64,000 nucleotides of DNA, taken from Streptomyces sp. GS7. Its GTDB lineage: Bacteria; Actinomycetota; Actinomycetes; Streptomycetales; Streptomycetaceae. Where the stretch lies: the NCBI RefSeq assembly GCF_009834125.1, contig NZ_CP047146.1:930001-994000 (forward strand), written 5' to 3'. Shown here piece after piece: positions 1 to 64,000 of the stretch. A model generated the notes under the pieces. The model saw only the letters and a list, made by a program, of their open reading frames with translations. It was not told the DNA's origin and made no database searches. A program made the position numbers and the translations under genes. The first letter of the stretch is position 1, and every line of letters begins with the position of its first letter.

Positions 1-1034
1 CCCACGCCGCCGACACCGCCACCTGGGACAAGGTCGCCCAGTGCGAGAGCGGCGGGGTGTGGAGTGCGAACGCGGGCAACGGCTTCTACGGCGGCCTCCA
101 GCTCACCCAGGAGATGTGGGACGGCTACGGCGGCTCGGCCTACGCCTCCCGCCCCGACCTCGCCAGCCGCGCGCAGCAGATCGCCGTGGCCGAGGCCATA
201 CTCGACGACCGCGGCCCGGACGCCTTCCCCGGCTGCGCGGCCAACGCCGGCCTCACCAAGGACGGCCGGACGCCGGACGTCGACCCCGGCAGCACGACCA
301 AGCCCTCCCCGCGCCCGTCGCACTCGCACACCGCCGACCCCTCCAACGGGTCGGACGACGACTCGGGCACCGCCGGCCCGTCCGGTTCGGCACCCGGACC
401 CGACACCCCGGGCTCTACGGACCCCGGCGACCAGGGCGATCAGGGTGGCCAGGGCAACCAGGGCGACCACGGCAACCATGGTGACAAGGGCAACCGGGGC
501 GACCACGGCAACAAGGGCGACAAGGGCGACAAGGGGGACAAGGGTGACCGCCCCACGGACCCCACCACGGACCCCACCACCGACCCCACCGGCTCGTCGG
601 CGACCCCGTCGCCGTCCGGTACGGCCTCTCCCGGGCCCGGCGACGACCGGTCGGCCCCGTCCGTGCCGCCCGGCCGGGGCAAGCACCGCGGCGCCCCGGA
701 CGACGGCGAGGGCAAGGGTGACGGCAGGAACGGCAGCGGCGACAGCGGCAAGGGCCGCGGCACCGGCGCGGGCCCGGACGAGGACCGGGGTGACGACCCC
801 GCCGGCTCCCCGGGCGGCCACGCCTCCCGCGGCGGTGACGCGCACGGCACGCCCCCGGCGGGTGCCGACCGGTACCTCGTGCGTCCCGGTGACACCCTGT
901 CAGCGATCGCCGGGAGCCATGGCCTGCCCGGCGGCTGGCCCGCGCTCTACGCGCACAACAAGGACGTCGTCGGCGCCGACGCGGACCTGATTCGCCCAGG
1001 TCAGCTGCTCGATCTCGGGCACGGGGAAGGGTAG
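1..1034 (+). CDS. Resuscitation-promoting factor with collagen-like linker and LysM domain (5' end missing)
   Basis: Secreted peptidoglycan-cleaving enzyme of the Rpf family, acting on the spore or hyphal wall. The reading frame is open from base 3, and the signal peptide lies outside the window. The Rpf lysozyme-like fold covers residues about 5-80, with the catalytic Glu in 'CESGG' and the family signatures 'GGLQ' and 'QQIAVAE'. A long low-complexity linker follows. It contains 14 uninterrupted Gly-X-Y triplets (bases 426-551) and then a Pro/Asp/Gly-rich stretch. A C-terminal LysM domain ('VRPGDTLSAIA' ... 'LIRPGQLL') should bind peptidoglycan. The gene sits directly upstream of rpfA; by position it resembles rpfC of S. 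coelicolor (from memory). The collagen-like segment is unusual for an Rpf. The family assignment is firm; only the start is unseen. Confidence 0.93.
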   Translation, partial: HAADTATWDKVAQCESGGVWSANAGNGFYGGLQLTQEMWDGYGGSAYASRPDLASRAQQIAVAEAILDDRGPDAFPGCAANAGLTKDGRTPDVDPGSTTKPSPRPSHSHTADPSNGSDDDSGTAGPSGSAPGPDTPGSTDPGDQGDQGGQGNQGDHGNHGDKGNRGDHGNKGDKGDKGDKGDRPTDPTTDPTTDPTGSSATPSPSGTASPGPGDDRSAPSVPPGRGKHRGAPDDGEGKGDGRNGSGDSGKGRGTGAGPDEDRGDDPAGSPGGHASRGGDAHGTPPAGADRYLVRPGDTLSAIAGSHGLPGGWPALYAHNKDVVGADADLIRPGQLLDLGHGEG

Positions 1035-1247
1035 TTACCGGCGGTTCGTCCGGTTTCTCCAAAGTGAGACAAGGCTCTCGTTGCGGGGGGTGGGTCCAGG
1101 CCCGCCCCCCGTTGCCATACCGGTGCCGACCTGCGGAAATGCGACCCGTCATGATCAAAAATGGTCAACTTGGTTCAGAACATGGGGTTTGAACACCAAG
1201 CGGGTTACTGCTTACGGTCAGGACCGCTCGCCAAAGCGGGCTCTGCG

Positions 1248-2133
<886 letters not shown>

Positions 2134-2264
2134 GCCGCTTCGGCCGGCCCGGCCGCCTGAGCCGAACGTGAGCCGGGCCCCATCCGGACCGGCCGTCCGA
2201 GCCTGCCCCGCCCCGGCGCGTACTTCCCCCGAGCGCGCCGCGGCGGGGCTTCTCCATGACGTCA

Positions 2265-3801
<1,537 letters not shown>

Positions 3802-3958
3802 CCGACGGTCCCCCGCCTCAAGGGCTGACGGCCGCAGCCGCGGCAGCGTCCGTACGTCTTCCGTCCGTCCCCGGCACCGGTCCCGTACCGTTGCCGGGGA
3901 CGTACGTCGTTGTGGCGACACGGCGGCACGACGGAATCTGAAGGGGAGGCGAGGCCAC

Positions 3959-4414
3959 GTGCCCGCGGACCGGTTCTCCACCGCGACCCGGCTCAAGGCG
4001 CTCGGCGAACAGGCCGCCGCCCGCGTCTACCGCGCGAAGCGGCGCCCCCGGCGCAACCGCCTCACCGGCCGCGCCGCCCTGCTCGCGCTGGTGATGTGCT
4101 CCCTGGTCGTCGCCCTCGCCTACCCGATAAGGCAGTACATCTCCCAGCGTTCGGACATCGCCGACCAGCGCCGCAAGGCCCAGGACGCCGGCGCCGAGCT
4201 GAACCGGCTGCGCGACGAGAAGGCCCGCTGGCAGGATCCGGAGTTCGTCCGGCAGCAGGCCCGCCGGCACCTGCACTACGTCATGCCGGGCGAGACCGCC
4301 TACACCGTCCAGGACGGCTCCGGCGTGCACGCGGCACAGAAGGGGGCGGCGGCGACGCAGCCGCCCTGGTACGAGAAGCTGTGGGACGGTGTCGACGCCG
4401 CGGACCAGCGGTAG
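3959..4414 (+). CDS. divIC: Septum formation initiator, FtsB/DivIC family
   Basis: Small bitopic division protein of 151 aa. It has a basic cytoplasmic N-terminus (residues 1-40, with 'KRRPRRNR'), one membrane span at about 42-62 ('ALLALVMCSLVVALAYPI') and then a coiled coil ('SQRSDIADQRRKAQDAGAEL', 'RLRDEKARWQDPEFV'). The 'DPEFVRQQARRHLHYVMPGE' block is the diagnostic DivIC/FtsB signature. It acts with FtsL at the sporulation septum. The start is GTG at 3959 behind GGGGAGG at 3942-3948. The position after eno and before a DUF501 gene is the standard actinobacterial order. The C-terminal 35 residues are hydrophilic and variable. Function is inferred from family and context. Confidence 0.92.
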   Translation: MPADRFSTATRLKALGEQAAARVYRAKRRPRRNRLTGRAALLALVMCSLVVALAYPIRQYISQRSDIADQRRKAQDAGAELNRLRDEKARWQDPEFVRQQARRHLHYVMPGETAYTVQDGSGVHAAQKGAAATQPPWYEKLWDGVDAADQR

Positions 4415-4468
4415 GGCCTGTCCGATGGGCCGCGGCCTTTCCGACCCCGGCCCATCGGACAGGCCCTA
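4412..4468. repeat. Perfect 21-bp inverted repeat after divIC, dispersed-repeat family
   Basis: Arms at 4412-4432 and 4448-4468 are perfectly complementary with a 15-base loop. The arm core GGCCCATCGGACAGG recurs in near-identical form (GGCCCATCGGGCAGG) at 30948-30962. The left arm starts at the second base of the divIC stop codon TAG (4412-4414). It can work as a terminator, but the reuse of the core elsewhere suggests a dispersed repeat. Confidence 0.75.
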
Positions 4469-4631
4469 GCCCGTACTGTCGACACCGGGACCGTCCGCAC
4501 GGCCCCACCCGCACGACCCCCGCGGTGGTACGCACCGAGCCCGGCGGCCGGCCGGCCCCGCGGGGCGGTCCGCCGCCCCGCCCGGCACCGCCGCCACCGG
4601 ACAGAACCCGCCGCCCTCACCGAAAGCGCCC

Positions 4632-5234
4632 ATGGAAACGCCTCCGCCCCAGACCGAGCCCACCGAGCCCACCGCCGCGGACATCGCCGCCTTCAAGGAG
4701 CAGCTCGGCCGCCCGCCGCGCGGCCTGCGCGCCATCGCGCACCGCTGCCCCTGCGGGCAGCCGGACGTCGTCGAGACCGCGCCGCGCCTGGAGGACGGCA
4801 CGCCCTTCCCCACGCTCTACTACCTCACCTGCCCGCGCGCGGCCTCCGCGATCGGCACGCTGGAGGCCGACGGCGTGATGAAGGAGATGACCGAGCGGCT
4901 GGCCACCGACCCGGAGCTGGCCGCCGCCTACCGCGCTGCCCACGAGGACTACATCCGGCGCCGGGACGCCATCGAGGTGCTCCAGGGTTTCCCGAGCGCG
5001 GGCGGGATGCCCGACCGGGTCAAGTGCCTGCATGTGCTCGTCGGCCACTCGCTGGCGGCCGGCCCCGGCGTCAACCCGCTCGGCGACGAGGCCCTCGCGA
5101 TGCTCCCGGAGTGGTGGCGCAAGGGCCCGTGCGTGTCCCCCTGCGGCGACGCCCCGAAGGACGCGCAGTCCCCGGCCGCCGCGACCCGGTACACCTCGGA
5201 AACCCCCGACGCCCCCGAAGGAGACGCCCAGTGA
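4632..5234 (+). CDS. DUF501 family protein
   Basis: Conserved actinobacterial cytoplasmic protein of 200 aa with no assigned biochemical activity. It is recognised by 'FKEQLGRPPRGLRAIAHRC', a Cys pair in 'RCPCGQPDVV', 'FPTLYYLTCPRAASAIGTLE', and the C-terminal 'VKCLHVLVGHSLAAGPGVN' with 'LGDEAL'. The clustered Cys and His residues could bind metal (inference). The gene lies between divIC and the Ppx/GppA phosphatase, and its TGA overlaps the next GTG by 4 bases. It is therefore translationally coupled to the phosphatase, the usual arrangement in actinobacteria. No signal peptide or membrane span is visible. Confidence 0.93.
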   Translation: METPPPQTEPTEPTAADIAAFKEQLGRPPRGLRAIAHRCPCGQPDVVETAPRLEDGTPFPTLYYLTCPRAASAIGTLEADGVMKEMTERLATDPELAAAYRAAHEDYIRRRDAIEVLQGFPSAGGMPDRVKCLHVLVGHSLAAGPGVNPLGDEALAMLPEWWRKGPCVSPCGDAPKDAQSPAAATRYTSETPDAPEGDAQ

Positions 5235-6172
5235 AGCGGGTCGCCGCCATCGACTGCGGTACGAACTCCATCCGGCTGCTGGTCGCGGACCTGGACCCCG
5301 AGACCGGTGAACTCAAGGACCTGGACCGCCGGATGCAGATCGTCCGGCTCGGCCAGGACGTCGACCGGACCGGACGGCTGGCCCCCGAGGCGCTGGAGCG
5401 CACCTTCGCGGCCTGCCGCGAGTACGCCGCGGTGATCAAGGGCCTGGGCGCCGAGCGGCTCCGGTTCGTGGCGACCTCCGCCTCCCGCGACGCGGAGAAC
5501 CGCGAGGACTTCGTCCGCGGTGTCGTCGACATCCTGGGCGTCGAGCCCGAGGTGATCACCGGCGACCAGGAGGCGGAGTTCTCCTTCACCGGCGCCACCC
5601 GGGAACTGACCGGCCACCCCCATATCGCACTGCCCTACCTGGTCGTGGACATCGGCGGCGGCTCGACCGAGTTCGTCCTCGGCGACGGCTCGGTACGGGC
5701 GGCCCGCTCCGTCGACGTCGGCTGCGTCCGGATGACCGAGCGCCACCTCGTCCACGGCGGGGAGATCAGCGACCCGCCGGCCGCCGGCCAGATCACCGCC
5801 ATAAAGGCGGACATCGCCGCGGCCCTGGACCGCGCAGAGGAGACCGTCCCGCTGAGCGAGGCCGCCACCCTGGTCGGCCTGGCCGGCTCGGTGACCACCG
5901 TCGCCGCCATCGCCCTCGGCCTGGACCACTACGACTCCGCGGCCATCCACCACTCCCGGATCTCCCTCGCCAAGGTCCGCGAGATCACCGAGGACCTGCT
6001 CGCCTCCACCCACGCCGAACGCGCGGCCAGCCCGGTCATGCACCCCGGCCGGGTCGACGTGATCGGCGCCGGCGCCCTCGTCCTTCTGTCGATCATGGAG
6101 CGCATCGGCGCCGAAGAGGTCGTCGTCAGCGAACACGACATTCTGGACGGCATCGCCTGGAGCATGGTCTGA
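5231..6172 (+). CDS. Ppx/GppA-family exopolyphosphatase
   Basis: Hydrolyses terminal phosphate of inorganic polyphosphate and/or guanosine pentaphosphate; 313 aa, the short actinobacterial form without the C-terminal HD-like extension. The ASKHA fold is marked by phosphate loop 1 'AAIDCGTNSIRLLVADLD' at the N-terminus, 'VATSASRDAENR', and phosphate loop 2 'VVDIGGGSTEFVLG' near residues 138-151. The GTG start at 5231 gives a GTGA overlap with the DUF501 stop and places the protein start directly before the first strand. Earlier in-frame starts would run through DUF501. Which substrate is preferred cannot be told from the sequence. Confidence 0.94.
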   Translation: MKRVAAIDCGTNSIRLLVADLDPETGELKDLDRRMQIVRLGQDVDRTGRLAPEALERTFAACREYAAVIKGLGAERLRFVATSASRDAENREDFVRGVVDILGVEPEVITGDQEAEFSFTGATRELTGHPHIALPYLVVDIGGGSTEFVLGDGSVRAARSVDVGCVRMTERHLVHGGEISDPPAAGQITAIKADIAAALDRAEETVPLSEAATLVGLAGSVTTVAAIALGLDHYDSAAIHHSRISLAKVREITEDLLASTHAERAASPVMHPGRVDVIGAGALVLLSIMERIGAEEVVVSEHDILDGIAWSMV

Positions 6173-6684
6173 CCCCGTTGGCCCCGGCCTCTTCGCCGTG
6201 CCGGGGCCCGGTCCGGCGGCCGGTGCCGCCGGGCGGTGCCCGGCACGGCAACCACCCCCGGCGAGTGGGATTTTGAGCGGATCGGCCGCCGTCTGAGCGG
6301 CCTTCAAGGGGGTTGCGGGGGTTCCGGACGGGCGGCCGGAAAGAAAGTTCGTGAAATCCTTCACATGAAAAACCCGCCTCATGGGCGAACTATCTGTCCA
6401 TCCGACCCTCATTCGAAGGTCCTAAGACCCTCCCGCCCGCGAATTGCCGGGTCTCCGGCGCGTCTCCGGTGTGTTACGCCAGTGTGTGCACGAGGCGTGG
6501 TTCGGCGGTGTGCGGCGGGACAAGCCCTGATCAACAGGGGTGTCCAACGTGTCGCGTTACACCGTGGTTCCCCAACTGCGCTATGGCGTCGGTCACGGAG
6601 CCGGCGGAGTGTAGCAGACGCCCCCTACATTCTTGTGAAGGGGCTCACGAGCGACCCCCCATGTGGGGGTGGATACTCGATTGC
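6173..6684. other. Long regulatory gap upstream of ndh
   Basis: This 512-base interval has no credible gene. It contains a Rex-like operator (6350-6365) within a relatively AT-rich stretch. The remainder includes a second AT-richer segment near 6530-6650, close to the ndh start, that probably holds a promoter. I did not see a clear terminator for the upstream phosphatase. Confidence 0.6.
6350..6365. promoter_or_regulatory. Rex-type operator upstream of ndh
   Basis: CGTGAAATCCTTCACA matches the Streptomyces Rex operator TGTGAAC-NNN-TTCACA at nearly every defined position and is a GTGAA-N4-TTCAC palindrome. Rex senses the NADH/NAD+ ratio and represses respiratory genes. The downstream gene is an NADH dehydrogenase, a known class of Rex target. 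The site lies 320 bases from the start codon, so a long leader or a second promoter is implied. Confidence 0.72.
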
Positions 6685-8073
6685 ATGAGCACCACGGAGC
6701 GTCCCAGGATCCTCGTTGTAGGCGGTGGGTACGTTGGCCTGTACGCGGCGCGCCGCATTCTGAAGAAGATGCGGTACGGCGAGGCGACCGTCACGGTCGT
6801 CGACCCGCGCTCGTACATGACGTACCAGCCCTTCCTCCCTGAAGCTGCGGCCGGCAGCATCTCTCCCCGCCACGTCGTGGTTCCGCTGCGGCGCGTGCTG
6901 CCCACGGCGGAGGTCCTCACCGGCCGGGTCACCACCATCGATCAGGACCGCAAGGTCGCCACCGTCGCGCCGCTGGTCGGCGAGGCGTACGAGCTGCCCT
7001 TCGACTACCTGGTCATCGCGATGGGTGCGGTCTCCCGTACCTTCCCGATCCCCGGGCTGGCCGAGAACGGCATCGGCATGAAGGGCGTGGAGGAGGCCAT
7101 CGGCCTGCGCAACCACGTCCTAGAGCAGCTGGACAAGGCCGACTCGACGACCGACGAGGAGGTCCGCCGCAAGGCGCTGACCTTCGTCTTCGTCGGCGGC
7201 GGCTTCGCGGGTGCGGAGACCGTCGGCGAGGTCGAGGACATGGCCCGCGACGCCGCGAAGATCTACAAGAACGTCAAGCGCGAGGACATGCGCTTCCTGC
7301 TGGTCGACGTCGCGGACAAGATCCTCCCCGAGGTCGGTCCGAAGCTCGGCGCCTACGGCAAGGAGCACCTGGAGTCCCGGGGCGTCGAGATCTACCTCAA
7401 GACCAGCATGAAGTCCTGCGTCGACGGCCATGTCGTCCTCGACAACGGCCTTGAGGTCGTCTCCAACACCATCGTGTGGACCGCCGGCGTCAAGCCGAAC
7501 CCGGTGCTGTCCCGCTTCGGTCTGCCGCTCGGCCCGCGCGGCCACGTCGACACCGCGGCCACCCTCCAGGTGCAGGGAACCGACTACATCTGGGCGGCCG
7601 GCGACAACGCGCAGGTCCCCGACATGGTCGGCCGCAGGAACGGCAACGAGAACGCCTGGTGCCCGCCGAACGCGCAGCACGCGCTGCGGCAGGCCAAGGT
7701 CCTCGGCGACAACGTCGTGTCCGGCATGCGCGGCTTCCCGCAGAAGGAGTACAGCCACGCCAACAAGGGCGCGGTGGCCGGTCTCGGTCTGCACAAGGGC
7801 GTCGCGATGATCGTCATGGGCAAGACCAAGATCAAGCTCAAGGGCCGTCTCGCCTGGTACATGCACCGCGGGTACCACGGCATGGCGATGCCGACGTTCA
7901 ACCGCAAGATCCGGGTCTTCGCCGACTGGACCCTTGCCATGTTCCTCAAGCGTGAGGTGGTCTCGCTCGGCGCCATGGAGAACCCCCGCGAGGAGTTCTA
8001 CGAGGCGGCCAAGCCGGCGCCCGCTCCGGCCGCGGCGGCCGGTGGCGACAAGCCGAAGGCCAAGGCTTCCTGA
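6685..8073 (+). CDS. ndh: Type II NADH dehydrogenase (NDH-2)
   Basis: Membrane-associated flavoprotein passing electrons from NADH to menaquinone without proton pumping; 462 aa. Two Rossmann dinucleotide folds are visible: FAD site 'ILVVGGGYVGLYAARRIL' at residues 9-26 and NAD site 'FVFVGGGFAGAETVGE' near 168-183. 'YIWAAGDNAQVPD' is the second FAD motif. The C-terminal third contains 'HRGYHGMAMPTFNRKIRVFADW', the amphipathic membrane-binding region, followed by an Ala/Pro-rich tail. The ATG at 6685 is chosen because the next residues (STTERPRILVVGGG) match the family, and an upstream GC-rich extension does not. It is probably Rex-controlled. NDH-2 versus other pyridine-nucleotide disulfide oxidoreductases is supported by the QNA-type C-terminus. 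Confidence 0.93.
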   Translation: MSTTERPRILVVGGGYVGLYAARRILKKMRYGEATVTVVDPRSYMTYQPFLPEAAAGSISPRHVVVPLRRVLPTAEVLTGRVTTIDQDRKVATVAPLVGEAYELPFDYLVIAMGAVSRTFPIPGLAENGIGMKGVEEAIGLRNHVLEQLDKADSTTDEEVRRKALTFVFVGGGFAGAETVGEVEDMARDAAKIYKNVKREDMRFLLVDVADKILPEVGPKLGAYGKEHLESRGVEIYLKTSMKSCVDGHVVLDNGLEVVSNTIVWTAGVKPNPVLSRFGLPLGPRGHVDTAATLQVQGTDYIWAAGDNAQVPDMVGRRNGNENAWCPPNAQHALRQAKVLGDNVVSGMRGFPQKEYSHANKGAVAGLGLHKGVAMIVMGKTKIKLKGRLAWYMHRGYHGMAMPTFNRKIRVFADWTLAMFLKREVVSLGAMENPREEFYEAAKPAPAPAAAAGGDKPKAKAS

Positions 8074-8102
8074 ATCATCCGGTCGGTACTCCGACCAGCC
8101 CG

Positions 8103-8136
8103 AAGGGCGTCCGCCATCCGTGGGGCGGGCGCCCTT
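8103..8136 (+). terminator. Terminator after ndh
   Basis: AAGGGCGTCCGCC (8103-8115) pairs with GGCGGGCGCCCTT (8124-8136) with one G-T pair and an 8-base loop, followed by TTTGG. It lies 30 bases after the ndh stop. Confidence 0.75.
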
Positions 8137-8272
8137 TGGCGTGTCCGGTGTGACGGAAACCGGACGTATTGCGGTTCTCTTGCTGGCGAACGGGACTAAC
8201 TGGGCGCCCACTTGGCGTTTACGTGGTGGGTGAAACTTCTTTGCCCGACTCGTCAACACGGAGGTGTGCGAC

Positions 8273-9592
8273 ATGGCCGACGCCGCTGTACGGCTCACCA
8301 AGCTCGCCGAGGAGGTGCTGGGAGCCCCGCTCCCGGTGCGGATCCGCGCCTGGGACCGTAGCGAGTCCGGCCCGCCGGGGGCACCCGTGCTGGTGGTCCG
8401 CAACCGCCGCGCGCTGCGCCGTCTGCTGTTCAAGCCGGGCGAGTTGGGCCTGGCCCGCGCCTGGGTGGCCGGCGACATCGACATCGACGGCGATCTCTAC
8501 GAAGCGCTCGACCGCCTCGCCGGACTGATCTGGGAGCGCGGCGCCGCCGCCCCCAAGCCGCAGCGGGCCGCCGTCCTGCGGGCGCTGGCCCGCCCCGAGA
8601 TCCGCGCCGCCGCCCGGGAGCTGCTGTCCCTGGCCGGCCCTCCCGTCCCGCCCGCCCCGCCGGCCGAGGAGGCCCGGCCGCACCGCGGCCCGCTGCACAC
8701 CCTGCTGCGCGACAAGGCGGCCATCAGCCACCACTACGACGTCGGCAACGACTTCTACGAGCTGGTGCTGGGCCCGTCGATGGTCTACTCCTGCGCGTAC
8801 TGGGGGACCGGTGAAGGCGGCGCCGCCTCCCTGGAGGACGCCCAGCGCGACAAGCTCGACCTGATCTGCCGCAAGCTCGGTCTCAAGGAGGGCCAGCGGC
8901 TGCTGGACGTGGGCTGCGGCTGGGGCTCGATGGTGCTGCACGCCGCCCGCGAGTACGGCGTACGGGCCGTCGGCATCACGCTCTCCGAAGAGCAGGCCAC
9001 CTACGCCCGGAAGCGGATCGCCGACGCCGGGCTCGCCGACCGGATCGAGATCCGGGTGCAGGACTATCGCGAGGTCCGCGACGAGCCGTTCGACGCGATC
9101 TCCTCGATCGGCATGGCCGAGCACGTCGGCCGGGCCCGGTACGCGGAGTACGCGAGCGCCCTGTACGCCCTGCTGAAGCCCGGCGGGCGGCTGCTCAACC
9201 ACCAGATCGCCCGCCGCCCGCTGGTCGACGAGGAGACGTACCGCGTCGACGAGTTCATCGACCGCTATGTCTTCCCGGACGGCGAGCTGGCTCCGGTCGG
9301 GCGGACCGCCGGCCAGCTGGAGGAGGCCGGCTTCGAGGTGCGCGACGTGGAGGCGATCCGGGAGCACTACGGGCTGACGCTGCGGCGGTGGGTCGCCAAT
9401 CTGGACGCGCACTGGGCGGCGGCGGTACGCCTCACGTCCCCCGGGCGGGCCCGGGTCTGGCGGCTCTACATGGCCGCGTGTGCGCTGTCGTTCGAGCGGA
9501 ACCGCATAGGGGTCAACCAGGTGCTGGCGGTCCGCACACCGGACTCCGGCGCCTCCGGCGTGCGCCTGCGGGCGCGTGACTGGCGGGGCTGA
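8273..9592 (+). CDS. Cyclopropane-fatty-acyl-phospholipid synthase family methyltransferase
   Basis: SAM-dependent enzyme of the CFA synthase/mycolic acid cyclopropane synthase family, 439 aa, transferring a methylene or methyl group to membrane lipid acyl chains. Residues 1-135 form the lipid-binding N-terminal part ('LARAWVAGDIDIDGDLYEALD'). The methyltransferase domain starts with the family block 'HHYDVGNDFYELVLG' and 'MVYSCAYW', then SAM motif I 'LLDVGCGWGSMVLHAA', and 'SSIGMAEHVG'. 'REHYGLTLRRWVANL' and the C-terminal 'FERNRIGVNQVLAV' are also typical. The ATG at 8273 has GGAGG at 8260-8264; the in-frame GTG at 8264 would bury that site. The position beside NDH-2 may be a membrane-function neighbourhood, but there is no overlap. 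Confidence 0.93.
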   Translation: MADAAVRLTKLAEEVLGAPLPVRIRAWDRSESGPPGAPVLVVRNRRALRRLLFKPGELGLARAWVAGDIDIDGDLYEALDRLAGLIWERGAAAPKPQRAAVLRALARPEIRAAARELLSLAGPPVPPAPPAEEARPHRGPLHTLLRDKAAISHHYDVGNDFYELVLGPSMVYSCAYWGTGEGGAASLEDAQRDKLDLICRKLGLKEGQRLLDVGCGWGSMVLHAAREYGVRAVGITLSEEQATYARKRIADAGLADRIEIRVQDYREVRDEPFDAISSIGMAEHVGRARYAEYASALYALLKPGGRLLNHQIARRPLVDEETYRVDEFIDRYVFPDGELAPVGRTAGQLEEAGFEVRDVEAIREHYGLTLRRWVANLDAHWAAAVRLTSPGRARVWRLYMAACALSFERNRIGVNQVLAVRTPDSGASGVRLRARDWRG

Positions 9593-9653
9593 AACGGGCG
9601 CCGCGCGGCCCCGCGGGCGGCCCGGTGGGGGTCGGCGGCGGGCCGCGTACGGC

Positions 9654-9696
9654 CGAGGGCCCCGGTGCCACGGTATCCGTGGCACCGGGGCCCTCG
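9654..9696. terminator. 20-bp perfect bidirectional terminator
   Basis: Arms 9654-9673 and 9677-9696 are fully complementary around the 3-base loop TAT. A second palindrome (CTCGGGCCCTCCCGGGAGGG region, 9693-9718) overlaps its 3' side. It lies between two convergent genes, the methyltransferase and the ABC permease. Confidence 0.85.
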
Positions 9697-9755
9697 GGCC
9701 CTCCCGGGAGGGCCCGAGGCCGTCCCGGCGGCCCCGCGCGCTCCCGCTGCCGTGA

Positions 9756-12299
9756 CTACTCGGCCTTGATCGCCTGGAGCATGTTCAGCCGGGCCGCCCG
9801 GCGCGCCGGCCAGAGCGCGGCCAGCACGCCGACGACCGCCGCCATGGCGAGGAAGACGCCCATCCGGCCCCAGGGCAGCACGAGTTGGTACGTCGGCAGC
9901 GAGCCGCCGATCAGCTCACCGGCCGCCCAGCCGAAGAACACGCCCAGGCCGATGCCCAGCACCCCGCCGAAGAGCGAGATCACCAGCGATTCCAGGCGCA
10001 CCATCCGCTTGATGCCGCGGCGGTCCAGGCCGATGGCGCGCAGCATGCCGATCTCCTGCGCCCGTTCGAAGACCGACATCGCCAGGGTGTTGATCACGCC
10101 GAGCACCGCGACGATCACGGCCATGGCCAGCAGGCCGTAGAGCATGTTCAGCATCAGGGTGAAGACCTGCGCGATGGCGTCGGAGACGTCCTTCTTGTCC
10201 GCGACGGTGATCGCCGGGTTCTTGCCGAGCGCGGTGACCAGCTTGTCCTTGGACGCCGCGGTCGCGCCGTCCTTGGTCTTGACCATCACCTGCATGTCGG
10301 TGATGTGCTTCTGGTGCGGGGCGAGGGTGGCGTTGTCGAGGATGATGCCGCGGATCATCTCGTTGCCCGTGTAGACGCCCGCGACGGTGAGCGTGCCCTG
10401 CTTGCCGTCCTCGAAGGTCACCGGGAGGCGGGAGCCGGTGTGCCAGCCCTTCACCTTGGCGGTGGTGTCGTCGACGACGGCCCGGTCGCCGCTGAGGGTG
10501 CCGAGGGCGCCCGAGGTGAAGTCCAGCGCGGTGAGCTTGCCGAAGTCCTTGCCGTTGACGCCGGTCAGGTACTCGGTGCCGGTGCCTATCCGGGACACGG
10601 AGTTGCGCAGCGGGCTGGACGCGGTGACCTCGTCCATGCCGGCGATCTTCTTCGCCACGTCGGGGGAGAGCGGCGTCCGGCTCGCCATGGAGACCACGTA
10701 GTCGGCCTTCAGGGAGGCGGTGGCCATCTTGTCGATGCCCTGCTGCACGCTGCCCGCGATCACCGTGAGTCCGGTGATCAGGGTCAGCCCGACCATCAGC
10801 GCGGAGGCCGTGGCGGCGGTCCGGCGCGGGTTGCGGACCGCGTTCTGCCGGGCGAGGACGCCGGAGATCCCGAACATCCGCAGCACGGGGGCGGCGAGCG
10901 CGATCAGCGGGCGGGACAGCAGCGGCGTCAGGATGAACACGCCGATCAGCAGCAGCGCGGCACCGGCGGCCATGGTGGCCTTCCCGTCGGACATGCCGGT
11001 GGCGACCAGGACCGCGGCCGTACCGGCGCCGGCGAACAGCGCGCCGATGGTGTTCCGGACCACCAGCGACTTGGTGGTGGCGGTGGCGTGCACGCTGTTC
11101 ATCGCGGCGACCGGCGGGATCTTCGCGGCGCGCCGGCCCGGCAGCCAGGCGGCCAGGACCGTGACGACGATGCCGACCAGCAGGGACGTGATGATCGTGG
11201 ACGGCGAGATCACCAGCGGGCCGTCCGGTACCTTCGCGCCCGTGCTGCTCATCAGCGCGCGCAGTCCGGCGCCGATGCCGATACCGGCCACCAGGCCCGT
11301 CACCGCGGCCACCGCGCCGACCACGGACGCCTCGATCAGCACCGAGCGGGTCACCTGGCGGCGGCTGGCGCCGACCGCGCGCATCAGCGCCAGCTCCTTG
11401 GTGCGCTGGGCGACCAGCATGGTGAAGGTGTTGGCGATGATGAAGACGCCGACGAAGAGCGCGATACCGGCGAAGGCCAGCAGGCCGGTCTTCATCCCGT
11501 CCATGCTCTGGGCGATCATCTTGGCCTGGTCGTCGGCCAGTTGCCTGCCCGTGGTCGCCTCGGCGCCCTCCTTGGGCAGCACCTTCTCGACCGCGTCCTT
11601 CAGGGCCGTCTGGGACGTACCCGGTGCGGCCTTGACGTCGATCTCGCTGAACTCACCGGGCGCCGCGAACATCTTCTGGGCGCTGGCGGTGTCGAACAGC
11701 GCGAGGCTGCCGCCGGCCGCGACGGTGCCGTCGTCGGTGGTGAAGACGCCGGTCAGCTTCTGCTCGCGGACCGGTCCGTCGACGGATATCCGAACGGTGT
11801 CGCCGACCTTGTAGCCGGCCCGGTCCGCGGTGTGGGCGTCCAGCGCGAACTGGCCGGCGCCCTTGGGCGCGACGCCGTCCCGCATCGGATAGCGGGCGTC
11901 CCTGCCGTCCTTGCCGGGGAAGTAGTTGCTGCCGCGGGTCGTGAAGCCGTCGCCGATCAGCTTGCCGCTCTTGTCGGCGATGGCGGTGAAGCCGGAGACG
12001 GTGCCGGTGGCGGAGGCGGCGCCGGGCACCCCGGCGGCCGCCCCGAGCAGCTTCTGGTCGAGCGGGGAGGGCGCGCCGGGAGCACCGGGCGCGCCGGCCG
12101 CGGGGTCGGAGGAGTGCCGCTGGATGGCGACGTCGACGTTGTCGAAGCCCTTTTGGGAGCTGGACTGGAACGCGTCGGAGATGGTCGAGGTGAAGACCAG
12201 GGTGCCGGAGACGAAGGCCACGCCGAGCATCACGGCGAGAACGGTCATCAGCAGCCGGGCCTTGTGCGCGAGCACATTGCGCAAGGCGGTACGGAACAT
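9756..12299 (-). CDS. ABC transporter permease, FtsX/MacB type (two permease repeats)
   Basis: Inner-membrane subunit of a MacB-like (type VII) exporter or mechanotransmission ABC complex, 847 aa. The N-terminal span ('ARLLMTVLAVMLGVAFVSG') is followed by a large extracytoplasmic MacB periplasmic-core-like domain (about 40-260) and an FtsX block of three spans ('KTGLLAFAGIALFVGVFIIANTF', then 'RTKELALMRAVGASRRQV'). The pattern then repeats: spans near 430-500, a second external domain 520-690, and the final FtsX domain with 'MSVFERAQEIGMLRAIGLDR'. This full-length duplicated architecture is typical in actinobacteria. The ATPase partner is 53 bases upstream on the same strand. The substrate is unknown; candidates are lipids, lipoproteins or antimicrobial peptides. 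Confidence 0.93.
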   Translation of the reverse strand: MFRTALRNVLAHKARLLMTVLAVMLGVAFVSGTLVFTSTISDAFQSSSQKGFDNVDVAIQRHSSDPAAGAPGAPGAPSPLDQKLLGAAAGVPGAASATGTVSGFTAIADKSGKLIGDGFTTRGSNYFPGKDGRDARYPMRDGVAPKGAGQFALDAHTADRAGYKVGDTVRISVDGPVREQKLTGVFTTDDGTVAAGGSLALFDTASAQKMFAAPGEFSEIDVKAAPGTSQTALKDAVEKVLPKEGAEATTGRQLADDQAKMIAQSMDGMKTGLLAFAGIALFVGVFIIANTFTMLVAQRTKELALMRAVGASRRQVTRSVLIEASVVGAVAAVTGLVAGIGIGAGLRALMSSTGAKVPDGPLVISPSTIITSLLVGIVVTVLAAWLPGRRAAKIPPVAAMNSVHATATTKSLVVRNTIGALFAGAGTAAVLVATGMSDGKATMAAGAALLLIGVFILTPLLSRPLIALAAPVLRMFGISGVLARQNAVRNPRRTAATASALMVGLTLITGLTVIAGSVQQGIDKMATASLKADYVVSMASRTPLSPDVAKKIAGMDEVTASSPLRNSVSRIGTGTEYLTGVNGKDFGKLTALDFTSGALGTLSGDRAVVDDTTAKVKGWHTGSRLPVTFEDGKQGTLTVAGVYTGNEMIRGIILDNATLAPHQKHITDMQVMVKTKDGATAASKDKLVTALGKNPAITVADKKDVSDAIAQVFTLMLNMLYGLLAMAVIVAVLGVINTLAMSVFERAQEIGMLRAIGLDRRGIKRMVRLESLVISLFGGVLGIGLGVFFGWAAGELIGGSLPTYQLVLPWGRMGVFLAMAAVVGVLAALWPARRAARLNMLQAIKAE

Positions 12300-12352
12300 G
12301 GGTGGTCAGTCCTGGAGGAGAGGTCCGGGGTGGCGGAGTCGGCTGCTGTCGG

Positions 12353-13135
12353 TCAGCTCGTACGGCCCTTGGCGTCGAAGCCCTTCATGCGCTCCAGCAC
12401 CATGTCGGCGCTGGGGTCGGGCATGTCGTCGACGATCCGGCCGTCGGCGAGGAATATGACGCGGTCCGCGTACGACGCGGCGACGGGGTCGTGGGTCACC
12501 ATCACCACGGTCTGGCCCAGCTCGCGCACGGAGTTGCGCAGGAAGCCCAGGACCTCGGCGCCGGAGCGGGAGTCGAGGTTGCCGGTGGGCTCGTCGGCGA
12601 AGATGATCTCGGGCCGGGAGGCCAGCGCACGGGCGACCGCGACGCGCTGCTGCTGGCCGCCGGAGAGCTGGCTGGGGCGGTGCTTGAGGCGGCCGGACAG
12701 GCCGACGGTCTCCACGACGCGGTCCATCCAGGCGCGGTCCGGCTTACGGCCCGCGATGTCCATGGGCAGGGTGATGTTCTCCAGCGCGGTCAGTGTCGGG
12801 AGGAGGTTGAACGCCTGGAAGATGAAGCCGATCTTGTCGCGCCGCAGCTGGGTGAGCTTCTTGTCCTTCAGCCCGGTCAGCTCGATGTCGCCGATCCGCG
12901 CGGAGCCGCCGGAGATGGAGTCCAGACCGGCCATGCAGTGCATGAGCGTCGACTTGCCGGACCCGGAGGGGCCCATGATCGCGGTGAACTGGGCCTGGCG
13001 GAAGTCGACGGAGACCGCGTCCAGGGCGACCACTTGGGTCTCGCCCTGTCCGTAGACCTTGGTGAGATCCGTGGCGCGGGCGGCCACCGCGGTGCTGCGG
13101 CCGGCGGTGGTGACGCCGGAGTGGGTGGTGGTCAC
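12353..13135 (-). CDS. ABC transporter ATP-binding protein (MacB/LolD type)
   Basis: Cytoplasmic ATPase for the adjacent FtsX-type permease, 260 aa. It has Walker A 'GPSGSGKST', Q-loop 'FIFQAFNLLPTLTALEN', signature 'LSGGQQQRVAVARAL' and Walker B 'IIFADEPTGNLDS' followed by the switch region 'VMVTHDPVAASYADR'. The LolD/MacB subgroup is indicated by 'ADEPTGNLD' and the spacing. The start is a GTG at 13135 (VTTTHSGVTT) preceded by CAGGAG; longer frames upstream have a Pro/Arg-rich unlikely N-terminus. It is transcribed together with the permease. The upstream gap faces the bldA promoter region. Confidence 0.94.
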   Translation of the reverse strand: MTTTHSGVTTAGRSTAVAARATDLTKVYGQGETQVVALDAVSVDFRQAQFTAIMGPSGSGKSTLMHCMAGLDSISGGSARIGDIELTGLKDKKLTQLRRDKIGFIFQAFNLLPTLTALENITLPMDIAGRKPDRAWMDRVVETVGLSGRLKHRPSQLSGGQQQRVAVARALASRPEIIFADEPTGNLDSRSGAEVLGFLRNSVRELGQTVVMVTHDPVAASYADRVIFLADGRIVDDMPDPSADMVLERMKGFDAKGRTS

Positions 13136-13621
13136 GGGAACGGGCTCCTGTCGGGAGGGGGACCGGCCGCCTCGGCGCCGGCCGGGCGGCCTGCGAAGCG
13201 GGCAGAAGAACAACGGCTTCCATCGTCCGGCAGGGAGATGGGCCGGAACGTCAACCCGTGTGACCGTCCTTGGGCCACCCCAGGGGATTAGCCGACCACG
13301 CCTCCGTCATCCCTGGGTAGGAGTCGGACCCTGATGCCGTGACGGCTTCCGGGGCGCCCGGCGGGTGGCGCCGCATGGGCCGGACGGCGGATCGAACGGG
13401 CGTCGGAGAGGCGTCGACTTTCCGTCAATTCGGGGTCGAATTTCGCCGTGGCACGGAACGCCGAACATGGGCATCAGGCATGTGCCGGAGGCTCTGGCGG
13501 TGGCTGATGCACCCTCAGTTGCCAATAAAATAAGACAACCTCGGGATGAGTGGCAGATGTGCCCCGTGCGCTGCGGGCTACGCTCGTGCTGCCTTCTTTG
13601 AGGCGGCATGGGGGACCCCAA
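13136..13621. other. Divergent intergenic region between the ABC operon and bldA
   Basis: This 486-base gap has no protein gene I can support. It must hold the promoter of the leftward ABC operon and the rightward bldA promoter. An AT-rich patch at 13518-13540 (CCAATAAAATAAGACAACC) stands out about 85 bases upstream of the tRNA. I did not find a convincing -35/-10 pair. Confidence 0.5.
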
Positions 13622-13703
13622 GCCCGGATGGTGGAATGCAGACACGGCGAGCTTAAACCTCGCTGGCCTTCGGGCCGTGCCGGTTCAAGTCCGGCTCCGG
13701 GCA
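13622..13703 (+). tRNA. bldA: tRNA-Leu (anticodon UAA), the bldA gene
   Basis: A full cloverleaf can be drawn. The acceptor stem GCCCGGA pairs with TCCGGGC, the anticodon stem-loop is GCGAG-CTTAAAC-CTCGC with anticodon TAA, a long class II variable arm (GGCC-TTC-GGGCC) is present, and the T-arm is GCCGG-TTCAAGT-CCGGC. The discriminator base is A and no CCA is encoded. This tRNA is the only decoder of UUA in Streptomyces and controls aerial growth and antibiotic genes that contain TTA codons. On reading the protein genes of this window I noticed no in-frame TTA, consistent with their housekeeping character; this needs a codon count. Confidence 0.97.
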
Positions 13704-13758
13704 CTCCCCGCGAGCAGCGGGGACAAGGACCACCACATACCTGAAATTTCAACGAGAA

Positions 13759-13786
13759 CGGGCCGCCGGTGAAAACCGGCGGCCCG
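13759..13786. terminator. Bidirectional terminator after bldA
   Basis: A perfect 12-bp stem (13759-13770 with 13775-13786) is closed by a GAAA tetraloop. It lies between bldA and the convergent glycosyltransferase gene and can serve both. Confidence 0.85.
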
Positions 13787-13806
13787 CGGCGTTTAGTACC
13801 GGCGGC

Positions 13807-14976
13807 TCAGCGCTCCACGAGCGCGAACAGCGCCTCCCAGCGGCCGACGATCTCGTCGGTCGAGAACCGCTGGATGTTCTCGCGGGCCGCTTCACCCATC
13901 GTGTCCCGCAGCTCCTGGTCGGACATCAGGGCGTCCAGGTGCCGGGCGAATTCGGTGACATTGCCCGGAGGCGCCAGGAAGCCGTCGGTGCCGTCCGTGA
14001 TGATCTCGCGGACACCCGGCGCCACGTCGAACGCCACACACGGCACCGCGGTGGCCATCGCCTCCATGGGAGCGAGCGGGAAGCCCTCGCCGCGCGAGCT
14101 CAGCGCGAAGACCGCGCTCTCGCGCAGCGCCCCGGCCACATCGCTCGTCCGGCCCATCCACTCGACGGAACCGGTCACCCCGAGCTCGGCCGCCTGCTTG
14201 CGCAGCGCGTCGGCCTCCTCACCGGAGCCGTAGATCCGCAGCGTCCAGTCCGGGTGCTGCGACGCGACCTTGGCCCATGCCTCCAAGAGCAGGTCCACGC
14301 CCTTCTCCTCGTGGAGCCGGCCGATGCTGGCCACGACCTTCCGGGAGCGGTCCGAGGGGACGTCAGGGAAGAACGGCAGCGGGTTCGGCATGAAGCCGAC
14401 GTTGTCCATCCGCTGCCGGATCCACTGGTCGGCGTCCTCACGGGTGAGCGGCAGCATCCGGTCGACGTCCTGGTAAAACCGCTTGACGCGAGCGAACCGG
14501 GACGAGCGGCGGCAGGTCTCGAACGACTCGTGGCTCATTCCGATGACCGCGAGGCCCGCGGTGTCGGCGAGCGCGACCCACTCCATCGCCCACACCTGCG
14601 TGACGATCACGATCCCGCCCGGCCGGGCCGCCCGGAACAGCGCGCTCATCTTGGCCGCCTGCTCGTGCATCCCGGCCTCACGGGCGGTCCGCCGGCGCTG
14701 CTCGACGAGGTTCAGCCTGTCCTTGAGGCTGCGAACGGGGCGGACGCTCGGCGGGTGCACGTCGTAGAGCGTGGTGGTCTCGTACGGCAGGTCGGCGGCC
14801 AGTTCGTGGACCCGCCCCTCGGGCGGCGGCACGATGCCGACGACGTGCACGCGATGGCCCTGCTCGACGAACAGGCGCGCCATCTGGTGCGACCAACTGG
14901 TGATTCCGCCCAGCTCGTTGACGCTGTTGGAGACGAAGAAGACGTCCCGCGGCCCGGCTGCGTTCGACTTGGTCAT
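13807..14976 (-). CDS. Glycosyltransferase family 4
   Basis: GT-B fold sugar transferase of 389 aa, probably acting on an envelope polymer in the cytoplasm. The N-terminal half begins 'VFFVSNSVNELGGITSWSHQMARLF', typical of GT4 acceptor-side folds. The C-terminal nucleotide-sugar domain has 'ASIGRLHEEKGVDLLLEAW' and the E-x7-E motif in 'GEGFPLAPMEAMATAVPCVA'. The ATG at 14976 overlaps the upstream gene's TGA by one base (TGATG), so the two are translationally coupled. The partner is a glycosyl/polyol-phosphate polymerase, which points to a teichoic-acid-like wall glycopolymer (inference). Confidence 0.9.
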   Translation of the reverse strand: MTKSNAAGPRDVFFVSNSVNELGGITSWSHQMARLFVEQGHRVHVVGIVPPPEGRVHELAADLPYETTTLYDVHPPSVRPVRSLKDRLNLVEQRRRTAREAGMHEQAAKMSALFRAARPGGIVIVTQVWAMEWVALADTAGLAVIGMSHESFETCRRSSRFARVKRFYQDVDRMLPLTREDADQWIRQRMDNVGFMPNPLPFFPDVPSDRSRKVVASIGRLHEEKGVDLLLEAWAKVASQHPDWTLRIYGSGEEADALRKQAAELGVTGSVEWMGRTSDVAGALRESAVFALSSRGEGFPLAPMEAMATAVPCVAFDVAPGVREIITDGTDGFLAPPGNVTEFARHLDALMSDQELRDTMGEAARENIQRFSTDEIVGRWEALFALVER

Positions 14977-17831
14977 CAACGGCTCCACTGCGCAAAGAAC
15001 TGGTCGACGATGCTCTGTGCGGCGTCGCCCCGGTCGTATTCCCCGAACTTGGCGACGAATTCCTTGCGGTCCTTGGCGTATTCCAGCTGCTGGGTCTCGA
15101 AAGACTGCATGGTCTCGAAGAAATCTTCCTCGGTGCGCACCACCGGGCCCGGCGCGTGCTCCAGCAGATCGAAGTACGTTCCGCGGCCCTCGTGCACATA
15201 TTCGTCGTAGTCGTAGGTGAAGAACATCAGCGGCCGGTCGAGCAGCGCGTAGTCGAACATCACCGAGGAATAGTCGGTGATCAGGCCGTCCGCCAGCTCC
15301 AGGATCGGGGAGATGTCGTGCCGCGCCGACACGTCGACGACCCGGCCCTGCACCGTCGGCGGCAGCACCACGTGGTTGAGGTAGTGCGAGCGCACGAGCA
15401 GGACGTAGCGGTCACCGAACTCGTCGGCGAAGCGCTCCACGTCGAAGGGGAGGGCGAACCGGCCGTGCCGGCCCCCTGCCTTGCGGAACGTCGGCGCGTA
15501 CAGCAGCACGGTCTTGTCCGCCGGAATGCCCAGCTCCGCCGCCAGCGCACCGCGCTCCCGGCGACCCAGCTCGGCCTCCCGTCGGCGGGCCCGCACCAGC
15601 GCGTCGTTGCGCGGGTAGCCGACCCGCAGCAGGGTCTTCTCCTTGAGGCGGAACGCCTTGGCCAGGGTCCGGGCGTCGTGCTCGGTCCGGCACAGGAACC
15701 GGTCGAAGCGGTCCAGCGACTCCTGCTGCTCGGCCTGCTGCTGGCGGGTCTGCGCCTTGAGCGAGGGCTGGTCGAAGCCCATGTTCTTCAGCGCCGAGCC
15801 GTGCCAGGTCTGGATGTAGGTGGTCTCGGGGCGCTTGGTCAGCTTGAGCGGGTAGCTCTGGTTGTCCACCCAGAACTCGGCCTGCGCGAGCGCCTTGAGG
15901 TACTGGATCGACCAGCGCTTGACGAGGGTCGCGTCCTTGGGGAAGTCCTTCGGGGACCCGGCGTACGCCCAGATCGCCTCGAACTCCAGGCCCTGCCGGC
16001 GCATCTCCTCGTAGATGGCGCGCGGGCTGTCGCTGTACTGCTTGCCCAGGTGGCTCTCGAAGACCACCGTGCGCTTCTTGATCGGCAGCCGGCTGAACAC
16101 CTCGTGGTACGCCCGGAGCTTGCTGTCCCCGGAGGTGAGGGTCTTGCGCAGCGCCTTCGCCTTGCGGAAGCCGCTCTTGGCCAGCGTGCCCGGCTTGCCG
16201 CGCACGCCCCTGGCGATGAACTCCTGGACGCGCTCGGCGCTGCGGCCCTCGCTGATCAGGCGGAACGCCAGGTGCCCCTTGGAGGAGACATGCGGCTCGA
16301 TGTGGTCGGCGACCATCCGGGTCAGCCGCGGCCGGACCGGCAGCGGGCCGCCGGCCAGCTCGGTGTCGGAGACGGTGAGCCGGGACGTGGTGCGCGCCCC
16401 GTTGACGTCCAGGGTCAGCCGGACGTCCCAGATGGTGTCGACGATGCCCAGCGGGCGCAGCTGCGCGGTGATGTCCGCGGTGGTCTCCCAGTGGATGGCG
16501 TCGCCGTCGTGGCGCACCGTCCGGACCGGGAAGGTGAACGACTGGAGGCTGCGCCGGCGGGCGCTGAACTCCAGCTCGGCCTTCAGCTTCGCGCCCTCGG
16601 GGATCACACCGAGCGGGTTGGTGATCCGCCCGGCCAGGGAGACCGCGCTGCCCGCCTCGGAGAAACGGGTGATCTGGTTGCGCAGGAACAGCTGGTTGAC
16701 CGGCTTCTCGTGGTAGCCGACGTCGGTCACGTCCAGCACCCGGCGGCCGAAGGCGTCGTCGAAGTGGCCGCCGCACCAGTAGATCCGGCCGTCGTGCTGG
16801 GCGAGCGGCGAGGAGACCTTGTCGCGGTTGATGAGGGTGTCCACCGCCGGGATCAGGTTGTCCCAGTCGCCCTTCTGGAGCAGGTAGGCGCAGATGGCCT
16901 GGATCGGCAGGACGCGCTCGTACGCCTCGGGCGCGATGCTCGCCAGGTACTCCCGGGAGAGCTCCGCGAACTCCTGGCGGTAGGCGTCGTCGCGGAACGG
17001 CAGGTCCCGCAGGTGCAGCACGAGGTCGTGCTTGAGGAATTTGACGTCCTTCGCGAGCTTCATGCCGGTGAGGCCGCGCTGCTCCAGCAGGGCGTCGATG
17101 CGCCGGTGGACCTCAAGCCGGTGGATGTAATTGGTCATCTCGTGCCGTCGGTTCGTCACCGACTTCACGGCGGCCTGCTCGTGGACGTGCCAGAAGTAGA
17201 CCTGATTGGGAATCAGGGTGATGCGCTTCGCCGCCAGATAAGCGTCGGCGATAAACATCAGGTCTTCGTAGAACATCCCCTTGGGGAAACGGAGATCGTT
17301 CTCGACGAGGAAATCGCGGCGGTAGCACTTGTTGGTGGAAAGGGTGTCCCACACAAAAAGGTCCGGCAATTCGGTAACGGAATCCAGCGTGCGGGTCGTG
17401 GAATACAGCCAGGAGTACCACTCGTCGCGCTTCTGGTTACGGGTGTCCTTGTGCAGCCGGACACACAGGCCCGAGACGATGTCCGAGCCGGTTTCCTCGG
17501 CGGCCTCCAGCATATTGCGGCAGGCGTTGTGTTCCAGGACGTCATCGCTGTCCAGGAACATGACGTACTGTCCCCTGGTGTGCTGAATGCCGACGTTGCG
17601 CGGCTCGCCGCCGGCGCCGCTGTTCTCCGGCAGCTGGAAGGCCCTGACCCGCTCGGGGTGGGTGGCTGCGAGTTGCTGCGCGACGTCGAAAGAACGGTCG
17701 GTGCTGCAGTCGTCGACGATCACCACCTCGACGTCCCGGAGTGTCTGATCCAGTACGGACTGGACCGCGGTCGGCAACCGGTCGGCGTCGTTGTAGACAA
17801 TGACGACTACTGAGACGTCAGGCACAGGCAC
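14976..17831 (-). CDS. Bifunctional GT2 glycosyltransferase / CDP-glycerol-type polyol phosphotransferase
   Basis: Large envelope-polymer enzyme of 951 aa. The N-terminal GT-A domain (residues 1-230) shows 'VSVVVIVYNDADRL', 'VIVDDCSTD' and the metal-binding 'MFLDSDDVLE'. A middle region of about 330 residues includes a beta-rich segment. The C-terminal Glyphos_transf (TagB/TagF-like) domain (about 570-950) has 'YIQTWHGSALKNMG', 'VLLYAPTFRK', 'VRSHYL' and 'DGLITDYSSVMFDYAL'. TagF-like domains add polyol phosphate from CDP-polyols to a lipid-linked chain. Two GTG starts fit: 17831 with AGAGGG upstream, or 17825 with GAGG upstream. It forms an operon with the GT4 gene. The fusion suggests alternating sugar and polyol-phosphate addition (inference). 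Confidence 0.92.
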   Translation of the reverse strand: MPVPDVSVVVIVYNDADRLPTAVQSVLDQTLRDVEVVIVDDCSTDRSFDVAQQLAATHPERVRAFQLPENSGAGGEPRNVGIQHTRGQYVMFLDSDDVLEHNACRNMLEAAEETGSDIVSGLCVRLHKDTRNQKRDEWYSWLYSTTRTLDSVTELPDLFVWDTLSTNKCYRRDFLVENDLRFPKGMFYEDLMFIADAYLAAKRITLIPNQVYFWHVHEQAAVKSVTNRRHEMTNYIHRLEVHRRIDALLEQRGLTGMKLAKDVKFLKHDLVLHLRDLPFRDDAYRQEFAELSREYLASIAPEAYERVLPIQAICAYLLQKGDWDNLIPAVDTLINRDKVSSPLAQHDGRIYWCGGHFDDAFGRRVLDVTDVGYHEKPVNQLFLRNQITRFSEAGSAVSLAGRITNPLGVIPEGAKLKAELEFSARRRSLQSFTFPVRTVRHDGDAIHWETTADITAQLRPLGIVDTIWDVRLTLDVNGARTTSRLTVSDTELAGGPLPVRPRLTRMVADHIEPHVSSKGHLAFRLISEGRSAERVQEFIARGVRGKPGTLAKSGFRKAKALRKTLTSGDSKLRAYHEVFSRLPIKKRTVVFESHLGKQYSDSPRAIYEEMRRQGLEFEAIWAYAGSPKDFPKDATLVKRWSIQYLKALAQAEFWVDNQSYPLKLTKRPETTYIQTWHGSALKNMGFDQPSLKAQTRQQQAEQQESLDRFDRFLCRTEHDARTLAKAFRLKEKTLLRVGYPRNDALVRARRREAELGRRERGALAAELGIPADKTVLLYAPTFRKAGGRHGRFALPFDVERFADEFGDRYVLLVRSHYLNHVVLPPTVQGRVVDVSARHDISPILELADGLITDYSSVMFDYALLDRPLMFFTYDYDEYVHEGRGTYFDLLEHAPGPVVRTEEDFFETMQSFETQQLEYAKDRKEFVAKFGEYDRGDAAQSIVDQFFAQWSR

Positions 17832-18381
17832 CTCAACCCTCTTTCGCTGCTGTTTCCGGCAAGAATAGCCCCATCTCCACTCGGGGTTTACGACCGCCCG
17901 CACTCGGTCCGCTACGGGTGGTGACGGGGTGGTGCGCGAGGAAGGGCAGGTTCCGGCTAGTGGGTAAGACGGAGGCCGGGGTCAATCGGTTGCATCCGCG
18001 CCGGGCGATGAGACATTTATCGGATTCCGATCATGCCGGTGACCCGGGGCTGCGGGAGTTGACGGCGCGGGAAATGCTCGTTCGATCGCGACGGGAAAAG
18101 ATCGATTACCCGGATTTTGTCCGGACCCGCACGCGGGTCCGCCCGGCCGCCGTGTTGACGGCGGAGTGGCATATGACACAGCGGCAGATGTGACGAAGGC
18201 GCCGCCGCCCGGCAACTCGCCGGCCGATACGGGCACCACCGGGCCCTCCCGAACGTCCTCCCTGCAGGAGATGTGTCCTCCGTAACTCGGGGGAAGATCC
18301 TGCCCAGGTACGAGAGACGTGTCTTTGCCAAGCCATTACGCTGGCGTCAAGGCCGCGCAGGGCGGCCATGGAGGAGTGAGG
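17832..18381. other. Divergent intergenic region upstream of the wall-polymer operon and the BI-1 gene
   Basis: This 550-base gap has no supported gene. It holds a small GC hairpin (CGGACCCGC / GCGGGTCCG, 18122-18141) and an ATCGGA-T-TCCGAT palindrome at 18017-18029. Promoters for the flanking divergent genes are expected but not resolved. Confidence 0.45.
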
Positions 18382-19212
18382 ATGAGGAGCAGCAACCCGG
18401 TCTTCTCGCGACGGGGGTTCAGCCGCGACACCGGCTACGCGGGCTTCAACGCACCGCCGCAGGCCGGGGGCGCCGCAGCCAACCCGTACGCCGGAGCCAA
18501 CCCGTACGCCGCCCAGGCGCCGCAGTACGCACCGCAGTACACCCCGCAGTCCCGACCGATGACGATGGACGACGTCGTCACCCGCACCGGACTGACGCTC
18601 GGCACGGTCATCGCCGGCGCCACCGTCGGCTGGATCTTCCTGACCGGCCAGCTCGCCTTCGCCATGGGCGCCGGCCTGGTCGCGATGGTGCTGGGGTTCA
18701 TCCAGTCCTTCATGCGCAAGCCGGTCCCGGCGCTGATCCTGGGCTACGCGGCGCTGGAGGGGGTCTTCCTCGGCGCGCTCAGCGGCTTCATCAACGACCT
18801 GCCGAAGATGAACGGCGCCCCGATGCAGGCGGTGCTGGGCACGATGGCGGTGTTCGTCGCCATGCTGGTCGCCTACAAGACGCGCATCGTGCGGGTCACC
18901 GAACGCTTCACCCGCTTCGTGATGATCGCGGCACTGGGCTTCGTCCTGCTGTCGCTGGTGAACGTGCTGTTCATGGTGTTCGGCGGGGGTGACGGCCTCG
19001 GCTTCCGCAGCGGCGGCCTGGGCATCGTCTTCGGCATCGTGGGCGTGGTCCTCGGCGCGCTGTTCCTCGCCATGGACTTCAAGCACGTCGAGGACGGCAT
19101 CGCCTACGGCGCACCGCGCGAGGAGTCCTGGCTGGCCGCGTTCGGCCTGACCCTGACCCTGGTGTGGATCTACTGGGAGATGCTGCGGCTGATCTCGATC
19201 CTGCGCGACTGA
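18382..19212 (+). CDS. Bax inhibitor-1/YccA family membrane protein
   Basis: Polytopic membrane protein of 276 aa. A Pro/Ala/Tyr-rich cytoplasmic N-terminus (residues 1-65, with 'NPYAGANPYA' repeats) precedes seven predicted spans from about residue 70. They include 'GTVIAGATVGWIFLTGQLAF', 'PALILGYAALEGVFLGALSG', 'FVMIAALGFVLLSLVNVLFM' and the terminal 'LAAFGLTLTLVWIYWEMLRL'. BI-1/YccA proteins are pH-sensitive calcium leak channels or stress proteins in other bacteria; no role is established in actinobacteria. The ATG at 18382 has GAGGAGTGAGG just upstream. Monocistronic, with a strong terminator after it. Confidence 0.92.
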   Translation: MRSSNPVFSRRGFSRDTGYAGFNAPPQAGGAAANPYAGANPYAAQAPQYAPQYTPQSRPMTMDDVVTRTGLTLGTVIAGATVGWIFLTGQLAFAMGAGLVAMVLGFIQSFMRKPVPALILGYAALEGVFLGALSGFINDLPKMNGAPMQAVLGTMAVFVAMLVAYKTRIVRVTERFTRFVMIAALGFVLLSLVNVLFMVFGGGDGLGFRSGGLGIVFGIVGVVLGALFLAMDFKHVEDGIAYGAPREESWLAAFGLTLTLVWIYWEMLRLISILRD

Positions 19213-19234
19213 CGCCGGACCGCACACCGCACAA

Positions 19235-19264
19235 AGGGCCCGCAGGCGACCGCCTGCGGGCCCT
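19235..19264. terminator. 14-bp terminator after the BI-1 gene
   Basis: AGGGCCCGCAGGCG (19235-19248) pairs perfectly with CGCCTGCGGGCCCT (19251-19264) around AC. It separates the BI-1 gene from the convergent DUF4287 gene and can act both ways. Confidence 0.85.
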
Positions 19265-19296
19265 CGGTGCATTCCGGGGGCACTGCCGCACCCGGA

Positions 19297-19524
19297 TCAG
19301 AACTTGCGGGCGGCGCGCCTGAGATCGTGTTCGTGGACGATCGCCTTGGCGTGTCCGTGCGCGAGATTGTGTTCGCCGCGCAGCCAGCTGACCTTCTCGT
19401 CGAAGCGGAAGAGAGCGGGGCCTTCGTCGACAGTGCGCAGCCAGTCGGAGATTTCCCGGCCGGTGCACTGCGGGATACGGGAGAGCATGTTCCGGTGGGT
19501 CTCTTCGGAGTGGAGCTGAGACAT
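19297..19524 (-). CDS. Small DUF4287 protein
   Basis: A 75-aa soluble protein. 'HRNMLSRIPQCTGREISDWL' followed by 'EKVSWLRGEHNLAHGHAKAI' and 'HEHDLRRAARKF' is the DUF4287 pattern: a helical domain with an HGHAKAIVHE core. Its function is unknown. In some bacteria the domain is fused to DUF5655 or transport-related proteins. The ATG at 19524 is preceded by GGAGG; the longer frame upstream lacks family similarity. It is single-gene and convergent with the BI-1 gene. Confidence 0.88.
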   Translation of the reverse strand: MSQLHSEETHRNMLSRIPQCTGREISDWLRTVDEGPALFRFDEKVSWLRGEHNLAHGHAKAIVHEHDLRRAARKF

Positions 19525-19622
19525 CGGCGCCTCCGGACGCGGTCGATGCTGGTTCTTTCGCTCACCGTGCCTGAGCGTTGGGCCGTTGGCAACCACCCGG
19601 GAGTGGCGCATAGGCTCACGAT

Positions 19623-20003
19623 GTGCTTGACGTGATGCCTTTGCAGACCGCCGTGGACGCGCTCGCCGACCGCCTGCGGTCGCTGCCGCAGAGCGCCCTG
19701 CGCCGCGGGGCCGCGGCCGAAGGGCTGGCCCTGGCGCGGAAGTTGGCGACCCGGGCGCAGCTGATCGAACGCCCCGGACAGCGGCCCCGCGAGTTCCCGG
19801 ACGGCGGGATCTTCGCCGCCGGGGATCAGCTGGCGGTGGCCGGCCACGATCTCGTCGAGGCCCTGCGCGTGGCCGCGGCGGCGCCCGCCGCAGGGACTCC
19901 GGACGCCGCCGGGCCGGCGGCGGAAGCTGACGCGAAAGTGGCCCCCGCCGAACACCTGGCGGAGGCCGTGCGATGGGTCCGGGCGGCGGCGGGACGCTGT
20001 TAG
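19623..20003 (+). CDS. Small conserved hypothetical protein (Ala-rich)
   Basis: A 126-aa soluble protein that I do not recognise beyond streptomycete hypotheticals. The N-terminal half is helical ('[20 protein letters not shown]', '[18 protein letters not shown]'), the middle contains '[20 protein letters not shown]' and 'HDLVEALR', and the last 40 residues are Ala/Pro/Glu-rich. There is no signal peptide or membrane span. The start is GTG at 19623, 98 bases upstream of and divergent from the DUF4287 gene start. Codon bias is like its neighbours, which supports a real gene, but no function is assigned. Confidence 0.72.
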
Positions 20004-20070
20004 GGCCGGTCCGGCGGGTCGGGGGCGGGAAGCCCCCAGGGCCGGTCCGGGCCGCTGCCGGGCCGCCGGA

Positions 20071-21063
20071 TCAGAGGGAGGCGATGACCCGGTCGGCGAG
20101 GATGTAGACGGTCTCTTCCGGGTCCTCGCCCCAGGAGAACGTCAGGGCGTAGCCGCCGGAGACACCCGAGCCGCCCAGGAGGACGGGGGCGTGGCCCGCG
20201 TGCAGCGCGCCGGCGACGCTCTCGGCGGTCTCGCGGTGCCCGGGCGTCAGGCACAGCGTGGTGCCGTCGGCGAAGACATAGACGTCCAGGGTGCCCAGCG
20301 GCCCGGGGCGCACATCGACGAGCGGAGTGCTCTCGCGCGCCAGCTCCTCCAGGCGCGCGACGGTGCGCTCGTGGTCGCCGATCGCCGGGGTGGGGGAGAA
20401 GTCCGGGTGCGAGGGGTGGCGCCGGCGGGCGGCGGCCAGCTCGGCGGACTCGGTCTCCTCGGCCAGCTCGAACTCCGGCGTCTCCAGAGCCTCCAGCGCC
20501 TCCACGGACTCCAGGGCCTCGAAGGACTCCAGTGCCGGCAGCGGCTCCAGCGCCTCCGGGCCCAGCAGCGGCTCCAGCCCGGCGAGATCCGCCTGGCGGG
20601 GCACGAACGGCTGGGTGTCGAGCCGGTCCGGCTCCAGCCGCTCGGGCAGCTCGCGCCGGCCCTCGCGGCCGTCGAGCGGACCCTCGTCGCCGAGGCCGGC
20701 CAGCCCGCCGAGCAGCGACGGGGTGTCCGTCGCGTTCATGGAGTCCCGGGCCTCCTGCGCGGCCCAGAAGGCGCGGGCCTCGGCCAGCTCGCGCTCCCGT
20801 TCCTCGGCCAGTGCGTCCGCGACGGCGGCGCGTATGTCCGCGAGGGGGGTCTCGGCGGCCGGGACGGCACGGGCCGCGGGGATCGCCGCGGCGGCCAGCC
20901 GCGCGTCCTCGGCGCGGGCCTCGGCGTCCGCGCGGGCGGCGACGAGGTCGGCGTGCAGCGCGCCGATCTGGCGGCGCAGCGTACGGGCGGTGTGCAGGGC
21001 GACGGCGCCCAGCACCACCGCGACGGCCGCGGCCAGCAGCAGGACGAGGGTGGTGACGCTCAT
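20071..21063 (-). CDS. Membrane-anchored protein with coiled coil and Leu/Glu-rich repeat region
   Basis: A 330-aa protein of unknown function. One N-terminal span ('[19 protein letters not shown]') is followed by a long charged helix (residues 30-105, '[20 protein letters not shown]') likely to be a coiled coil. Residues about 165-205 are a low-complexity tract built from A-L-E-x-x repeats ('[18 protein letters not shown]'). The C-terminal 110 residues form a compact domain with '[21 protein letters not shown]' and '[20 protein letters not shown]'. The ATG at 21063 directly precedes the span. It is conserved in Streptomyces in this position as far as I remember. It could be a divisome or envelope scaffold (speculative). 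Confidence 0.8.
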
Positions 21064-21587
21064 GCCGAAACCTCGCTTCGCTCGGACTTCCCCCGGCCGT
21101 CGGCCGGGGTGCCCCCCTTGATGCGCTCGCTCACGGACCCACGCGTTCGCTGTAGCGGCTCGCTCACCGGCGTACTCCCGTTAGCAGATTGTTCCCCGAC
21201 TTCCTACATCAGCCTGGCCATGGTCGGCGACCTTTCGCGGTGCAGTTTGCCCCGAAATAGCCGGGCATCAGGGCTTCGTATGCCAGGGTGCCCCCTGCCT
21301 GAGCTGCAAGGACGCCGCCGCCCCAGGATGTTGGTCACAATCGGGGCGGCGATTGGGTCGCGATCTTGTCAACGGGTGATCCGGGTCACGCGGTCTCGCC
21401 GACGGTGTCCGGACAACAGCGAAGGGTGCGCGGAAAACGGGAGTTGGTCCGTTTCCCCGCACACCCTCGACGGCGACAGGGCGCCGCGCCCGGCTCGGCC
21501 GCGCGTGCCCGTGGTCGCGCTGAGCTTCGCTTCCGCTGCGGGCGGGTGCCGGGCCCTCGTTCCTCGGCCCCGACCCTCCGCTACAGC
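21064..21587. other. Gap between two leftward genes with a short palindrome
   Basis: These 524 bases have no supported gene. A CCCCGGCCG-T-CGGCCGGGG palindrome at 21091-21109 is flanked by CTTCGCTCGGACTTC and GTGCCCCCC, which resembles the dispersed hairpin repeats common in Streptomyces. The rest is GC-rich with no clear terminator for the thiolase gene. Confidence 0.5.
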
Positions 21588-22808
21588 TCAGCTCAGCCGC
21601 TCGATGACCATCGCCATGCCCTGGCCGCCGCCCACGCACATGGTCTCCAGGCCGAACTGCTTGTCGTGCCACTGGAGGGAGTTGATGAGGGTGGTGGTGA
21701 TGCGGGCGCCGGTCATGCCGAAGGGGTGGCCCACGGCGATCGCGCCGCCGTTGACGTTCAGGCGGTCCAGGTCGATGCCCAGGTCGCGGTAGGAGGGGAT
21801 CACCTGGGCGGCGAACGCCTCGTTGATCTCGACCAGGTCGATGTCGGAGATCGACAGACCGGCGCGGCGGAGCGCCTGCTTGCTGGCCTCGACCGGGCCG
21901 TACCCCATGATCTCGGGGGACAGGCCGGAGACGCCGGTGGAGACGATCCGGGCGAGCGGGGTCAGGCCCAGCTCGCGGGCCTTGGTGTCGGACATGATCA
22001 CGAGCGCGGCGGCGCCGTCGTTGAGCGGGCAGCAGTTGCCGGCGGTGACCAGGCCGTCGGGGCGGAAGACCGGCTTGAGGCCCTGGACGCCCTCCAGCGT
22101 GACACCGGCGCGCGGGCCGTCGTCCTTGGAGACGACCGTGCCGTCCGGAAGCTCGACCGGGGTGATCTCCCGCTCCCAGAAGCCGTCCTTGATGGCCTTC
22201 TCGGCGAGGTTCTGGGACCGTACGCCGAACTCGTCCATGTCCTGGCGGGTGACGCCCTTGAGGCGGGCGAGGTTCTCCGCGGTCTGGCCCATGGCGATGT
22301 ACGCGTCGGGGAGCAGGCCGTCCTCGCGCGGGTCGTGCCAGTCCGCGCCCTCCTGCTCGGCACGGGCGGCCGTACGGGCCTCGGCGTCCGCGAAGAGCGG
22401 GTTGTGGGTGTCGGGCAGGCCGTCGGAGCTGCCCTTCACGCTGCGCGAGACCGTCTCGACGCCCGCCGAGATGAAGACGTCGCCCTCACCGGCCTTGATG
22501 GCGTGCAGCGCCATACGGCTCGTCTGGAGCGAGGAGGAGCAGTAGCGGGTGATGGTGCAGCCCGGGAGGTGGTCCATCCCCATCTGGACGGCCACGATGC
22601 GGCCGAGGTTGTGGCCCTGTTCGCCGCCGGGCAGACCGCAGCCGAGCATCAGGTCGTCGATGTCGGTCGGGTCCAGCTCGGGGGCCTTGGCGAGGGCGGC
22701 CTCGATGATCTTCGCGGTGAGGTCGTCGGGGCGCAGGTCCTTGAGCGAGCCCTTGAAGGCGCGGCCGATCGGGGAGCGGGCGGCTGAGACGATCACGGCT
22801 TCGGGCAT
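21588..22808 (-). CDS. Acetyl-CoA acetyltransferase (thiolase)
   Basis: Thiolase-fold enzyme of 406 aa cleaving 3-ketoacyl-CoA or condensing acetyl-CoA; probably the beta-oxidation thiolase. Active-site residues are visible: nucleophilic Cys in '[15 protein letters not shown]', His in '[16 protein letters not shown]' and the second Cys in '[16 protein letters not shown]'. The family start '[20 protein letters not shown]' fixes the ATG at 22808. A TetR-type palindrome about 180 bases upstream suggests control by a fatty-acid-responsive repressor. There is no adjacent FadB-like partner in the window. Chain-length preference cannot be judged. Confidence 0.96.
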
Positions 22809-22987
22809 CACACGGCTCCAAGAGGCAAAGGGTGAACGGGCGGTGCGGTGAGGGTCTCCCCGGGTGAAGTCTGGGGGAGCCTTCTTGAGGGGTGGTGGTC
22901 GGTGGCAGGTGGGCGGAACTGTCAGGGAAGTTACCTGCACGTAGTGCTGAGGTCACGGGGTGCGCACTGTGATGCGGGCCTCTTTTC

Positions 22988-23001
22988 TAAGCGGGCGCTT
23001 A
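22988..23001. promoter_or_regulatory. TetR-type palindrome upstream of the thiolase
   Basis: TAAGCG-GG-CGCTTA is a perfect 6+2+6 palindrome in an AT-richer patch (TTTTCTAA...TTATGAG) between the SGNH hydrolase and the thiolase. It has the form of operators bound by TetR-family repressors, many of which control acyl-CoA metabolism. It is placed to regulate the leftward thiolase promoter. The regulator is not in this window. Confidence 0.6.
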
Positions 23002-23092
23002 TGAGAACCCGGCGAGGTCGTCGCGTATTCCCGCAGGGCTTCCCGTACGGCCGCCATCGAGGCTTGCCTCACGGCGTCCCGGGCGCCCGGCC

Positions 23093-24124
23093 TCAGCCCG
23101 TGACGGACGGCCGGTCCGCGGTCTCCGGGGCCGGCAGCTGACGGCGCCGGCGGTGCTTGAGCAGGGCCCACGGGGCGCGCGAGGCGGTGACCTCCGTACC
23201 GCCCTCGGAGGCGGCCCGCGCGGCGGCCTGCTCGACCGGGAGGATGCCCTCGCGGCGGGCCGGCTCCGGCCGCTCCTCATCGGGCCACAGGCCGAGTGCG
23301 GCGCACAGCGTGGGGAGCACCGCCATCGCGGCGGTGGCGTAACCCTCGGCCGACGGGTGGTAGTTGTCCGGGCCGAACAGCTCCCGGGGGCGCGCCTCGA
23401 ACTCCGGGCCGAGCAGCGCGCCGAGCGAGACCGTCCGGCCGCCGTTCTCGACCACGCCGATGGTCTGCGCGGCGGCCAGCTGGCGGGAGAGCCGGCGGGC
23501 CACCCAGCGCAGCGGCTGGTTGACCGGCTCGATGGTGCCCAGGTCGGGGCAGGTGCCGACGACGACCTCGCAGCCGGCCGCGCGCAGCCGGCAGACCGCC
23601 TCCGACAGATGCCGTACGGACTGGGCGGGCGGCAGCCGGTGGGTGACGTCGTTGGCGCCGATCATGATGACGCAGACGTCCGGGGGCTGCCGGCCGTCCG
23701 CCAGCATCAGCTCCACCTGGCGGGCCAGGTCGTCGGAGCGGGCGCCGGGCAGCGCCACGTTGCGGAAGTCGACGGGGAGTTCGGCGACCGCGGCCAGGCC
23801 GGAGGCGAGCAGTGCGCCCGGGGTCTGGGAGGGCCGTTGGACGCCCTGGCCGGCGGCGGTGGAGTCGCCGAGGAAGCCGAGCCGCAGCGGCGGCCGGTCG
23901 GCGGGGTGGGCGCACGCCTCGAACGCCGCGCCGTAGCGGCCGTCGGCGCACGGGGGGATGTCGCTGGAGCCGCCGACCGTGCGGCGGGCCAGCCGGACCT
24001 CGGTCAGCAGCACGCCGACGGCGGCGACGCCGAGCAGCCCGATCCCGCCGCCGCCGAACGCGGCGGCGGTCGCGATCCGCCGTGCCACCCTCGCCCTGGA
24101 CCCCGTCATCACCGTCGTCGCCAT
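23093..24124 (-). CDS. SGNH/GDSL hydrolase, membrane-anchored
   Basis: A 343-aa esterase or acetylhydrolase of the SGNH fold. An N-terminal hydrophobic segment ('AAAFGGGGIGLLGVAAVGVLL') anchors or exports it. The catalytic blocks are I 'LGFLGDSTAAGQG' (nucleophile Ser), II with Gly in 'NVALPGARSDDL', III 'IMIGANDVTHRL' and V 'PDNYHPSAEGYATAA' (Asp/His). The C-terminal 70 residues are Arg/Glu-rich and likely cytoplasmic or disordered. The substrate is unknown; cell-wall acetyl groups or lipids are common for this class. It has no overlap with its neighbours and is divergent from cystathionine beta-synthase. Confidence 0.92.
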   Translation of the reverse strand: MATTVMTGSRARVARRIATAAAFGGGGIGLLGVAAVGVLLTEVRLARRTVGGSSDIPPCADGRYGAAFEACAHPADRPPLRLGFLGDSTAAGQGVQRPSQTPGALLASGLAAVAELPVDFRNVALPGARSDDLARQVELMLADGRQPPDVCVIMIGANDVTHRLPPAQSVRHLSEAVCRLRAAGCEVVVGTCPDLGTIEPVNQPLRWVARRLSRQLAAAQTIGVVENGGRTVSLGALLGPEFEARPRELFGPDNYHPSAEGYATAAMAVLPTLCAALGLWPDEERPEPARREGILPVEQAAARAASEGGTEVTASRAPWALLKHRRRRQLPAPETADRPSVTG

Positions 24125-24352
24125 CGGCCGGGCACCTCCCCGTGCAGCGCGGGCGCGCCGCGGCCCGGGGGCCGGACGCGCTCTTGAAAGGGCAAGAACT
24201 CCTCACCGGGTTGATGCCCGTTCCGGTGCCCCGCGCAACGCACCGGGCTCCCAATGGAGCCGGTGACCCGGAGCGCCGGGCCGCTCGGGGATGGGGGCAA
24301 TAGGCTGGCGGTACGGGCGCAGGAGAGCGTGCCCCCGACCGCGGAGACCACC

Positions 24353-25741
24353 GTGCAGTTTTACGATTCGATGATTGAGCTTGTCGGCAACACCCCGCTC
24401 GTGCGGCTCAACAACGTCACTCAAGGGATCCAGGCAACCGTCCTGGTGAAGGTCGAGTACTTCAACCCCGGAGGTTCGGTCAAGGACCGGATCGCGGTGC
24501 GGATGATCGAGGCCGCCGAGGAGTCGGGCGAGTTGCAGCCGGGCGGCACCATCGTGGAGCCGACGTCCGGCAACACGGGTGTCGGGCTTGCGATCGTGGC
24601 CCAGCAGAAGGGCTACAAGTGCATCTTCGTCTGCCCCGACAAGGTGTCGACCGACAAGATCAACGTGCTGCGGGCGTACGGCGCGGAGGTGGTGGTCTGC
24701 CCGACGGCGGTCGATCCCGAGCACCCGGACTCGTACTACAACGTCTCCGACCGCCTGGTGCGCGAGACGCCCGGTGCCTGGAAGCCCGACCAGTACAGCA
24801 ACCCCAACAACCCGCGCTCGCACTACGAGACGACCGGTCCCGAGCTGTGGGAGCAGACCGACGGGCGGATCACCCACTTCGTGGCGGGTGTCGGCACCGG
24901 CGGCACCATCAGCGGCACCGGCCGCTATCTGAAGGACGTCAGTGACGGCAGGGTCAAGGTCGTCGGCGCCGACCCGGAGGGCTCCGTCTACAGCGGCGGT
25001 TCCGGGCGGCCGTACCTGATCGAGGGCGTCGGCGAGGACTTCTGGCCGACCGCCTACGACCGCACGGTCGCGGACGAGATCGTGGCGGTCTCGGACAAGG
25101 ACGCCTTCCAGATGACCCGGCGGCTGGCCAAGGAGGAGGGGCTGCTGGTCGGCGGCTCCTGCGGGATGGCGGTGGTCGCGGGGCTGCGGGTCGCCGAGCG
25201 GCTCGGCCCGGACGACGTGGTGGTCGTCCTGCTCCCGGACAGCGGGCGCGGCTACCTCTCCAAGATCTTCAACGACGAGTGGATGGCCGACTACGGCTTC
25301 CTGGAGGAGAGCGGCACCGCGGCCCGGGTCGGCGAGGTGCTCCAGTACAAGGAGGGCGCGATGCCCTCGCTGGTCCACATGCACCCGGAGGAGACCGTCG
25401 GCGAGGCGATCGAGGTGCTGCGCGAGTACGGCGTCTCGCAGATGCCGATCGTCAAGCCGGGCGCCGGGCACCCCGATGTGATGGCCGCCGAGGTCGTCGG
25501 CTCGGTCGTCGAACGGGAGCTGCTGGACGCCCTGTTCACCCAGCGCGCCTCGCTGTCCGACCCGCTGGAGAAGCACATGTGCCCGCCGCTGCCGCAGGTC
25601 GGCTCCGGCGAGCCGGTCTCCGACCTGATGGCGGTGCTGGAAGACGCGGACGCCGCGATCGTCCTCGTCGAGGGCAAGCCGAAGGGCGTGGTGAGCCGGC
25701 AGGACCTGCTGGCCTATCTGGCGCGCGCGGTGGCCAAGTAG
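24353..25741 (+). CDS. Cystathionine beta-synthase
   Basis: PLP enzyme condensing serine and homocysteine to cystathionine in reverse transsulfuration; 462 aa. The fold type II catalytic domain (1-325) has the PLP Lys in 'NPGGSVKDRIAVRM', 'EPTSGNTGVGLAIVAQQKG', 'GVGTGGTISGTGRYLK' and 'GGSCGMAVVAGL'. A C-terminal pair of CBS regulatory domains ('HPEETVGEAIEVLREYGVSQ', 'VSDLMAVLEDADAAIVLVE') distinguishes it from cysteine synthase. No N-terminal haem domain is present. The GTG at 24353 is chosen for GGAG at 24343-24346 and the family start QFYDSMIELVGNTPL. The fused Bateman domains suggest nucleotide or SAM control. Confidence 0.95.
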   Translation: MQFYDSMIELVGNTPLVRLNNVTQGIQATVLVKVEYFNPGGSVKDRIAVRMIEAAEESGELQPGGTIVEPTSGNTGVGLAIVAQQKGYKCIFVCPDKVSTDKINVLRAYGAEVVVCPTAVDPEHPDSYYNVSDRLVRETPGAWKPDQYSNPNNPRSHYETTGPELWEQTDGRITHFVAGVGTGGTISGTGRYLKDVSDGRVKVVGADPEGSVYSGGSGRPYLIEGVGEDFWPTAYDRTVADEIVAVSDKDAFQMTRRLAKEEGLLVGGSCGMAVVAGLRVAERLGPDDVVVVLLPDSGRGYLSKIFNDEWMADYGFLEESGTAARVGEVLQYKEGAMPSLVHMHPEETVGEAIEVLREYGVSQMPIVKPGAGHPDVMAAEVVGSVVERELLDALFTQRASLSDPLEKHMCPPLPQVGSGEPVSDLMAVLEDADAAIVLVEGKPKGVVSRQDLLAYLARAVAK

Positions 25742-26047
25742 CCGCCGGGCGGAGTACCCGGCGCGGCGTCAAGTGTCCGTCAGGAAAAGGGCCGTCGCCG
25801 CAAGGTGTACGTATGCGTCACGTTCTGGCAGCACGCGCTTAACACTCGTGCGGCACATTGATGTGCAGGCGACAGGACCTCCGGAGCGGCTCCCGGACCT
25901 CCGATCGCCAGGATGCGACGACCGGCCCTGACCCGGCTCGCGTCTCCTGCGGGGACCGCCGTCGTCCCGCCCCCGGCTCCGGCCGGGGTGCGGCGGTCCC
26001 CGCAATACTCTCTCCGCGGCGGGCGGGCCCGTCGGTTCCCGTCCGGG
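25742..26047. other. Gap after cystathionine beta-synthase
   Basis: A convergent 306-base gap whose only clear structure is the inverted repeat at 25948-26004. No gene is seen. Confidence 0.5.
25948..26004. terminator. Nested inverted repeat, probable convergent terminator
   Basis: TGCGGGGACCGCCG (25948-25961) pairs perfectly with CGGCGGTCCCCGCA (25991-26004). The 29-base interior contains its own CCCCGG-CTCC-GGCCGGGG hairpin. It lies between convergent genes. Confidence 0.65.
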
Positions 26048-26458
26048 TCAGTCCCAGTCCCCCTCGCGCCGCTCCGCCCGGCCCCGCAGCCGCTGCGGCA
26101 GCACCAGGCCGTGGACGGCGTTGACACCGACGACGCCGGCCCAGCACACCACCAGGCCGACGAAGCCGGCCTCGGCCACGGCTATCGCGGACAGCGGGAT
26201 GGCCAGCACCAGCGACACCACGGCGACCGCGAACCGCTGCCAGAACTCGCTGGTGGCGTCCGTCCGGCGCGGCCGCGCGCCGCGCGCCACCTGCATCTGC
26301 TGCTCGGCCAGTTGCCGCCGCACCCGCCGGTCCACGTTCTGGTCCAGCTTCTCCAGGAAGGACTCCACCAACTCGGACTCGTACTCCGGCCCCAGCTCCT
26401 TGCGCGTCTGGAGGGTCGCGTCGAGTTCCTTCTTCAGATCGGGGTCGTGTGTCGCCAT
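26048..26458 (-). CDS. Small two-span membrane protein
   Basis: A 136-aa protein with a charged N-terminal helical half (residues 1-75, 'TLQTRKELGPEYESELVESF', 'DQNVDRRVRRQLAEQQMQ') and two membrane spans ('FAVAVVSLVLAIPLSAIAVA', 'FVGLVVCWAGVVGVNAVHGL'). This charged-helix-plus-hairpin layout is common in actinobacterial integral membrane proteins of unknown role. The ATG at 26458 starts MATHDPDLKKEL. It lies 41 bases downstream of the NCS1 permease on the same strand, so it may be cotranscribed, though its role there is not evident. Confidence 0.82.
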   Translation of the reverse strand: MATHDPDLKKELDATLQTRKELGPEYESELVESFLEKLDQNVDRRVRRQLAEQQMQVARGARPRRTDATSEFWQRFAVAVVSLVLAIPLSAIAVAEAGFVGLVVCWAGVVGVNAVHGLVLPQRLRGRAERREGDWD

Positions 26459-26499
26459 ACCGGTGAGACTACGGCCGGGCGGCCCGCGGCGCGGTAGGG

Positions 26500-27912
26500 C
26501 TAGCCCCCCAGTCCCGAGGGGGTCTGCCGCCCCGGCGCGGCCTCCGGGGCGGCGAGGCGCGCGGTGTCCCGGCGGGCGACGGCCCAGTACAGGACCGCGG
26601 GCACCGCGAGGCCGACCAGCCAGGAGACGTCCGCGCCGCCGAGCGGGGCGACCAGCGGGCCGGTGTAGAACGCGGTGGCCAGGAACGGCAGTTGGGCCAG
26701 GACGCCGAGGGCGTAGACGGCCAGCGCGCGCAGGTTCCAGGCACCGTAGCGTCCGGCGGGGTCGCTGAGCGCCGGGATGTCGTAGCGCTCCTTGGAGAGC
26801 AGGTAGTAGTCGACGAGGTTGATCGCCGACCAGGGCGTGAAGAACGTCAGCAGGAAGAGCAGGAAGTCCTTGAACGAGGTGAGGAAGGAGTCCTTGCCCA
26901 GGAGGGCGACCGCGGTGCCGGCCACCATGATCCCGGCGATGTAGGCGGACCGGCCGCGCGGCGACAGGGTGCGCCGGCTGCGGAAGCCGCTGACGCTGGT
27001 GACCAGCGACATGAAGCCGCCGTAGGTGTTGAGGATGTTGATCGTCAACTTGCCGAGCGCGATGACGAAGTAGAGGAGCGACGCGAGTGCCCCCGCGCCG
27101 CCGAGGCCGACGAGATAGCCGACCTCGTGCCCCACGAACGCGGCCGGCGCCGCGGCGGCGGCCAGCGCGCCGAGGGTCATCGACCACTGCGAGCCCAGGA
27201 CGGAGCCGGCGAACGTCCACCAGAACGTGGCGCGCGCCGAGGTGCGGCGCGGCAGATAGCGCGAGTAGTCCGCGACGTACGGGCCGAACGCCAGCTGCCA
27301 GGACGCCGAGAGGGAGACCGCGAGCAGGAAGACCGGCAGGCCGAAGCCGCGGTCGTGCAGCAGGGCGGCGAGGTCGGCGCGCTGGAGGAGGCGGATGCCG
27401 AGGTAGACGAAGGCCAGCGCGCAGACCAGGCCGGCGATCTTGCCGAGGAGGTGGATCAGGCGGTAGCCGACGGCCGCGGCGACCGCGGTGACGGCGGCGA
27501 AGAGGACGATCCCGGGCGTCTCGCCGAGATGCGTCAGCTCACCGACCGCCTGCCCGGCCAGCACGCTGCCGCTGGCGAAGAACCCGATGTACATCACGAT
27601 GACCAGCGCCAGCGGCACCACCGCCCCGCGCACCCCGAACTGCGCCCGCGAGGTGATCATCTGCGGCAGGCCCAGCCGCGGGCCCTGCGCGGAGTGCAGC
27701 GCCATCACCGTGCCGCCCAGGACGTTGCCGAGCAGCAGCCCGATCAGCGCCCAGAAGGCGCCCGCCCCGAACACCACGGCCAGGGCACCGGTGACGACCG
27801 CGGTGATCTGGAGGTTGGCGCCCAGCCAGAGGGTGAACTGGCTGACCGCGCTGCCGTGCCGTTCGTCGTCCGGGACCACGTCGATCGAGTGCTGTTCGAC
27901 CACGCCTGCCAT
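26500..27912 (-). CDS. NCS1-family nucleobase/cytosine/hydantoin permease
   Basis: A 12-span sodium- or proton-coupled importer, 470 aa, of the purine-cytosine permease group. It is recognised by 'AVSQFTLWLGANLQITAVVTG', 'GLPQMITSRAQFGVRGAVVP', 'SWQLAFGPYVADYSRYLPR' and 'FLTFFTPWSAINLVDYYLL'. The ATG at 27912 matches the family start (MAGVVEQHSIDVVPDDERHG); a longer frame reading back to 28536 is the shadow of the upstream cupin gene. Downstream lies a small membrane protein, and upstream a cysteine-dioxygenase-like cupin and an amidohydrolase on the same strand. A palindrome at 27941-27956 sits immediately before the start. The substrate is unproven; hydantoins, pyrimidines or purines are likely. 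Confidence 0.92.
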   Translation of the reverse strand: MAGVVEQHSIDVVPDDERHGSAVSQFTLWLGANLQITAVVTGALAVVFGAGAFWALIGLLLGNVLGGTVMALHSAQGPRLGLPQMITSRAQFGVRGAVVPLALVIVMYIGFFASGSVLAGQAVGELTHLGETPGIVLFAAVTAVAAAVGYRLIHLLGKIAGLVCALAFVYLGIRLLQRADLAALLHDRGFGLPVFLLAVSLSASWQLAFGPYVADYSRYLPRRTSARATFWWTFAGSVLGSQWSMTLGALAAAAAPAAFVGHEVGYLVGLGGAGALASLLYFVIALGKLTINILNTYGGFMSLVTSVSGFRSRRTLSPRGRSAYIAGIMVAGTAVALLGKDSFLTSFKDFLLFLLTFFTPWSAINLVDYYLLSKERYDIPALSDPAGRYGAWNLRALAVYALGVLAQLPFLATAFYTGPLVAPLGGADVSWLVGLAVPAVLYWAVARRDTARLAAPEAAPGRQTPSGLGG

Positions 27913-27940
27913 GGGTGCCCCCTCTTCCCGCCATGCCGCG

Positions 27941-27956
27941 TGCATGAGTTCATGCA
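27941..27956. promoter_or_regulatory. Palindrome upstream of the NCS1 permease
   Basis: TGCATGA-GT-TCATGCA is a perfect 7+2+7 inverted repeat 29 bases before the permease ATG. A 13/16 match (TGCATAATGTCATGCA) lies at 32239-32254 upstream of the ammonia-lyase-like gene, suggesting a shared regulator. Confidence 0.65.
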
Positions 27957-28088
27957 GGATCATGGCCGGTGAATGGAAGGTCAATAGGCGGGCGGCGATC
28001 ACCGTGTGAAGGTCGACGGGCGGCCGGCGATCACCGTGCCGGATCGCGGTGCCGGATCGCCGTGGCGGGGGGCGTGCACGGACCGGAC

Positions 28089-28688
28089 TCAGGCCGCCGG
28101 GGTGGCGCCCGCCGCCCGCCGGCCGCCCGCCGTCGCGCCCACCGGTCGCAGCTCGTCCGCGTACGACACCGAGATCCGGCGCAGCAGCCCGTCCTCGGTG
28201 ATGTCGTACTGGCCCAGCCGCCACAGCGGCGGCGAGTAGGCGTGCACCGAGACCGCGTCGTCGGTGGCGCCGGTCAGCCGGTGGATGTGGTCGGGCCCGA
28301 AGCAGAAGGACTCGCCGGCGCCGACCGCGGTGGCCAGGTGCTCGCCGCCGATCCGCGGGTTGGACTCGGTCAGGGTGCCCTGGACGACCCGGACCGCGCC
28401 GGAGGAGAGGTCGTGGTCGTGCCAGCCGGTGTCGTTCCGCCGGGTCCAGCACAGCAGCCAGACGTCGACGAACGTGTCGCGGTGCAGGGACGCGTAGTGG
28501 CGCTCGGTGTCGGAGAACGCGACCTGGTCCCGCCACAGCTCCGGGTGGGCCGCCAACGCGTCGACGAGCGACCGCAGTTCGCGCTTGTCGAGGTTGCGCT
28601 CGGGCAGCGCGGCGAACGGCGCGGCGCAGCCGTCGCCCCCGGTGCCGCGGACCTCGGCGGCGCCGGCCGGGGCGGTGCGGTCGCTCAT
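28089..28688 (-). CDS. Cysteine dioxygenase family cupin
   Basis: Non-haem iron cupin dioxygenase of 199 aa acting on a thiol substrate such as cysteine or 3-mercaptopropionate. The iron-binding histidines are in 'TGWHDHDLSSGAVRVVQGTL' (HxH) and 'FGPDHIHRLTG', with 'ERHYASLHRDTFVDVWLLCW' before them. The ATG at 28688 overlaps the TGA of the upstream amidohydrolase (ATGA), so the two are coupled. Thiol oxidation to a sulfinate would fit a sulfur-compound catabolic operon together with the hydrolase and permease (inference). The 199-aa length fits the prokaryotic cysteine-dioxygenase type, but substrate specificity cannot be read off. Confidence 0.88.
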   Translation of the reverse strand: MSDRTAPAGAAEVRGTGGDGCAAPFAALPERNLDKRELRSLVDALAAHPELWRDQVAFSDTERHYASLHRDTFVDVWLLCWTRRNDTGWHDHDLSSGAVRVVQGTLTESNPRIGGEHLATAVGAGESFCFGPDHIHRLTGATDDAVSVHAYSPPLWRLGQYDITEDGLLRRISVSYADELRPVGATAGGRRAAGATPAA

Positions 28689-29620
28689 GGACGGGCTCCT
28701 CTCGTCGGGCCCAGCAGGCGGGCCGGGTTGGCGGTGTGCAGGGCGTGGCCGGCGGCGTCCCCGCCGAGGCCGGGGATCACCGGATCGACAAGCGCGGCGG
28801 GCCGGGCGTACGGCCGGTCGCTGCCGCTGACCACGACGTCGATGCCGACGGCCCGGATGAGCGCGTCCACCGCCCGCGTCCCGTACGAGGACGTCTCGTA
28901 GAACGCGTCGCGGTCCACCCGGCCGCGGTCCCGGCCGCCGCCGCGCGCCACCAGCCGCTCGCCGTGCAGCGGCGCCAGCCCGGCGAGCGCGGCGAAGCAG
29001 ACCCGCAGCCCCGGATGGCGCGGCCGGCCGAAGGCGCGGAAGGCGAACCACGCGCCGTGCAGCTGCTGGACGTACGGGACGAGGGCGGGCCACCAGGGGG
29101 GTGTGCCCGCGGGGGCGGGCGGCGCCGCGCCGGGGTGGACGACCAGCGGCTTGTCCAGCGCGGCGACGGCGTCCAGCAGCGGGGCGCAGCGCGCCCAGCC
29201 CGCGGCGTCGAGCAGCGCGGTGGCCGGGAGCTGCAACCCGGCGCAGCCGCGGGCCAGTTCGCGGCGCACCGCCGCCGGGTCCGGCTCGGGAGCGGACAGG
29301 CAGGGGGAGGCCCAGACGCCGAACGGGGCGGGCAGGTCCAGCGCGCCGTCGTGGAAGGCGGCGAGCAGCGGCCCGGCCTCCTCGGGCGGCAGGTGCTCGA
29401 CGCCGAGCGGGCTGGAGAGCGACACCAGGGCCAGGTCGAGGCCGTCGGCGCGGGCGAGCCGGGTGCGGGCGGCGATGTCGTGGTCGGCCGGGTCGACGGC
29501 GTACGGCGGCTCGCCGGGCAGGTGCAGCGTCCAGCCGTCCAGCCGCGGCGGCGTGCTGCGGGCGCGCAGCAGGGCCACGAACTCGGGCGGCCAGATGTGC
29601 TGGTGGACGTCGGCGGGCAC
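28685..29620 (-). CDS. Amidohydrolase (metal-dependent TIM-barrel)
   Basis: A 311-aa amidohydrolase_2-like protein. The N-terminal 'ADVHQHIWPPEF' supplies the HxH metal site, 'KPLVVHPGAAPP' the third His, and 'DVVVSGSDRPYARP' the catalytic Asp region. 'ETSSYGTRAVDALIRAVG' matches members that act as decarboxylases or hydrolases of small carboxylates. The GTG start at 29620 has a GGGAGGG ribosome site. It is the first gene of the leftward amidohydrolase-cupin-permease operon and faces the LacI regulator across a triple operator. The substrate is unknown. Confidence 0.85.
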   Translation of the reverse strand: MPADVHQHIWPPEFVALLRARSTPPRLDGWTLHLPGEPPYAVDPADHDIAARTRLARADGLDLALVSLSSPLGVEHLPPEEAGPLLAAFHDGALDLPAPFGVWASPCLSAPEPDPAAVRRELARGCAGLQLPATALLDAAGWARCAPLLDAVAALDKPLVVHPGAAPPAPAGTPPWWPALVPYVQQLHGAWFAFRAFGRPRHPGLRVCFAALAGLAPLHGERLVARGGGRDRGRVDRDAFYETSSYGTRAVDALIRAVGIDVVVSGSDRPYARPAALVDPVIPGLGGDAAGHALHTANPARLLGPTRGARP

Positions 29621-29773
29621 GGGCCCTCCCTCGGGGCCGGGGCGGGGCTGGACGGGGCGGGGGCCGGGGCCGTCGCCGGGGACCTGACCGCAGCCGGACC
29701 ACTGCCGGACGGCTGCCGGATCACTGCTCGGCCGCTGTCCGCACTGCGTGGTCGCGCACTGCTCGATCGATAC

Positions 29774-29811
29774 TTAACCGCTTCACTGATGCGTTTAAGT
29801 GAAGCGATTAA
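29774..29811. promoter_or_regulatory. Triple LacI-type operator between amidohydrolase operon and regulator
   Basis: Three 14-bp copies of TTAA-N-CGC-W-TCA-S-T abut or overlap: TTAACCGCTTCACT (29774-29787, forward), ACTGATGCGTTTAA (29785-29798, reverse) and AGTGAAGCGATTAA (29798-29811, reverse). The outer two form an inverted repeat with 13/14 identity and a 10-base spacer. The site lies 61 bases before the LacI-family ATG and 154 bases before the amidohydrolase GTG, as expected for autoregulation plus control of the divergent operon. Confidence 0.78.
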
Positions 29812-29871
29812 CCAGCGGCGCTGTCAAGGGCGTACGCGGTACGGACCGCCCGCTTGGGTAGGCTTCCGGAC

Positions 29872-30924
29872 ATGGCCAGGCCCAACAAGCGCACCACCCT
29901 CCGCGAGGTGGCCGAGGCCACCGGCCTCTCCACCGCCGCGGTCTCCTACGCGCTGCGCGGCAAGCACGTCTCCAAGGAGACCGAGGAGCGGGTGCGGAAG
30001 GCCGCCGCCGAACTCGGCTACGAGGCCGACCCGATCGCCCGCGCCCTCGCCAGCGGCCGGACCAGCACGGTCGGCGTGCTGGCCGGCGACCTCCAGGACC
30101 TGTGGCAGCAGCAGCTGATGGCGGCCATAGGGCGCGAGCTGCTGGCCGGCGACCGCTATGCGCTGATCCTCGACGCCGGCGGCGACCCGGAACGCGAACT
30201 GGCCCTCGCCAAGCAGCTGCGCGACCAGCGCGTCGACGGCCTGCTGGTCTCCCCCGTCGACCCGTCCGCCGAGGGCTGGGCGAAGATCGCCGAGGCGGTG
30301 CCGGTGGTCTCCATCGGCGACGCGCTCAGCCAGGCCCGCACGGCGGGCGAGGTGCTCTTCGACAACCGCGCCGGCATCGACGCCGTACTGGACTACCTCC
30401 GCGGCCTGGGTCACCGCCGGGTCACCGTACTGACCCCCACCGGCCCCTCCACCCCCGACCGCCCCGCCGACGTCTATGTCCGCGAGGCGGCCGACCGCCT
30501 GGGCATCGAGGTCCAGGTCGTGCCCTGCGCCCAGGAGCTGGGCGAGGCGACCGGGGTCGCCCGGCGGGTGCTGACCAACAGCCCGGCCGGCCGCCGCCGG
30601 AGCGGCCCCGCCGCCCTCGCCCCGCCCACCGCCGTCTTCTGCTTCTCCGACTCCATCGCCTACGGCGTCTACGCGGCCGCCGCCGAGGCGGAACTGGCCG
30701 TCGGCCGCGACGTCTCCGTCGTCGGGTTCGACGACCACCCGGTCTCCCGGGTCCTCACCCCGCCGCTGACCACCGTCGACTGGGGGCTGACCGAGATCGC
30801 CAAGGAGGCCGCCCGGCTGGCCGTGGCCGCCATCGAGGGCCGCCGGGTCCGCCGCAAGCGGATCCTGTGCGCCCCGCGCCTCTCGGAGCGGGGCTCGGCG
30901 CTGCGGGCACCGGGAGGTGTCTAG
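29872..30924 (+). CDS. LacI-family transcriptional regulator
   Basis: DNA-binding repressor of 350 aa. The helix-turn-helix is 'TTLREVAEATGLSTAAVSYA' plus hinge 'LRGKHVSKETEERVRKAAAE' and 'GYEADPIARALASGRT'. The periplasmic-binding-protein-like effector domain follows, with 'VGVLAGDLQDLWQQQLMAAI', 'RVDGLLVSPVDPS', 'VFCFSDSIAYGVYAAAAE' and 'SVVGFDDHPVSRVLTPPLTT'. The ATG at 29872 is chosen; an in-frame GTG at 29854 (18 bases upstream) is less likely. It probably represses the divergent amidohydrolase-cupin-NCS1 operon and itself through the triple operator upstream. The effector is unknown. Confidence 0.94.
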   Translation: MARPNKRTTLREVAEATGLSTAAVSYALRGKHVSKETEERVRKAAAELGYEADPIARALASGRTSTVGVLAGDLQDLWQQQLMAAIGRELLAGDRYALILDAGGDPERELALAKQLRDQRVDGLLVSPVDPSAEGWAKIAEAVPVVSIGDALSQARTAGEVLFDNRAGIDAVLDYLRGLGHRRVTVLTPTGPSTPDRPADVYVREAADRLGIEVQVVPCAQELGEATGVARRVLTNSPAGRRRSGPAALAPPTAVFCFSDSIAYGVYAAAAEAELAVGRDVSVVGFDDHPVSRVLTPPLTTVDWGLTEIAKEAARLAVAAIEGRRVRRKRILCAPRLSERGSALRAPGGV

Positions 30925-30927
30925 GGT

Positions 30928-30980
30928 CTGACCCATCGGGCAGGCACTGGCCCATCGGGCAGGCTCTGGCCCGTCGCGGC
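30928..30980 (+). repeat. Tandem 19-bp repeats sharing a core with the divIC hairpin
   Basis: Two and a half copies of a 19-bp unit (CTGRCCCATCGGGCAGGCW) start at 30928, 30947 and 30966. The core GGCCCATCGGGCAGG is 14/15 identical to the arm of the inverted repeat at 4448-4468. It lies in the 170-base gap after the LacI gene. Confidence 0.7.
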
Positions 30981-31094
30981 CGGTACGGCGCCGGTCGAGG
31001 GACGTGGGGCGGGGCGAAGGCCGGTGCCCGGCCCTCCGGTAGCGTGCGGCACGCAAGCCGGTAACCGGCAGACGGGCGGAATGGCGGGGTCCTC

Positions 31095-32153
31095 ATGGAG
31101 CAGTCCACGCAGAGCGCGCACGGCGATGCGGCGGGCCCGGACGCGGCGGGCCCGGACGCGGCGGGCCCGGACGCGGCGCCTGATGGCGCTCAACGGCAGG
31201 CGGCGCCGGGGGAGTTGGCGGACCGGCTGGAGGCGCACCGCACGGAGCTGACCGGCTACTGCTACCGGATGCTCGGGTCCGCGTTCGAGGCCGAGGACGC
31301 CGTACAGGAGACGATGGTGCGGGCCTGGCGCGGCTACGACCGGTTCGAGGGCCGGGCGTCGCTGCGCTCCTGGCTGTACCGGATCGCCACCAACGTCTGC
31401 CTGGACCTGCTCAAGGGCAGCCGGCGGCGTGCCCGGCCGATGGACCTCGCGTCCCCGTCTGGCGTGGGCACCCCGGTCGGGACCGGCCTGCCCGAGACGA
31501 CCTGGATCGGGCCGGTGCCCGACGAGCGGGTGCTGGCCCGGGCCGGGGACCCGGCGGACACCGCGGTCGCCCGGGAGTCGGTCCGGCTGGCGTTCGTCTC
31601 CGCGCTCCAGCGGCTGGCGCCCCGGCAGCGGGCGGTGCTGATCCTGCGGGAGGTGCTGAGCTGGTCGGCGAGTGAGGTCGCGGAGCTGCTGGGCAGCTCG
31701 GTCGCCTCGGTCAACAGCGCCCTCCAGCGGGCCCGCGCCACCCTGGCCGCGTCCGGCGACACCGCCGGCGCCCCGGCCGAACCGCTCGACGAGGCGCAGC
31801 AGGAGCTGCTCAGGCGCTATGTGGACGCCTTCGAGCGCTTCGACATGGCGGCGCTGACGGCCGTGCTCCACGAGGACTCCACGCTCTCCATGCCGCCGTA
31901 CGCGCTGTGGCTGCGCGGCCGGGCGGACGTCATCGCGTGGATGCTGGGGCCGGGCCGCGGCTGTGCGGGGTCGCGTCTGGTGCCGCTGTCCGCGAACGGG
32001 ATGCCGGCCTTCGGGCAGTACCGCGCGGACGGCACGCCCTGGGCGATCCAGGTCGTCGAGAGCGCCGACGGGCGGATCGCCGCGCTCAACTCCTTCCTGG
32101 ACACCGAGCGGCTGTTCCCGCTGTTCGGGCTGCCGATGCGGTACGAGGGCTGA
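31095..32153 (+). CDS. ECF RNA polymerase sigma factor with SnoaL-like C-terminal domain
   Basis: Alternative sigma factor of 352 aa, SigG/TIGR02960-like. Region 2 spans 'TGYCYRMLGSAFEAEDAVQE' and 'LRSWLYRIATNVCLDLL'; region 4 is 'LAPRQRAVLILREVLSWSAS' with 'SSVASVNSALQRARATL'. From about residue 225 a SnoaL/NTF2-like domain follows ('RYVDAFERFDMAALTAVLHE', 'WLRGRADVIAWMLGPG'), which in such sigma factors replaces a separate anti-sigma protein. The first 35 residues contain a GPDAA repeat encoded by three 15-bp tandem units (about 31135-31179). The ATG at 31095 was used; with the repeat present, a later start cannot be excluded. No anti-sigma gene is adjacent. Confidence 0.92.
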   Translation: MEQSTQSAHGDAAGPDAAGPDAAGPDAAPDGAQRQAAPGELADRLEAHRTELTGYCYRMLGSAFEAEDAVQETMVRAWRGYDRFEGRASLRSWLYRIATNVCLDLLKGSRRRARPMDLASPSGVGTPVGTGLPETTWIGPVPDERVLARAGDPADTAVARESVRLAFVSALQRLAPRQRAVLILREVLSWSASEVAELLGSSVASVNSALQRARATLAASGDTAGAPAEPLDEAQQELLRRYVDAFERFDMAALTAVLHEDSTLSMPPYALWLRGRADVIAWMLGPGRGCAGSRLVPLSANGMPAFGQYRADGTPWAIQVVESADGRIAALNSFLDTERLFPLFGLPMRYEG

Positions 32154-32238
32154 CGCAGCCCGCCGCTACGGCCCGGGGCGACGGCCCGGAGCCGCAGATC
32201 TCGTTCCCGGGATCTCGTTCCCGTTCTCTTGCCCGGCC

Positions 32239-32254
32239 TGCATAATGTCATGCA
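32239..32254. promoter_or_regulatory. Palindrome upstream of the ammonia-lyase-like gene
   Basis: TGCATAATGTCATGCA shares 13 of 16 positions with the perfect palindrome TGCATGAGTTCATGCA in front of the NCS1 permease. It lies 161 bases before the chosen GTG start. It is likely bound by the same unknown regulator (inference). Confidence 0.5.
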
Positions 32255-32414
32255 GAGTCATAGGTGAGTGAATATGGAGCGATGGGTGGGGGTGCGGCGC
32301 GGGCGGCACCGCTCGTCCGGGGTCCTTTCTCCCGCCCGCCCCTTCCGCTCACCGTACGGAACGAGGCGGCCGGTTCACCTCCGCGAACGGCGCTGCGCAA
32401 GGGAGTTGAGCCCT

Positions 32415-33899
32415 GTGGTTTCCCCCGTGCCGGACACCGGCAGGCGCATCACGCTCGACGGCAGCGGCCTGCGCACCGCCGATGTCGCAGCCCTCGCCGA
32501 GCGCACCGCCCGCCCCGCCGCCCCGGAACCCCAGGCCCTCGCCCGCGCCGCGGAGTCCTGGCGGACCGCCCGCCGACTCGCCGCCACCGGCCGGGTCTAC
32601 GGGCGCAGCACCGGCGTCGGCGCCAACCGCACCGAGGACGTCGGGGCCACCGACGCCGACCACGGACTGCGCCTGCTGCGCAGCCACGCCGGCGCCATCG
32701 GCGATCCGCTGCCCGGCCGCGAGGTCCGCGCCATGCTCGCGGTCCGCGCCAACCAGCTGCTGGCGGGCGGCGCCGGCCTCGACCCCGCCGTCATCACCTC
32801 CCTGATCGCCGCCCTGGACGCCGGCGCGTACCCCGTCGTCAACGAATACGGCGCGGTCGGCACCGGCGACCTCGCCGCCCTCGCCCAGACCGGTCTCGCG
32901 CTCGCCGGCGAACACCCCTGGAGCTGCGCCCCCGGCGGCCACCCACCCGCCGCCGTCCCGCTCGACAACAACGACGCGCTGGCCCTGATCAGCAGCAACG
33001 CCCTCACCCTCGGCCAGTCCGCGCTCGCCCTCGACGAGCTGCGCCGCCTGCTGGCCGCCGCGCTCCCCGTCGCGGCGCTCTCCCTCCTCGCCGTCGGCGG
33101 CTCCTACGAGGCGTTCGCCGAACCCGTCGTGCTCGCCCGACCGCACCCCGGCTCGGCCGCCGCCGCGGCCCGCATCCGCACCCTCTCCGGCGTCCCGGCC
33201 CGCCCCGCACCGCCGTTGGGCCGCATCCAGGACCCGTACGGCTTCCGCTGCATCCCGCAGATCCACGGCCCGGCCCTGGACGCCGCCGACGCGCTCGACG
33301 CCGTGCTGACCGTCGAACTGAACGCCGCCGCCGAGAACCCCCTGATCAGCGTCGAGGACCAGGCCGCCTACCACCACGGCAACTTCTACGCCGCGCACAC
33401 CGCGCTCGCCCTGGACGCCTTCCGGCTGGCCGTCCTGCAGACCGCCCGGCTCTCCACCGCCCGGCTCGCCGCGCTCTCCGAACCGGACCTCACCCGGCTG
33501 CGCCCCTTCCTGGGCGACGCGGCCCCCGCCAGCTCCGGTGTCATGATCCTCGAATACGCCGCCGGTGCCGCCCTCGGCGAGCTGCGGGCGGTCTCCCACC
33601 CGGCCTCCCTCGGCGACGCCGTCCTCTCCCGGGGTGTCGAGGAGCAGGCCAGCTTCGCTTCCCTGGCCGCCCGCCAGACGCTGCGCGCCTGCGGCCCCTA
33701 CCGGCACGTCCTGGCCTGCGAACTCGTCGCCGCCGTACGGGCGTTGCGGCTGCGGTCGCTGGAGCCCGAGCCGGACGTCCCGCTCGCCGGCGCCTTCCGG
33801 ATCGCCGCCCGGGCCCTCGACCCCCGGATGGCGGACCGCCCGCTGACGGAGGACGTCGCGGCGGCCGGGGCGCTGCTGGACCGGCTGGCGGAGGTCTGA
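32415..33899 (+). CDS. Aromatic amino acid ammonia-lyase (HAL/PAL) homologue with atypical MIO motif
   Basis: A 494-aa member of the histidine/phenylalanine ammonia-lyase superfamily. Conserved landmarks are the catalytic Tyr loop 'VYGRSTGVGANR', 'IQDPYGFRCIPQIHGP', 'AENPLISVEDQ' and 'HHGNFYAAHTALALD'. The MIO-forming tripeptide, normally Ala-Ser-Gly in 'GASGDLAPL', reads Gly-Thr-Gly in 'AVGTGDLAALAQTG', and the Asn-Gly-Thr region is altered to 'SSNALTLG'. The GTG at 32415 has AAGGGAG upstream; the first in-frame GTG at 32268 gives an Arg-rich N-terminus unlike the family. It lies 5.7 kb from the hut operon but has the wrong active site for a standard HutH, so histidine as substrate is doubtful. 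Confidence 0.87.
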   Translation: MVSPVPDTGRRITLDGSGLRTADVAALAERTARPAAPEPQALARAAESWRTARRLAATGRVYGRSTGVGANRTEDVGATDADHGLRLLRSHAGAIGDPLPGREVRAMLAVRANQLLAGGAGLDPAVITSLIAALDAGAYPVVNEYGAVGTGDLAALAQTGLALAGEHPWSCAPGGHPPAAVPLDNNDALALISSNALTLGQSALALDELRRLLAAALPVAALSLLAVGGSYEAFAEPVVLARPHPGSAAAAARIRTLSGVPARPAPPLGRIQDPYGFRCIPQIHGPALDAADALDAVLTVELNAAAENPLISVEDQAAYHHGNFYAAHTALALDAFRLAVLQTARLSTARLAALSEPDLTRLRPFLGDAAPASSGVMILEYAAGAALGELRAVSHPASLGDAVLSRGVEEQASFASLAARQTLRACGPYRHVLACELVAAVRALRLRSLEPEPDVPLAGAFRIAARALDPRMADRPLTEDVAAAGALLDRLAEV

Positions 33900-33910
33900 G
33901 GGGGTGGCGG

Positions 33911-33966
33911 GATGAGGGATGAGGGATGAGGGATGAGGGATGAGGGGTGAGGGATGAGGGGTGAGG
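33911..33966 (+). repeat. Heptanucleotide tandem repeat GATGAGG x8
   Basis: Eight consecutive 7-bp units (GATGAGG, with two GGTGAGG variants at the sixth and eighth positions) begin 12 bases after the lyase stop. It is a slippage-prone microsatellite in the 3' flank. The purine run is strand-biased (no C until the end). Confidence 0.88.
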
Positions 33967-34117
33967 CGGGCGGCGCGCGGTCCGGGCGTTCGGGATCCCG
34001 CGCCCGGATCCGGCCGGATCCGGTCCCCGGCGGGTGGCCGGCACCGGCCGGGGCCGGGAATTACGTACAGTCGGTCGACATACGACAAGGCCCCGAACGG
34101 GGCGGGAAGAGGAGGCG

Positions 34118-35089
34118 ATGAGCGGGGACAACGGTGGCCGCACCGCCGCGGCCGACGAGAGGCGTACGGGACCGGCGCCGGCCGGCACGGCACCAGCGGT
34201 GCGTCCCGGTGCGGCCGGCGACGCAGAGTGGGTCGCGGCTGCCGACGCCACCGCCACCACCGGGACCGCCGCCCGCCTCCAGCGGCTCTTCGAGGGGCAC
34301 CGGCTGACGCCCACCCAGCGCCGGATCGCGCACTGTATGGTGCGCCGGGCCGCCGACGCGCCGTTCCTCTCCAGCGTGGAACTCGCCGAACTGGCCGGTG
34401 TCAGCCAGCCGTCCGTCACCCGCTTCGCGGTCGCCCTCGGCTTCGACGGCTACCCGGCGCTCCGCCGGCATCTGCGCGATGTCGCCCCCGCCGAGAAGCC
34501 CGGCGACACCGGCGCGTACAACGAGTACCAGCAGGCCGTCCAGGAGGAGATCGACAACCTCCGGCACCTCTCCGACGCCCTCGCCGACCCCGGGCCGGTG
34601 ATCGAGGCCGGCCGGCTCTTCGCGGCCTCCCGCCCGCTGCCGGTCCTCGGACTGCGCGCCGCCACCGCCCAGGCCGCCGGCTTCGCCTACTTCGCCCGCA
34701 AGGTCCACCCCGACGTCCGGCTCCTGGACGAGGGCGGCACGATGCTCACCGACCGCGTCGACGCCGCGGTACGCGCCGGCGCCACCGCCCTGATCTGCTT
34801 CGCGCTGCCCCGCCACCCGCGCGAGGTCATCGACGCGCTGGAGTACGCCCGTTCCGCCGGCCTGACCGTCGTCACCGTCGCCGACAGCGCCTTCGCCCCC
34901 GTCGCCCACCACACCGACCTGCTGCTGCCGACGCCGGTCGGCACCGGTCTGGCCTTCGACACGGCCTGCGCCCCGATGCTCCTGGGCCGTGTCCTCCTGG
35001 AGGCCATGTGCGACGCCCTTCCGGACGCCCAGGCGCGCCTGGAGGAGTTCGACGCGAAGGCGGCGGAGCGGGGCCTGTTCGTGGAGTGA
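34118..35089 (+). CDS. MurR/RpiR-family transcriptional regulator
   Basis: Sugar- or amino-sugar-responsive regulator of 323 aa. Its N-terminal 50 residues are Ala/Gly-rich and variable. The HTH_6 domain is about 55-130 ('LTPTQRRIAHCMVRRAADAP', 'SSVELAELAGVSQPSVTRFA', 'LGFDGYPALRRHLRD'). The SIS effector domain is about 150-300 ('AGRLFAASRPLPVLGLRAAT', 'ALICFALPRHPREVIDALEY', 'TVVTVADSAFAPVAHHTDLL'). The ATG at 34118 has GGAGG at 34111-34115. It lies between the ammonia-lyase homologue and a convergent PLP decarboxylase, and could regulate either or itself. No clear operator was identified. Confidence 0.93.
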   Translation: MSGDNGGRTAAADERRTGPAPAGTAPAVRPGAAGDAEWVAAADATATTGTAARLQRLFEGHRLTPTQRRIAHCMVRRAADAPFLSSVELAELAGVSQPSVTRFAVALGFDGYPALRRHLRDVAPAEKPGDTGAYNEYQQAVQEEIDNLRHLSDALADPGPVIEAGRLFAASRPLPVLGLRAATAQAAGFAYFARKVHPDVRLLDEGGTMLTDRVDAAVRAGATALICFALPRHPREVIDALEYARSAGLTVVTVADSAFAPVAHHTDLLLPTPVGTGLAFDTACAPMLLGRVLLEAMCDALPDAQARLEEFDAKAAERGLFVE

Positions 35090-35119
35090 GCCGCGGGCCG
35101 GTGCCGACCGGCCCGCGGC
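35090..35119. terminator. 13-bp bidirectional terminator
   Basis: GCCGCGGGCCGGT (35090-35102) pairs perfectly with ACCGGCCCGCGGC (35107-35119) around GCCG, between the RpiR gene and the convergent decarboxylase. Confidence 0.85.
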
Positions 35120-35121
35120 GG

Positions 35122-36456
35122 TCAGCCCAGCCCCAGCCTCCGCAGCTCGTTCGCATGCGCGCCGCCGCTCTCCGCGGTGATCTCTTCGAGGGTCTGCGGG
35201 GTGCGGACGGTGGCGAAGCGGACGCTGCCGTCGGGCGCGGTCGCATAGCCGTAAACGCCCGGCCGGGGCAGGGAGTTGTAGGCGAAGTGGGTCGAGAAGT
35301 AGTAGGCGCCGGTGTCCAGGAGGGCGGCGTGGTCGCCGGACTCCAGGAGCGGCAGCGGGCGGTTCTCGGCGACCAGGTCGCCGGCGAAGCAGCACGGGCC
35401 CGCGATGTCCTGGGGCACCGGGGTGCCCGTCTTGGGGCGGCCGGCGGCGTCGTAGGCCGCGACCCGGATCGGCCAGGACTCGGGGGCGAAGACCGTCCGC
35501 GTGGCGACCTGGGCGCCGGCGTGGGTGAGGGCGATGGGACGCCCGCCGGCCCACTTCGCGTACTCGACGCGGGCCAGGACCGTGCCGTGCTTCGCCAGCA
35601 GTGAGCGGCCGAACTCGGTGACCAGGCCGTAGCGCCCGGAGAACAGCCCGGGGACCGCCGAGCGGAGGAGGGCGGCGTAGTCGCGGTAGGTGGGGGTGAC
35701 GGCGTCGGACGAGAAGTTGACGGGCAGGCCGCCGCCGATGTCGAGGGTGGTGATCTGCGCCCGGCCGGCCTTCTCGTTGACCTCCTCGGCGAGTTCGTAC
35801 AACGCCCGCACGCCCTCGGCCATCCGCTCCAGCGGCATGCCCTGGGAGCCGACGTGGCCGTGCAGCCGGGTCAGCCACGGGCGGTCGAGGAAGGCCCGGA
35901 CGATCCAGTCGCGGGCGCCCGCGTCGCGCAGCGGGACGCCGAACTTGGAGGTGTCGGTGGCGGTGCTCATCGCACCGATGGCGCCGCCGCCGAGCTGCGG
36001 GTTGACCCGCAGCCCTATCGGCGCGGTGGACGGGGCCGAGGCCATCATCCGGTCGATACGGGCCAGTTCCTCGTGGTTGTCGACGTTGACCGCGATGCCC
36101 AGGGCGAGCGCCTCACGCAGCTCGGCGAGGGTCTTGGCGGGGGAGTCCAGGACCGTGTGCCGGGCCGGGACGCCGGCGGCCCGGGCCAGCGCCAGCTCGC
36201 CGGGGCTGGCCACCTCGCAGCCCAGCCCCTCTTGCGCGAGCAGTCTGAGCACCGGTACGAGCGAGGCGGCCTTCACCGCGAAGGCGTGCAGGACCGGGGT
36301 GCCGGGGGCAGTGAACTCCTCGAAGGCGGAGCGGAGTTCGGCAGCCGATCTGCGGATCGCGGCGATGTCGAGGAACCCGGCAACGGGCTGCCTGGGGCTG
36401 ACCAGCCCCTGCGCAATGGCTGCCTGAACGGCACGGTCTCGGTCCGTGAAGGTCAT
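35122..36456 (-). CDS. PLP-dependent decarboxylase, DapDC/ornithine decarboxylase fold III family
   Basis: A 444-aa fold type III decarboxylase related to diaminopimelate decarboxylase. The PLP Lys lies in 'VLHAFAVKAASLVPVLRLL', 'HGHVGSQGMPLERM' and 'LDIGGGLPVNFS' bind cofactor, 'VTEFGRSLLAKHG' replaces the usual E-x-G-R loop, 'AGPCCFAGDLVAENRPL' holds the catalytic Cys, and 'LLDTGAYYFSTHFAYNSLPR' is the C-terminal dimer site. It is probably not the housekeeping LysA because the specificity helix and the C-terminus diverge. It may act on a D-amino acid, arginine or a secondary-metabolite precursor. The ATG at 36456 starts MTFTDRDRAVQ. Monocistronic. Confidence 0.88.
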   Translation of the reverse strand: MTFTDRDRAVQAAIAQGLVSPRQPVAGFLDIAAIRRSAAELRSAFEEFTAPGTPVLHAFAVKAASLVPVLRLLAQEGLGCEVASPGELALARAAGVPARHTVLDSPAKTLAELREALALGIAVNVDNHEELARIDRMMASAPSTAPIGLRVNPQLGGGAIGAMSTATDTSKFGVPLRDAGARDWIVRAFLDRPWLTRLHGHVGSQGMPLERMAEGVRALYELAEEVNEKAGRAQITTLDIGGGLPVNFSSDAVTPTYRDYAALLRSAVPGLFSGRYGLVTEFGRSLLAKHGTVLARVEYAKWAGGRPIALTHAGAQVATRTVFAPESWPIRVAAYDAAGRPKTGTPVPQDIAGPCCFAGDLVAENRPLPLLESGDHAALLDTGAYYFSTHFAYNSLPRPGVYGYATAPDGSVRFATVRTPQTLEEITAESGGAHANELRRLGLG

Positions 36457-36589
36457 GGCTCAACTTCATCATTGTGCAGGTGGGTCGCGCCACGAGCTGC
36501 GGGGCGGGCCGGGGCCTGTCCTCCGGATCTTCGCAGGATCCGAACGACACCCCCTGGATTCCGCCCCGGCCCGCCGTGCGTGCGGCCCG

Positions 36590-37564
36590 CTACGCCGCGA
36601 GGGAACCGCTCATCTGTGCCTTGCCCTGGCGCTCGGTCAGCCGGGAGCCGGACTCGCGGCGGGCGGCGCGGCGCAGCAGCGGGATGGCGAGCAGGAAGCC
36701 GACGACGGCCCAGCCGGCCAGCACCAGCGCGACCGTCGGCAGCTGCCAGGAGCCGGACAGCTCCGCGGCCCGTGCGGCGTCCGGCAGCAGGGCCGAGCGC
36801 ACGCCCTGCGCCATCCACCGGAGCGGGAAGACCGACGCCACGTCCTGCACCACCACCGGCAGATGACTGATCGGGAACATCGCGCCCGAGGTCACCAGCA
36901 GCGCCATCGCGGGCAGCATGATCATCGCCAGCGCCTCGCGGGCGTTGGGCAGTACGGCGCCGATGGCCGCGCCCAGCGGCACGACGGCGAGCAGACCGAG
37001 CGCGGTGACCCATATCAGCGTCAGCCAGCCGGCGGGGCTGTGCGGCAGCGGCCCGTTCACCAGCAGCGCGGCGGCGCCCAGCAGGACCGTCATGATGCCC
37101 ACCGCCATGACGACGATCAGCACCGACTTGGCGACGAGATAGGCCGGTATGCCGCCGGGCGTGGCCCGCAGCCGCAGCAGGGTGCCCTCGTCGCGCTCGG
37201 TCACCAGGATCTGCGGGAGGTTGATCAGCCCCACCTGGAACAGCAGATAGGCGGCGAACCCGGCGATCGTCAGATGCGCCGCGGGGATGTGGGTGCCGGG
37301 CAGGTCGTCATGGATGAAGGAGGCGACCATCAGGGCGACGACCACATTGCTGAGATAGCTGATGAACTCCTTGCGGTTGCGCAGGAGATGGCGCACCTCG
37401 ATACCGCCGCGCCGCAGCCCCGCCTGCCATGAACGCAGCCGCCGGCCGCGGCCGCGGCCCGGCCCCGGGGCGCCGGTCCCGTCCGTCACACTGGTCCCGT
37501 CCGTCGCACCGGCCCCGCCCCGCGCGGTCCTGTCCCGCACCGCTGTCATGTCCGTCTCCCTCAT
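36590..37564 (-). CDS. ABC-2 type transporter permease
   Basis: Integral membrane subunit of an exporter, 324 aa. After a Gly/Arg-rich cytoplasmic leader come six spans, from 'EFISYLSNVVVALMVASF' through 'LTIAGFAAYLLFQVGLINLP', 'VLIVVMAVGIMTVLLGAAAL', 'LTLIWVTALGLLAVVPLGAA' and 'LALVMIMLP'-like helices, to 'LPTVALVLAGWAVVGFLLAI'. 'QILVTERDEGTLLRLRATPG' is the ABC-2 cytoplasmic coupling loop. The ATG at 37564 overlaps the ATPase TGA by 4 bases; a second ATG at 37549 with GGGAG before it is an alternative start. It forms a four-gene operon with the ATPase, the repressor and a small membrane protein. The substrate is unknown, possibly a drug. Confidence 0.9.
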   Translation of the reverse strand: MRETDMTAVRDRTARGGAGATDGTSVTDGTGAPGPGRGRGRRLRSWQAGLRRGGIEVRHLLRNRKEFISYLSNVVVALMVASFIHDDLPGTHIPAAHLTIAGFAAYLLFQVGLINLPQILVTERDEGTLLRLRATPGGIPAYLVAKSVLIVVMAVGIMTVLLGAAALLVNGPLPHSPAGWLTLIWVTALGLLAVVPLGAAIGAVLPNAREALAMIMLPAMALLVTSGAMFPISHLPVVVQDVASVFPLRWMAQGVRSALLPDAARAAELSGSWQLPTVALVLAGWAVVGFLLAIPLLRRAARRESGSRLTERQGKAQMSGSLAA

Positions 37565-38556
37565 GCGGATCGTTCCTCCCCCGTCCCGGCGCCCACCAGG
37601 GCGGTGTTTCCGGCGGTTCCGGCGTTCCCGGATGTCCCGGTGGTGCGGGCGCCCGTGGTGCCGTCGGCGTGCTCGTGCACCATGTGCAGATAGGTGTCCT
37701 CCAGCGTCGGCCGGCGGACCTCCAGGTCGGCGATCGGCCCGGTGGCCTCGCGGTGCAGCTCCCAGACCAGCCGGGAGGGATCCGCGGTGCGCTCGCGGCG
37801 CGGGGCGCCGTCCGCCCCCGTCCAGCGGACCTCCGCCTGGGCGGCGGCCCGACCGGCCAGCTCGGCGGGTGTGCCGCAGACCCGGATACGGCCGTTGACC
37901 AGCATCGCTATGCGGTCGGCGAGCCGCTCGGCCTCGGCCAGGTCATGGGTCGTCAGCAGGATCGTGACGCCCTCGTCGCGGGCCAGCCGCTCGACCAGGT
38001 CGTGGAACTCGCGGCGCGCCTCGGGGTCGAAGCCGGTGGTGGGCTCGTCCAGGAAGAGCAGTTCGGGGCGGCCGATGATGCCGAGTGCGACGTCGACGCG
38101 CCGGCGCTGGCCGCCGGACAGCTGGTCGATCCGGTGCCCGGCCCGGTGGGTGAGGCCGACCAGCTCCAGCAGCTCCTCCGGGTCGCGCGGATCGGGGTAG
38201 TACGTCGCGAAGTGCCGCAGCAGCTCGGCGACCTGCCAGCGGCGGTGGTCGCGCCACGACTGGAGCACCAGGCCGATCCGGCCGCGCCAGGCGTCGTCGC
38301 CGCGCGCCGGGTCCTCGCCGAGGACCCGGACCTCGCCGCCGGAACGCTGCCGGAAGCCCTCCAGGATCTCGACGGTGGTGGTCTTCCCGGCGCCGTTGGG
38401 GCCCAGCAGGGCGAAGATCTCCCCGCGGTGGATGTCCAGGTCGACGCCCTGGAGCACCTCGGTGCTGCCGTACGACATCCGCACGTCCCGTGCGGAGACG
38501 ACCGGTTGGCGGGATCCGGCCGCTGTGGTGGGGGTGCTGGTCATGGTGCCGGTCAT
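37561..38556 (-). CDS. ABC transporter ATP-binding protein (drug-export type)
   Basis: Cytoplasmic ATPase of 331 aa partnering the ABC-2 permease. Walker A 'LLGPNGAGKTTTVEILEGF', Q-loop 'LVLQSWRDHRRW', signature 'QLSGGQRRRVDVALGI', Walker B 'ELLFLDEPTTGFDPEARR' and H-loop 'ILLTTHDLAEAERLADR' are all intact. The C-terminal region ('DLEVRRPTLEDTYLHMVHEH') is the DrrA/CcmA-like tail, followed by a Gly/Thr-rich end. The ATG at 38556 overlaps the repressor stop by ATGA, showing coupled translation. The 'RPTLED' tail is typical of daunorubicin-resistance-like exporters, so drug or lipid export is likely (inference). Confidence 0.94.
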   Translation of the reverse strand: MTGTMTSTPTTAAGSRQPVVSARDVRMSYGSTEVLQGVDLDIHRGEIFALLGPNGAGKTTTVEILEGFRQRSGGEVRVLGEDPARGDDAWRGRIGLVLQSWRDHRRWQVAELLRHFATYYPDPRDPEELLELVGLTHRAGHRIDQLSGGQRRRVDVALGIIGRPELLFLDEPTTGFDPEARREFHDLVERLARDEGVTILLTTHDLAEAERLADRIAMLVNGRIRVCGTPAELAGRAAAQAEVRWTGADGAPRRERTADPSRLVWELHREATGPIADLEVRRPTLEDTYLHMVHEHADGTTGARTTGTSGNAGTAGNTALVGAGTGEERSA

Positions 38557-38903
38557 CGGCTCGCCTCCGCGTGCTGCTGTTCGGGTGCCGTCTGCTGTGC
38601 CGCCGCTGGGCCCGCGCCCTCGACGATGGCGCGGAGAGCGGCGACATGGCCTTCGAAGGCGGTGCGCCCGCGGGCCGTCAGCCGTACCCGCGTGCGGCGT
38701 TTGCGTCCGCCGCCCTCCTTCCGGATCTCCAGGTACTCGGCCTCCTCCAGGGTGTGCAGCTGCTTGGAGAGCGCGGAGTCGCTGAGCGAGAGGCTGTCGC
38801 GGATGAACGGGAAGTCGGCCCATTCCGTGGCGGCCAGCAGGGCCACCACCGACAACCGGGTGGAGGGATGGATCAGTTCGTCGAAGCCCGTGGGGGTGCT
38901 CAA
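38553..38903 (-). CDS. Winged-helix transcriptional repressor (MarR/PadR-like)
   Basis: A 116-aa dimeric winged-helix DNA-binding protein. 'LIHPSTRLSVVALLAATEWA' begins the fold, 'FIRDSLSLSDSALSKQLHTL' is the recognition helix, and 'YLEIRKEGGGRKRRTRVRLT' with 'GRTAFEGHVAALRAIVEGA' is the wing and dimer helix, as in the YtcD/HTH_27 transcriptional regulators found next to ABC operons. The start is a rare TTG at 38903 that overlaps the previous gene's TGA (TTGA) with GAGGAGG upstream. It likely binds the two tandem palindromes at 39498-39543 in the operon promoter. Confidence 0.88.
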   Translation of the reverse strand: MSTPTGFDELIHPSTRLSVVALLAATEWADFPFIRDSLSLSDSALSKQLHTLEEAEYLEIRKEGGGRKRRTRVRLTARGRTAFEGHVAALRAIVEGAGPAAAQQTAPEQQHAEASR

Positions 38904-39421
38904 TGGCCCGCCTCCTCGTGAATGGCTTGTGTGGCCTGGCCGCGCAGCGCACGTTCGCGGAGCGGGCTGACCGCCCAGCGGTTCGCCGGTCCCGTGAAGA
39001 GGACGAACGCGGCGGCTGCGGCGGTGGCCGTGATCAGGCTGGGGTAGGGCAGGGCGAAGGAGTCCGCCAGCTGGTCGGAGAGCAGGATCGTGCCGCCGGT
39101 GACGGCCATGCCCGCGAGGAACATGGCGTACGAGCGCCAGCTGTACCGGGAGCGGTGCAGCCGCACCCGGGTGCGGCGGCTGTAGACGACGGCCAGGGTG
39201 CCCAGGATGCCGACATAGGCGGCGATCGTCAGCCACACGCCCCACCCCGGGAGCTTGAGTCCCATGGAGGCGAGGAAGACCCACATGACCGCGGCCGTGA
39301 TGTAGGTCGCCTTGGGATCGCCGTGCGCGCACCGCTCGACCTCGTCGTACACCCGCTCCTGCGGCACCCGGATCCGCTGGAGATCCTGCCAGGCCCGCTC
39401 GGCATCCATCGTCGTGGTCAT
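38900..39421 (-). CDS. Four-span membrane protein of the ABC/repressor operon
   Basis: A 173-aa integral membrane protein, first gene of the operon. It has a charged N-terminus ('DLQRIRVPQERVYDEVERCA') followed by two pairs of membrane spans ('ATYITAAVMWVFLASMGLKL', 'GVWLTIAAYVGILGTLAVVY', 'SYAMFLAGMAVTGGTILLSD', 'LITATAAAAAFVLFTGPANR'). Similar small proteins often sit beside this class of repressor and exporter, but their function is unknown. The ATG at 39421 is preferred over longer frames because no family residues lie upstream. The TGA overlaps the repressor's TTG. Confidence 0.82.
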   Translation of the reverse strand: MTTTMDAERAWQDLQRIRVPQERVYDEVERCAHGDPKATYITAAVMWVFLASMGLKLPGWGVWLTIAAYVGILGTLAVVYSRRTRVRLHRSRYSWRSYAMFLAGMAVTGGTILLSDQLADSFALPYPSLITATAAAAAFVLFTGPANRWAVSPLRERALRGQATQAIHEEAGH

Positions 39422-39497
39422 GCCATCGCCTCCCCGAAGACGTTGCTGGACCGCCGGGGCGCGTCGGACCGGATCAGACCGGACCGCCCCCGCGTTT

Positions 39498-39543
39498 ACT
39501 TGCCTACTGGGAAAGTTAGCACCGGCTTTCCTGGCGGGCAAGT
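39498..39543. promoter_or_regulatory. Two tandem 19-bp palindromic operators of the ABC operon
   Basis: ACTTGCCTACTGGGAAAGT (39498-39516) and GCTTTCCTGGCGGGCAAGT (39525-39543) each have the form NCTT-N-CC...GG-N-AAGT, with centres 27 bases apart, and are inverted relative to one another. They lie 77-122 bases upstream of the first operon gene. The winged-helix repressor of the operon is the likely ligand. Confidence 0.72.
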
Positions 39544-39566
39544 CGAAACGACCCCACCCTGCCCTG

Positions 39567-39604
39567 TTGACTAGGGCTATTCAGTGAAGCCAAGATGTGA
39601 ATAG
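39567..39604 (+). promoter_or_regulatory. hut operon promoter with inverted repeat
   Basis: TTGACT (39567-39572), an 18-base spacer and CAAGAT (39591-39596) resemble a vegetative sigma promoter. CTATTCA (39577-39583) and TGAATAG (39598-39604) form a perfect 7-bp inverted repeat spanning the spacer and -10 element, a fitting place for a hut repressor. hutU starts 34 bases further on, behind GGGAGG. Confidence 0.6.
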
Positions 39605-39637
39605 GTCAATCCATTCGATGTCAGGGAGGCACGGCCC

Positions 39638-41302
39638 ATGTCGGGACCGCGACCCGTGCGGGCACCGCGCGGTACGGAGCTGAGTGCTCGGGGATGGCAG
39701 CAGGAAGCAGCGCTGCGGATGCTCCAGAACAACCTCGACCCGGAGGTGGCCGAGCATCCGGACCAGCTCGTCGTCTACGGCGGCACCGGCAAGGCCGCCC
39801 GCGACTGGCGCTCGTTCGACGCGATGGTGCGCACCCTGACCACGCTCAAGCAGGACGAGACGATGCTCGTGCAGTCCGGCAAGCCGGTCGGCGTGATGCA
39901 GACGCACGAGTGGGCGCCGCGGGTGCTGATCGCCAACTCCAACCTCGTCGGCGACTGGGCCAACTGGGAGGAGTTCCGCCGCCTGGAGGCCCTCGGCCTG
40001 ACCATGTACGGCCAGATGACGGCCGGTTCGTGGATCTACATCGGCACCCAGGGCATCCTCCAGGGCACCTACGAGACCTTTGCGGCCGTCGCCGCGAAGA
40101 AGTTCGGCGGGTCGCTGGCCGGCACCATCACCCTCACCGCCGGGCTCGGCGGCATGGGCGGCGCCCAGCCGCTCGCCGTCACCATGAACGACGGCGTCGC
40201 GATCTGCATCGACTGCGACCCGCGCGCCATCGAGCGCCGCATCGAGCACCGCTACCTGGACGTGAAGGCCGACAGCCTCCAGCACGCCCTCCAGCTCGCC
40301 GTCGAGGCCCGCGACCAGCGCAGGCCGCTCTCCATCGGCCTGCTCGGCAACGCCGCGGAACTCCTCCCGCAGATGCTCGCCGAGGGCGCCCCGATCGACA
40401 TCGTCACCGACCAGACCAGCGCTCACGACCCGCTCGCCTATCTGCCCGTCGGCATCGACTTCGCCGACATGGCGGCCTACGCGGCCGAGAAGCCCGCCGA
40501 CTTCACCCAGCGCGCCCGCGAGTCGATGGCTCGGCACGTCGAGGCCATGGTCGGCTTCATGGACGCCGGTGCCGAGGTCTTCGACTACGGCAACTCGATC
40601 CGCGGCGAGGCCCAACTCGCCGGATACCAGCGCGCCTTCGCCTTCCCCGGCTTCGTCCCCGCATACATCCGGCCGCTGTTCGCCGAGGGCAAGGGACCGT
40701 TCCGCTGGGCGGCGCTCTCCGGCGACCCGGCCGACATCGCGGCCACCGACCGCGCCATCCTCGACCTCTTCCCCGAGAACGAGTCGCTGGCCCGCTGGAT
40801 CAAGCTGGCGGGGGAGCGGGTCCACTTCCAGGGCCTGCCCGCCCGGATCTGCTGGCTCGGCTACGGCGAACGCGACAAGGCCGGCGAGCGGTTCAACGAG
40901 ATGGTCGCCGACGGCACCCTGAAGGCGCCGCTGGCCATCGGCCGCGACCACCTCGACTGCGGCTCCGTCGCCTCCCCCTACCGCGAGACCGAGGCCATGA
41001 GGGACGGCTCGGACGCGATCGCCGACTGGCCGCTGCTCAACGCCATGGTCAACGTCGCCTCCGGCGCCTCCTGGGTCTCGCTGCACCACGGCGGCGGCGT
41101 CGGCATGGGCCGCTCGATCCACGCCGGACAGGTCACGGTCGCCGACGGCACGCCGCTGGCCGGCGAGAAGATCCGCCGGGTGCTCACCAACGACCCCGGC
41201 ATGGGCGTCATCCGGCACGTCGACGCGGGCTACGAGCGCGCCGAAGAGGTGGCCGCCGAGCGCGGCGTCCGCATCCCGATGCGCGAGGGCGAGGGCGCGT
41301 GA
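39638..41302 (+). CDS. hutU: Urocanate hydratase
   Basis: Second enzyme of histidine degradation, converting urocanate to 4-imidazolone-5-propionate with tightly bound NAD+. It is 554 aa, the normal size. Signatures are '[20 protein letters not shown]', '[20 protein letters not shown]', the NAD fold '[20 protein letters not shown]', and '[20 protein letters not shown]', the hallmark C-terminal block. The ATG at 39638 has GGGAGG before it. It heads the operon hutU / M20 hydrolase / hutF / hutI, whose first two junctions overlap. The enzyme feeding it (HutH) is not in the operon. Confidence 0.98.
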
Positions 41303-42537
41303 GCTCCTCGTTCCACGAGATGTGGGAGGAGTTGCGGTCCATCGGCCGCGACTCCTCCTCCGGGGGCTACCGGCGCTTCGCCTGGACCGGCGCGGACACC
41401 GACTGCCGGGCGTGGTTCCGGGCGCAGGCCGAGGCCCGCGGGCTGGCCTACGAACTGGACCGCAACGGCAACCAGTGGGCCTGGCTCGGCGCGGCCACCG
41501 CCCAGGACGTGGCCCCCGGCGAGGCCGTCGTCACCGGCTCGCACCTGGACTCCGTACCGGACGGCGGCGCCTTCGACGGCCCGCTGGGCGTCGTCTCCTC
41601 CTTCGCCGCGCTCGACGAACTCCGGCGGCGGGGAGCGGAGTTCGGCAGGCCGCTGGCCATCGTCAACTTCGGCGACGAGGAGGGCGCCCGCTTCGGCCTG
41701 GCCTGCGTCGGCTCCCGGCTCGCCGCCGGGGCGCTGACCACCGAGGCCGCCCACCGGCTGCGCGACGGCGACGGCGTCACCCTCCCGCAAGCCATGGAGC
41801 GCGCCGGCCACGACCCCGAGGCCATCGGCCCGGACCCGGAACGGCTCGCCGCCATCGGCGCGTTCGTCGAACTCCACGTCGAGCAGGGCCGCGCCCTCGA
41901 CCTCTCCGGCGACCCGGTCGGCATCGCCTCCGCCATCTGGCCGCACGGCCGCTGGCGGTTCGACTTCCGCGGCGAGGCCAACCACGCCGGCACCACGCGG
42001 CTGGAGGACCGCCGCGATCCGATGCTCTCCTACGCCGCGACCGTGCTCGCCGCCCGCGAGCAGGCCCGGCTGGCCGGCGCCCTGGCCACCTTCGGGAAGA
42101 TCAGCGTCGAGCCGAACGGCGTCAACGCCATCCCCTCGCTGGTCCGCGGCTGGCTGGACGCCCGCGCCGCCGGCCAGGACACCCTGGACACCGTGATCGC
42201 AGGCATCGAGCAGGCCGCCGCCGAACGCGCCGCCCGCGACGGCGTCGAACTGAACGTCGTACGGGAGTCCTTCACCCCGGTCGTGGAGTTCCAGCACGCC
42301 CTGCGGGACGAACTCGGGGCGATCCTCGGCAAGGAGGGCGAGCGGCCGGTGCCCGTCCTCGGTACCGGCGCCGGCCATGACGCCGGTATTTTGTCCGGAA
42401 CCGTCCCCACGGCCATGCTGTTCGTCCGCAACCCCACCGGCGTCTCGCACTCGCCCGCCGAAACGGCGACCGAGGACGACTGCGTCGCCGGGGTCACCGC
42501 ACTCGCCGACGTACTGGAGGGGCTGGCGTGCCGCTGA
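41299..42537 (+). CDS. M20-family amidohydrolase (allantoate amidohydrolase/N-carbamoylase type) in hut operon
   Basis: Zinc-dependent amidohydrolase of 412 aa, M20 peptidase fold. The metal ligands are visible in '[20 protein letters not shown]' (His, Asp), '[20 protein letters not shown]' (Glu pair) and '[14 protein letters not shown]' (His), and '[13 protein letters not shown]' carries the last His. '[19 protein letters not shown]' is the dimerisation-domain signature of N-carbamoyl-amino-acid and allantoate hydrolases. The GTG at 41299 overlaps the hutU stop (GTGA). No HutG is present in the operon, so hydrolysis of N-formyl-L-glutamate to glutamate and formate is a plausible role (inference); annotation as allantoate amidohydrolase would be by similarity only. 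Confidence 0.92.
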
Positions 42538-43883
42538 CGCCGCAGGCAACACCGATGACGTACTGGCTGGAGCACGCCTGGCTCGGCACCGGCGTCGAGC
42601 CGGGCGTGGCCGTGGACGTGGCGGACGGGCGGATCACCGCCGTCCGCACCGGGACGCCCACGCCGCCACCGGGCGCGGAGGCGTTGCGCGGGCTGACCCT
42701 CCCCGGGCTCGCCAACGCCCACAGCCACGCCTTCCACCGCGCCCTGCGCGCCGCCGTCCAGGTCGGCAGCGGGACCTTCTGGACCTGGCGCGAGGTGATG
42801 TACGGCGTCGCCGACCGGCTCACCCCGGACAGCTACTACGCCCTCGCCCGTGCGACGTACGCCGAGATGGCGCTCGCCGGCATCACCTGCGTCGGAGAGT
42901 TCCACTACCTCCACCACGCGCCCGGCGGCTCCCGCTACGACGACCCCAACGCGATGGGCGAGGCGCTGATCGCGGCGGCCGCCGACGCCGGTATCCGGAT
43001 CACCCTCCTCGACACCGCCTATCTCTCCGCCGGCTTCGGCGACCCGCCCGACCGGCACCAGCTGCGCTTCTCGGACGGCACCGCGGACGCCTGGGCCGAG
43101 CGCGCCGACGCCCTCAAGGGGCGCGAGCACGCCCGGATCGGCGCCGCCGTGCACTCCGTACGCGCCGTCCCCGCCGGGGAGTTGGGCGCCGTCGCCGACT
43201 GGGCCCGGGAGCGGCGGGCACCGCTGCACGTCCACCTCTCCGAGCAGACCGCCGAGAACGACGCCTGCCGCGCGGCCCACGGCCGCACCCCCACCCGGCT
43301 GCTGGCCGACCACGGGGTGCTGGGTCCGCGCACCACGGCCGTGCACGCCACCCACCTCACCGACGAGGACGTCGCCCTGCTCGGCGGCAGCACCACCGGC
43401 GTGTGCATGTGCCCGACCACCGAGCGGGACCTCGCCGACGGCATCGGACCGGCCGTGGCGCTCCAGGAACAGGGCAGCCCGCTCTCCCTCGGCAGCGACA
43501 GCCACGCCGTCATCGACCTGCTCGAAGAGGCCCGCGCCATGGAGCTGGACGAGCGGCTGCGCACCCGCACCCGGGGCCACTGGACCGCCGCCGCCCTGCT
43601 GCGCGCCGCCACCGCCGACGGGCACGCCGCCCTGGGCTGGGACGACGCCGGCACCCTGGCACCCGGGGCGCTCGCCGACCTCACCACGATCCGGCTGGAC
43701 TCCGTACGCACCGCCGGACCGCTGCCCCGACTGGGCGCCGAGACGGCCGTATTCGCCGCCTCCGCGGCAGATGTGCGGCACACCATCGTGGGCGGCCGGC
43801 AGATCGTCCGGGACGGTGTGCACACACGCGTCGCCGACGTGCCCACCGCCCTCGCCGACTCCATCGCCGCCGTACGCGGCTGA
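42528..43883 (+). CDS. hutF: Formimidoylglutamate deiminase
   Basis: Converts N-formimino-L-glutamate to N-formyl-L-glutamate and ammonia; amidohydrolase fold, 451 aa. '[20 protein letters not shown]' gives the HxH metal site, '[12 protein letters not shown]' and '[20 protein letters not shown]' the further His residues, and '[20 protein letters not shown]' the catalytic Asp, with '[12 protein letters not shown]' typical of HutF. The GTG at 42528 overlaps the M20 gene by 10 bases and has GGAGGGG upstream; an internal ATG at 42555 is a second possibility. It defines the HutF branch of the five-step pathway. Confidence 0.96.
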
Positions 43884-43942
43884 CCCCCACCCCCACTCCG
43901 CCCGGCCCGCGCCGCCGGCGGACGAAGGAGAGCACCCCCGCG

Positions 43943-45124
43943 ATGACGACGACCTCCGCGCCGACCACCGCCATCACCCACATCGCCCAGCTCGTCACCA
44001 ACGACCCCTCCCTCGGTGAAGGCCCCCTCGGTCTGATCCAGGACGCCGCCGTCGTCATCGACGGCGACCGCATCGCCTGGGTCGGTCCCTCAAGCAAAGC
44101 ACCCGCCACCGACAACGCCGTCGACGCGGCCGGCCGCGCCGGTCTCCCCGGCTTCGTCGACTCCCACTCCCACCTGGTCTTCGCCGGCGACCGCACCGCC
44201 GAGTTCAACGCCCGTATGTCCGGCCGCCCTTACTCCGCCGGCGGCATCCGCACCACCGTCGCCGCCACCCGCGCCGCCGGCGACGACGCACTGCACGCCA
44301 ACGTCGCCCGCTACCTCGCCGAGGGCCTGCGCCAGGGCACCACCACCCAGGAGACCAAGTCCGGTTACGGCCTCACCGTCGAGGACGAGGCCCGCGCGCT
44401 GCGTATCGCCGCCGCACACACCGACGAGGTCACCTTTCTCGGCGCGCACATCGTCCCGCCCGACTACGCCGACGACCCGGCCGGCTACGTCGACCTCGTC
44501 ACCGGCCCCATGCTGGACGCCTGTGCCCCGCACGCCCGTTGGGTCGACGTCTTCTGCGAGCGGGGCGCCTTCGACGGCGACCAGGCGCGCGCCGTCCTCA
44601 CCGCCGGCAAGGCCAGGGGACTGGTGCCGCGGGTGCACGCCAACCAGCTCGGCCACGGCCCCGGCGTCCAGCTCGCCGTCGAACTCGGCGCCGCCTCCGC
44701 CGACCACTGCACCCACCTCACCCCCGCCGACATCGACGCCCTCGCCCAGTCCGACACCGTCGCCACCCTCCTGCCGGGCGCCGAGTTCTCCACCCGCGCC
44801 CCGTGGCCCGACGCCCGCCCGCTGCTCGACGCCGGCGCCACCGTCGCGCTCTCCACGGACTGCAACCCCGGCTCGTCCTTCACCAGTTCCATGCCGTTCT
44901 GCATCGCGCTGGCCGTCCGCGACATGGGGATGACGCCGGACGAGGCGGTCTGGTCGGCGACCGCCGGCGGCGCCCGCGCGCTGCGCCGCACCGACGTCGG
45001 CCGGATCGGCCCGGGCGCCCGCGCCGACCTCCTCCTGCTGGACGCGCCCTCGCACGTCCACCTCGCCTACCGTCCGGGCGTGCCGCTGGTGACGGACGTC
45101 TGGCACCAGGGCGTTCGCCTCTGA
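43943..45124 (+). CDS. hutI: Imidazolonepropionase
   Basis: Hydrolyses 4-imidazolone-5-propionate to N-formimino-L-glutamate; 393 aa. Metal ligands are in '[20 protein letters not shown]' (HxH), '[14 protein letters not shown]' (His) and '[15 protein letters not shown]' (His), with the catalytic Asp in '[19 protein letters not shown]'. '[13 protein letters not shown]'-type residues are present as '[20 protein letters not shown]'. The ATG at 43943 has GAAGGAG upstream, 59 bases after hutF. It is the last gene of the operon, followed by a strong terminator. Confidence 0.97.
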
Positions 45125-45144
45125 GGGCGGCGCACGGACGCACA

Positions 45145-45180
45145 GAGGGCCCGTCCCGGACCGATCCGGGGCGGGCCCTC
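45145..45180. terminator. hut operon terminator
   Basis: GAGGGCCCGTCCCGGA (45145-45160) pairs with TCCGGGGCGGGCCCTC (45165-45180) with a single G-T pair and the loop CCGA. It lies between hutI and the convergent sigma gene. Confidence 0.87.
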
Positions 45181-45228
45181 GTGTGCACGGGCGACCGCCG
45201 GCCTCGGGGGCCGGCCGCGACCGCGGGA

Positions 45229-46167
45229 CTACTCCTCGATCATCAGGCCCTTGCGGAGCCGTACGAGGGTGCGGGAGAGCAGCCGGGAGACGTGCATCTG
45301 GGAGATGCCCAACTCCTCGCCGATCTCGGACTGCGTCATGTTGGCGACGAAGCGCAGCGAGAGGATCTTCCGGTCCCGCGGCGGGAGTTCGGCGATCAGC
45401 GGCTTGAGCGACTCGACGTACTCGATGCCTTCGAGGCCGTGGTCCTCATAGCCGATGCGGTCCGCCAGCGCGCCTTCGCTGTCGTCCTCCTCGGGCTGGG
45501 CGTCCAGCGAGCTCGCGGTGTACGCGTTGCTCGCGGCCATCCCTTCGACGACCTCGTCATTGGTGATGCCGAGGCGCTCGGCGAGTTCCTTCACCGTGGG
45601 GGCGCGGTCCAGCTTCTGCGCCAGCTCGTCGCCCGCCTTGGCCAGGTCCAGGCGGAGTTCCTGCAGTCGCCTCGGTACGCGCACCGACCAACTGGTGTCG
45701 CGGAAGAAGCGCTTGATCTCGCCGACGATGGTCGGCATCGCGAACGTCGGGAACTCCACGCCGCGGCTGGGTTCGAAGCGGTCGATCGCCTTGATCAGGC
45801 CGATGGTGCCGACCTGGACGATGTCCTCCATGGGTTCGCTGCGGGAGCGGAACCGGGAGGCCGCGAACTTCACCAGCGCGAGGTTGAGCTCGACCAGGGT
45901 GTTGCGGACGTACGCGTATTCGTGGGTGCCTTCTTCCAGCGATTCCATGCGCTCGAAGAGGGTTTTGGACAGGGCCCTCGCGTCCACCGGACCCACCTCG
46001 TCGAACGGCGGGATCTCGGGCAGACCGTCGATCTCGGTCACATCCACCGGATCGGATTCGGCGGCGTGCGGCTGGGAAGGGATGTGCCCGGTCGGGTCGG
46101 ACGGGGGTGTCGACGATGCGGGGCTCCGGTTGTCTTCGGTGCGCAATTCGTCGAGCCGGGGTGACAT
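45229..46167 (-). CDS. sigI: SigB/SigF-type stress sigma factor (sigI)
   Basis: Alternative sigma factor of 312 aa, sigma-70 group 3. Region 2 is 'LVELNLALVKFAASRFRSRS' and 'EDIVQVGTIGLIKAIDRFEP', with 'GVEFPTFAMPTIVGEIKRFF' and 'SVRVPRRLQELRLDLA'. Region 3 and region 4 are 'RAPTVKELAERLGITNDEVV' and 'LPPRDRKILSLRFVANMTQS' with the terminal helix-turn-helix 'EIGEELGISQMHVSRLLSRT'. It is divergent from genes for a STAS antagonist and a HATPase anti-sigma kinase, giving a complete partner-switching module as described for sigI/arsI/prsI of S. coelicolor. The ATG at 46167 has GGAGG 6 bases away. The first 60 residues are acidic and variable. Confidence 0.94.
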   Translation of the reverse strand: MSPRLDELRTEDNRSPASSTPPSDPTGHIPSQPHAAESDPVDVTEIDGLPEIPPFDEVGPVDARALSKTLFERMESLEEGTHEYAYVRNTLVELNLALVKFAASRFRSRSEPMEDIVQVGTIGLIKAIDRFEPSRGVEFPTFAMPTIVGEIKRFFRDTSWSVRVPRRLQELRLDLAKAGDELAQKLDRAPTVKELAERLGITNDEVVEGMAASNAYTASSLDAQPEEDDSEGALADRIGYEDHGLEGIEYVESLKPLIAELPPRDRKILSLRFVANMTQSEIGEELGISQMHVSRLLSRTLVRLRKGLMIEE

Positions 46168-46437
46168 GGGTCTCCTCCATCGTTCTCGGCATATGGCTGC
46201 CGATGCCTCTACGTGAAACTGCGGTGTGCGGCGCCTCCAAAGCCGGCCGTTTCGAATGTGTCCTTCTACGCCTACCTGGCTTTGCCTGAAGATGGCAAGT
46301 GCGCGATGTCCGTATTTCGGCGATATGCCCATTGTTTGGCTACCGGTGGGCGTCATGAAGGCGTAGGGTTCTTCAAGCGCAGTCGCAAGCAGTGTCGTAT
46401 GCAAAACAGTCGTCTAGGCAGCAAGGGGTGCGCGCGC

Positions 46438-46806
46438 ATGGACCGCGGGACGGTCGGCAGTGCGAGCCGGGGCCGGCTTCACGTCGAGATCCGCCATCAC
46501 GGCGCCAGCGCGGTCGTGACCGTCGCGGGTGAGCTCGATCACCACACCGCGGATCTGTTGCGTGAGTCACTGGAGGGCTGTGTCGACGACGGATACGCAC
46601 GCCTCGTGGTGGACTGCTCACCCCTTGAATTCATGGATTCCACCGGGCTGAACGTGCTGCTCGGTGCGCGCCTGAAAGCGGAGGCCGCGGGGGGTGGGGT
46701 CCATCTGGCCGGGATGCAGCCGGTGGTCGCCCGGGTTTTCGAGATCACCGGCGCGGAGGCGGTCTTCACGGTGCACGACTCACTCGAAGCGGCCCTGGCC
46801 GACTGA
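46438..46806 (+). CDS. arsI: Anti-sigma factor antagonist (STAS domain)
   Basis: A 122-aa STAS protein that binds the anti-sigma kinase when unphosphorylated and thereby frees the sigma factor. The domain covers about residues 13-120: 'AVVTVAGELDHHTADLLRES', the phosphorylatable Ser in 'SPLEFMDSTGLNVLLGARLK', and the final helix 'EITGAEAVFTVHDSLEAAL'. The ATG at 46438 has AAGGGG upstream; an in-frame ATG at 46399 would add 13 residues. It is 270 bases from and divergent to sigI and followed by the kinase gene. Assignment as arsI is by context and family. Confidence 0.92.
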   Translation: MDRGTVGSASRGRLHVEIRHHGASAVVTVAGELDHHTADLLRESLEGCVDDGYARLVVDCSPLEFMDSTGLNVLLGARLKAEAAGGGVHLAGMQPVVARVFEITGAEAVFTVHDSLEAALAD

Positions 46807-46978
46807 CCCGGCCGCGGTGTCCGGATGGTTGTATTCCGGGCACGTAGTCCGTGTCACAACTTCCGTACCCAAGAAGTGGGTGTTCTCACGGTCCGCTCGG
46901 GCAGGAGACACCTGAATCCGTTGAATCAGTCAGGCAGCTGTTTTCCGTGAAATGGCGAATCGGTGAGGTGAAGCGCTG

Positions 46979-47515
46979 ATGAGCACCACCCGGCCGTACC
47001 CGCCGGGCGATCTCGGCCCGGAGCCGGGCCCCCATAGCCTTGACGGCATGGGTGGTGCCCCCACCGCCGGTGCTTCCGCCGACGCCCCGGCCTCCGCCGC
47101 CCCGGCGGGCCAGATCCGCCGGCTGCGCCTGGCGGGCACCCGGGGCGCCGTGGCGCGGGCCCGCGACTTCGCGCGCGAGGCCCTGCAGGACTGGGGCTGG
47201 CTGCCGGCCGGCAACGCCGACCAGCGTGCCGCGGCCGAGGATGTGCTGCTCGTCGTCTCGGAGTTGGTGACCAACGCCTGCCTGCACGCCGACGGCCCCG
47301 AGGAGCTGCGGCTGCGCTGTACGGCCAAGGTGCTGCGCCTGGAGGTCAGCGACCTGGGCGCGGGTTCGCCGGCGCCGCGCAGCCCGCACCGCCCCGGACG
47401 CCCCGGCGGCCACGGCATGTTCATCGTGCAGCGGCTGTGCCTGGACTGGGGCGTGGTGCGCAACACCGACGGCGCGGGCAAGACCGTCTGGGCGGAGCTC
47501 GCCGCACCGTCCTGA
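46979..47515 (+). CDS. prsI: Anti-sigma factor kinase (HATPase_c, RsbW type)
   Basis: A 178-aa GHKL-fold anti-sigma protein and Ser kinase for the STAS antagonist. After about 45 disordered Ala/Pro-rich residues the ATPase fold has N-box 'AEDVLLVVSELVTNACLHAD', G1-like 'LRLEVSDLGAGSPAP' and G2 'RPGRPGGHGMFIVQRLCLDW'. The N-box Asn and the Asp-x-Gly are intact, so ATP binding is expected. It starts with ATG at 46979, 172 bases after the antagonist, and is probably cotranscribed with it. It sequesters SigI in the unstressed cell (inference from family and context). Confidence 0.92.
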   Translation: MSTTRPYPPGDLGPEPGPHSLDGMGGAPTAGASADAPASAAPAGQIRRLRLAGTRGAVARARDFAREALQDWGWLPAGNADQRAAAEDVLLVVSELVTNACLHADGPEELRLRCTAKVLRLEVSDLGAGSPAPRSPHRPGRPGGHGMFIVQRLCLDWGVVRNTDGAGKTVWAELAAPS

Positions 47516-47538
47516 CGGTGGGCGAGCCATCGGCGAGC

Positions 47539-47564
47539 GAGCGCGGGCCTGCGGGCCCGCGCTC
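47539..47564. terminator. Terminator after prsI
   Basis: GAGCGCGGGCC (47539-47549) pairs perfectly with GGCCCGCGCTC (47554-47564) around TGCG. It separates the sigI module from the surface operon. Confidence 0.8.
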
Positions 47565-47720
47565 TGTCGTGTCGGGACTGCGTCGTGTCAGGGCTGCCGC
47601 CGCCCGATTGGGCTGTGCTGTGCCTTCCCTCGACAAGGTCCCCGGCGTACCTTGAGCGACCCATCTGATGTGCCGTCAGTAACTTCGGCGGTGCGCTACC
47701 CGGGAGAAGGGGAACTCAAG

Positions 47721-48437
47721 GTGGCCCGCTTCCACGCACAGCACGGCAGCCGGCGCCGGGCGGCCGGCCTGGCCGCGACGGCGGCGCTGACGGCCGGATC
47801 CGCGGTGATGCTCGCCGCGCCGGCCGCGCACGCCGAGGTCGTCGACGTCAACTACCAGTGCAGGACACCGATCGGCAACAAGGGCGCGGTATCGCCCATC
47901 GACATCAAGGGGACCCCCAGCGGGGGAGCGTACAAGCTCGTCATGTCCTTCCAGAAGGGCGTCTCCTCCAGCCCCGTCGAGCTGGGCAAGGGCGCGATGA
48001 AGCCGAGCGCGCTGATCAAGCTGGGCGGTGCGGAGAACGGTACGGTGCCGGTCTCCGGACCCCCCAACGCCGAGGCGATACCGGCCAACACCCCCATCAA
48101 GATCAGCGACTTGAGCGGTACGTACACGCCCAGGGCGAGCGGCAAGGTCACCTTCACCGCTTCGACCCTCACCATCAAGGCGCTGGGCACCACCACCACG
48201 TGTACGCCGAGCAACAGCCCCAAGCCCTCGCTGACGCTGGACGTGAAGGCCGCCGGCGGCTCCGGCGGCAGCACGGGTGGCAGTACCGGCGGCGCGGGCG
48301 GCTCGTCCGGTGGTGGTCAGCTGCCGCAGACCGGACCCGCGGACTCCGCCATCGCGCTGGGCACCCTCGGCGGCACCGTCCTGCTGGCCGGCGCGGCCGG
48401 CGCACTCTGGCTGACCCGCCGTCACCAACGGGCCTGA
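47721..48437 (+). CDS. Sortase-type surface protein, LPQTG, single copy of shared domain
   Basis: A 238-aa exported wall-anchored protein. The signal peptide runs to about residue 40 ('ATAALTAGSAVMLAAPAAHA'). The mature domain (42-175) begins 'VNYQCRTPIGNKGA', ends 'IKALGTTTTCTPSNSP', and is conserved with two domains of the fourth operon gene; the Cys at each end may form a disulfide. A Gly/Ser linker leads to LPQTG (48321-48335), a hydrophobic span and a basic tail, the classic sorting signal. The GTG at 47721 has GAAGGGG eight bases before it; a longer frame from 47652 is less likely. It heads the four-gene operon. Its function is unknown. Confidence 0.88.
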   Translation: MARFHAQHGSRRRAAGLAATAALTAGSAVMLAAPAAHAEVVDVNYQCRTPIGNKGAVSPIDIKGTPSGGAYKLVMSFQKGVSSSPVELGKGAMKPSALIKLGGAENGTVPVSGPPNAEAIPANTPIKISDLSGTYTPRASGKVTFTASTLTIKALGTTTTCTPSNSPKPSLTLDVKAAGGSGGSTGGSTGGAGGSSGGGQLPQTGPADSAIALGTLGGTVLLAGAAGALWLTRRHQRA

Positions 48438-48456
48438 CGCACACCGGGAGCCGCCG

Positions 48457-49464
48457 ATGCCGTTCCGTACTCGCGCCGCGGTCACCGTCGCGGCCGTCGC
48501 GGCCGCCGCCGTCCTGCTGAACTCCGCCCCGGCCGCGGCCCGCCCGGCCGCCGCCCCCGCCGCGCCGGGCTGGTCCGCCGCGCCCAGCGGGGCGGACCGC
48601 GCGTACTTCTACCTGGAGGGCGCGCCGGGCACCGCCATGACCGACCGGCTGGCCGTCGGCAACCCCTCCGACCGGGCCGTCACCGTACGGCTGCGGGGCG
48701 ACGGGGCCCGGGACGGGGCCGGCGCGTGGCTGCTGTTCGGCGCGGCGGAGGTGACCGTTCCGCCGCGCACCCGGGCGACCGTGCCGTTCACCGTGACGGT
48801 GCCGCGGGACGCCTCCTCCGGAGACCACCCCGGCACCATCGTCGCCACCGGGCCGGGCGCGCCGGGCGCCCGGTTCCGGGTGCCGGTGCGGTTGCGGGTC
48901 ACCGGCCCCGCATTGTCCGCGCTGACCGTCGAGCGGGTGTCGGTACGCCGCCGGGGGAGTGCGGCGGTGATCCGGTACACGCTGGTCAACCGGGGGAACA
49001 CGGTGCTCAGGCCGCGGCTCGCGGTGCGCGCCGACGGCCTGTTCGGGCCGCTGCTGCGCCGCCCCGGCCGCGCCCTGCCGGTCACCCTCCTGCCCGGCGC
49101 ACAGGTCGACCGCACCGAGACCTGGCCCGATCCGCCCGCCCTCGACGCGGTGGACGTACGGCTCACCGCGACGGCGGCGGGCGGTGCGCACGACGCCGCC
49201 ACCGCCGGGTACACCGCCGTCCCCTGGGGCGCCGCCGCGCCGGCGCTCCTCCTGGCGGCGGGCGGCGGCTGGGCCGTCGTACGGCGCCGCCGGCGGGCCG
49301 GCCGCGCGGACCCGGCGGCGGTGGGCCCGGACGGCGAGGTGCCCGGTGCGGTGACGGAAGCCGCGGACGCGGGGACCGGCGCGAACAGCGGTACGGGGAC
49401 CGGCACTTGCGCGAGGACGGGCACAAGGACGGGCACGAGGACGGGATCAGGGGTGCGCGCGTGA
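48457..49464 (+). CDS. Exported protein with DUF916-like wall-binding domain and C-terminal membrane anchor
   Basis: A 335-aa exported protein with a Sec signal peptide ('AVTVAAVAAAAVLLNSAPAA'). Residues about 45-145 resemble the peptidoglycan-binding DUF916 domain of WxL-interacting proteins ('RAYFYLEGAPGTAMTDRLAV', 'NPSDRAVTVRLRGDG', 'TVPFTVTVPRDASSGDHPGT', 'IVATG'). A second beta domain ('VIRYTLVNRGNTVLRPRLAV') follows as in DUF3324. One C-terminal span ('APALLLAAGGGWAVVRRRRR') leaves a Thr/Gly-rich cytoplasmic tail. The ATG at 48457 is 17 bases after the first gene's stop, and its TGA overlaps the next GTG. DUF916 similarity is judged by eye and needs a profile search. Confidence 0.8.
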   Translation: MPFRTRAAVTVAAVAAAAVLLNSAPAAARPAAAPAAPGWSAAPSGADRAYFYLEGAPGTAMTDRLAVGNPSDRAVTVRLRGDGARDGAGAWLLFGAAEVTVPPRTRATVPFTVTVPRDASSGDHPGTIVATGPGAPGARFRVPVRLRVTGPALSALTVERVSVRRRGSAAVIRYTLVNRGNTVLRPRLAVRADGLFGPLLRRPGRALPVTLLPGAQVDRTETWPDPPALDAVDVRLTATAAGGAHDAATAGYTAVPWGAAAPALLLAAGGGWAVVRRRRRAGRADPAAVGPDGEVPGAVTEAADAGTGANSGTGTGTCARTGTRTGTRTGSGVRA

Positions 49465-50618
49465 ACGGCGAGAGCGGGACAGCGACGGCCATCACCGGAG
49501 CCGCGGTCGCGGCGCCCCCAGGGGCACGCGCCCGGCCACCCCGCGGACGGCTCCGGGCGCGGCGGCGCCCCGGCCGCCGCCGCGCCCCGGCCCTGCTCGC
49601 GGCGCTCGCGCTCGCCCTGCTGCCCGCGCTCCTCCTCCCCGGCCCGTCCGCCGCCGCGGCCGACGGCGCGCCCTCGGCGGCGGTGGCGCAGAAGGAGGCC
49701 GGCACGGGCGGCAGCGTCACCGTGACCGGCCGGGGCTGGCGGCCCCACACCCTGCTGACGCTGCTGATCTGCGGGCAGAACATGATCGGCGGCACCAACT
49801 CCTGCGCCAACGGCGACGGACGGACCGTCACCACCGGCGCGGACGGCGCGTTCCGCACGAACCTGCCGGTCGCCGAACCGCCCAAGCCCTGCCCCTGCGT
49901 GGTGCACGTGGCGAGCGTGACCGGCCCGGCGGCCGGCGCGGACGCCGCGTTCAAGGTGGCCGGGCACCCGGTGGCGCCGCTGCCCCGGGACGTCAGCGCC
50001 GGCCGGCTGGCGGTGCTCGCGCAGCCCCGGCTGACCGGCAGCAGCGGGCTTCTGACCTGGTTCGGCGCACCGGCGCAGCGCGAACTGACCGTCACCGTCG
50101 GCAATCTCGGCTCGGCGCCGGCCAGGGACCCGGTCTTCCAGGTCGGCACCTCGCACGGCGTCTTCGCGCCCAAGTGGGAGGACCAGCAGTGGCGGGGAAC
50201 CGTCCCCGCCGGCCGGAAGGCCGAGGTCAGGCTCCCGGTGGAGCTGGCCGCCGGGGCGCACGGCGACTATCTGGTCTCCCTCAAGTACGGCGGCCGGCTG
50301 CTGGTCGAGCAGCCCTGGGGGGTCGGCCGGCCGTGGGGCGTGACGCTCTTCTGGGTGCTGCTCTGCGTGGTCGTCCCGACGGCCGTCTTCCGCGTCGGCA
50401 TGGCGATCGTGGACCGCGTCCGCCCCGCCCGCAGGACCACCGCCGCCCGCGGTCGGCGCGGCGGCGTCCGCCTCGCCCGTTACGCCGGCCGGCACACCAG
50501 GAACCGTGACCCCGGAGGGACGCCGGACGGCGCTCCCGTACTGCCGTGGTTCACCCCGGACACCGCACCGTCCACCACCACATCAACCGAACGACCGACG
50601 TCGAAAGGTTCTGCGTGA
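49461..50618 (+). CDS. Membrane-anchored exported protein with neocarzinostatin-like domain
   Basis: A 385-aa protein. After a basic N-terminus and a membrane span at about 45-70 ('PALLAALALALLPALLLPG') an Ig-like domain follows with 'GSVTVTGRGWRPHTLLTLLI', two Cys in 'CGQNMIGGTNSCANGDGRT' and a Cys pair in 'PKPCPCVVHVASVTG', similar to the neocarzinostatin/macromomycin apoprotein fold. A second beta domain lies near 200-290 ('LTVTVGNLGSAPARDPVFQ'). A C-terminal span ('VTLFWVLLCVVVPTAVFRVG') precedes a basic cytoplasmic tail. The GTG at 49461 overlaps the previous stop (GTGA), and its own TGA overlaps the next ATG (TGATG). No enediyne genes are nearby, so a structural role is more likely. Confidence 0.8.
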   Translation: MNGESGTATAITGAAVAAPPGARARPPRGRLRARRRPGRRRAPALLAALALALLPALLLPGPSAAAADGAPSAAVAQKEAGTGGSVTVTGRGWRPHTLLTLLICGQNMIGGTNSCANGDGRTVTTGADGAFRTNLPVAEPPKPCPCVVHVASVTGPAAGADAAFKVAGHPVAPLPRDVSAGRLAVLAQPRLTGSSGLLTWFGAPAQRELTVTVGNLGSAPARDPVFQVGTSHGVFAPKWEDQQWRGTVPAGRKAEVRLPVELAAGAHGDYLVSLKYGGRLLVEQPWGVGRPWGVTLFWVLLCVVVPTAVFRVGMAIVDRVRPARRTTAARGRRGGVRLARYAGRHTRNRDPGGTPDGAPVLPWFTPDTAPSTTTSTERPTSKGSA

Positions 50619-52111
50619 TGAGGCAACGGAGGAGAGCCGCGGTGGCCTCGGTGGCCGCGCTGGTGCTCGCGGGTGCGGGCGCGGTGGCCGTGGCCGGTAC
50701 CGCACAGGCAGCGGAGGTGTCCTACAAGACGGAGTGCCTGCCGCCGCCGATATCGGGGCTGCCGCCGATCGAGGGCACGACGAAGGTGGACGTCAGCGCG
50801 CCCGCGACCGCGAAGGTCGGCGACGAGATCACGGTGGTCTGGAAGACCGTCGAGGCCGCGTCGAAGAACCCCGACATCCTCGACCTGGGACAGAACACCG
50901 TCCAGCCGACCGGCACGATCACGGTCGCCGGGGCGCAGACCGGCGAGCTGCCGATGCAGGGGCCGCGGCAGAACCCGCCGATCCCCAAGGGCAGTCCGAT
51001 GACTCTGTCCGACATGACGGGCAAGCTGAAGCTGACCAAGCCCGGCGAGGTCACCCTGACGCCCGGCTTCTACAACATCAACGTCAACCAGCCGATCTCC
51101 ACGGACACCAAGTGCTCGCCCAAGGAGACGGTCCGTCCCGCGGTCACGGTCACGGTGACCGACGGCGGGGGCTCTTCCGGCGGGGCGAGCGGCGGGGCGA
51201 GTGGCGGGACGAGTGGCGGGACGAGCGGTGGGACCACCGCCGGTACGTCCTCAGGGGGCAGCACGGGCGGCGCCGGCGGCAGCAGCGCGGGCACCTCCGG
51301 CGGTACGGGCGGCCCCTCGGGCGGCACCGGGTCCTCCGGGTCCTCCGGGTCCTCCGGGTCCACCGGCGGTTCGGGCGGCTCCGGCGGTGACCCCGACGGC
51401 ACCGCGTACAAGGGCACCGAGGTCCAGGTCCCGTACGCCTGCAAGACGCCCATCGGGGACAAGAAGGCGACCTCGCCGGTGCAGATCAACGCCGTGAAGA
51501 AGAGCGGCGGTTACGACCTGACGGTGCAGTTCAAGAAGGCCGTCATGAACAGCCCGGCGGACATCCCGGCCGGCTCGGTCAAGCCGTCGATGGACGTCGC
51601 GGTGGGCGGCGCGGACAAGGGCTCGGTGACGACCGAGGGGCCCACCAACAGCAAGCCGATCAAGTCGGGCGATCCGATCGAGATCCCCGACCTGAAGGGC
51701 ACCTACAAGCCGGGCGCGACCGGCAAGGCCACACTCACGCCGGGCGTGCTCACCGTCAACGCCCTGGGGACGACCACCACCTGCACCCCGGAGACGGACC
51801 CCGGCGCCTCGCTCACCCTGAACACCTCGGCGCAGCCGGGTGGCACCTCCGGCGGTACGGCCGGTGGGACGGCCGGCGGCTCGGCGAGCGGTGCGGCGTC
51901 CGGCGGCACGTCCGGGTCGGCCGGCACGTCCGGGTCGGGCGGCACCTCCGGGGGCAGCGGCGGCCTGGCCAAAACCGGCGCCACCGACCACGGCGCGCTG
52001 ACCGCGCTCGGCATGCTCGCCGGCACCCTCGTGCTGCTCGGCGGCGCGGCCGGCGGTATGAGCCGTGGCTGGCGCAGCGCCCTCACTCCGGGGCGCAGGC
52101 TGCGGCGCTGA
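50618..52111 (+). CDS. Sortase-type surface protein, LAKTG, two related domains with Gly/Ser linkers
   Basis: A 497-aa wall-anchored protein. The signal peptide ends near residue 30 ('VAVAGTAQA'). Domain 1 (about 32-175) opens 'EVSYKTECLPPP' and closes 'STDTKCSPKETV'. A linker of about 75 Gly/Ser/Thr residues follows (51165-51395). Domain 2 (about 268-400) opens 'VPYACKTPIGDKKATSP' and closes 'NALGTTTTCTPETDP', close to the domain of the first operon gene. A second Gly/Ser linker leads to LAKTG (51965-51979), a hydrophobic span and a basic tail. LAxTG is the motif used by class E sortases of Streptomyces. The ATG at 50618 overlaps the preceding TGA. The sortase is not in this window. Confidence 0.88.
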   Translation: MRQRRRAAVASVAALVLAGAGAVAVAGTAQAAEVSYKTECLPPPISGLPPIEGTTKVDVSAPATAKVGDEITVVWKTVEAASKNPDILDLGQNTVQPTGTITVAGAQTGELPMQGPRQNPPIPKGSPMTLSDMTGKLKLTKPGEVTLTPGFYNINVNQPISTDTKCSPKETVRPAVTVTVTDGGGSSGGASGGASGGTSGGTSGGTTAGTSSGGSTGGAGGSSAGTSGGTGGPSGGTGSSGSSGSSGSTGGSGGSGGDPDGTAYKGTEVQVPYACKTPIGDKKATSPVQINAVKKSGGYDLTVQFKKAVMNSPADIPAGSVKPSMDVAVGGADKGSVTTEGPTNSKPIKSGDPIEIPDLKGTYKPGATGKATLTPGVLTVNALGTTTTCTPETDPGASLTLNTSAQPGGTSGGTAGGTAGGSASGAASGGTSGSAGTSGSGGTSGGSGGLAKTGATDHGALTALGMLAGTLVLLGGAAGGMSRGWRSALTPGRRLRR

Positions 52112-52160
52112 TCCGGGCGGCGGCCCGTAACGTCGCCTTCCGGCCGGCTCGCAAAAAGAC

Positions 52161-52190
52161 GGTGGCCGTCGGCTTTCGCCGACGGCCACC
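52161..52190. terminator. Terminator facing the small peptide gene
   Basis: GGTGGCCGTCGGC (52161-52173) pairs perfectly with GCCGACGGCCACC (52178-52190) around TTTC. On the minus strand it is followed by GTCTTTTTGC, so it is a good intrinsic terminator for the leftward peptide gene and may also serve the surface operon. Confidence 0.88.
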
Positions 52191-52215
52191 CGCCTTCTGC
52201 CCTACCCGCGGCGGC

Positions 52216-52392
52216 TCAGCCGCACTTGACGCCCCACAGAGCGGCGATCGCGCAGCCTCCCGCGTAGCCGACGCTCCCGTCCTGCCACTTCGCGGGGCTG
52301 CCCGAACCCAGGCTGGAAGCGTTGGCGGTCGCCGCACCCCCAAGGGTCAGAAGAGCGGCCAGGGCCCCGGCGGCGGCAATTTTCTTCAGCAT
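52216..52392 (-). CDS. Small secreted peptide (58-aa precursor)
   Basis: A short reading frame with a complete secretion signal. The N-terminus 'MLKKIAAAGALAALLTLGGA' with 'ATANA' fits a Sec signal peptide cleaved near residue 25, leaving about 33 residues. The mature part contains 'GSPAKWQDGSVGYAGG' and two Cys in 'CAIAALWGVKCG' at the very C-terminus that could form an 11-residue disulfide loop. The ATG at 52392 has GGGAG seven bases upstream, and an intrinsic terminator with a T run lies 26 bases after the stop. I do not recognise a family; it is not a chaplin by motif. It could be a surface, signalling or antimicrobial peptide (unproven). Confidence 0.8.
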   Translation of the reverse strand: MLKKIAAAGALAALLTLGGAATANASSLGSGSPAKWQDGSVGYAGGCAIAALWGVKCG

Positions 52393-52710
52393 GACAATGC
52401 TCCCGTTTTTCGTTCTGGGTACGCGGCGTTCTGCGACGTGTCATAGACAGCTTCTTGGCTGGTCAGGCCACGATTTCCGCGTACAGGGAGACATTAGGCA
52501 AGAGAATTGCGCGGCTCAACACATATGACGGACCATTAAATTGACGGTCCATTGGACTGCTGCGTGCGACGCGAATAGTCAGGGTGCTCAGAGGGTGATT
52601 TGGGGGAAATGGGAAAATGCGCCCCGAGGGAATGCTCCGGTGGAAACGCGGAAATGCGTGAGGGCTCCGGCAGCGAACTGCCGGAGCCCTCACGTGAGGT
52701 AAGGCGCGAC
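52393..52710. other. Gap between the small peptide gene and the POT transporter
   Basis: This region holds the promoter of the small peptide and the POT terminator at 52657-52694. Base composition is noticeably less GC-rich around 52490-52620 (for example AACACATATGACGGACCATT), possibly a promoter. No further gene is seen. Confidence 0.5.
52657..52694. terminator. 17-bp terminator after the POT transporter
   Basis: Arms 52657-52673 and 52678-52694 (CGTGAGGGCTCCGGCAG and its complement) are perfect around CGAA. The leftward transporter gene ends 17 bases before it. Confidence 0.87.
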
Positions 52711-54240
52711 TCAGTGGACGCTGCCCATCAGCACCTGGACCTTCTTGCGGTACATGAACACCGCGAGACCCGCGAGGGCCGCGAGTGAAGCCTGCATCGC
52801 GATGATGCCGATGCCATCGAGGCTCACGCCGGCCAGCGAGAGCAGGCCGGTGGTGCAGTCACCCGCGGTGACGGCCAGGAACCAGACGCCCATCATGCGC
52901 GAGGCGTACTTCTGCGGCGCCATCTTGGTGGTGACCGAGAGGCCGACCGGGGAGAGGCAGAGCTCACCGATGGTCTGGATCATGTAGATCGTGACCAGCC
53001 ACATCGGGGAGACCTTGGTGCCGCCGTCGGCCATGCCCATCGGGACGATGAAGACGAAGAAGGAGGCGCCGACGAGCACCAGGCCCATCGCGAACTTCAC
53101 GATGGTGTTGGGCTCACGGTTCCTGCGGGCCAGCCACAGCCACAGCCAGGCGAAGACCGGAGCCAGCGCCATCACGAAGAGCGGGTTCAGGGACTGGTAC
53201 CAGGTGGCCGAGAAGCCGAAGCCGAACAGCTTGTCCGCTGTCTTGGCGTCCGAGAAGAGCGACAGGGTCGAACCACCCTGGTCGTAGATCATCCAGAAGA
53301 TGGCGGCGGCCACGAAGAACCAGATGTAGGCGTTCATCTTGGACTGCTCGGTGCCCGAGAGTTCCTTGTCGCGCTTGATGCGGACCAGCACGGCGATCGG
53401 GATGACCAGACCGACGAGCGTCAGCGGAACCATCGCCCACTTCAGCGTGAAGGCGCCGATGGCGATCACGGCACCGTAGAAGACGGCGACGGCGGCGACC
53501 ACGAGAGCGACCTTCGTCAGGAGCGACTTGCGCTCCTCGGCGCTCAGCGGGTTCGGGACGACGTTGCTCTGAGGGCTCAGGTTCTTGGTGCCGATGAGGA
53601 ACTGGGCCAGGCCCAGGCCCATGCCGACCGCGGCGAGCGCGAAGCCCAGGTGCCAGTTGTTCTCCTTGCCGACCGTGCCGACGACGAACGGGGCCACGAA
53701 GGCGCCGAGGTTGATGCCGATGTAGAAGAGCGTGAAGCCGCCGTCGCGACGAGGGTCGTCCGGGCCGTCGTACAGGTGGCCCACCATCGTGGAGATGTTG
53801 GCCTTCAGCAGACCGGAACCGATGGCGACCAGGATGAGGCCGACGAAGAACATGGCCTGGCCCGGAACGGCCAGCGAGAAGTGACCGGCCATGATCACGA
53901 AGCCTGCGATGGCGACGGTCTTGCGGGCGCCCCAGACGCGGTCGCCGAACCAGCCGCCGGGCATGGCCATGAGGTAGACCATGGAGACGTAGACGGAGTA
54001 GATGGCCGTGGCCGTGACCGCGGTCATCGCGAGTCCGCCGCCCTGGCTGCCGGTCGCGGCATCGGCGCCGCCGGAGACCAGGTAGAACACGAGCAGGGCC
54101 CGCATGCCGTAGTAGGAGAAGCGCTCCCACATCTCGGTCATGAAGAGAGTGGCCAGACCGCGGGGGTGGCCGAAGAAGGTCTTGCCGCCGTTGGCAGGGG
54201 TTCCCTGCTGGGCAGCGTCCTTCGTCTGGCTGGACGCCAT
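52711..54240 (-). CDS. Proton-dependent oligopeptide transporter (POT/PTR, MFS)
   Basis: A 12-14 span importer of di- and tripeptides, 509 aa. The POT signature 'FMTEMWERFSYYGMRALLVF' (ExxERFxYY) is complete, followed by 'VYLMAMPGGWFGDRVWGARK' and the second signature 'GFTLFYIGINLGAFVAPFVV'. The C-terminal bundle has 'LNPLFVMALAPVFAWLWLWL', 'SPMWLVTIYMIQTIGELCLS' and 'PVGLSVTTKMAPQKYASRMM'. The ATG at 54240 begins MASSQTKDAAQQG; longer frames are not family-like. It is monocistronic and divergent from a two-component system. Peptide uptake also affects development in Streptomyces, though that role is not testable here. Confidence 0.95.
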   Translation of the reverse strand: MASSQTKDAAQQGTPANGGKTFFGHPRGLATLFMTEMWERFSYYGMRALLVFYLVSGGADAATGSQGGGLAMTAVTATAIYSVYVSMVYLMAMPGGWFGDRVWGARKTVAIAGFVIMAGHFSLAVPGQAMFFVGLILVAIGSGLLKANISTMVGHLYDGPDDPRRDGGFTLFYIGINLGAFVAPFVVGTVGKENNWHLGFALAAVGMGLGLAQFLIGTKNLSPQSNVVPNPLSAEERKSLLTKVALVVAAVAVFYGAVIAIGAFTLKWAMVPLTLVGLVIPIAVLVRIKRDKELSGTEQSKMNAYIWFFVAAAIFWMIYDQGGSTLSLFSDAKTADKLFGFGFSATWYQSLNPLFVMALAPVFAWLWLWLARRNREPNTIVKFAMGLVLVGASFFVFIVPMGMADGGTKVSPMWLVTIYMIQTIGELCLSPVGLSVTTKMAPQKYASRMMGVWFLAVTAGDCTTGLLSLAGVSLDGIGIIAMQASLAALAGLAVFMYRKKVQVLMGSVH

Positions 54241-54738
54241 GGAGGTTCCTTGCTGCTCGGGACGCCTCCGATTCGGTGTGCGCCCGGGTGGGGGATGACC
54301 GGCACCGGCGAGGCCCGGCCCCCCCACGTCCGGGAGGTTCAACACCGCACGAGCAGGCGTCGACGGGAGGCCGTACGCCGGGATCCACGCCCCCGTGCCG
54401 CGAGTGCGGCCGGCGGACCCGGTCGACAGGTCAATCACTGTGTATCGGGACTGGTGGTTCCAGACCCGCACACAACGAGGGACCAATGACGTCAGTGCCG
54501 TCACGGCCCCAGAGGTTGTGCGTTGGACGTTCGGGACACCATACGTCCGAGTAACCCGCCGTTGGAATGGGTGAGACAACGCTCACACTCGGGTCGGGAA
54601 CCGTTTGAGCCAGTGCATCGATCATGCGCGCCCGCACCCGCGCAGCTCAGGAGCGCGAACGGGCGCGCGGCCCGCCCGCTGTCGCCCATCCGTGCTGGTC
54701 CGCCCCTCGGTGTCGGCACATCGGACTACCATCGGCCC
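54241..54738. other. Divergent region between POT transporter and response regulator
   Basis: A 498-base gap with promoters for both directions expected; no protein gene supported. It contains GTGAGACAACGCTCACAC near 54569-54586 (a GTGAG/CTCAC palindrome, GTGAG-acaacg-CTCAC), a possible operator. Confidence 0.45.
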
Positions 54739-55419
<681 letters not shown>

Positions 55420-55425
55420 GGGCCC

Positions 55426-56673
55426 GTGCGCCGCCGACTGATCAACTCCACGCTCGCCGTGGTACTCGTCGTCATCGCCGTCTTCGGCGTCTCCCTGGTG
55501 ATCGTCGAGACCCGCACGATCCAGTCCGGCGCACAGGAGAGCGTGCAGTCCGAGGCGGTCCGCCTGGTCGGGATAGTGGAGAGCCGGCTGGGCAGCAACG
55601 AGAAGATCACCCCGGAAATCCTCTCCGAGCAGATCACCGCCAACCGGTACGCCGAGATCAAGGTGCCCGGCAAGGCGAAGATCGAGATCGGGGCCCGGCC
55701 GTCCGGCGACGTGATCGAGTCGCAGGTGCGCGGTGACCAGGGCGAGTCGGTCGTCGTCCAGGAGTCCCGCTCCACGGTCAGCGCGGAGATCGGCCGGACG
55801 CTGCTGGTCATCCTGGCCGTCGCCCTGCTGGCGATCCTCGCGGCGGTGGTGCTGGCCGTCCGCCAGGCCCGCCGGCTGACCGCGCCGCTCACCGACCTCG
55901 CGGAGACCGCCGAGCGGCTGGGCTCCGGCGACCCGCGCCCCCGCCACCGCCGCTACGGCGTCCAGGAGCTGGACCGGGTCGCCGATGTGCTGGACGCCAG
56001 CGCCGAGCGGATCGCCCGCATGCTGACCGCCGAGCGGCGGCTGGCCGCCGACGCCTCGCACCAGCTGCGCACCCCGCTGACCGCGCTGTCCATGCGCCTG
56101 GAGGAGATCACCCTCACCGACGATCCGGAGACCGTGAAGGAAGAGGCCACCATCGCGCTGGCCCAGGTGGAGCGGCTGACGGACGTGGTCCAGCGGCTGC
56201 TGACCAACTCCCGCGACCCGCGCAGCGGCTCGGCGGTCGCCTTCGACCTGGACGAGGTCGTCAAGCAGCAGATCGAGGAGTGGCGCCCGGCCTACCGCAG
56301 CGCCGGACGCGCTATCGTCCGCTCCGGCAAGAAGGAGCTGCGGGCCGTCGGTACCCCCGGCGCGGTCGCCCAGGTGCTGGCCACCCTCATCGAGAACTCC
56401 CTGATGCACGGCGCCGGCACGGTCGCGCTGCGCACCCGCGTCACCGGCAACCAAGCCGTCGTCGAGGTCACCGACGCCGGCCCCGGGGTACCGCCGGACC
56501 TCGGCTCGCGGGTCTTCGAGCGGACCGTCTCCGGCCGCAACTCCACGGGCCTGGGGCTCGCCGTCGCCCGCGACCTGGCGGAGGCGGACGGCGGCCGTCT
56601 GGAGCTGCTCCAGCAGCATCCGCCGGTCTTCGCGCTGTTCCTGGCACGGGAGGCGGAGCCCACCGAGGAGTGA
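55426..56673 (+). CDS. Sensor histidine kinase
   Basis: Membrane kinase of 415 aa. Two spans ('LAVVLVVIAVFGVSLVIVET' and 'LLVILAVALLAILAAVVLAV') flank an extracytoplasmic sensor of about 100 residues. HAMP ('RQARRLTAPLTDLAETAERL') is followed by HisKA 'RRLAADASHQLRTPLTALSM' (phospho-His), N-box 'QVLATLIENSLMHGAGTVAL', and G boxes 'VVEVTDAGPGVPPDLGSRVF' and 'NSTGLGLAVARDLAEADGGR'. The GTG start at 55426 gives a MRRRLINSTLAVVL membrane N-terminus. It is the cognate kinase of the preceding OmpR regulator. The gene ends 8 bases before the convergent GtrA gene. Confidence 0.95.
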   Translation: MRRRLINSTLAVVLVVIAVFGVSLVIVETRTIQSGAQESVQSEAVRLVGIVESRLGSNEKITPEILSEQITANRYAEIKVPGKAKIEIGARPSGDVIESQVRGDQGESVVVQESRSTVSAEIGRTLLVILAVALLAILAAVVLAVRQARRLTAPLTDLAETAERLGSGDPRPRHRRYGVQELDRVADVLDASAERIARMLTAERRLAADASHQLRTPLTALSMRLEEITLTDDPETVKEEATIALAQVERLTDVVQRLLTNSRDPRSGSAVAFDLDEVVKQQIEEWRPAYRSAGRAIVRSGKKELRAVGTPGAVAQVLATLIENSLMHGAGTVALRTRVTGNQAVVEVTDAGPGVPPDLGSRVFERTVSGRNSTGLGLAVARDLAEADGGRLELLQQHPPVFALFLAREAEPTEE

Positions 56674-56681
56674 GCCCGGAC

Positions 56682-57188
56682 CTACTTGCGCACGCCGCTC
56701 GGCAGCTGCGCGTCGTCGGTCAGGAAGGACTCCGCGGTCTCCACGGCCTCGCGGGCCGGCAGCCCCCGGAAGACCCAGGTGCGGTAGGACCAGAAGCGGA
56801 AGAGCGTGGCGATCCCGATGCCGAGGAACTTGAAGAAGTTGCTCTGCAGCGGGCTGTCCCAGTCGAATCCGTACGTCGCGGTGTACAGGATGCCGTTCTC
56901 GATGACCAGGCCGATCACGCTGAACAGCAGGAAGAGCGTCAGCTCCTTGGTGCGCCCCTGCTTGTCGCGGTCCCGGTAGGCGAAGTAGCGGTAGCCGACG
57001 TAGTTGGTGGCGGTGGCCACCACCGTCGCGACGATGCTCGCCCGCACGACGGGGATCTCGGTCAGATGCCGGACGACGTTGAAGACCGCGAAGTTCACCA
57101 CGACCCCGGCGCCGCCGACGGCGCCGAACTTCACGACCTCCTGGACGAGCGCAGCCAGCCTCGATCGCAGTGGGCTCCGTTCACTCAT
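56682..57188 (-). CDS. GtrA-family membrane protein
   Basis: A 168-aa membrane protein with four spans ('VKFGAVGGAGVVVNFAVFNV', 'ASIVATVVATATNYVGYRYF', 'LTLFLLFSVIGLVIENGILY', 'FFKFLGIGIATLFRFWSYRT'). The 'FGAVGG.GVVVNF' start and 'RFWSYRTWVF' end identify the GtrA/DPMS-like family, thought to help move polyprenyl-phosphate-linked sugars across the membrane during wall or surface polysaccharide synthesis. The ATG at 57188 is next to a divergent gap. No paired glycosyltransferase is adjacent; the UDP-glucose dehydrogenase 4 kb away is the nearest sugar gene. Confidence 0.92.
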   Translation of the reverse strand: MSERSPLRSRLAALVQEVVKFGAVGGAGVVVNFAVFNVVRHLTEIPVVRASIVATVVATATNYVGYRYFAYRDRDKQGRTKELTLFLLFSVIGLVIENGILYTATYGFDWDSPLQSNFFKFLGIGIATLFRFWSYRTWVFRGLPAREAVETAESFLTDDAQLPSGVRK

Positions 57189-57287
57189 GGTGATCGTCCA
57201 GCTCCCTGTCGTGGGCGGTGTGTGGCCGGCGGCCCGGTACGCACCCTCACTCTAACCACGCCCGGCGGACCGTGGTGCCGGGGGCCG

Positions 57288-57728
57288 TCAGTCCACCGTC
57301 ACGCGGAAGTTCACCGTACGGGTGCCCGGCTCGTCCACCGCGCCGGTGGCGCAGCGCCGGCAGTGCAGCAGCCGCAGGTCGGTACGCCCCGCGCGCACGG
57401 CGCGGAAGCCCAGCTCGCGGGTGCCGCCGGCGCCGGACGCCGGATGGCCCGGTTCCGCGTCCGGGTCGGTGCGCTCGCCGGTGGCCTCCAGAACGGCCGG
57501 ATCCGGACGGGGGGCGGCGATGATCCAGTGGTAGCCGTCGCCGGGGTCGTCCGGGACCGCGATGGTGAAGCGGTCCCCGGCGGAGACCGAGATCTCGCTG
57601 TCGCCGGGGCGGTAGACCGCCGGCCCGGACAGCTCGCTGACCACGGAATACAGGGCGATCAGCAGCGCGACGACCGCCATCGCGATCACCAGCGGCCGGG
57701 AGTCCCGCGCTATGTCACCGTTCTCCAT
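57288..57728 (-). CDS. Membrane-anchored chagasin-like (I42) protein
   Basis: A 146-aa protein with an N-terminal span ('PLVIAMAVVALLIALYSVVS') followed by an extracytoplasmic beta domain. 'GDRFTIAVPDDPGDGYHWII' matches the I42 L2 loop (GY-x-W), and 'GAGGTRELGFRAVRAGRTDL' the L4 region, but the third inhibitory loop (RPW/F) reads 'LLHCRRCATGAVDEPG', so cysteine-protease inhibition is uncertain. 'CRRC' could bind metal or form a disulfide. The ATG at 57728 is used. It sits upstream of GtrA on the same strand with a 99-base gap. Confidence 0.78.
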   Translation of the reverse strand: MENGDIARDSRPLVIAMAVVALLIALYSVVSELSGPAVYRPGDSEISVSAGDRFTIAVPDDPGDGYHWIIAAPRPDPAVLEATGERTDPDAEPGHPASGAGGTRELGFRAVRAGRTDLRLLHCRRCATGAVDEPGTRTVNFRVTVD

Positions 57729-57900
57729 CCGGCATCCCCCTCCGCCGGGCAGCAGCCCGGCACCCGTCCTCGCTCCGAGCCGGCCCTTCGCCGCCGCGGG
57801 TCCGCAACGGCGCATGGCCGGCGATCTTCGAACGTCTGCGCTCGGAGGATCCTCCAAGCCCGGAGTCGGGGCGGCTCTGCCGTGCGGCTACCCTGGGGGC

Positions 57901-59106
57901 GTGACGTTCCCGGTAGTCGGCATGGTCGGCGGCGGTCAGCTCGCCCGTATGACCCACGAGGCGGGTATCCCCCTCGGCATCAGATTCAAGCTCCTCAGCG
58001 ATACCCCGCAGGACTCGGCGGCCCAGGTGGTCAGCGAGGTCGTCATCGGCGACTACCGCGACCTGGACACGCTGCGCGCCTTCGCGCAGGGCTGTGACGT
58101 GGTCACCTTCGATCACGAGCACGTACCCACCGAGCACTTGCGGGCGTTGGAGGCCGACGGCATTCCCGTGCGGCCCGGCCCCGACGCGCTGGTGCACGCC
58201 CAGGACAAGGGCGTGATGCGCGCCGGACTGGACGCCATCGGCGTCCCCTGCCCGCGCCACCGCATCGTGGCCGACCCCGCCGACGTCGAGCGCTTCGCGG
58301 CCGAAATCAGCGGGGGCGGCGCGGAGCGCCTCGATGAGGGGCGGTGGCCGGGTGGCGGGTCGGGCGGATTTCCCGTGGTCCTCAAGACCGTCCGCGGGGG
58401 CTATGACGGCAAGGGAGTCTGGGTCGTACGATCCTCCAAGGAGGCGGCCGAGCCGTTCCTCGCCGGGGTGCCCGTCCTGGCGGAGGAGAAGGTCCCCTTC
58501 GTCCGGGAACTTGCCGCCAACGTCGTCCGCTCACCGCACGGCCAGGCCGTCGCCTACCCGGTCGTCGAGTCCATCCAGGTCGACGGCGTCTGCGACACCG
58601 TCATCGCCCCGGCGCCCGGCCTCTCCGACGAACTCTCCACGCACGCCCAGCAGCTCGCGCTGCGGATCGCCGACGAACTGGGCGTCGTCGGGCACCTCGC
58701 GGTCGAGCTGTTCGAGGTCCGCGACGCCGACGGCGCACCCGCCGTCCTCGTCAACGAACTCGCGATGCGCCCGCACAATTCCGGTCACTGGACCCAGGAC
58801 GGCGCGATCACCTCGCAGTTCGCCAACCACGTCCGCGCCGTCCTCGACCTCCCGCTCGGCGACCCCCGCCCGCGCGCCCCCTGGACGGTGATGGCCAACG
58901 TCCTCGGCGGCGACTATCCCGACATGTACTCCGCGTACCTGCATTGCATGGCACGCGACCCGCAGTTGAAGATTCACATGTACGGAAAGGACGTGAAGCC
59001 GGGCCGCAAGGTCGGCCACGTCAACACTTACGGCGACGACCTGGCCGACGTGCGCGAGCGCGCCGCGCACGCCGCCGGCTACCTGCGAGGAACAATCACA
59101 GAATGA
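57901..59106 (+). CDS. purK: N5-carboxyaminoimidazole ribonucleotide synthase
   Basis: Purine biosynthesis enzyme that carboxylates AIR with ATP and bicarbonate; ATP-grasp fold, 401 aa. '[20 protein letters not shown]' is the N-terminal signature, '[18 protein letters not shown]' and '[20 protein letters not shown]' define the fold, and '[20 protein letters not shown]' is the ATP-binding loop, with '[13 protein letters not shown]' and '[20 protein letters not shown]' at the catalytic end. The GTG at 57901 follows GC-rich sequence. Its TGA overlaps the purE ATG (ATGA), so the pair is coupled. Confidence 0.97.
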
Positions 59107-59729
59107 CCGCACCGGCCCGCCCGTCGCCCGACCTTCCCCAAGCTCTCAACTCCGTTCGAGCAGGGGAGACCCCATTCCCCTCGACGAGCGCTGACGCGCG
59201 TCCCTCTTGTCTCGTCGGCATCGTCATGGGTTCCGACTCCGACTGGCCCGTCATGGAGGCCGCCGCCCAGGCCCTCGACGAGTTCGAGATCCGCTACGAG
59301 GTCGACGTGGTCTCGGCGCACCGCATGCCGCACGAGATGATCACGTACGGCGAGGAGGCGGCCGGCCGCGGCCTCAAGGCGATCATCGCCGGCGCCGGCG
59401 GCGCCGCCCACCTCCCCGGCATGCTCGCCTCCGTCACCCCGCTGCCGGTCATCGGCGTCCCCGTCCCGCTCAAGTACCTCGACGGCATGGACTCCCTCCT
59501 CTCCATCGTGCAGATGCCGGCCGGTGTGCCGGTCGCCACCGTCTCGGTCGGCGGCGCCCGCAACGCCGGACTGCTCGCGGCCCGTATCCTCGGCGCCCAC
59601 GACCCCGAACTCCTCTCCCGTATGCGGGACTTCCAGCAGGAGCTGAACGACCAGGCCACCGAGAAGGGCAAGCGGCTGCGCAACAAGGTCGCGAAGACCG
59701 GCGGCTTCGGCTTCGGGGGCAAGAAGTGA
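59103..59729 (+). CDS. purE: N5-carboxyaminoimidazole ribonucleotide mutase with repeat-encoded N-terminal extension
   Basis: Isomerises N5-CAIR to CAIR; 208 aa. The catalytic core '[20 protein letters not shown]', '[20 protein letters not shown]' and '[20 protein letters not shown]' is intact. The first 36 residues are an extension not found in E. coli PurE, and residues about 9-27 are encoded by a dispersed 53-bp hairpin repeat (59129-59181). The ATG at 59103 overlaps the purK stop and is the only good start, since the next ATG (59226) falls inside the first strand. The dipeptidase gene overlaps the 3' end (GTGA). Confidence 0.95.
59129..59181 (+). repeat. Dispersed hairpin repeat, copy A, inside purE
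   Basis: A 53-bp sequence with core CTCTCAACTCCGTTCGAGCA, flanked by CCCCAAG and GGGGAGACCCC, forms an imperfect stem (CCCC..GCTC with GAGC.GGGG). It is present again, reversed, at 62811-62864 with one inserted base and one substitution. It is read through in the purE frame. Confidence 0.88.
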
Positions 59730-60898
59730 CGGCCGCCCGGGACGCCGCCCGGGAACTGCTGGCCGAGTGGCCGGTCGTCGACGGCCACAACGACCTCCCC
59801 TGGGCCCTGCGCGAACAGGTCCGCTACGACCTCGACCGGCGCGATGTCGCCACCGACCAGAGCGCCAGCCTGCACACCGACATCCCGCGGCTGCGGGCCG
59901 GCGGGGTCGGCGCGCAGTTCTGGTCGGTGTACGTCCGCTCCGACTACACCGGCGACCACGCCGTCAGCGCCACCCTCGAACAGATCGACGCGGTACGGCA
60001 GTTGACCGACCGCTACGCCGCCGACCTGGCGCCCGCGCGGACCGCCGACGACATGGAGGCCGCGCGCGCCCAGGGCCGCATCGCCTCCCTCATGGGAGCC
60101 GAGGGCGGCCACTCCATCAACAACTCGCTCGCCACCCTGCGCGCGTTCCACGACCTCGGCGTCCGCTACATGACGCTGACCCACAACGACAACAACGACT
60201 GGGCGGACTCGGCGACCGACGAGCCGCGCCACCACGGCCTGTCGGCGTTCGGCGAAGAGGTCGTCCGCGAGATGAACCGCTGCGGGATGCTCGTCGACCT
60301 CTCGCACGTCTCCCCGGACACCATGCGCGACGCGCTCCGCGTCAGCACCGCGCCGGTGATCTTCTCGCACTCCTCCGCCCGCGCCGTCTGCGACCACCCG
60401 CGCAACATCCCCGACGACGTCCTGGCCCAACTGCCCGCCAACGGCGGGGTCGCGATGGCCACCTTCGTCCCGAAGTTCGTGCTGCCCGCCGCCGTCGCGT
60501 GGACGCTGCGCGCCGACGAGAACATGCGCGCGCACGGCCTGCACCACCTCGACACCACCGAGGCGGGCATGGCGGTCCAGCGCGCCTTCGAGGCCGCGAA
60601 CCCGCGGCCGACGGCCACCGCGGCCACCGTCGCCGACCACCTCGACCACATGCGAGAGGTCGCCGGCATCGACCACATCGGCATCGGCGGCGACTTCGAC
60701 GGCACCGCCTTCACCCCCGCCGACCTGGCCGACGTCGCGAGCTACCCGAATCTCATCGCCGAACTCCTGGACCGTAAGTGGTCGGCGGCCGACCTGGCCA
60801 AGCTGACCTGGCAGAACGCGGTCCGTGCGTTGCGCGCGGCGGAGGACGTCTCCCACGAGGAACGGAAGCTGCGCGGGCCTTCCAACGCCACCATCTGA
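59726..60898 (+). CDS. Membrane dipeptidase (M19 family)
   Basis: Zinc dipeptidase of 390 aa, renal-dipeptidase fold. Metal and catalytic residues are in '[20 protein letters not shown]' (HxD), '[20 protein letters not shown]' (Glu), '[20 protein letters not shown]' (His), '[20 protein letters not shown]' (His) and '[20 protein letters not shown]' (Asp). The GTG at 59726 overlaps the purE stop, giving a purK-purE-dipeptidase operon. There is no signal peptide, so it is likely cytoplasmic and may process dipeptides, including D-amino-acid-containing ones. The link to purine synthesis is positional only. Confidence 0.94.
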
Positions 60899-60913
60899 GC
60901 CGATGGGGCCCGC

Positions 60914-61098
60914 CCCACGTGTTCGGCTTTCCCGCCGTGGGGGTTCGCGTGTTTGCGCCTTCGGCGCGGGGTGTTGTCCGCTGCGCGGGGCTGTCGGGGT
61001 GCGGTGGCGGTCCTCCGGGGGTGGTGTGCAGGACTGCTGCGCTTTACGTCCTGCACACCACCCCCTCCGGCCCGCCCCCTCCCGTGGAGGGGTGGGAG
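60914..61098 (+). repeat. 185-bp 3'-flanking element, copy 1, with conserved-loop hairpin
   Basis: Copy 1 follows the dipeptidase stop by 16 bases. It has a 17-bp perfect stem (61018-61034 with 61048-61064) with a 13-base loop TGCTGCGCTTTAC. It aligns over its whole length with the reverse complement of 61217-61398. Shared blocks include GCTGCGCGGGGCTGTCGGG and CTCCGGCCCGCCCCCTCCCG. No protein gene is credible here despite open frames on both strands. Confidence 0.85.
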
Positions 61099-61216
61099 AA
61101 AACCGCTGGGTGGGAACTGGGGCCGGTGGTCCCCTGACGGCCCTCTCCTCTTGAGCGGCCACCCCTCAACCCACAACGCAGCCTGACCCACTCACCCGAA
61201 CCACCAACCACCTGAT

Positions 61217-61398
61217 CTCCCACCCACCCAACGGGAGGGGGCGGGCCGGAGGGGCTGGGTGTCCGGACGTAAAGCGAAGCAGTCCGGACACCCTGCCCCG
61301 CAAGACCGTCACCGCACCCGACAGCCCCGCGCAGCGGCCCCGCCCGCCGCAGGCGAAACGGCGAAACACCCCCACGGCGGGCCAGCCGACAACGTGGG
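61217..61398 (-). repeat. 185-bp 3'-flanking element, copy 2, inverted
   Basis: Read on the minus strand, this copy begins 26 bases after the UDP-glucose dehydrogenase stop. It has a 12-bp perfect stem (61257-61268 with 61282-61293) and the loop TGCTTCGCTTTAC (12/13 identical to copy 1). The stem sequence differs from copy 1 in both arms so that pairing is kept. The 118 bases between the copies are unmatched. Confidence 0.85.
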
Positions 61399-61423
61399 AA
61401 GCAGGCAAAGCGCAGCGGAACCG

Positions 61424-62764
61424 CTAGGCGGACGGGCGCCCCATCGCCCGATAGACCCACCCCGCCTTACGCCACAGCGCAGCGTCCAACGCATTGCGGC
61501 CGTCGAGGATGCGGCGTTCGCCGGCGACCTCGGCCAGCTTCGCCGGGTCCAGTTCGCGGAACTCGCGCCACTCCGTCAGGTGCAGCACGACATGCGCACC
61601 GCGCACCGCCTCCAGTGCGCTCGTCGTGTAGCCGAGGGTCGGGAAGACCCTCTTCGCGTTCGCCATGCCCTTGGGGTCGTAGACGGTGACCTGGCCGCCC
61701 TGGAGGTGGATCTGGCCGGCGACGTTGAGCGCGGGGGAGTCGCGGACGTCGTCCGAGTCCGGCTTGAAGGTCGCGCCGAGGACGGCGACCCGCTTGCCGA
61801 GGAAGCCGCCGCCCACCGCGTCGCGGGCCATCTCGACCATGTGGCCGCGGCGCCGCATGTTGATCGAGTCGATCTCGCGCAGGAACGTCAGGGCCTGGTC
61901 CACGCCCAGTTCGCCGGCGCGGGCCATGAAAGCCCGCAGGTCCTTGGGGAGGCAGCCGCCGCCGAAGCCGATGCCGGCGCGCAGGAACTTCTTGCCGATC
62001 CGCTCGTCGTAGCCGATCGCCTCGGCCAGCTTCGCCACGTCGGCGTCGGCCGCCTCGCACACCTCGGCCATGGCGTTGATGAACGAGATCTTGGTCGCCA
62101 GGAAGGAGTTGGCGGAGGTCTTGACGAGTTCGGCGGTCGGGTAGTCCGTGACGACGAACGGCGCGCCCTCGGCGACCGGCGTCGTGTACACCTCACGCAG
62201 CAGCGCCTCGGCCCGCTCGCTCGTGACGCCGACCACGATCCGGTCCGGGTGCAGGGTGTCCTGGACGGCGAACCCCTCGCGCAGGAACTCCGGGTTCCAC
62301 GCCAGCTCGGCGTCCGCGCCGGCCGGGGCGTTGGCCGCCAGCCGCTCGGCGAGCCGGGCCGCGCTGCCCACCGGTACCGTCGACTTGCCGACCACCAGTG
62401 CGGGCCGGGTCAGATGCGGCGCCAGCGCGTCGAAGGCGGACTCGACGTAGGACATGTCGCAGGCGTACTCGCCGTGCTTCTGCGGGGTGTTCACGCAGAC
62501 GAAGTGGATGTCGCCGAACGCGCCGACCTCCTCGTAGGAGGTGGTGAAGCGCAGCCGGCCGGTGGAGCCCTCGATCCCGGCGACGTGGCGGCGCAGCAGT
62601 TCCTCCAGACCGGGCTCGTACATCGGGACCTCGCCCCGGCGGAGCATCTCGATCTTCTCCGGCAGCACGTCCAGCCCGAGCACCTCGTAACCCAGCTCGG
62701 CCATCGCGGCGGCGTGGGTGGCACCGAGGTAGCCGGTGCCGATCACGGTGATCTTGAGGGCCAT
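61424..62764 (-). CDS. UDP-glucose 6-dehydrogenase (UDP-glucose/GDP-mannose dehydrogenase family)
   Basis: NAD-dependent oxidation of UDP-glucose to UDP-glucuronate; 446 aa. The N-terminal Rossmann motif 'ITVIGTGYLGATHAAAMAEL' and 'MYEPGLEELLRRHVAG' are followed by 'VGKSTVPVGSAARLAERLAA', 'ELAWNPEFLREGFAVQDTLH', 'SANSFLATKISFINAMAEVC' with the Lys, and the active Cys in 'FGGGCLPKDLRAFMARA'. 'LGATFKPDSDDVRDSPALNV' marks the C-terminal domain. The ATG at 62764 starts MALKITVIG. A second copy of the dispersed hairpin repeat lies in its leader. It supplies UDP-glucuronate for polysaccharides or glycosylated products. Confidence 0.95.
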   Translation of the reverse strand: MALKITVIGTGYLGATHAAAMAELGYEVLGLDVLPEKIEMLRRGEVPMYEPGLEELLRRHVAGIEGSTGRLRFTTSYEEVGAFGDIHFVCVNTPQKHGEYACDMSYVESAFDALAPHLTRPALVVGKSTVPVGSAARLAERLAANAPAGADAELAWNPEFLREGFAVQDTLHPDRIVVGVTSERAEALLREVYTTPVAEGAPFVVTDYPTAELVKTSANSFLATKISFINAMAEVCEAADADVAKLAEAIGYDERIGKKFLRAGIGFGGGCLPKDLRAFMARAGELGVDQALTFLREIDSINMRRRGHMVEMARDAVGGGFLGKRVAVLGATFKPDSDDVRDSPALNVAGQIHLQGGQVTVYDPKGMANAKRVFPTLGYTTSALEAVRGAHVVLHLTEWREFRELDPAKLAEVAGERRILDGRNALDAALWRKAGWVYRAMGRPSA

Positions 62765-62810
62765 GCGGGGGCTCCAAACAGATGGTTGCGGCGCGGAGCG
62801 CCGACGTTGA

Positions 62811-62864
62811 GGGGATTGGGGTCTCCCCTGCTCGAACGGAGTTGAGAGCTTGGGGGAAGGTCGG
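62811..62864 (-). repeat. Dispersed hairpin repeat, copy B, in UDP-glucose dehydrogenase leader
   Basis: The reverse complement of this segment matches copy A at 59129-59181 with one extra C and one mismatch over about 53 bases. Both copies point toward the gene that follows them. Here it lies 47-100 bases upstream of the ATG. Confidence 0.88.
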
Positions 62865-63022
62865 GTGGCGGGCGGGATGCGGAAAAACGGCGCTGACCGA
62901 GCATAGTCGGGCAGGGAACGACCCGGTCCGGTCGTGTGCGCCGCCCCTGGGGTGACTGTCGGCAACCTCACGTACCCGTGGCGGGGATCGGCGCCTAGAA
63001 TCCTGTGTCTGTAAGGGTTACT

Positions 63023-63034
63023 TAACGGTAGTTA
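63023..63034. promoter_or_regulatory. Short palindrome upstream of acyl-CoA dehydrogenase
   Basis: TAAC-GGTA-GTTA lies in an AT-rich patch (GTTACTTAACGGTAGTTAGC) 35 bases before the start codon, as expected for a promoter with a TetR- or MarR-type operator. The palindrome is short, so this is tentative. Confidence 0.4.
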
Positions 63035-63068
63035 GCACTGCCGGCACCTCACAGGGGAGTGAGAAACC

Positions 63069-64000
63069 TTGGCGGGAACCGCTGATTTCGATCTGTACCG
63101 GCCGTCCGAGGAGCACGACATGCTCCGCGAGTCGGTGCGCTCGCTCGCCGAGGCGAAGATCGCGCCGTTCGCCGCCGCGGTCGACGAGGAGGCCCGCTTC
63201 CCCCAGGAGGCGCTGGACGCGCTGGTCGCCAGCGACCTGCACGCCGTCCACGTACCCGAGGCGTACGGCGGTGCGGGCGCCGACGCGCTGGCGACCGTGA
63301 TCGTCATCGAGGAGGTCGCCCGGGTCTGCGGTTCCTCCTCCCTCATCCCGGCCGTCAACAAGCTCGGCTCGCTCCCGGTGATCCTCTCCGGCGGCGAGGA
63401 GATCAAGAAGAAGTACCTGGCGCCGCTCGCCAAGGGCGACGCGATGTTCTCGTACTGCCTGAGCGAGCCGGACGCCGGTTCCGACGCGGCCGGGATGAAG
63501 ACCAAGGCGGTGCGGGACGGCGACCACTACGTCCTCAACGGCGTCAAGCGCTGGATCACCAACGCGGGCGTCAGCGAGTACTACACCGTCATGGCCGTCA
63601 CCGACCCGGAGAAGCGCTCCAAGGGAATATCGGCCTTCGTCGTCGAGAAGGGCGATGAGGGCGTCTCCTTCGGCGCGCCGGAGAAGAAGCTCGGCATCAA
63701 GGGTTCGCCGACCCGCGAGGTCTACCTCGACAACGTCCGGATCCCCGCCGACCGCATGATCGGCGCCGAGGGCACCGGCTTCGCCACCGCCATGAAGACC
63801 CTGGACCACACCCGCATCACCATCGCGGCCCAGGCCATCGGCATCGCGCAGGGCGCGCTCGACTACGCCAAGGGGTACGTCCAGGAGCGCAAGCAGTTCG
63901 GCAAGCCGATCGGCGACTTCCAGGGCGTCCAGTTCATGCTCGCCGACATGGCCATGAAGCTGGAGGCGGCCCGCCAGCTGACCTACGCCGCGGCGGCCCG
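63069..64000 (+). CDS. Acyl-CoA dehydrogenase (3' end beyond window)
   Basis: FAD-dependent acyl-CoA dehydrogenase of fatty-acid or branched-chain amino-acid degradation; 310 residues visible. The N-terminal helical domain ('DLYRPSEEHDMLRESVRSLA', 'VPEAYGGAGADALATVIVIE'), the FAD-binding block 'FSYCLSEPDAGSDAAGMKTK', 'NGVKRWITNAGVSEYYTVMA', and the start of the C-terminal domain ('DHTRITIAAQAIGIAQGALD', 'ERKQFGKPIGDFQGVQFMLA') are all canonical. The catalytic Glu is expected after the window end. The start is a TTG at 63069 with GGGGAG ten bases upstream, giving the family N-terminus AGTADFDLYRP. No substrate can be assigned. Confidence 0.93.
   Translation, partial: MAGTADFDLYRPSEEHDMLRESVRSLAEAKIAPFAAAVDEEARFPQEALDALVASDLHAVHVPEAYGGAGADALATVIVIEEVARVCGSSSLIPAVNKLGSLPVILSGGEEIKKKYLAPLAKGDAMFSYCLSEPDAGSDAAGMKTKAVRDGDHYVLNGVKRWITNAGVSEYYTVMAVTDPEKRSKGISAFVVEKGDEGVSFGAPEKKLGIKGSPTREVYLDNVRIPADRMIGAEGTGFATAMKTLDHTRITIAAQAIGIAQGALDYAKGYVQERKQFGKPIGDFQGVQFMLADMAMKLEAARQLTYAAAA

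Follow-up and report, generated by a model that had tools for sequence, protein, structure and literature searches.

Firmicutes clusters that display WxL proteins (Csc clusters) combine CscA/WxLIP with CscB and CscC (WxL) and CscD (LPxTG), according to excerpts of PMC1534035, PMC9772566 and PMC10599100, and an excerpt of PMC9772566 describes such clusters as nearly confined to Firmicutes (>91% of 938 WxL sequences). We compared these systems with a four-gene locus of the window, by which we mean the whole 64,000-nucleotide stretch of Streptomyces sp. GS7 DNA that was analysed. The first-pass annotation had proposed a translationally coupled cell-surface operon at this site, and sequence and translations confirmed its span (47721-52111, + strand), its tight packing, its junctions and its sorting motifs. 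The genes are the following:

47721-48437, + strand: gene A, GTG start, 238 aa; signal peptide, one Cys-bounded beta-sandwich domain (residues 40-175), Gly/Ser linker, LPQTG, transmembrane (TM) segment and basic tail
48457-49464, + strand: gene B, 335 aa; WxLIP (DUF916) homologue with a signal peptide, two Ig-like domains (about residues 37-150 and 155-254) and TM 257-281
49461-50618, + strand: gene C, 385 aa; exported membrane protein comprising a neocarzinostatin-like domain, another extracellular region and, as judged from sequence, a TM segment near 292-317
50618-52111, + strand: gene D, 497 aa; signal peptide, Cys domain D1, Gly/Ser linker, A-like domain D2, linker, LAKTG, TM segment and basic tail

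Genes A and B are spaced by 19 bases, while B/C and C/D overlap as GTGA and TGATG, respectively (junction counts across loci hinge on the start codons guessed by the gene caller). Like the Firmicutes clusters, the operon sets one membrane-anchored DUF916-type protein (B) among co-oriented exported surface proteins and includes an LPxTG protein. Unlike them, it has no WxL protein, encodes two large sortase-signal proteins with a common domain, and carries the neocarzinostatin-like membrane protein C as an extra member. With moderate confidence, we read the operon as a WxL-type surface cluster in which sortase anchoring took the place of the WxL anchor on a single occasion.

The displayed domain provides a first link to WxL systems. 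As had been noted for the first and last genes, A and D have one domain in common, with a Cys close to either end:

47838-48245, + strand: domain of A (residues 40-175); AlphaFold2 pLDDT mostly >90 over residues 41-175
50714-51163, + strand: domain D1 (residues 33-182), a homologue of the N-terminal domain found in the WxL proteins of sister Streptomyces operons
51419-51826, + strand: domain D2 (residues 268-403), A-like, with 49% identity to A (E 1e-36)

D1 aligned to A with 28% identity (E 2e-14) and to the WxL protein of locus L106 with 44% identity (E 2e-25; hhalign probability 99.8). In the sister Streptomyces operons a D1 relative is fused to WxL, and Catenulispora has A together with a WxL protein, whereas D of the A-B-C-D type terminates in a sortase signal. 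A suggested likeness to DUF6801 did not hold, with no Pfam match for window A or D (E<=1) or for 33 D proteins (E<=0.1).

The sorting signals of the two proteins are strictly divided:

48321-48335, + strand: sorting motif LPQTG of A; LP[QKR]TG in all 101 loci that have a complete A, window included
51965-51979, + strand: sorting motif LAKTG of D; LAxTG in all 80 complete D genes from other loci

Database homologues of A likewise carried LP[QKR]TG, in 120/120 among the matches listed. By its sequence, window A fits the sortase substrate pattern (signal peptide, LPxTG, hydrophobic stretch, basic tail), scoring 22.0 bits against TIGR01167, above the cut-off of 15.9, and 18.9 against Pfam Gram_pos_anchor, slightly under the cut-off of 20. 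Window D fits the same pattern with LAxTG by sequence and conservation, and no anchor model in Pfam or NCBIfam matched it. Its signal peptide, low complexity and LAxTG-type end resemble the class E sortase substrates of Streptomyces/Actinoplanes (long chaplins, CwpA/CwpB) described in an excerpt of PMC13251363; unlike chaplins, neither window A nor window D had a Pfam chaplin match at E<=1.

For the two motifs, the first-pass annotation had suggested either two anchoring enzymes or loose specificity. The strict cross-species division of the A and D motifs speaks against the latter; a class E sortase may serve D and another sortase A. A single broad-specificity sortase that anchors both proteins, a rival to this two-sortase part only, would suit the presence of three class E sortases and the lack of a sortase gene among the four operon genes; we find it unlikely, though still worth weighing, because the motifs never mix in the above counts and because S. 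coelicolor SrtE1 reportedly favours LAETG over LPETG (excerpt of PMC5148588). The LP[QKR]TG/LAxTG division within one operon offers a genetic test of whether the second motif residue is what Streptomyces sortases use to divide their substrates.

Protein B is remotely homologous to WxLIP, a membrane protein onto which WxL proteins dock. The DUF916-like domain proposed earlier for this exported protein lay under the Pfam cut-off in the window (PF06030, E 5e-5, 23.7 bits vs 27.3), yet the solved E. faecium WxLIP was the best match of B both by sequence profile and by fold. Half of the B members (20/40) matched the DUF916 (PGBD) domain at E<=0.01, the best at 2.2e-12. Against the PDB, the B profile found EfmWxLIP1 as its only match (E 4e-6), which ends after the first domain, and in the fold search WxLIP came out on top, with matches covering both domains. 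The structure model shows a second Ig-like domain at high confidence, in the place of the DUF3324 (HBD) domain of WxLIP, while DUF3324 models matched 0/40 B members at E<=0.01; a signal peptide and the C-terminal TM helix 257-281 are present, as judged from sequence and model. The conserved NQIDKxxxYFDLK motif given in an excerpt of PMC10599100 is absent in B except for its YF-x-L part (YFYLE), which forms the start of the match to 9i25. Alternatively, B (and C) might be membrane-tethered chaperones or adaptors that pass exported A and D to sortase and are not lasting parts of a complex; this appears improbable, as the WxLIP matches outrank those to chaperones and cover both domains, and PapD-like similarity is common among Ig folds.

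The four genes also stay together. Across 80 named loci the order A-B-C-D, which had been put forward for a check in other Streptomyces, was kept in 76, namely 70 plain and 6 with B and C in a single open frame; among the remaining 4, three are interrupted by contig ends and one is without B (L105). In L038, one of the 76, D is split over two frames, and the first loci (L001-L025) are short, at about 2.5-4 kb each. Within the loci of the present comparison, the A-B-C-D type was seen in Streptomyces and in one Streptantibioticus. For protein C, the proposed neocarzinostatin likeness stood as a remote match across members, with 31/31 matching NF040680 at E<=0.001 and 28/31 matching PF00960 at E<=0.01, but window C itself falls under the curated cut-offs of both families (NF040680, E 2.8e-9, 36.9 bits vs 86; PF00960, E 0.0017, 18.8 bits vs 25). 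Its first extracellular domain is a remote sequence match to neocarzinostatin-type chromoproteins, from which C differs by its score far under the NF040680 cut-off, its C-terminal TM segment and its further extracellular region. That the four genes encode surface proteins which are co-transcribed but form no joint complex, with B as a relic, is favoured by L105, which lacks B, and by L115, in which no A was seen; we give this possibility little credence in view of the kept gene order, the six loci with B and C in one frame, and the fact that C adjoins B in Catenulispora and other families too.

The reading of the operon as a WxL-type cluster with a replaced anchor depends further on where WxL proteins occur. 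In other actinobacterial loci, the gene immediately upstream of B ended in a WxL domain in 33 of 40 cases (L132-L171, hand-chosen for family spread from the list of B/WxLIP-type profile matches and not a random sample). WxL lies on the opposite strand in L116, L133 and L135, contig ends interrupt L145 and L155, and no WxL was found in L161, L169 and L171; within L106-L125, the misses for WxL were L115 (of A-B-C-D type) and L116. By contrast, the WxL domain had 0 matches in the window and in L001-L105 (105 loci of A-B-C-D type), and neither Pfam WxL (E<=1) nor the actinobacterial WxL profile (E<=10) found one in the genome of the window. This profile (A6) derives from ten proteins beside B, and its further matches beside B extend the same set; Pfam WxL is an independent check, with L113 (25.4 bits) as the sole whole protein above its cut-off. 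The core idea of the first-pass annotation, a WxL/DUF916-type operon with WxL replaced, is thereby supported, as B is homologous to WxLIP and its actinobacterial relatives usually lie beside a WxL protein, which operons of the A-B-C-D type lack. Its term "actinobacterial counterpart" needs correction: actinobacteria, including Streptomyces, have WxL+WxLIP operons themselves (L106-L114, L117-L120, L132 and others), and the A-B-C-D operon is a derivative. In the WxL+WxLIP operons, B is homologous along its full length and C occurs in several; unlike the window's operon, they have a C-terminal WxL domain upstream of B, whereas D of the window lies downstream of C. With WxL proteins in 80/199 genomes of the genus and B/WxLIP-type profile matches at E<=0.001 in 118/296 genomes of the class (a count that takes in weak matches), the WxL system looks far broader than Firmicutes.

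Window B differs from its WxL-associated actinobacterial relatives in one loop:

48841-48891, + strand: loop 2 of B (residues 129-145), which has about 13 residues fewer than its counterpart in WxL-associated relatives

In the alignment, loop 2 measured 13-14 residues in most A-B-C-D rows vs a median of 26 elsewhere, and alignment-free medians of 18 vs 31 agreed (the ranges were 15-106 and 9-124; 15 and 4 rows gave no match, and the search pattern was mis-anchored in some rows). The loop is a candidate for the long hairpin that completes the WxL sandwich, or else for the buttressing loop. Loop 1 (residues 79-99) was rejected as a separator: it is shorter in many A-B-C-D rows, and the ranges overlap (0-46 vs 19-45). 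In a midpoint-rooted tree of B without Firmicutes outgroup, the A-B-C-D type proteins, represented by 25 rows (every fourth one, together with the window and L115), formed one branch adjoining the WxL-associated Streptomyces B proteins. The 93 A-B-C-D rows contain duplicates (the window equals L001; L025 and L115 are one operon), and the "WxL" group of the tree and loop comparisons comprises all rows not of A-B-C-D type, including L116, L133, L135, L145, L155, L161, L169 and L171. That B binds in trans a WxL protein encoded elsewhere would fit the occurrence of such proteins in the genus, but is highly improbable given the shorter loop 2 and the lack of a match in the genome of the window at the above Pfam and profile thresholds.

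On replacement of the anchor, the WxL route, which binds the wall non-covalently, would have been dropped on the branch leading to the A-B-C-D operon, and the displayed domain would now exist in two covalent, sortase-fixed forms, one copy with LP[QKR]TG (A) and two copies with LAxTG (D). B and C would have persisted as partners bound to the membrane, the four proteins together probably spanning from membrane to peptidoglycan and exposing the Cys domains on the hypha. At the level of sequence comparison, the homology of B, the absence of WxL, the sharing of the domain, the fixed motif split and the shorter B loop carry this reading; from the tree without outgroup we infer the direction and single origin of the anchor change, and the operon proteins may form a physical complex with a structural or adhesive role. 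A fuller scenario, to which we give somewhat less than an even chance, holds that in a single anchor swap in the Streptomyces lineage the WxLIP shed the element that docks WxL and acquired a new role alongside C, that the two motifs are read by separate sortases, LAxTG by class E and LP[QKR]TG perhaps by class F, and that the domain is placed in two hyphal layers or life stages. With its WxL anchor gone and a WxLIP-like protein kept, the operon would be a natural experiment on the role of WxLIP apart from WxL.

The surroundings of the operon contain conserved neighbours and putative control elements:

45229-46164, - strand: sigma-70 family sigma factor (Pfam), a conserved neighbour in 77/80 loci, the other 3 ending on that side
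46438-46806, + strand: STAS (anti-anti-sigma type) protein (Pfam), conserved neighbour
46979-47515, + strand: HATPase_c_2 (anti-sigma type) protein (Pfam), conserved neighbour immediately 5' of A
47621-47679, + strand: conserved upstream block (promoter/operator region), delimited by aligning 78 upstream regions; its last part is the dyad TCTGATGTGCCGTCAG at 47664-47679
52161-52190, no strand assigned: terminator-like 13-bp hairpin 3' of D, whose T run reads on the minus strand; 2 such sites in the region vs 1.5 expected by shuffling

The exact form TCTGATGNNCCGTCAG of the upstream dyad was present in 62 of 105 loci (L001-L105), and the dyad occurred in 5 copies genome-wide, counting the operon's own, vs 0 for the control.

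Re-examining the sequence and its translations, we found the four genes, the junctions and the sorting motifs of the operon at window positions 47721-52111 (+ strand; genes A to D) to be as the first-pass annotation had described them. The Cys-bounded domain of the two sortase-signal proteins spans ~136-150 residues, with a Cys near both ends, and is present once in A and twice in D, where the second copy (D2) shares 49% identity with A and the first (D1) is more distant, at 28% to A. Residues 41-175 of A form a confident beta-sandwich in an AlphaFold2 prediction. For B, a remote homologue of the Firmicutes WxLIP (DUF916) proteins, the prediction shows a pair of Ig-like domains followed by a helix at the C-terminus. 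The neocarzinostatin-like domain of the membrane protein C was matched by NF040680 in 31/31 members (E<=0.001) and by PF00960 in 28/31 (E<=0.01), the window's own C scoring under the curated cut-offs of both. Just beyond the operon lies a gene for a 58-aa peptide (52216-52392, - strand) that begins like a signal peptide and contains two Cys.

Scanning the named genome collection with C, we obtained 426 encoding stretches and retained 80 loci, 79 from Streptomyces and 1 from Streptantibioticus. Separate genes in the order A-B-C-D were found in 70 of the 80, and six more had B and C in a single open frame; of the remaining four, three were interrupted by contig ends and one lacked B (L105, A-C-D). 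The B-C frame without a stop (L033, L037, L038, L044, L050, L074) is a natural fusion or a read-through form, and in L038 D is also split across two frames. Another variant, L115, is B-C-D with no A detected. Upstream, genes for a sigma factor and for proteins of the STAS and HATPase_c_2 families flank the operon in 77/80 loci, the other three being cut on that side, and a POT-family transporter lies downstream in 77/80 (in L064, L083 and L089 it is missing or lies beyond the stretch covered). The adjoining module, of sigma, anti-sigma and anti-anti-sigma type, suggests that the operon may be under stress or developmental control. We also observed a conserved block of ~60 bases 5' of A, ending with TCTGATGTGCCGTCAG:

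47621-47679, conserved upstream block, strongly conserved, its 3' end an imperfect dyad CTGATG-N3-CGTCAG

Four further exact copies of TCTGATGNNCCGTCAG occur in the genome, near a thiolase-like, a luciferase-like monooxygenase, a lipoprotein and one unclear gene, as judged by eye from translations.

The wall-binding WxL domain accompanies distant B homologues in most of the loci examined. A same-strand gene with a C-terminal WxL lay immediately 5' of B in 17/19 loci of one set (L106-L125) and 33/40 of another (L132-L171), at a distance of <=655 bases from the B match; in one family (L116, L133, L135), the WxL gene is on the strand opposite to B-C. Ten scanned WxL C-termini all matched Pfam WxL (E<=0.5, best 7e-6), and scans of whole proteins matched 6/9, one above cut-off. 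Since the C-terminal WxL is constant and the N-terminal parts differ (some bear a purple acid phosphatase, some HtaA or Ig-like domains, others the A/D-type Cys domain), the actinobacterial WxL looks, from sequence, like an anchor with the N-terminal part as cargo, an arrangement described for Firmicutes in passages of PMC1534035, PMC9772566 and PMC10599100. HtaA or purple acid phosphatase cargo is found just 5' of a WxLIP homologue in L122 (6968-9990), L123 (7722-10895) and L125 (5197-8296), and WxL/WxLIP pairs with Ig-like (Big_3_5) cargo in L114 (1-8859) and L121 (7309-15803) adjoin large secreted proteins that, by eye, resemble phosphate-binding-type proteins. The WxL-type protein of L113 has matches in Streptomyces (P0175, P0176, P0177 and others) that bear the source name 'beta-xylosidase', which may be a misannotation.

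By contrast with 80/199 genomes of the genus that the same WxL profile matched, WxL searches found none in the whole own genome, and the WxL model at E<=10 gave no match in the window or in L001-L105, the A-B-C-D type loci. A phylogeny of 83 B proteins, rooted at the midpoint without a Firmicutes outgroup, placed this type on a single branch (support 100/100), nearest to which were WxL-associated Streptomyces B proteins (98/92), then L109, then Catenulispora with L132 (99/97) and, with weak support (82/69), the three opposite-strand-WxL loci. The WxL protein of the sister Streptomyces operons consists of a D1-like domain plus WxL (D1 versus that of L106: 44% identity, E 2e-25). The order A - WxL protein - B - C was found in L117-L120, which we assigned to Catenulispora from the names of homologues of their A; A carries LPHTG in L117 and L118. 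As the A domain of L117 and the N-domain of its WxL protein share 71% identity, the Catenulispora operon seems to present both anchors simultaneously for one domain. Compared with the window's proteins, this A domain is nearer to D1 (E 1e-8) and D2 (E 2e-8) than to A, from which it is distant (26% identity, E 4e-5, hhalign probability 90). The WxL-borne copy is missing from the window's operon, where D is composed of D1, an A-like domain and LAxTG.

The loop between strands at B residues 129-145 measured 8-19 residues, mostly 13-14, in A-B-C-D rows, versus 20-32 (median 26) in all others. PMC10599100 describes, in the text read without residue numbers, a long WxLIP hairpin, inserted into WxL by AlphaFold, and a 20-residue buttressing loop between domains, so that the shortened loop could be either one; in both cases a feature of WxL clusters may be reduced where WxL is missing.

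The two sorting motifs proved distinct across loci. Among the 105 loci, A was not countable in 4, and the 101 whose A was complete, among them that of the window, carried LPQTG (75), LPKTG (19) or LPRTG (7), in agreement with 120 listed of 2857 database homologues (116, 3 and 1, respectively). D was incomplete within the fetched stretch in 25 and carried LAETG (37), LAATG (20), LADTG (12), LAQTG (7), LAHTG (3) or LARTG (1) in the other 80; the window's LAKTG is additional to these, because D is cut in L001. Five sortases of the own genome pass the NCBIfam cut-offs, three of class E and two of class F, and a sixth match is weaker and unclassed; the class E genes share a stretch of <=4 kb near one contig end (G000 C1:24367-27996).

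Most likely, the operon would encode a membrane-to-wall scaffold in which B and C would sit in the membrane and A and D would be covalently bound to peptidoglycan, so as to display Ig-like or beta-sandwich domains. Parts of PMC13251363 offer a precedent in Actinoplanes missouriensis, where sortase substrates shape hyphal surface behaviour and one of them, CwpG, has a neocarzinostatin-like domain. Titles and abstracts of the best matches in the open-licence literature hold no description of the operon or its WxL-bearing sisters. PMC12537917 notes DUF916 domains encoded by genes that neighbour those of 'anglerase' (Ang-2) proteins.
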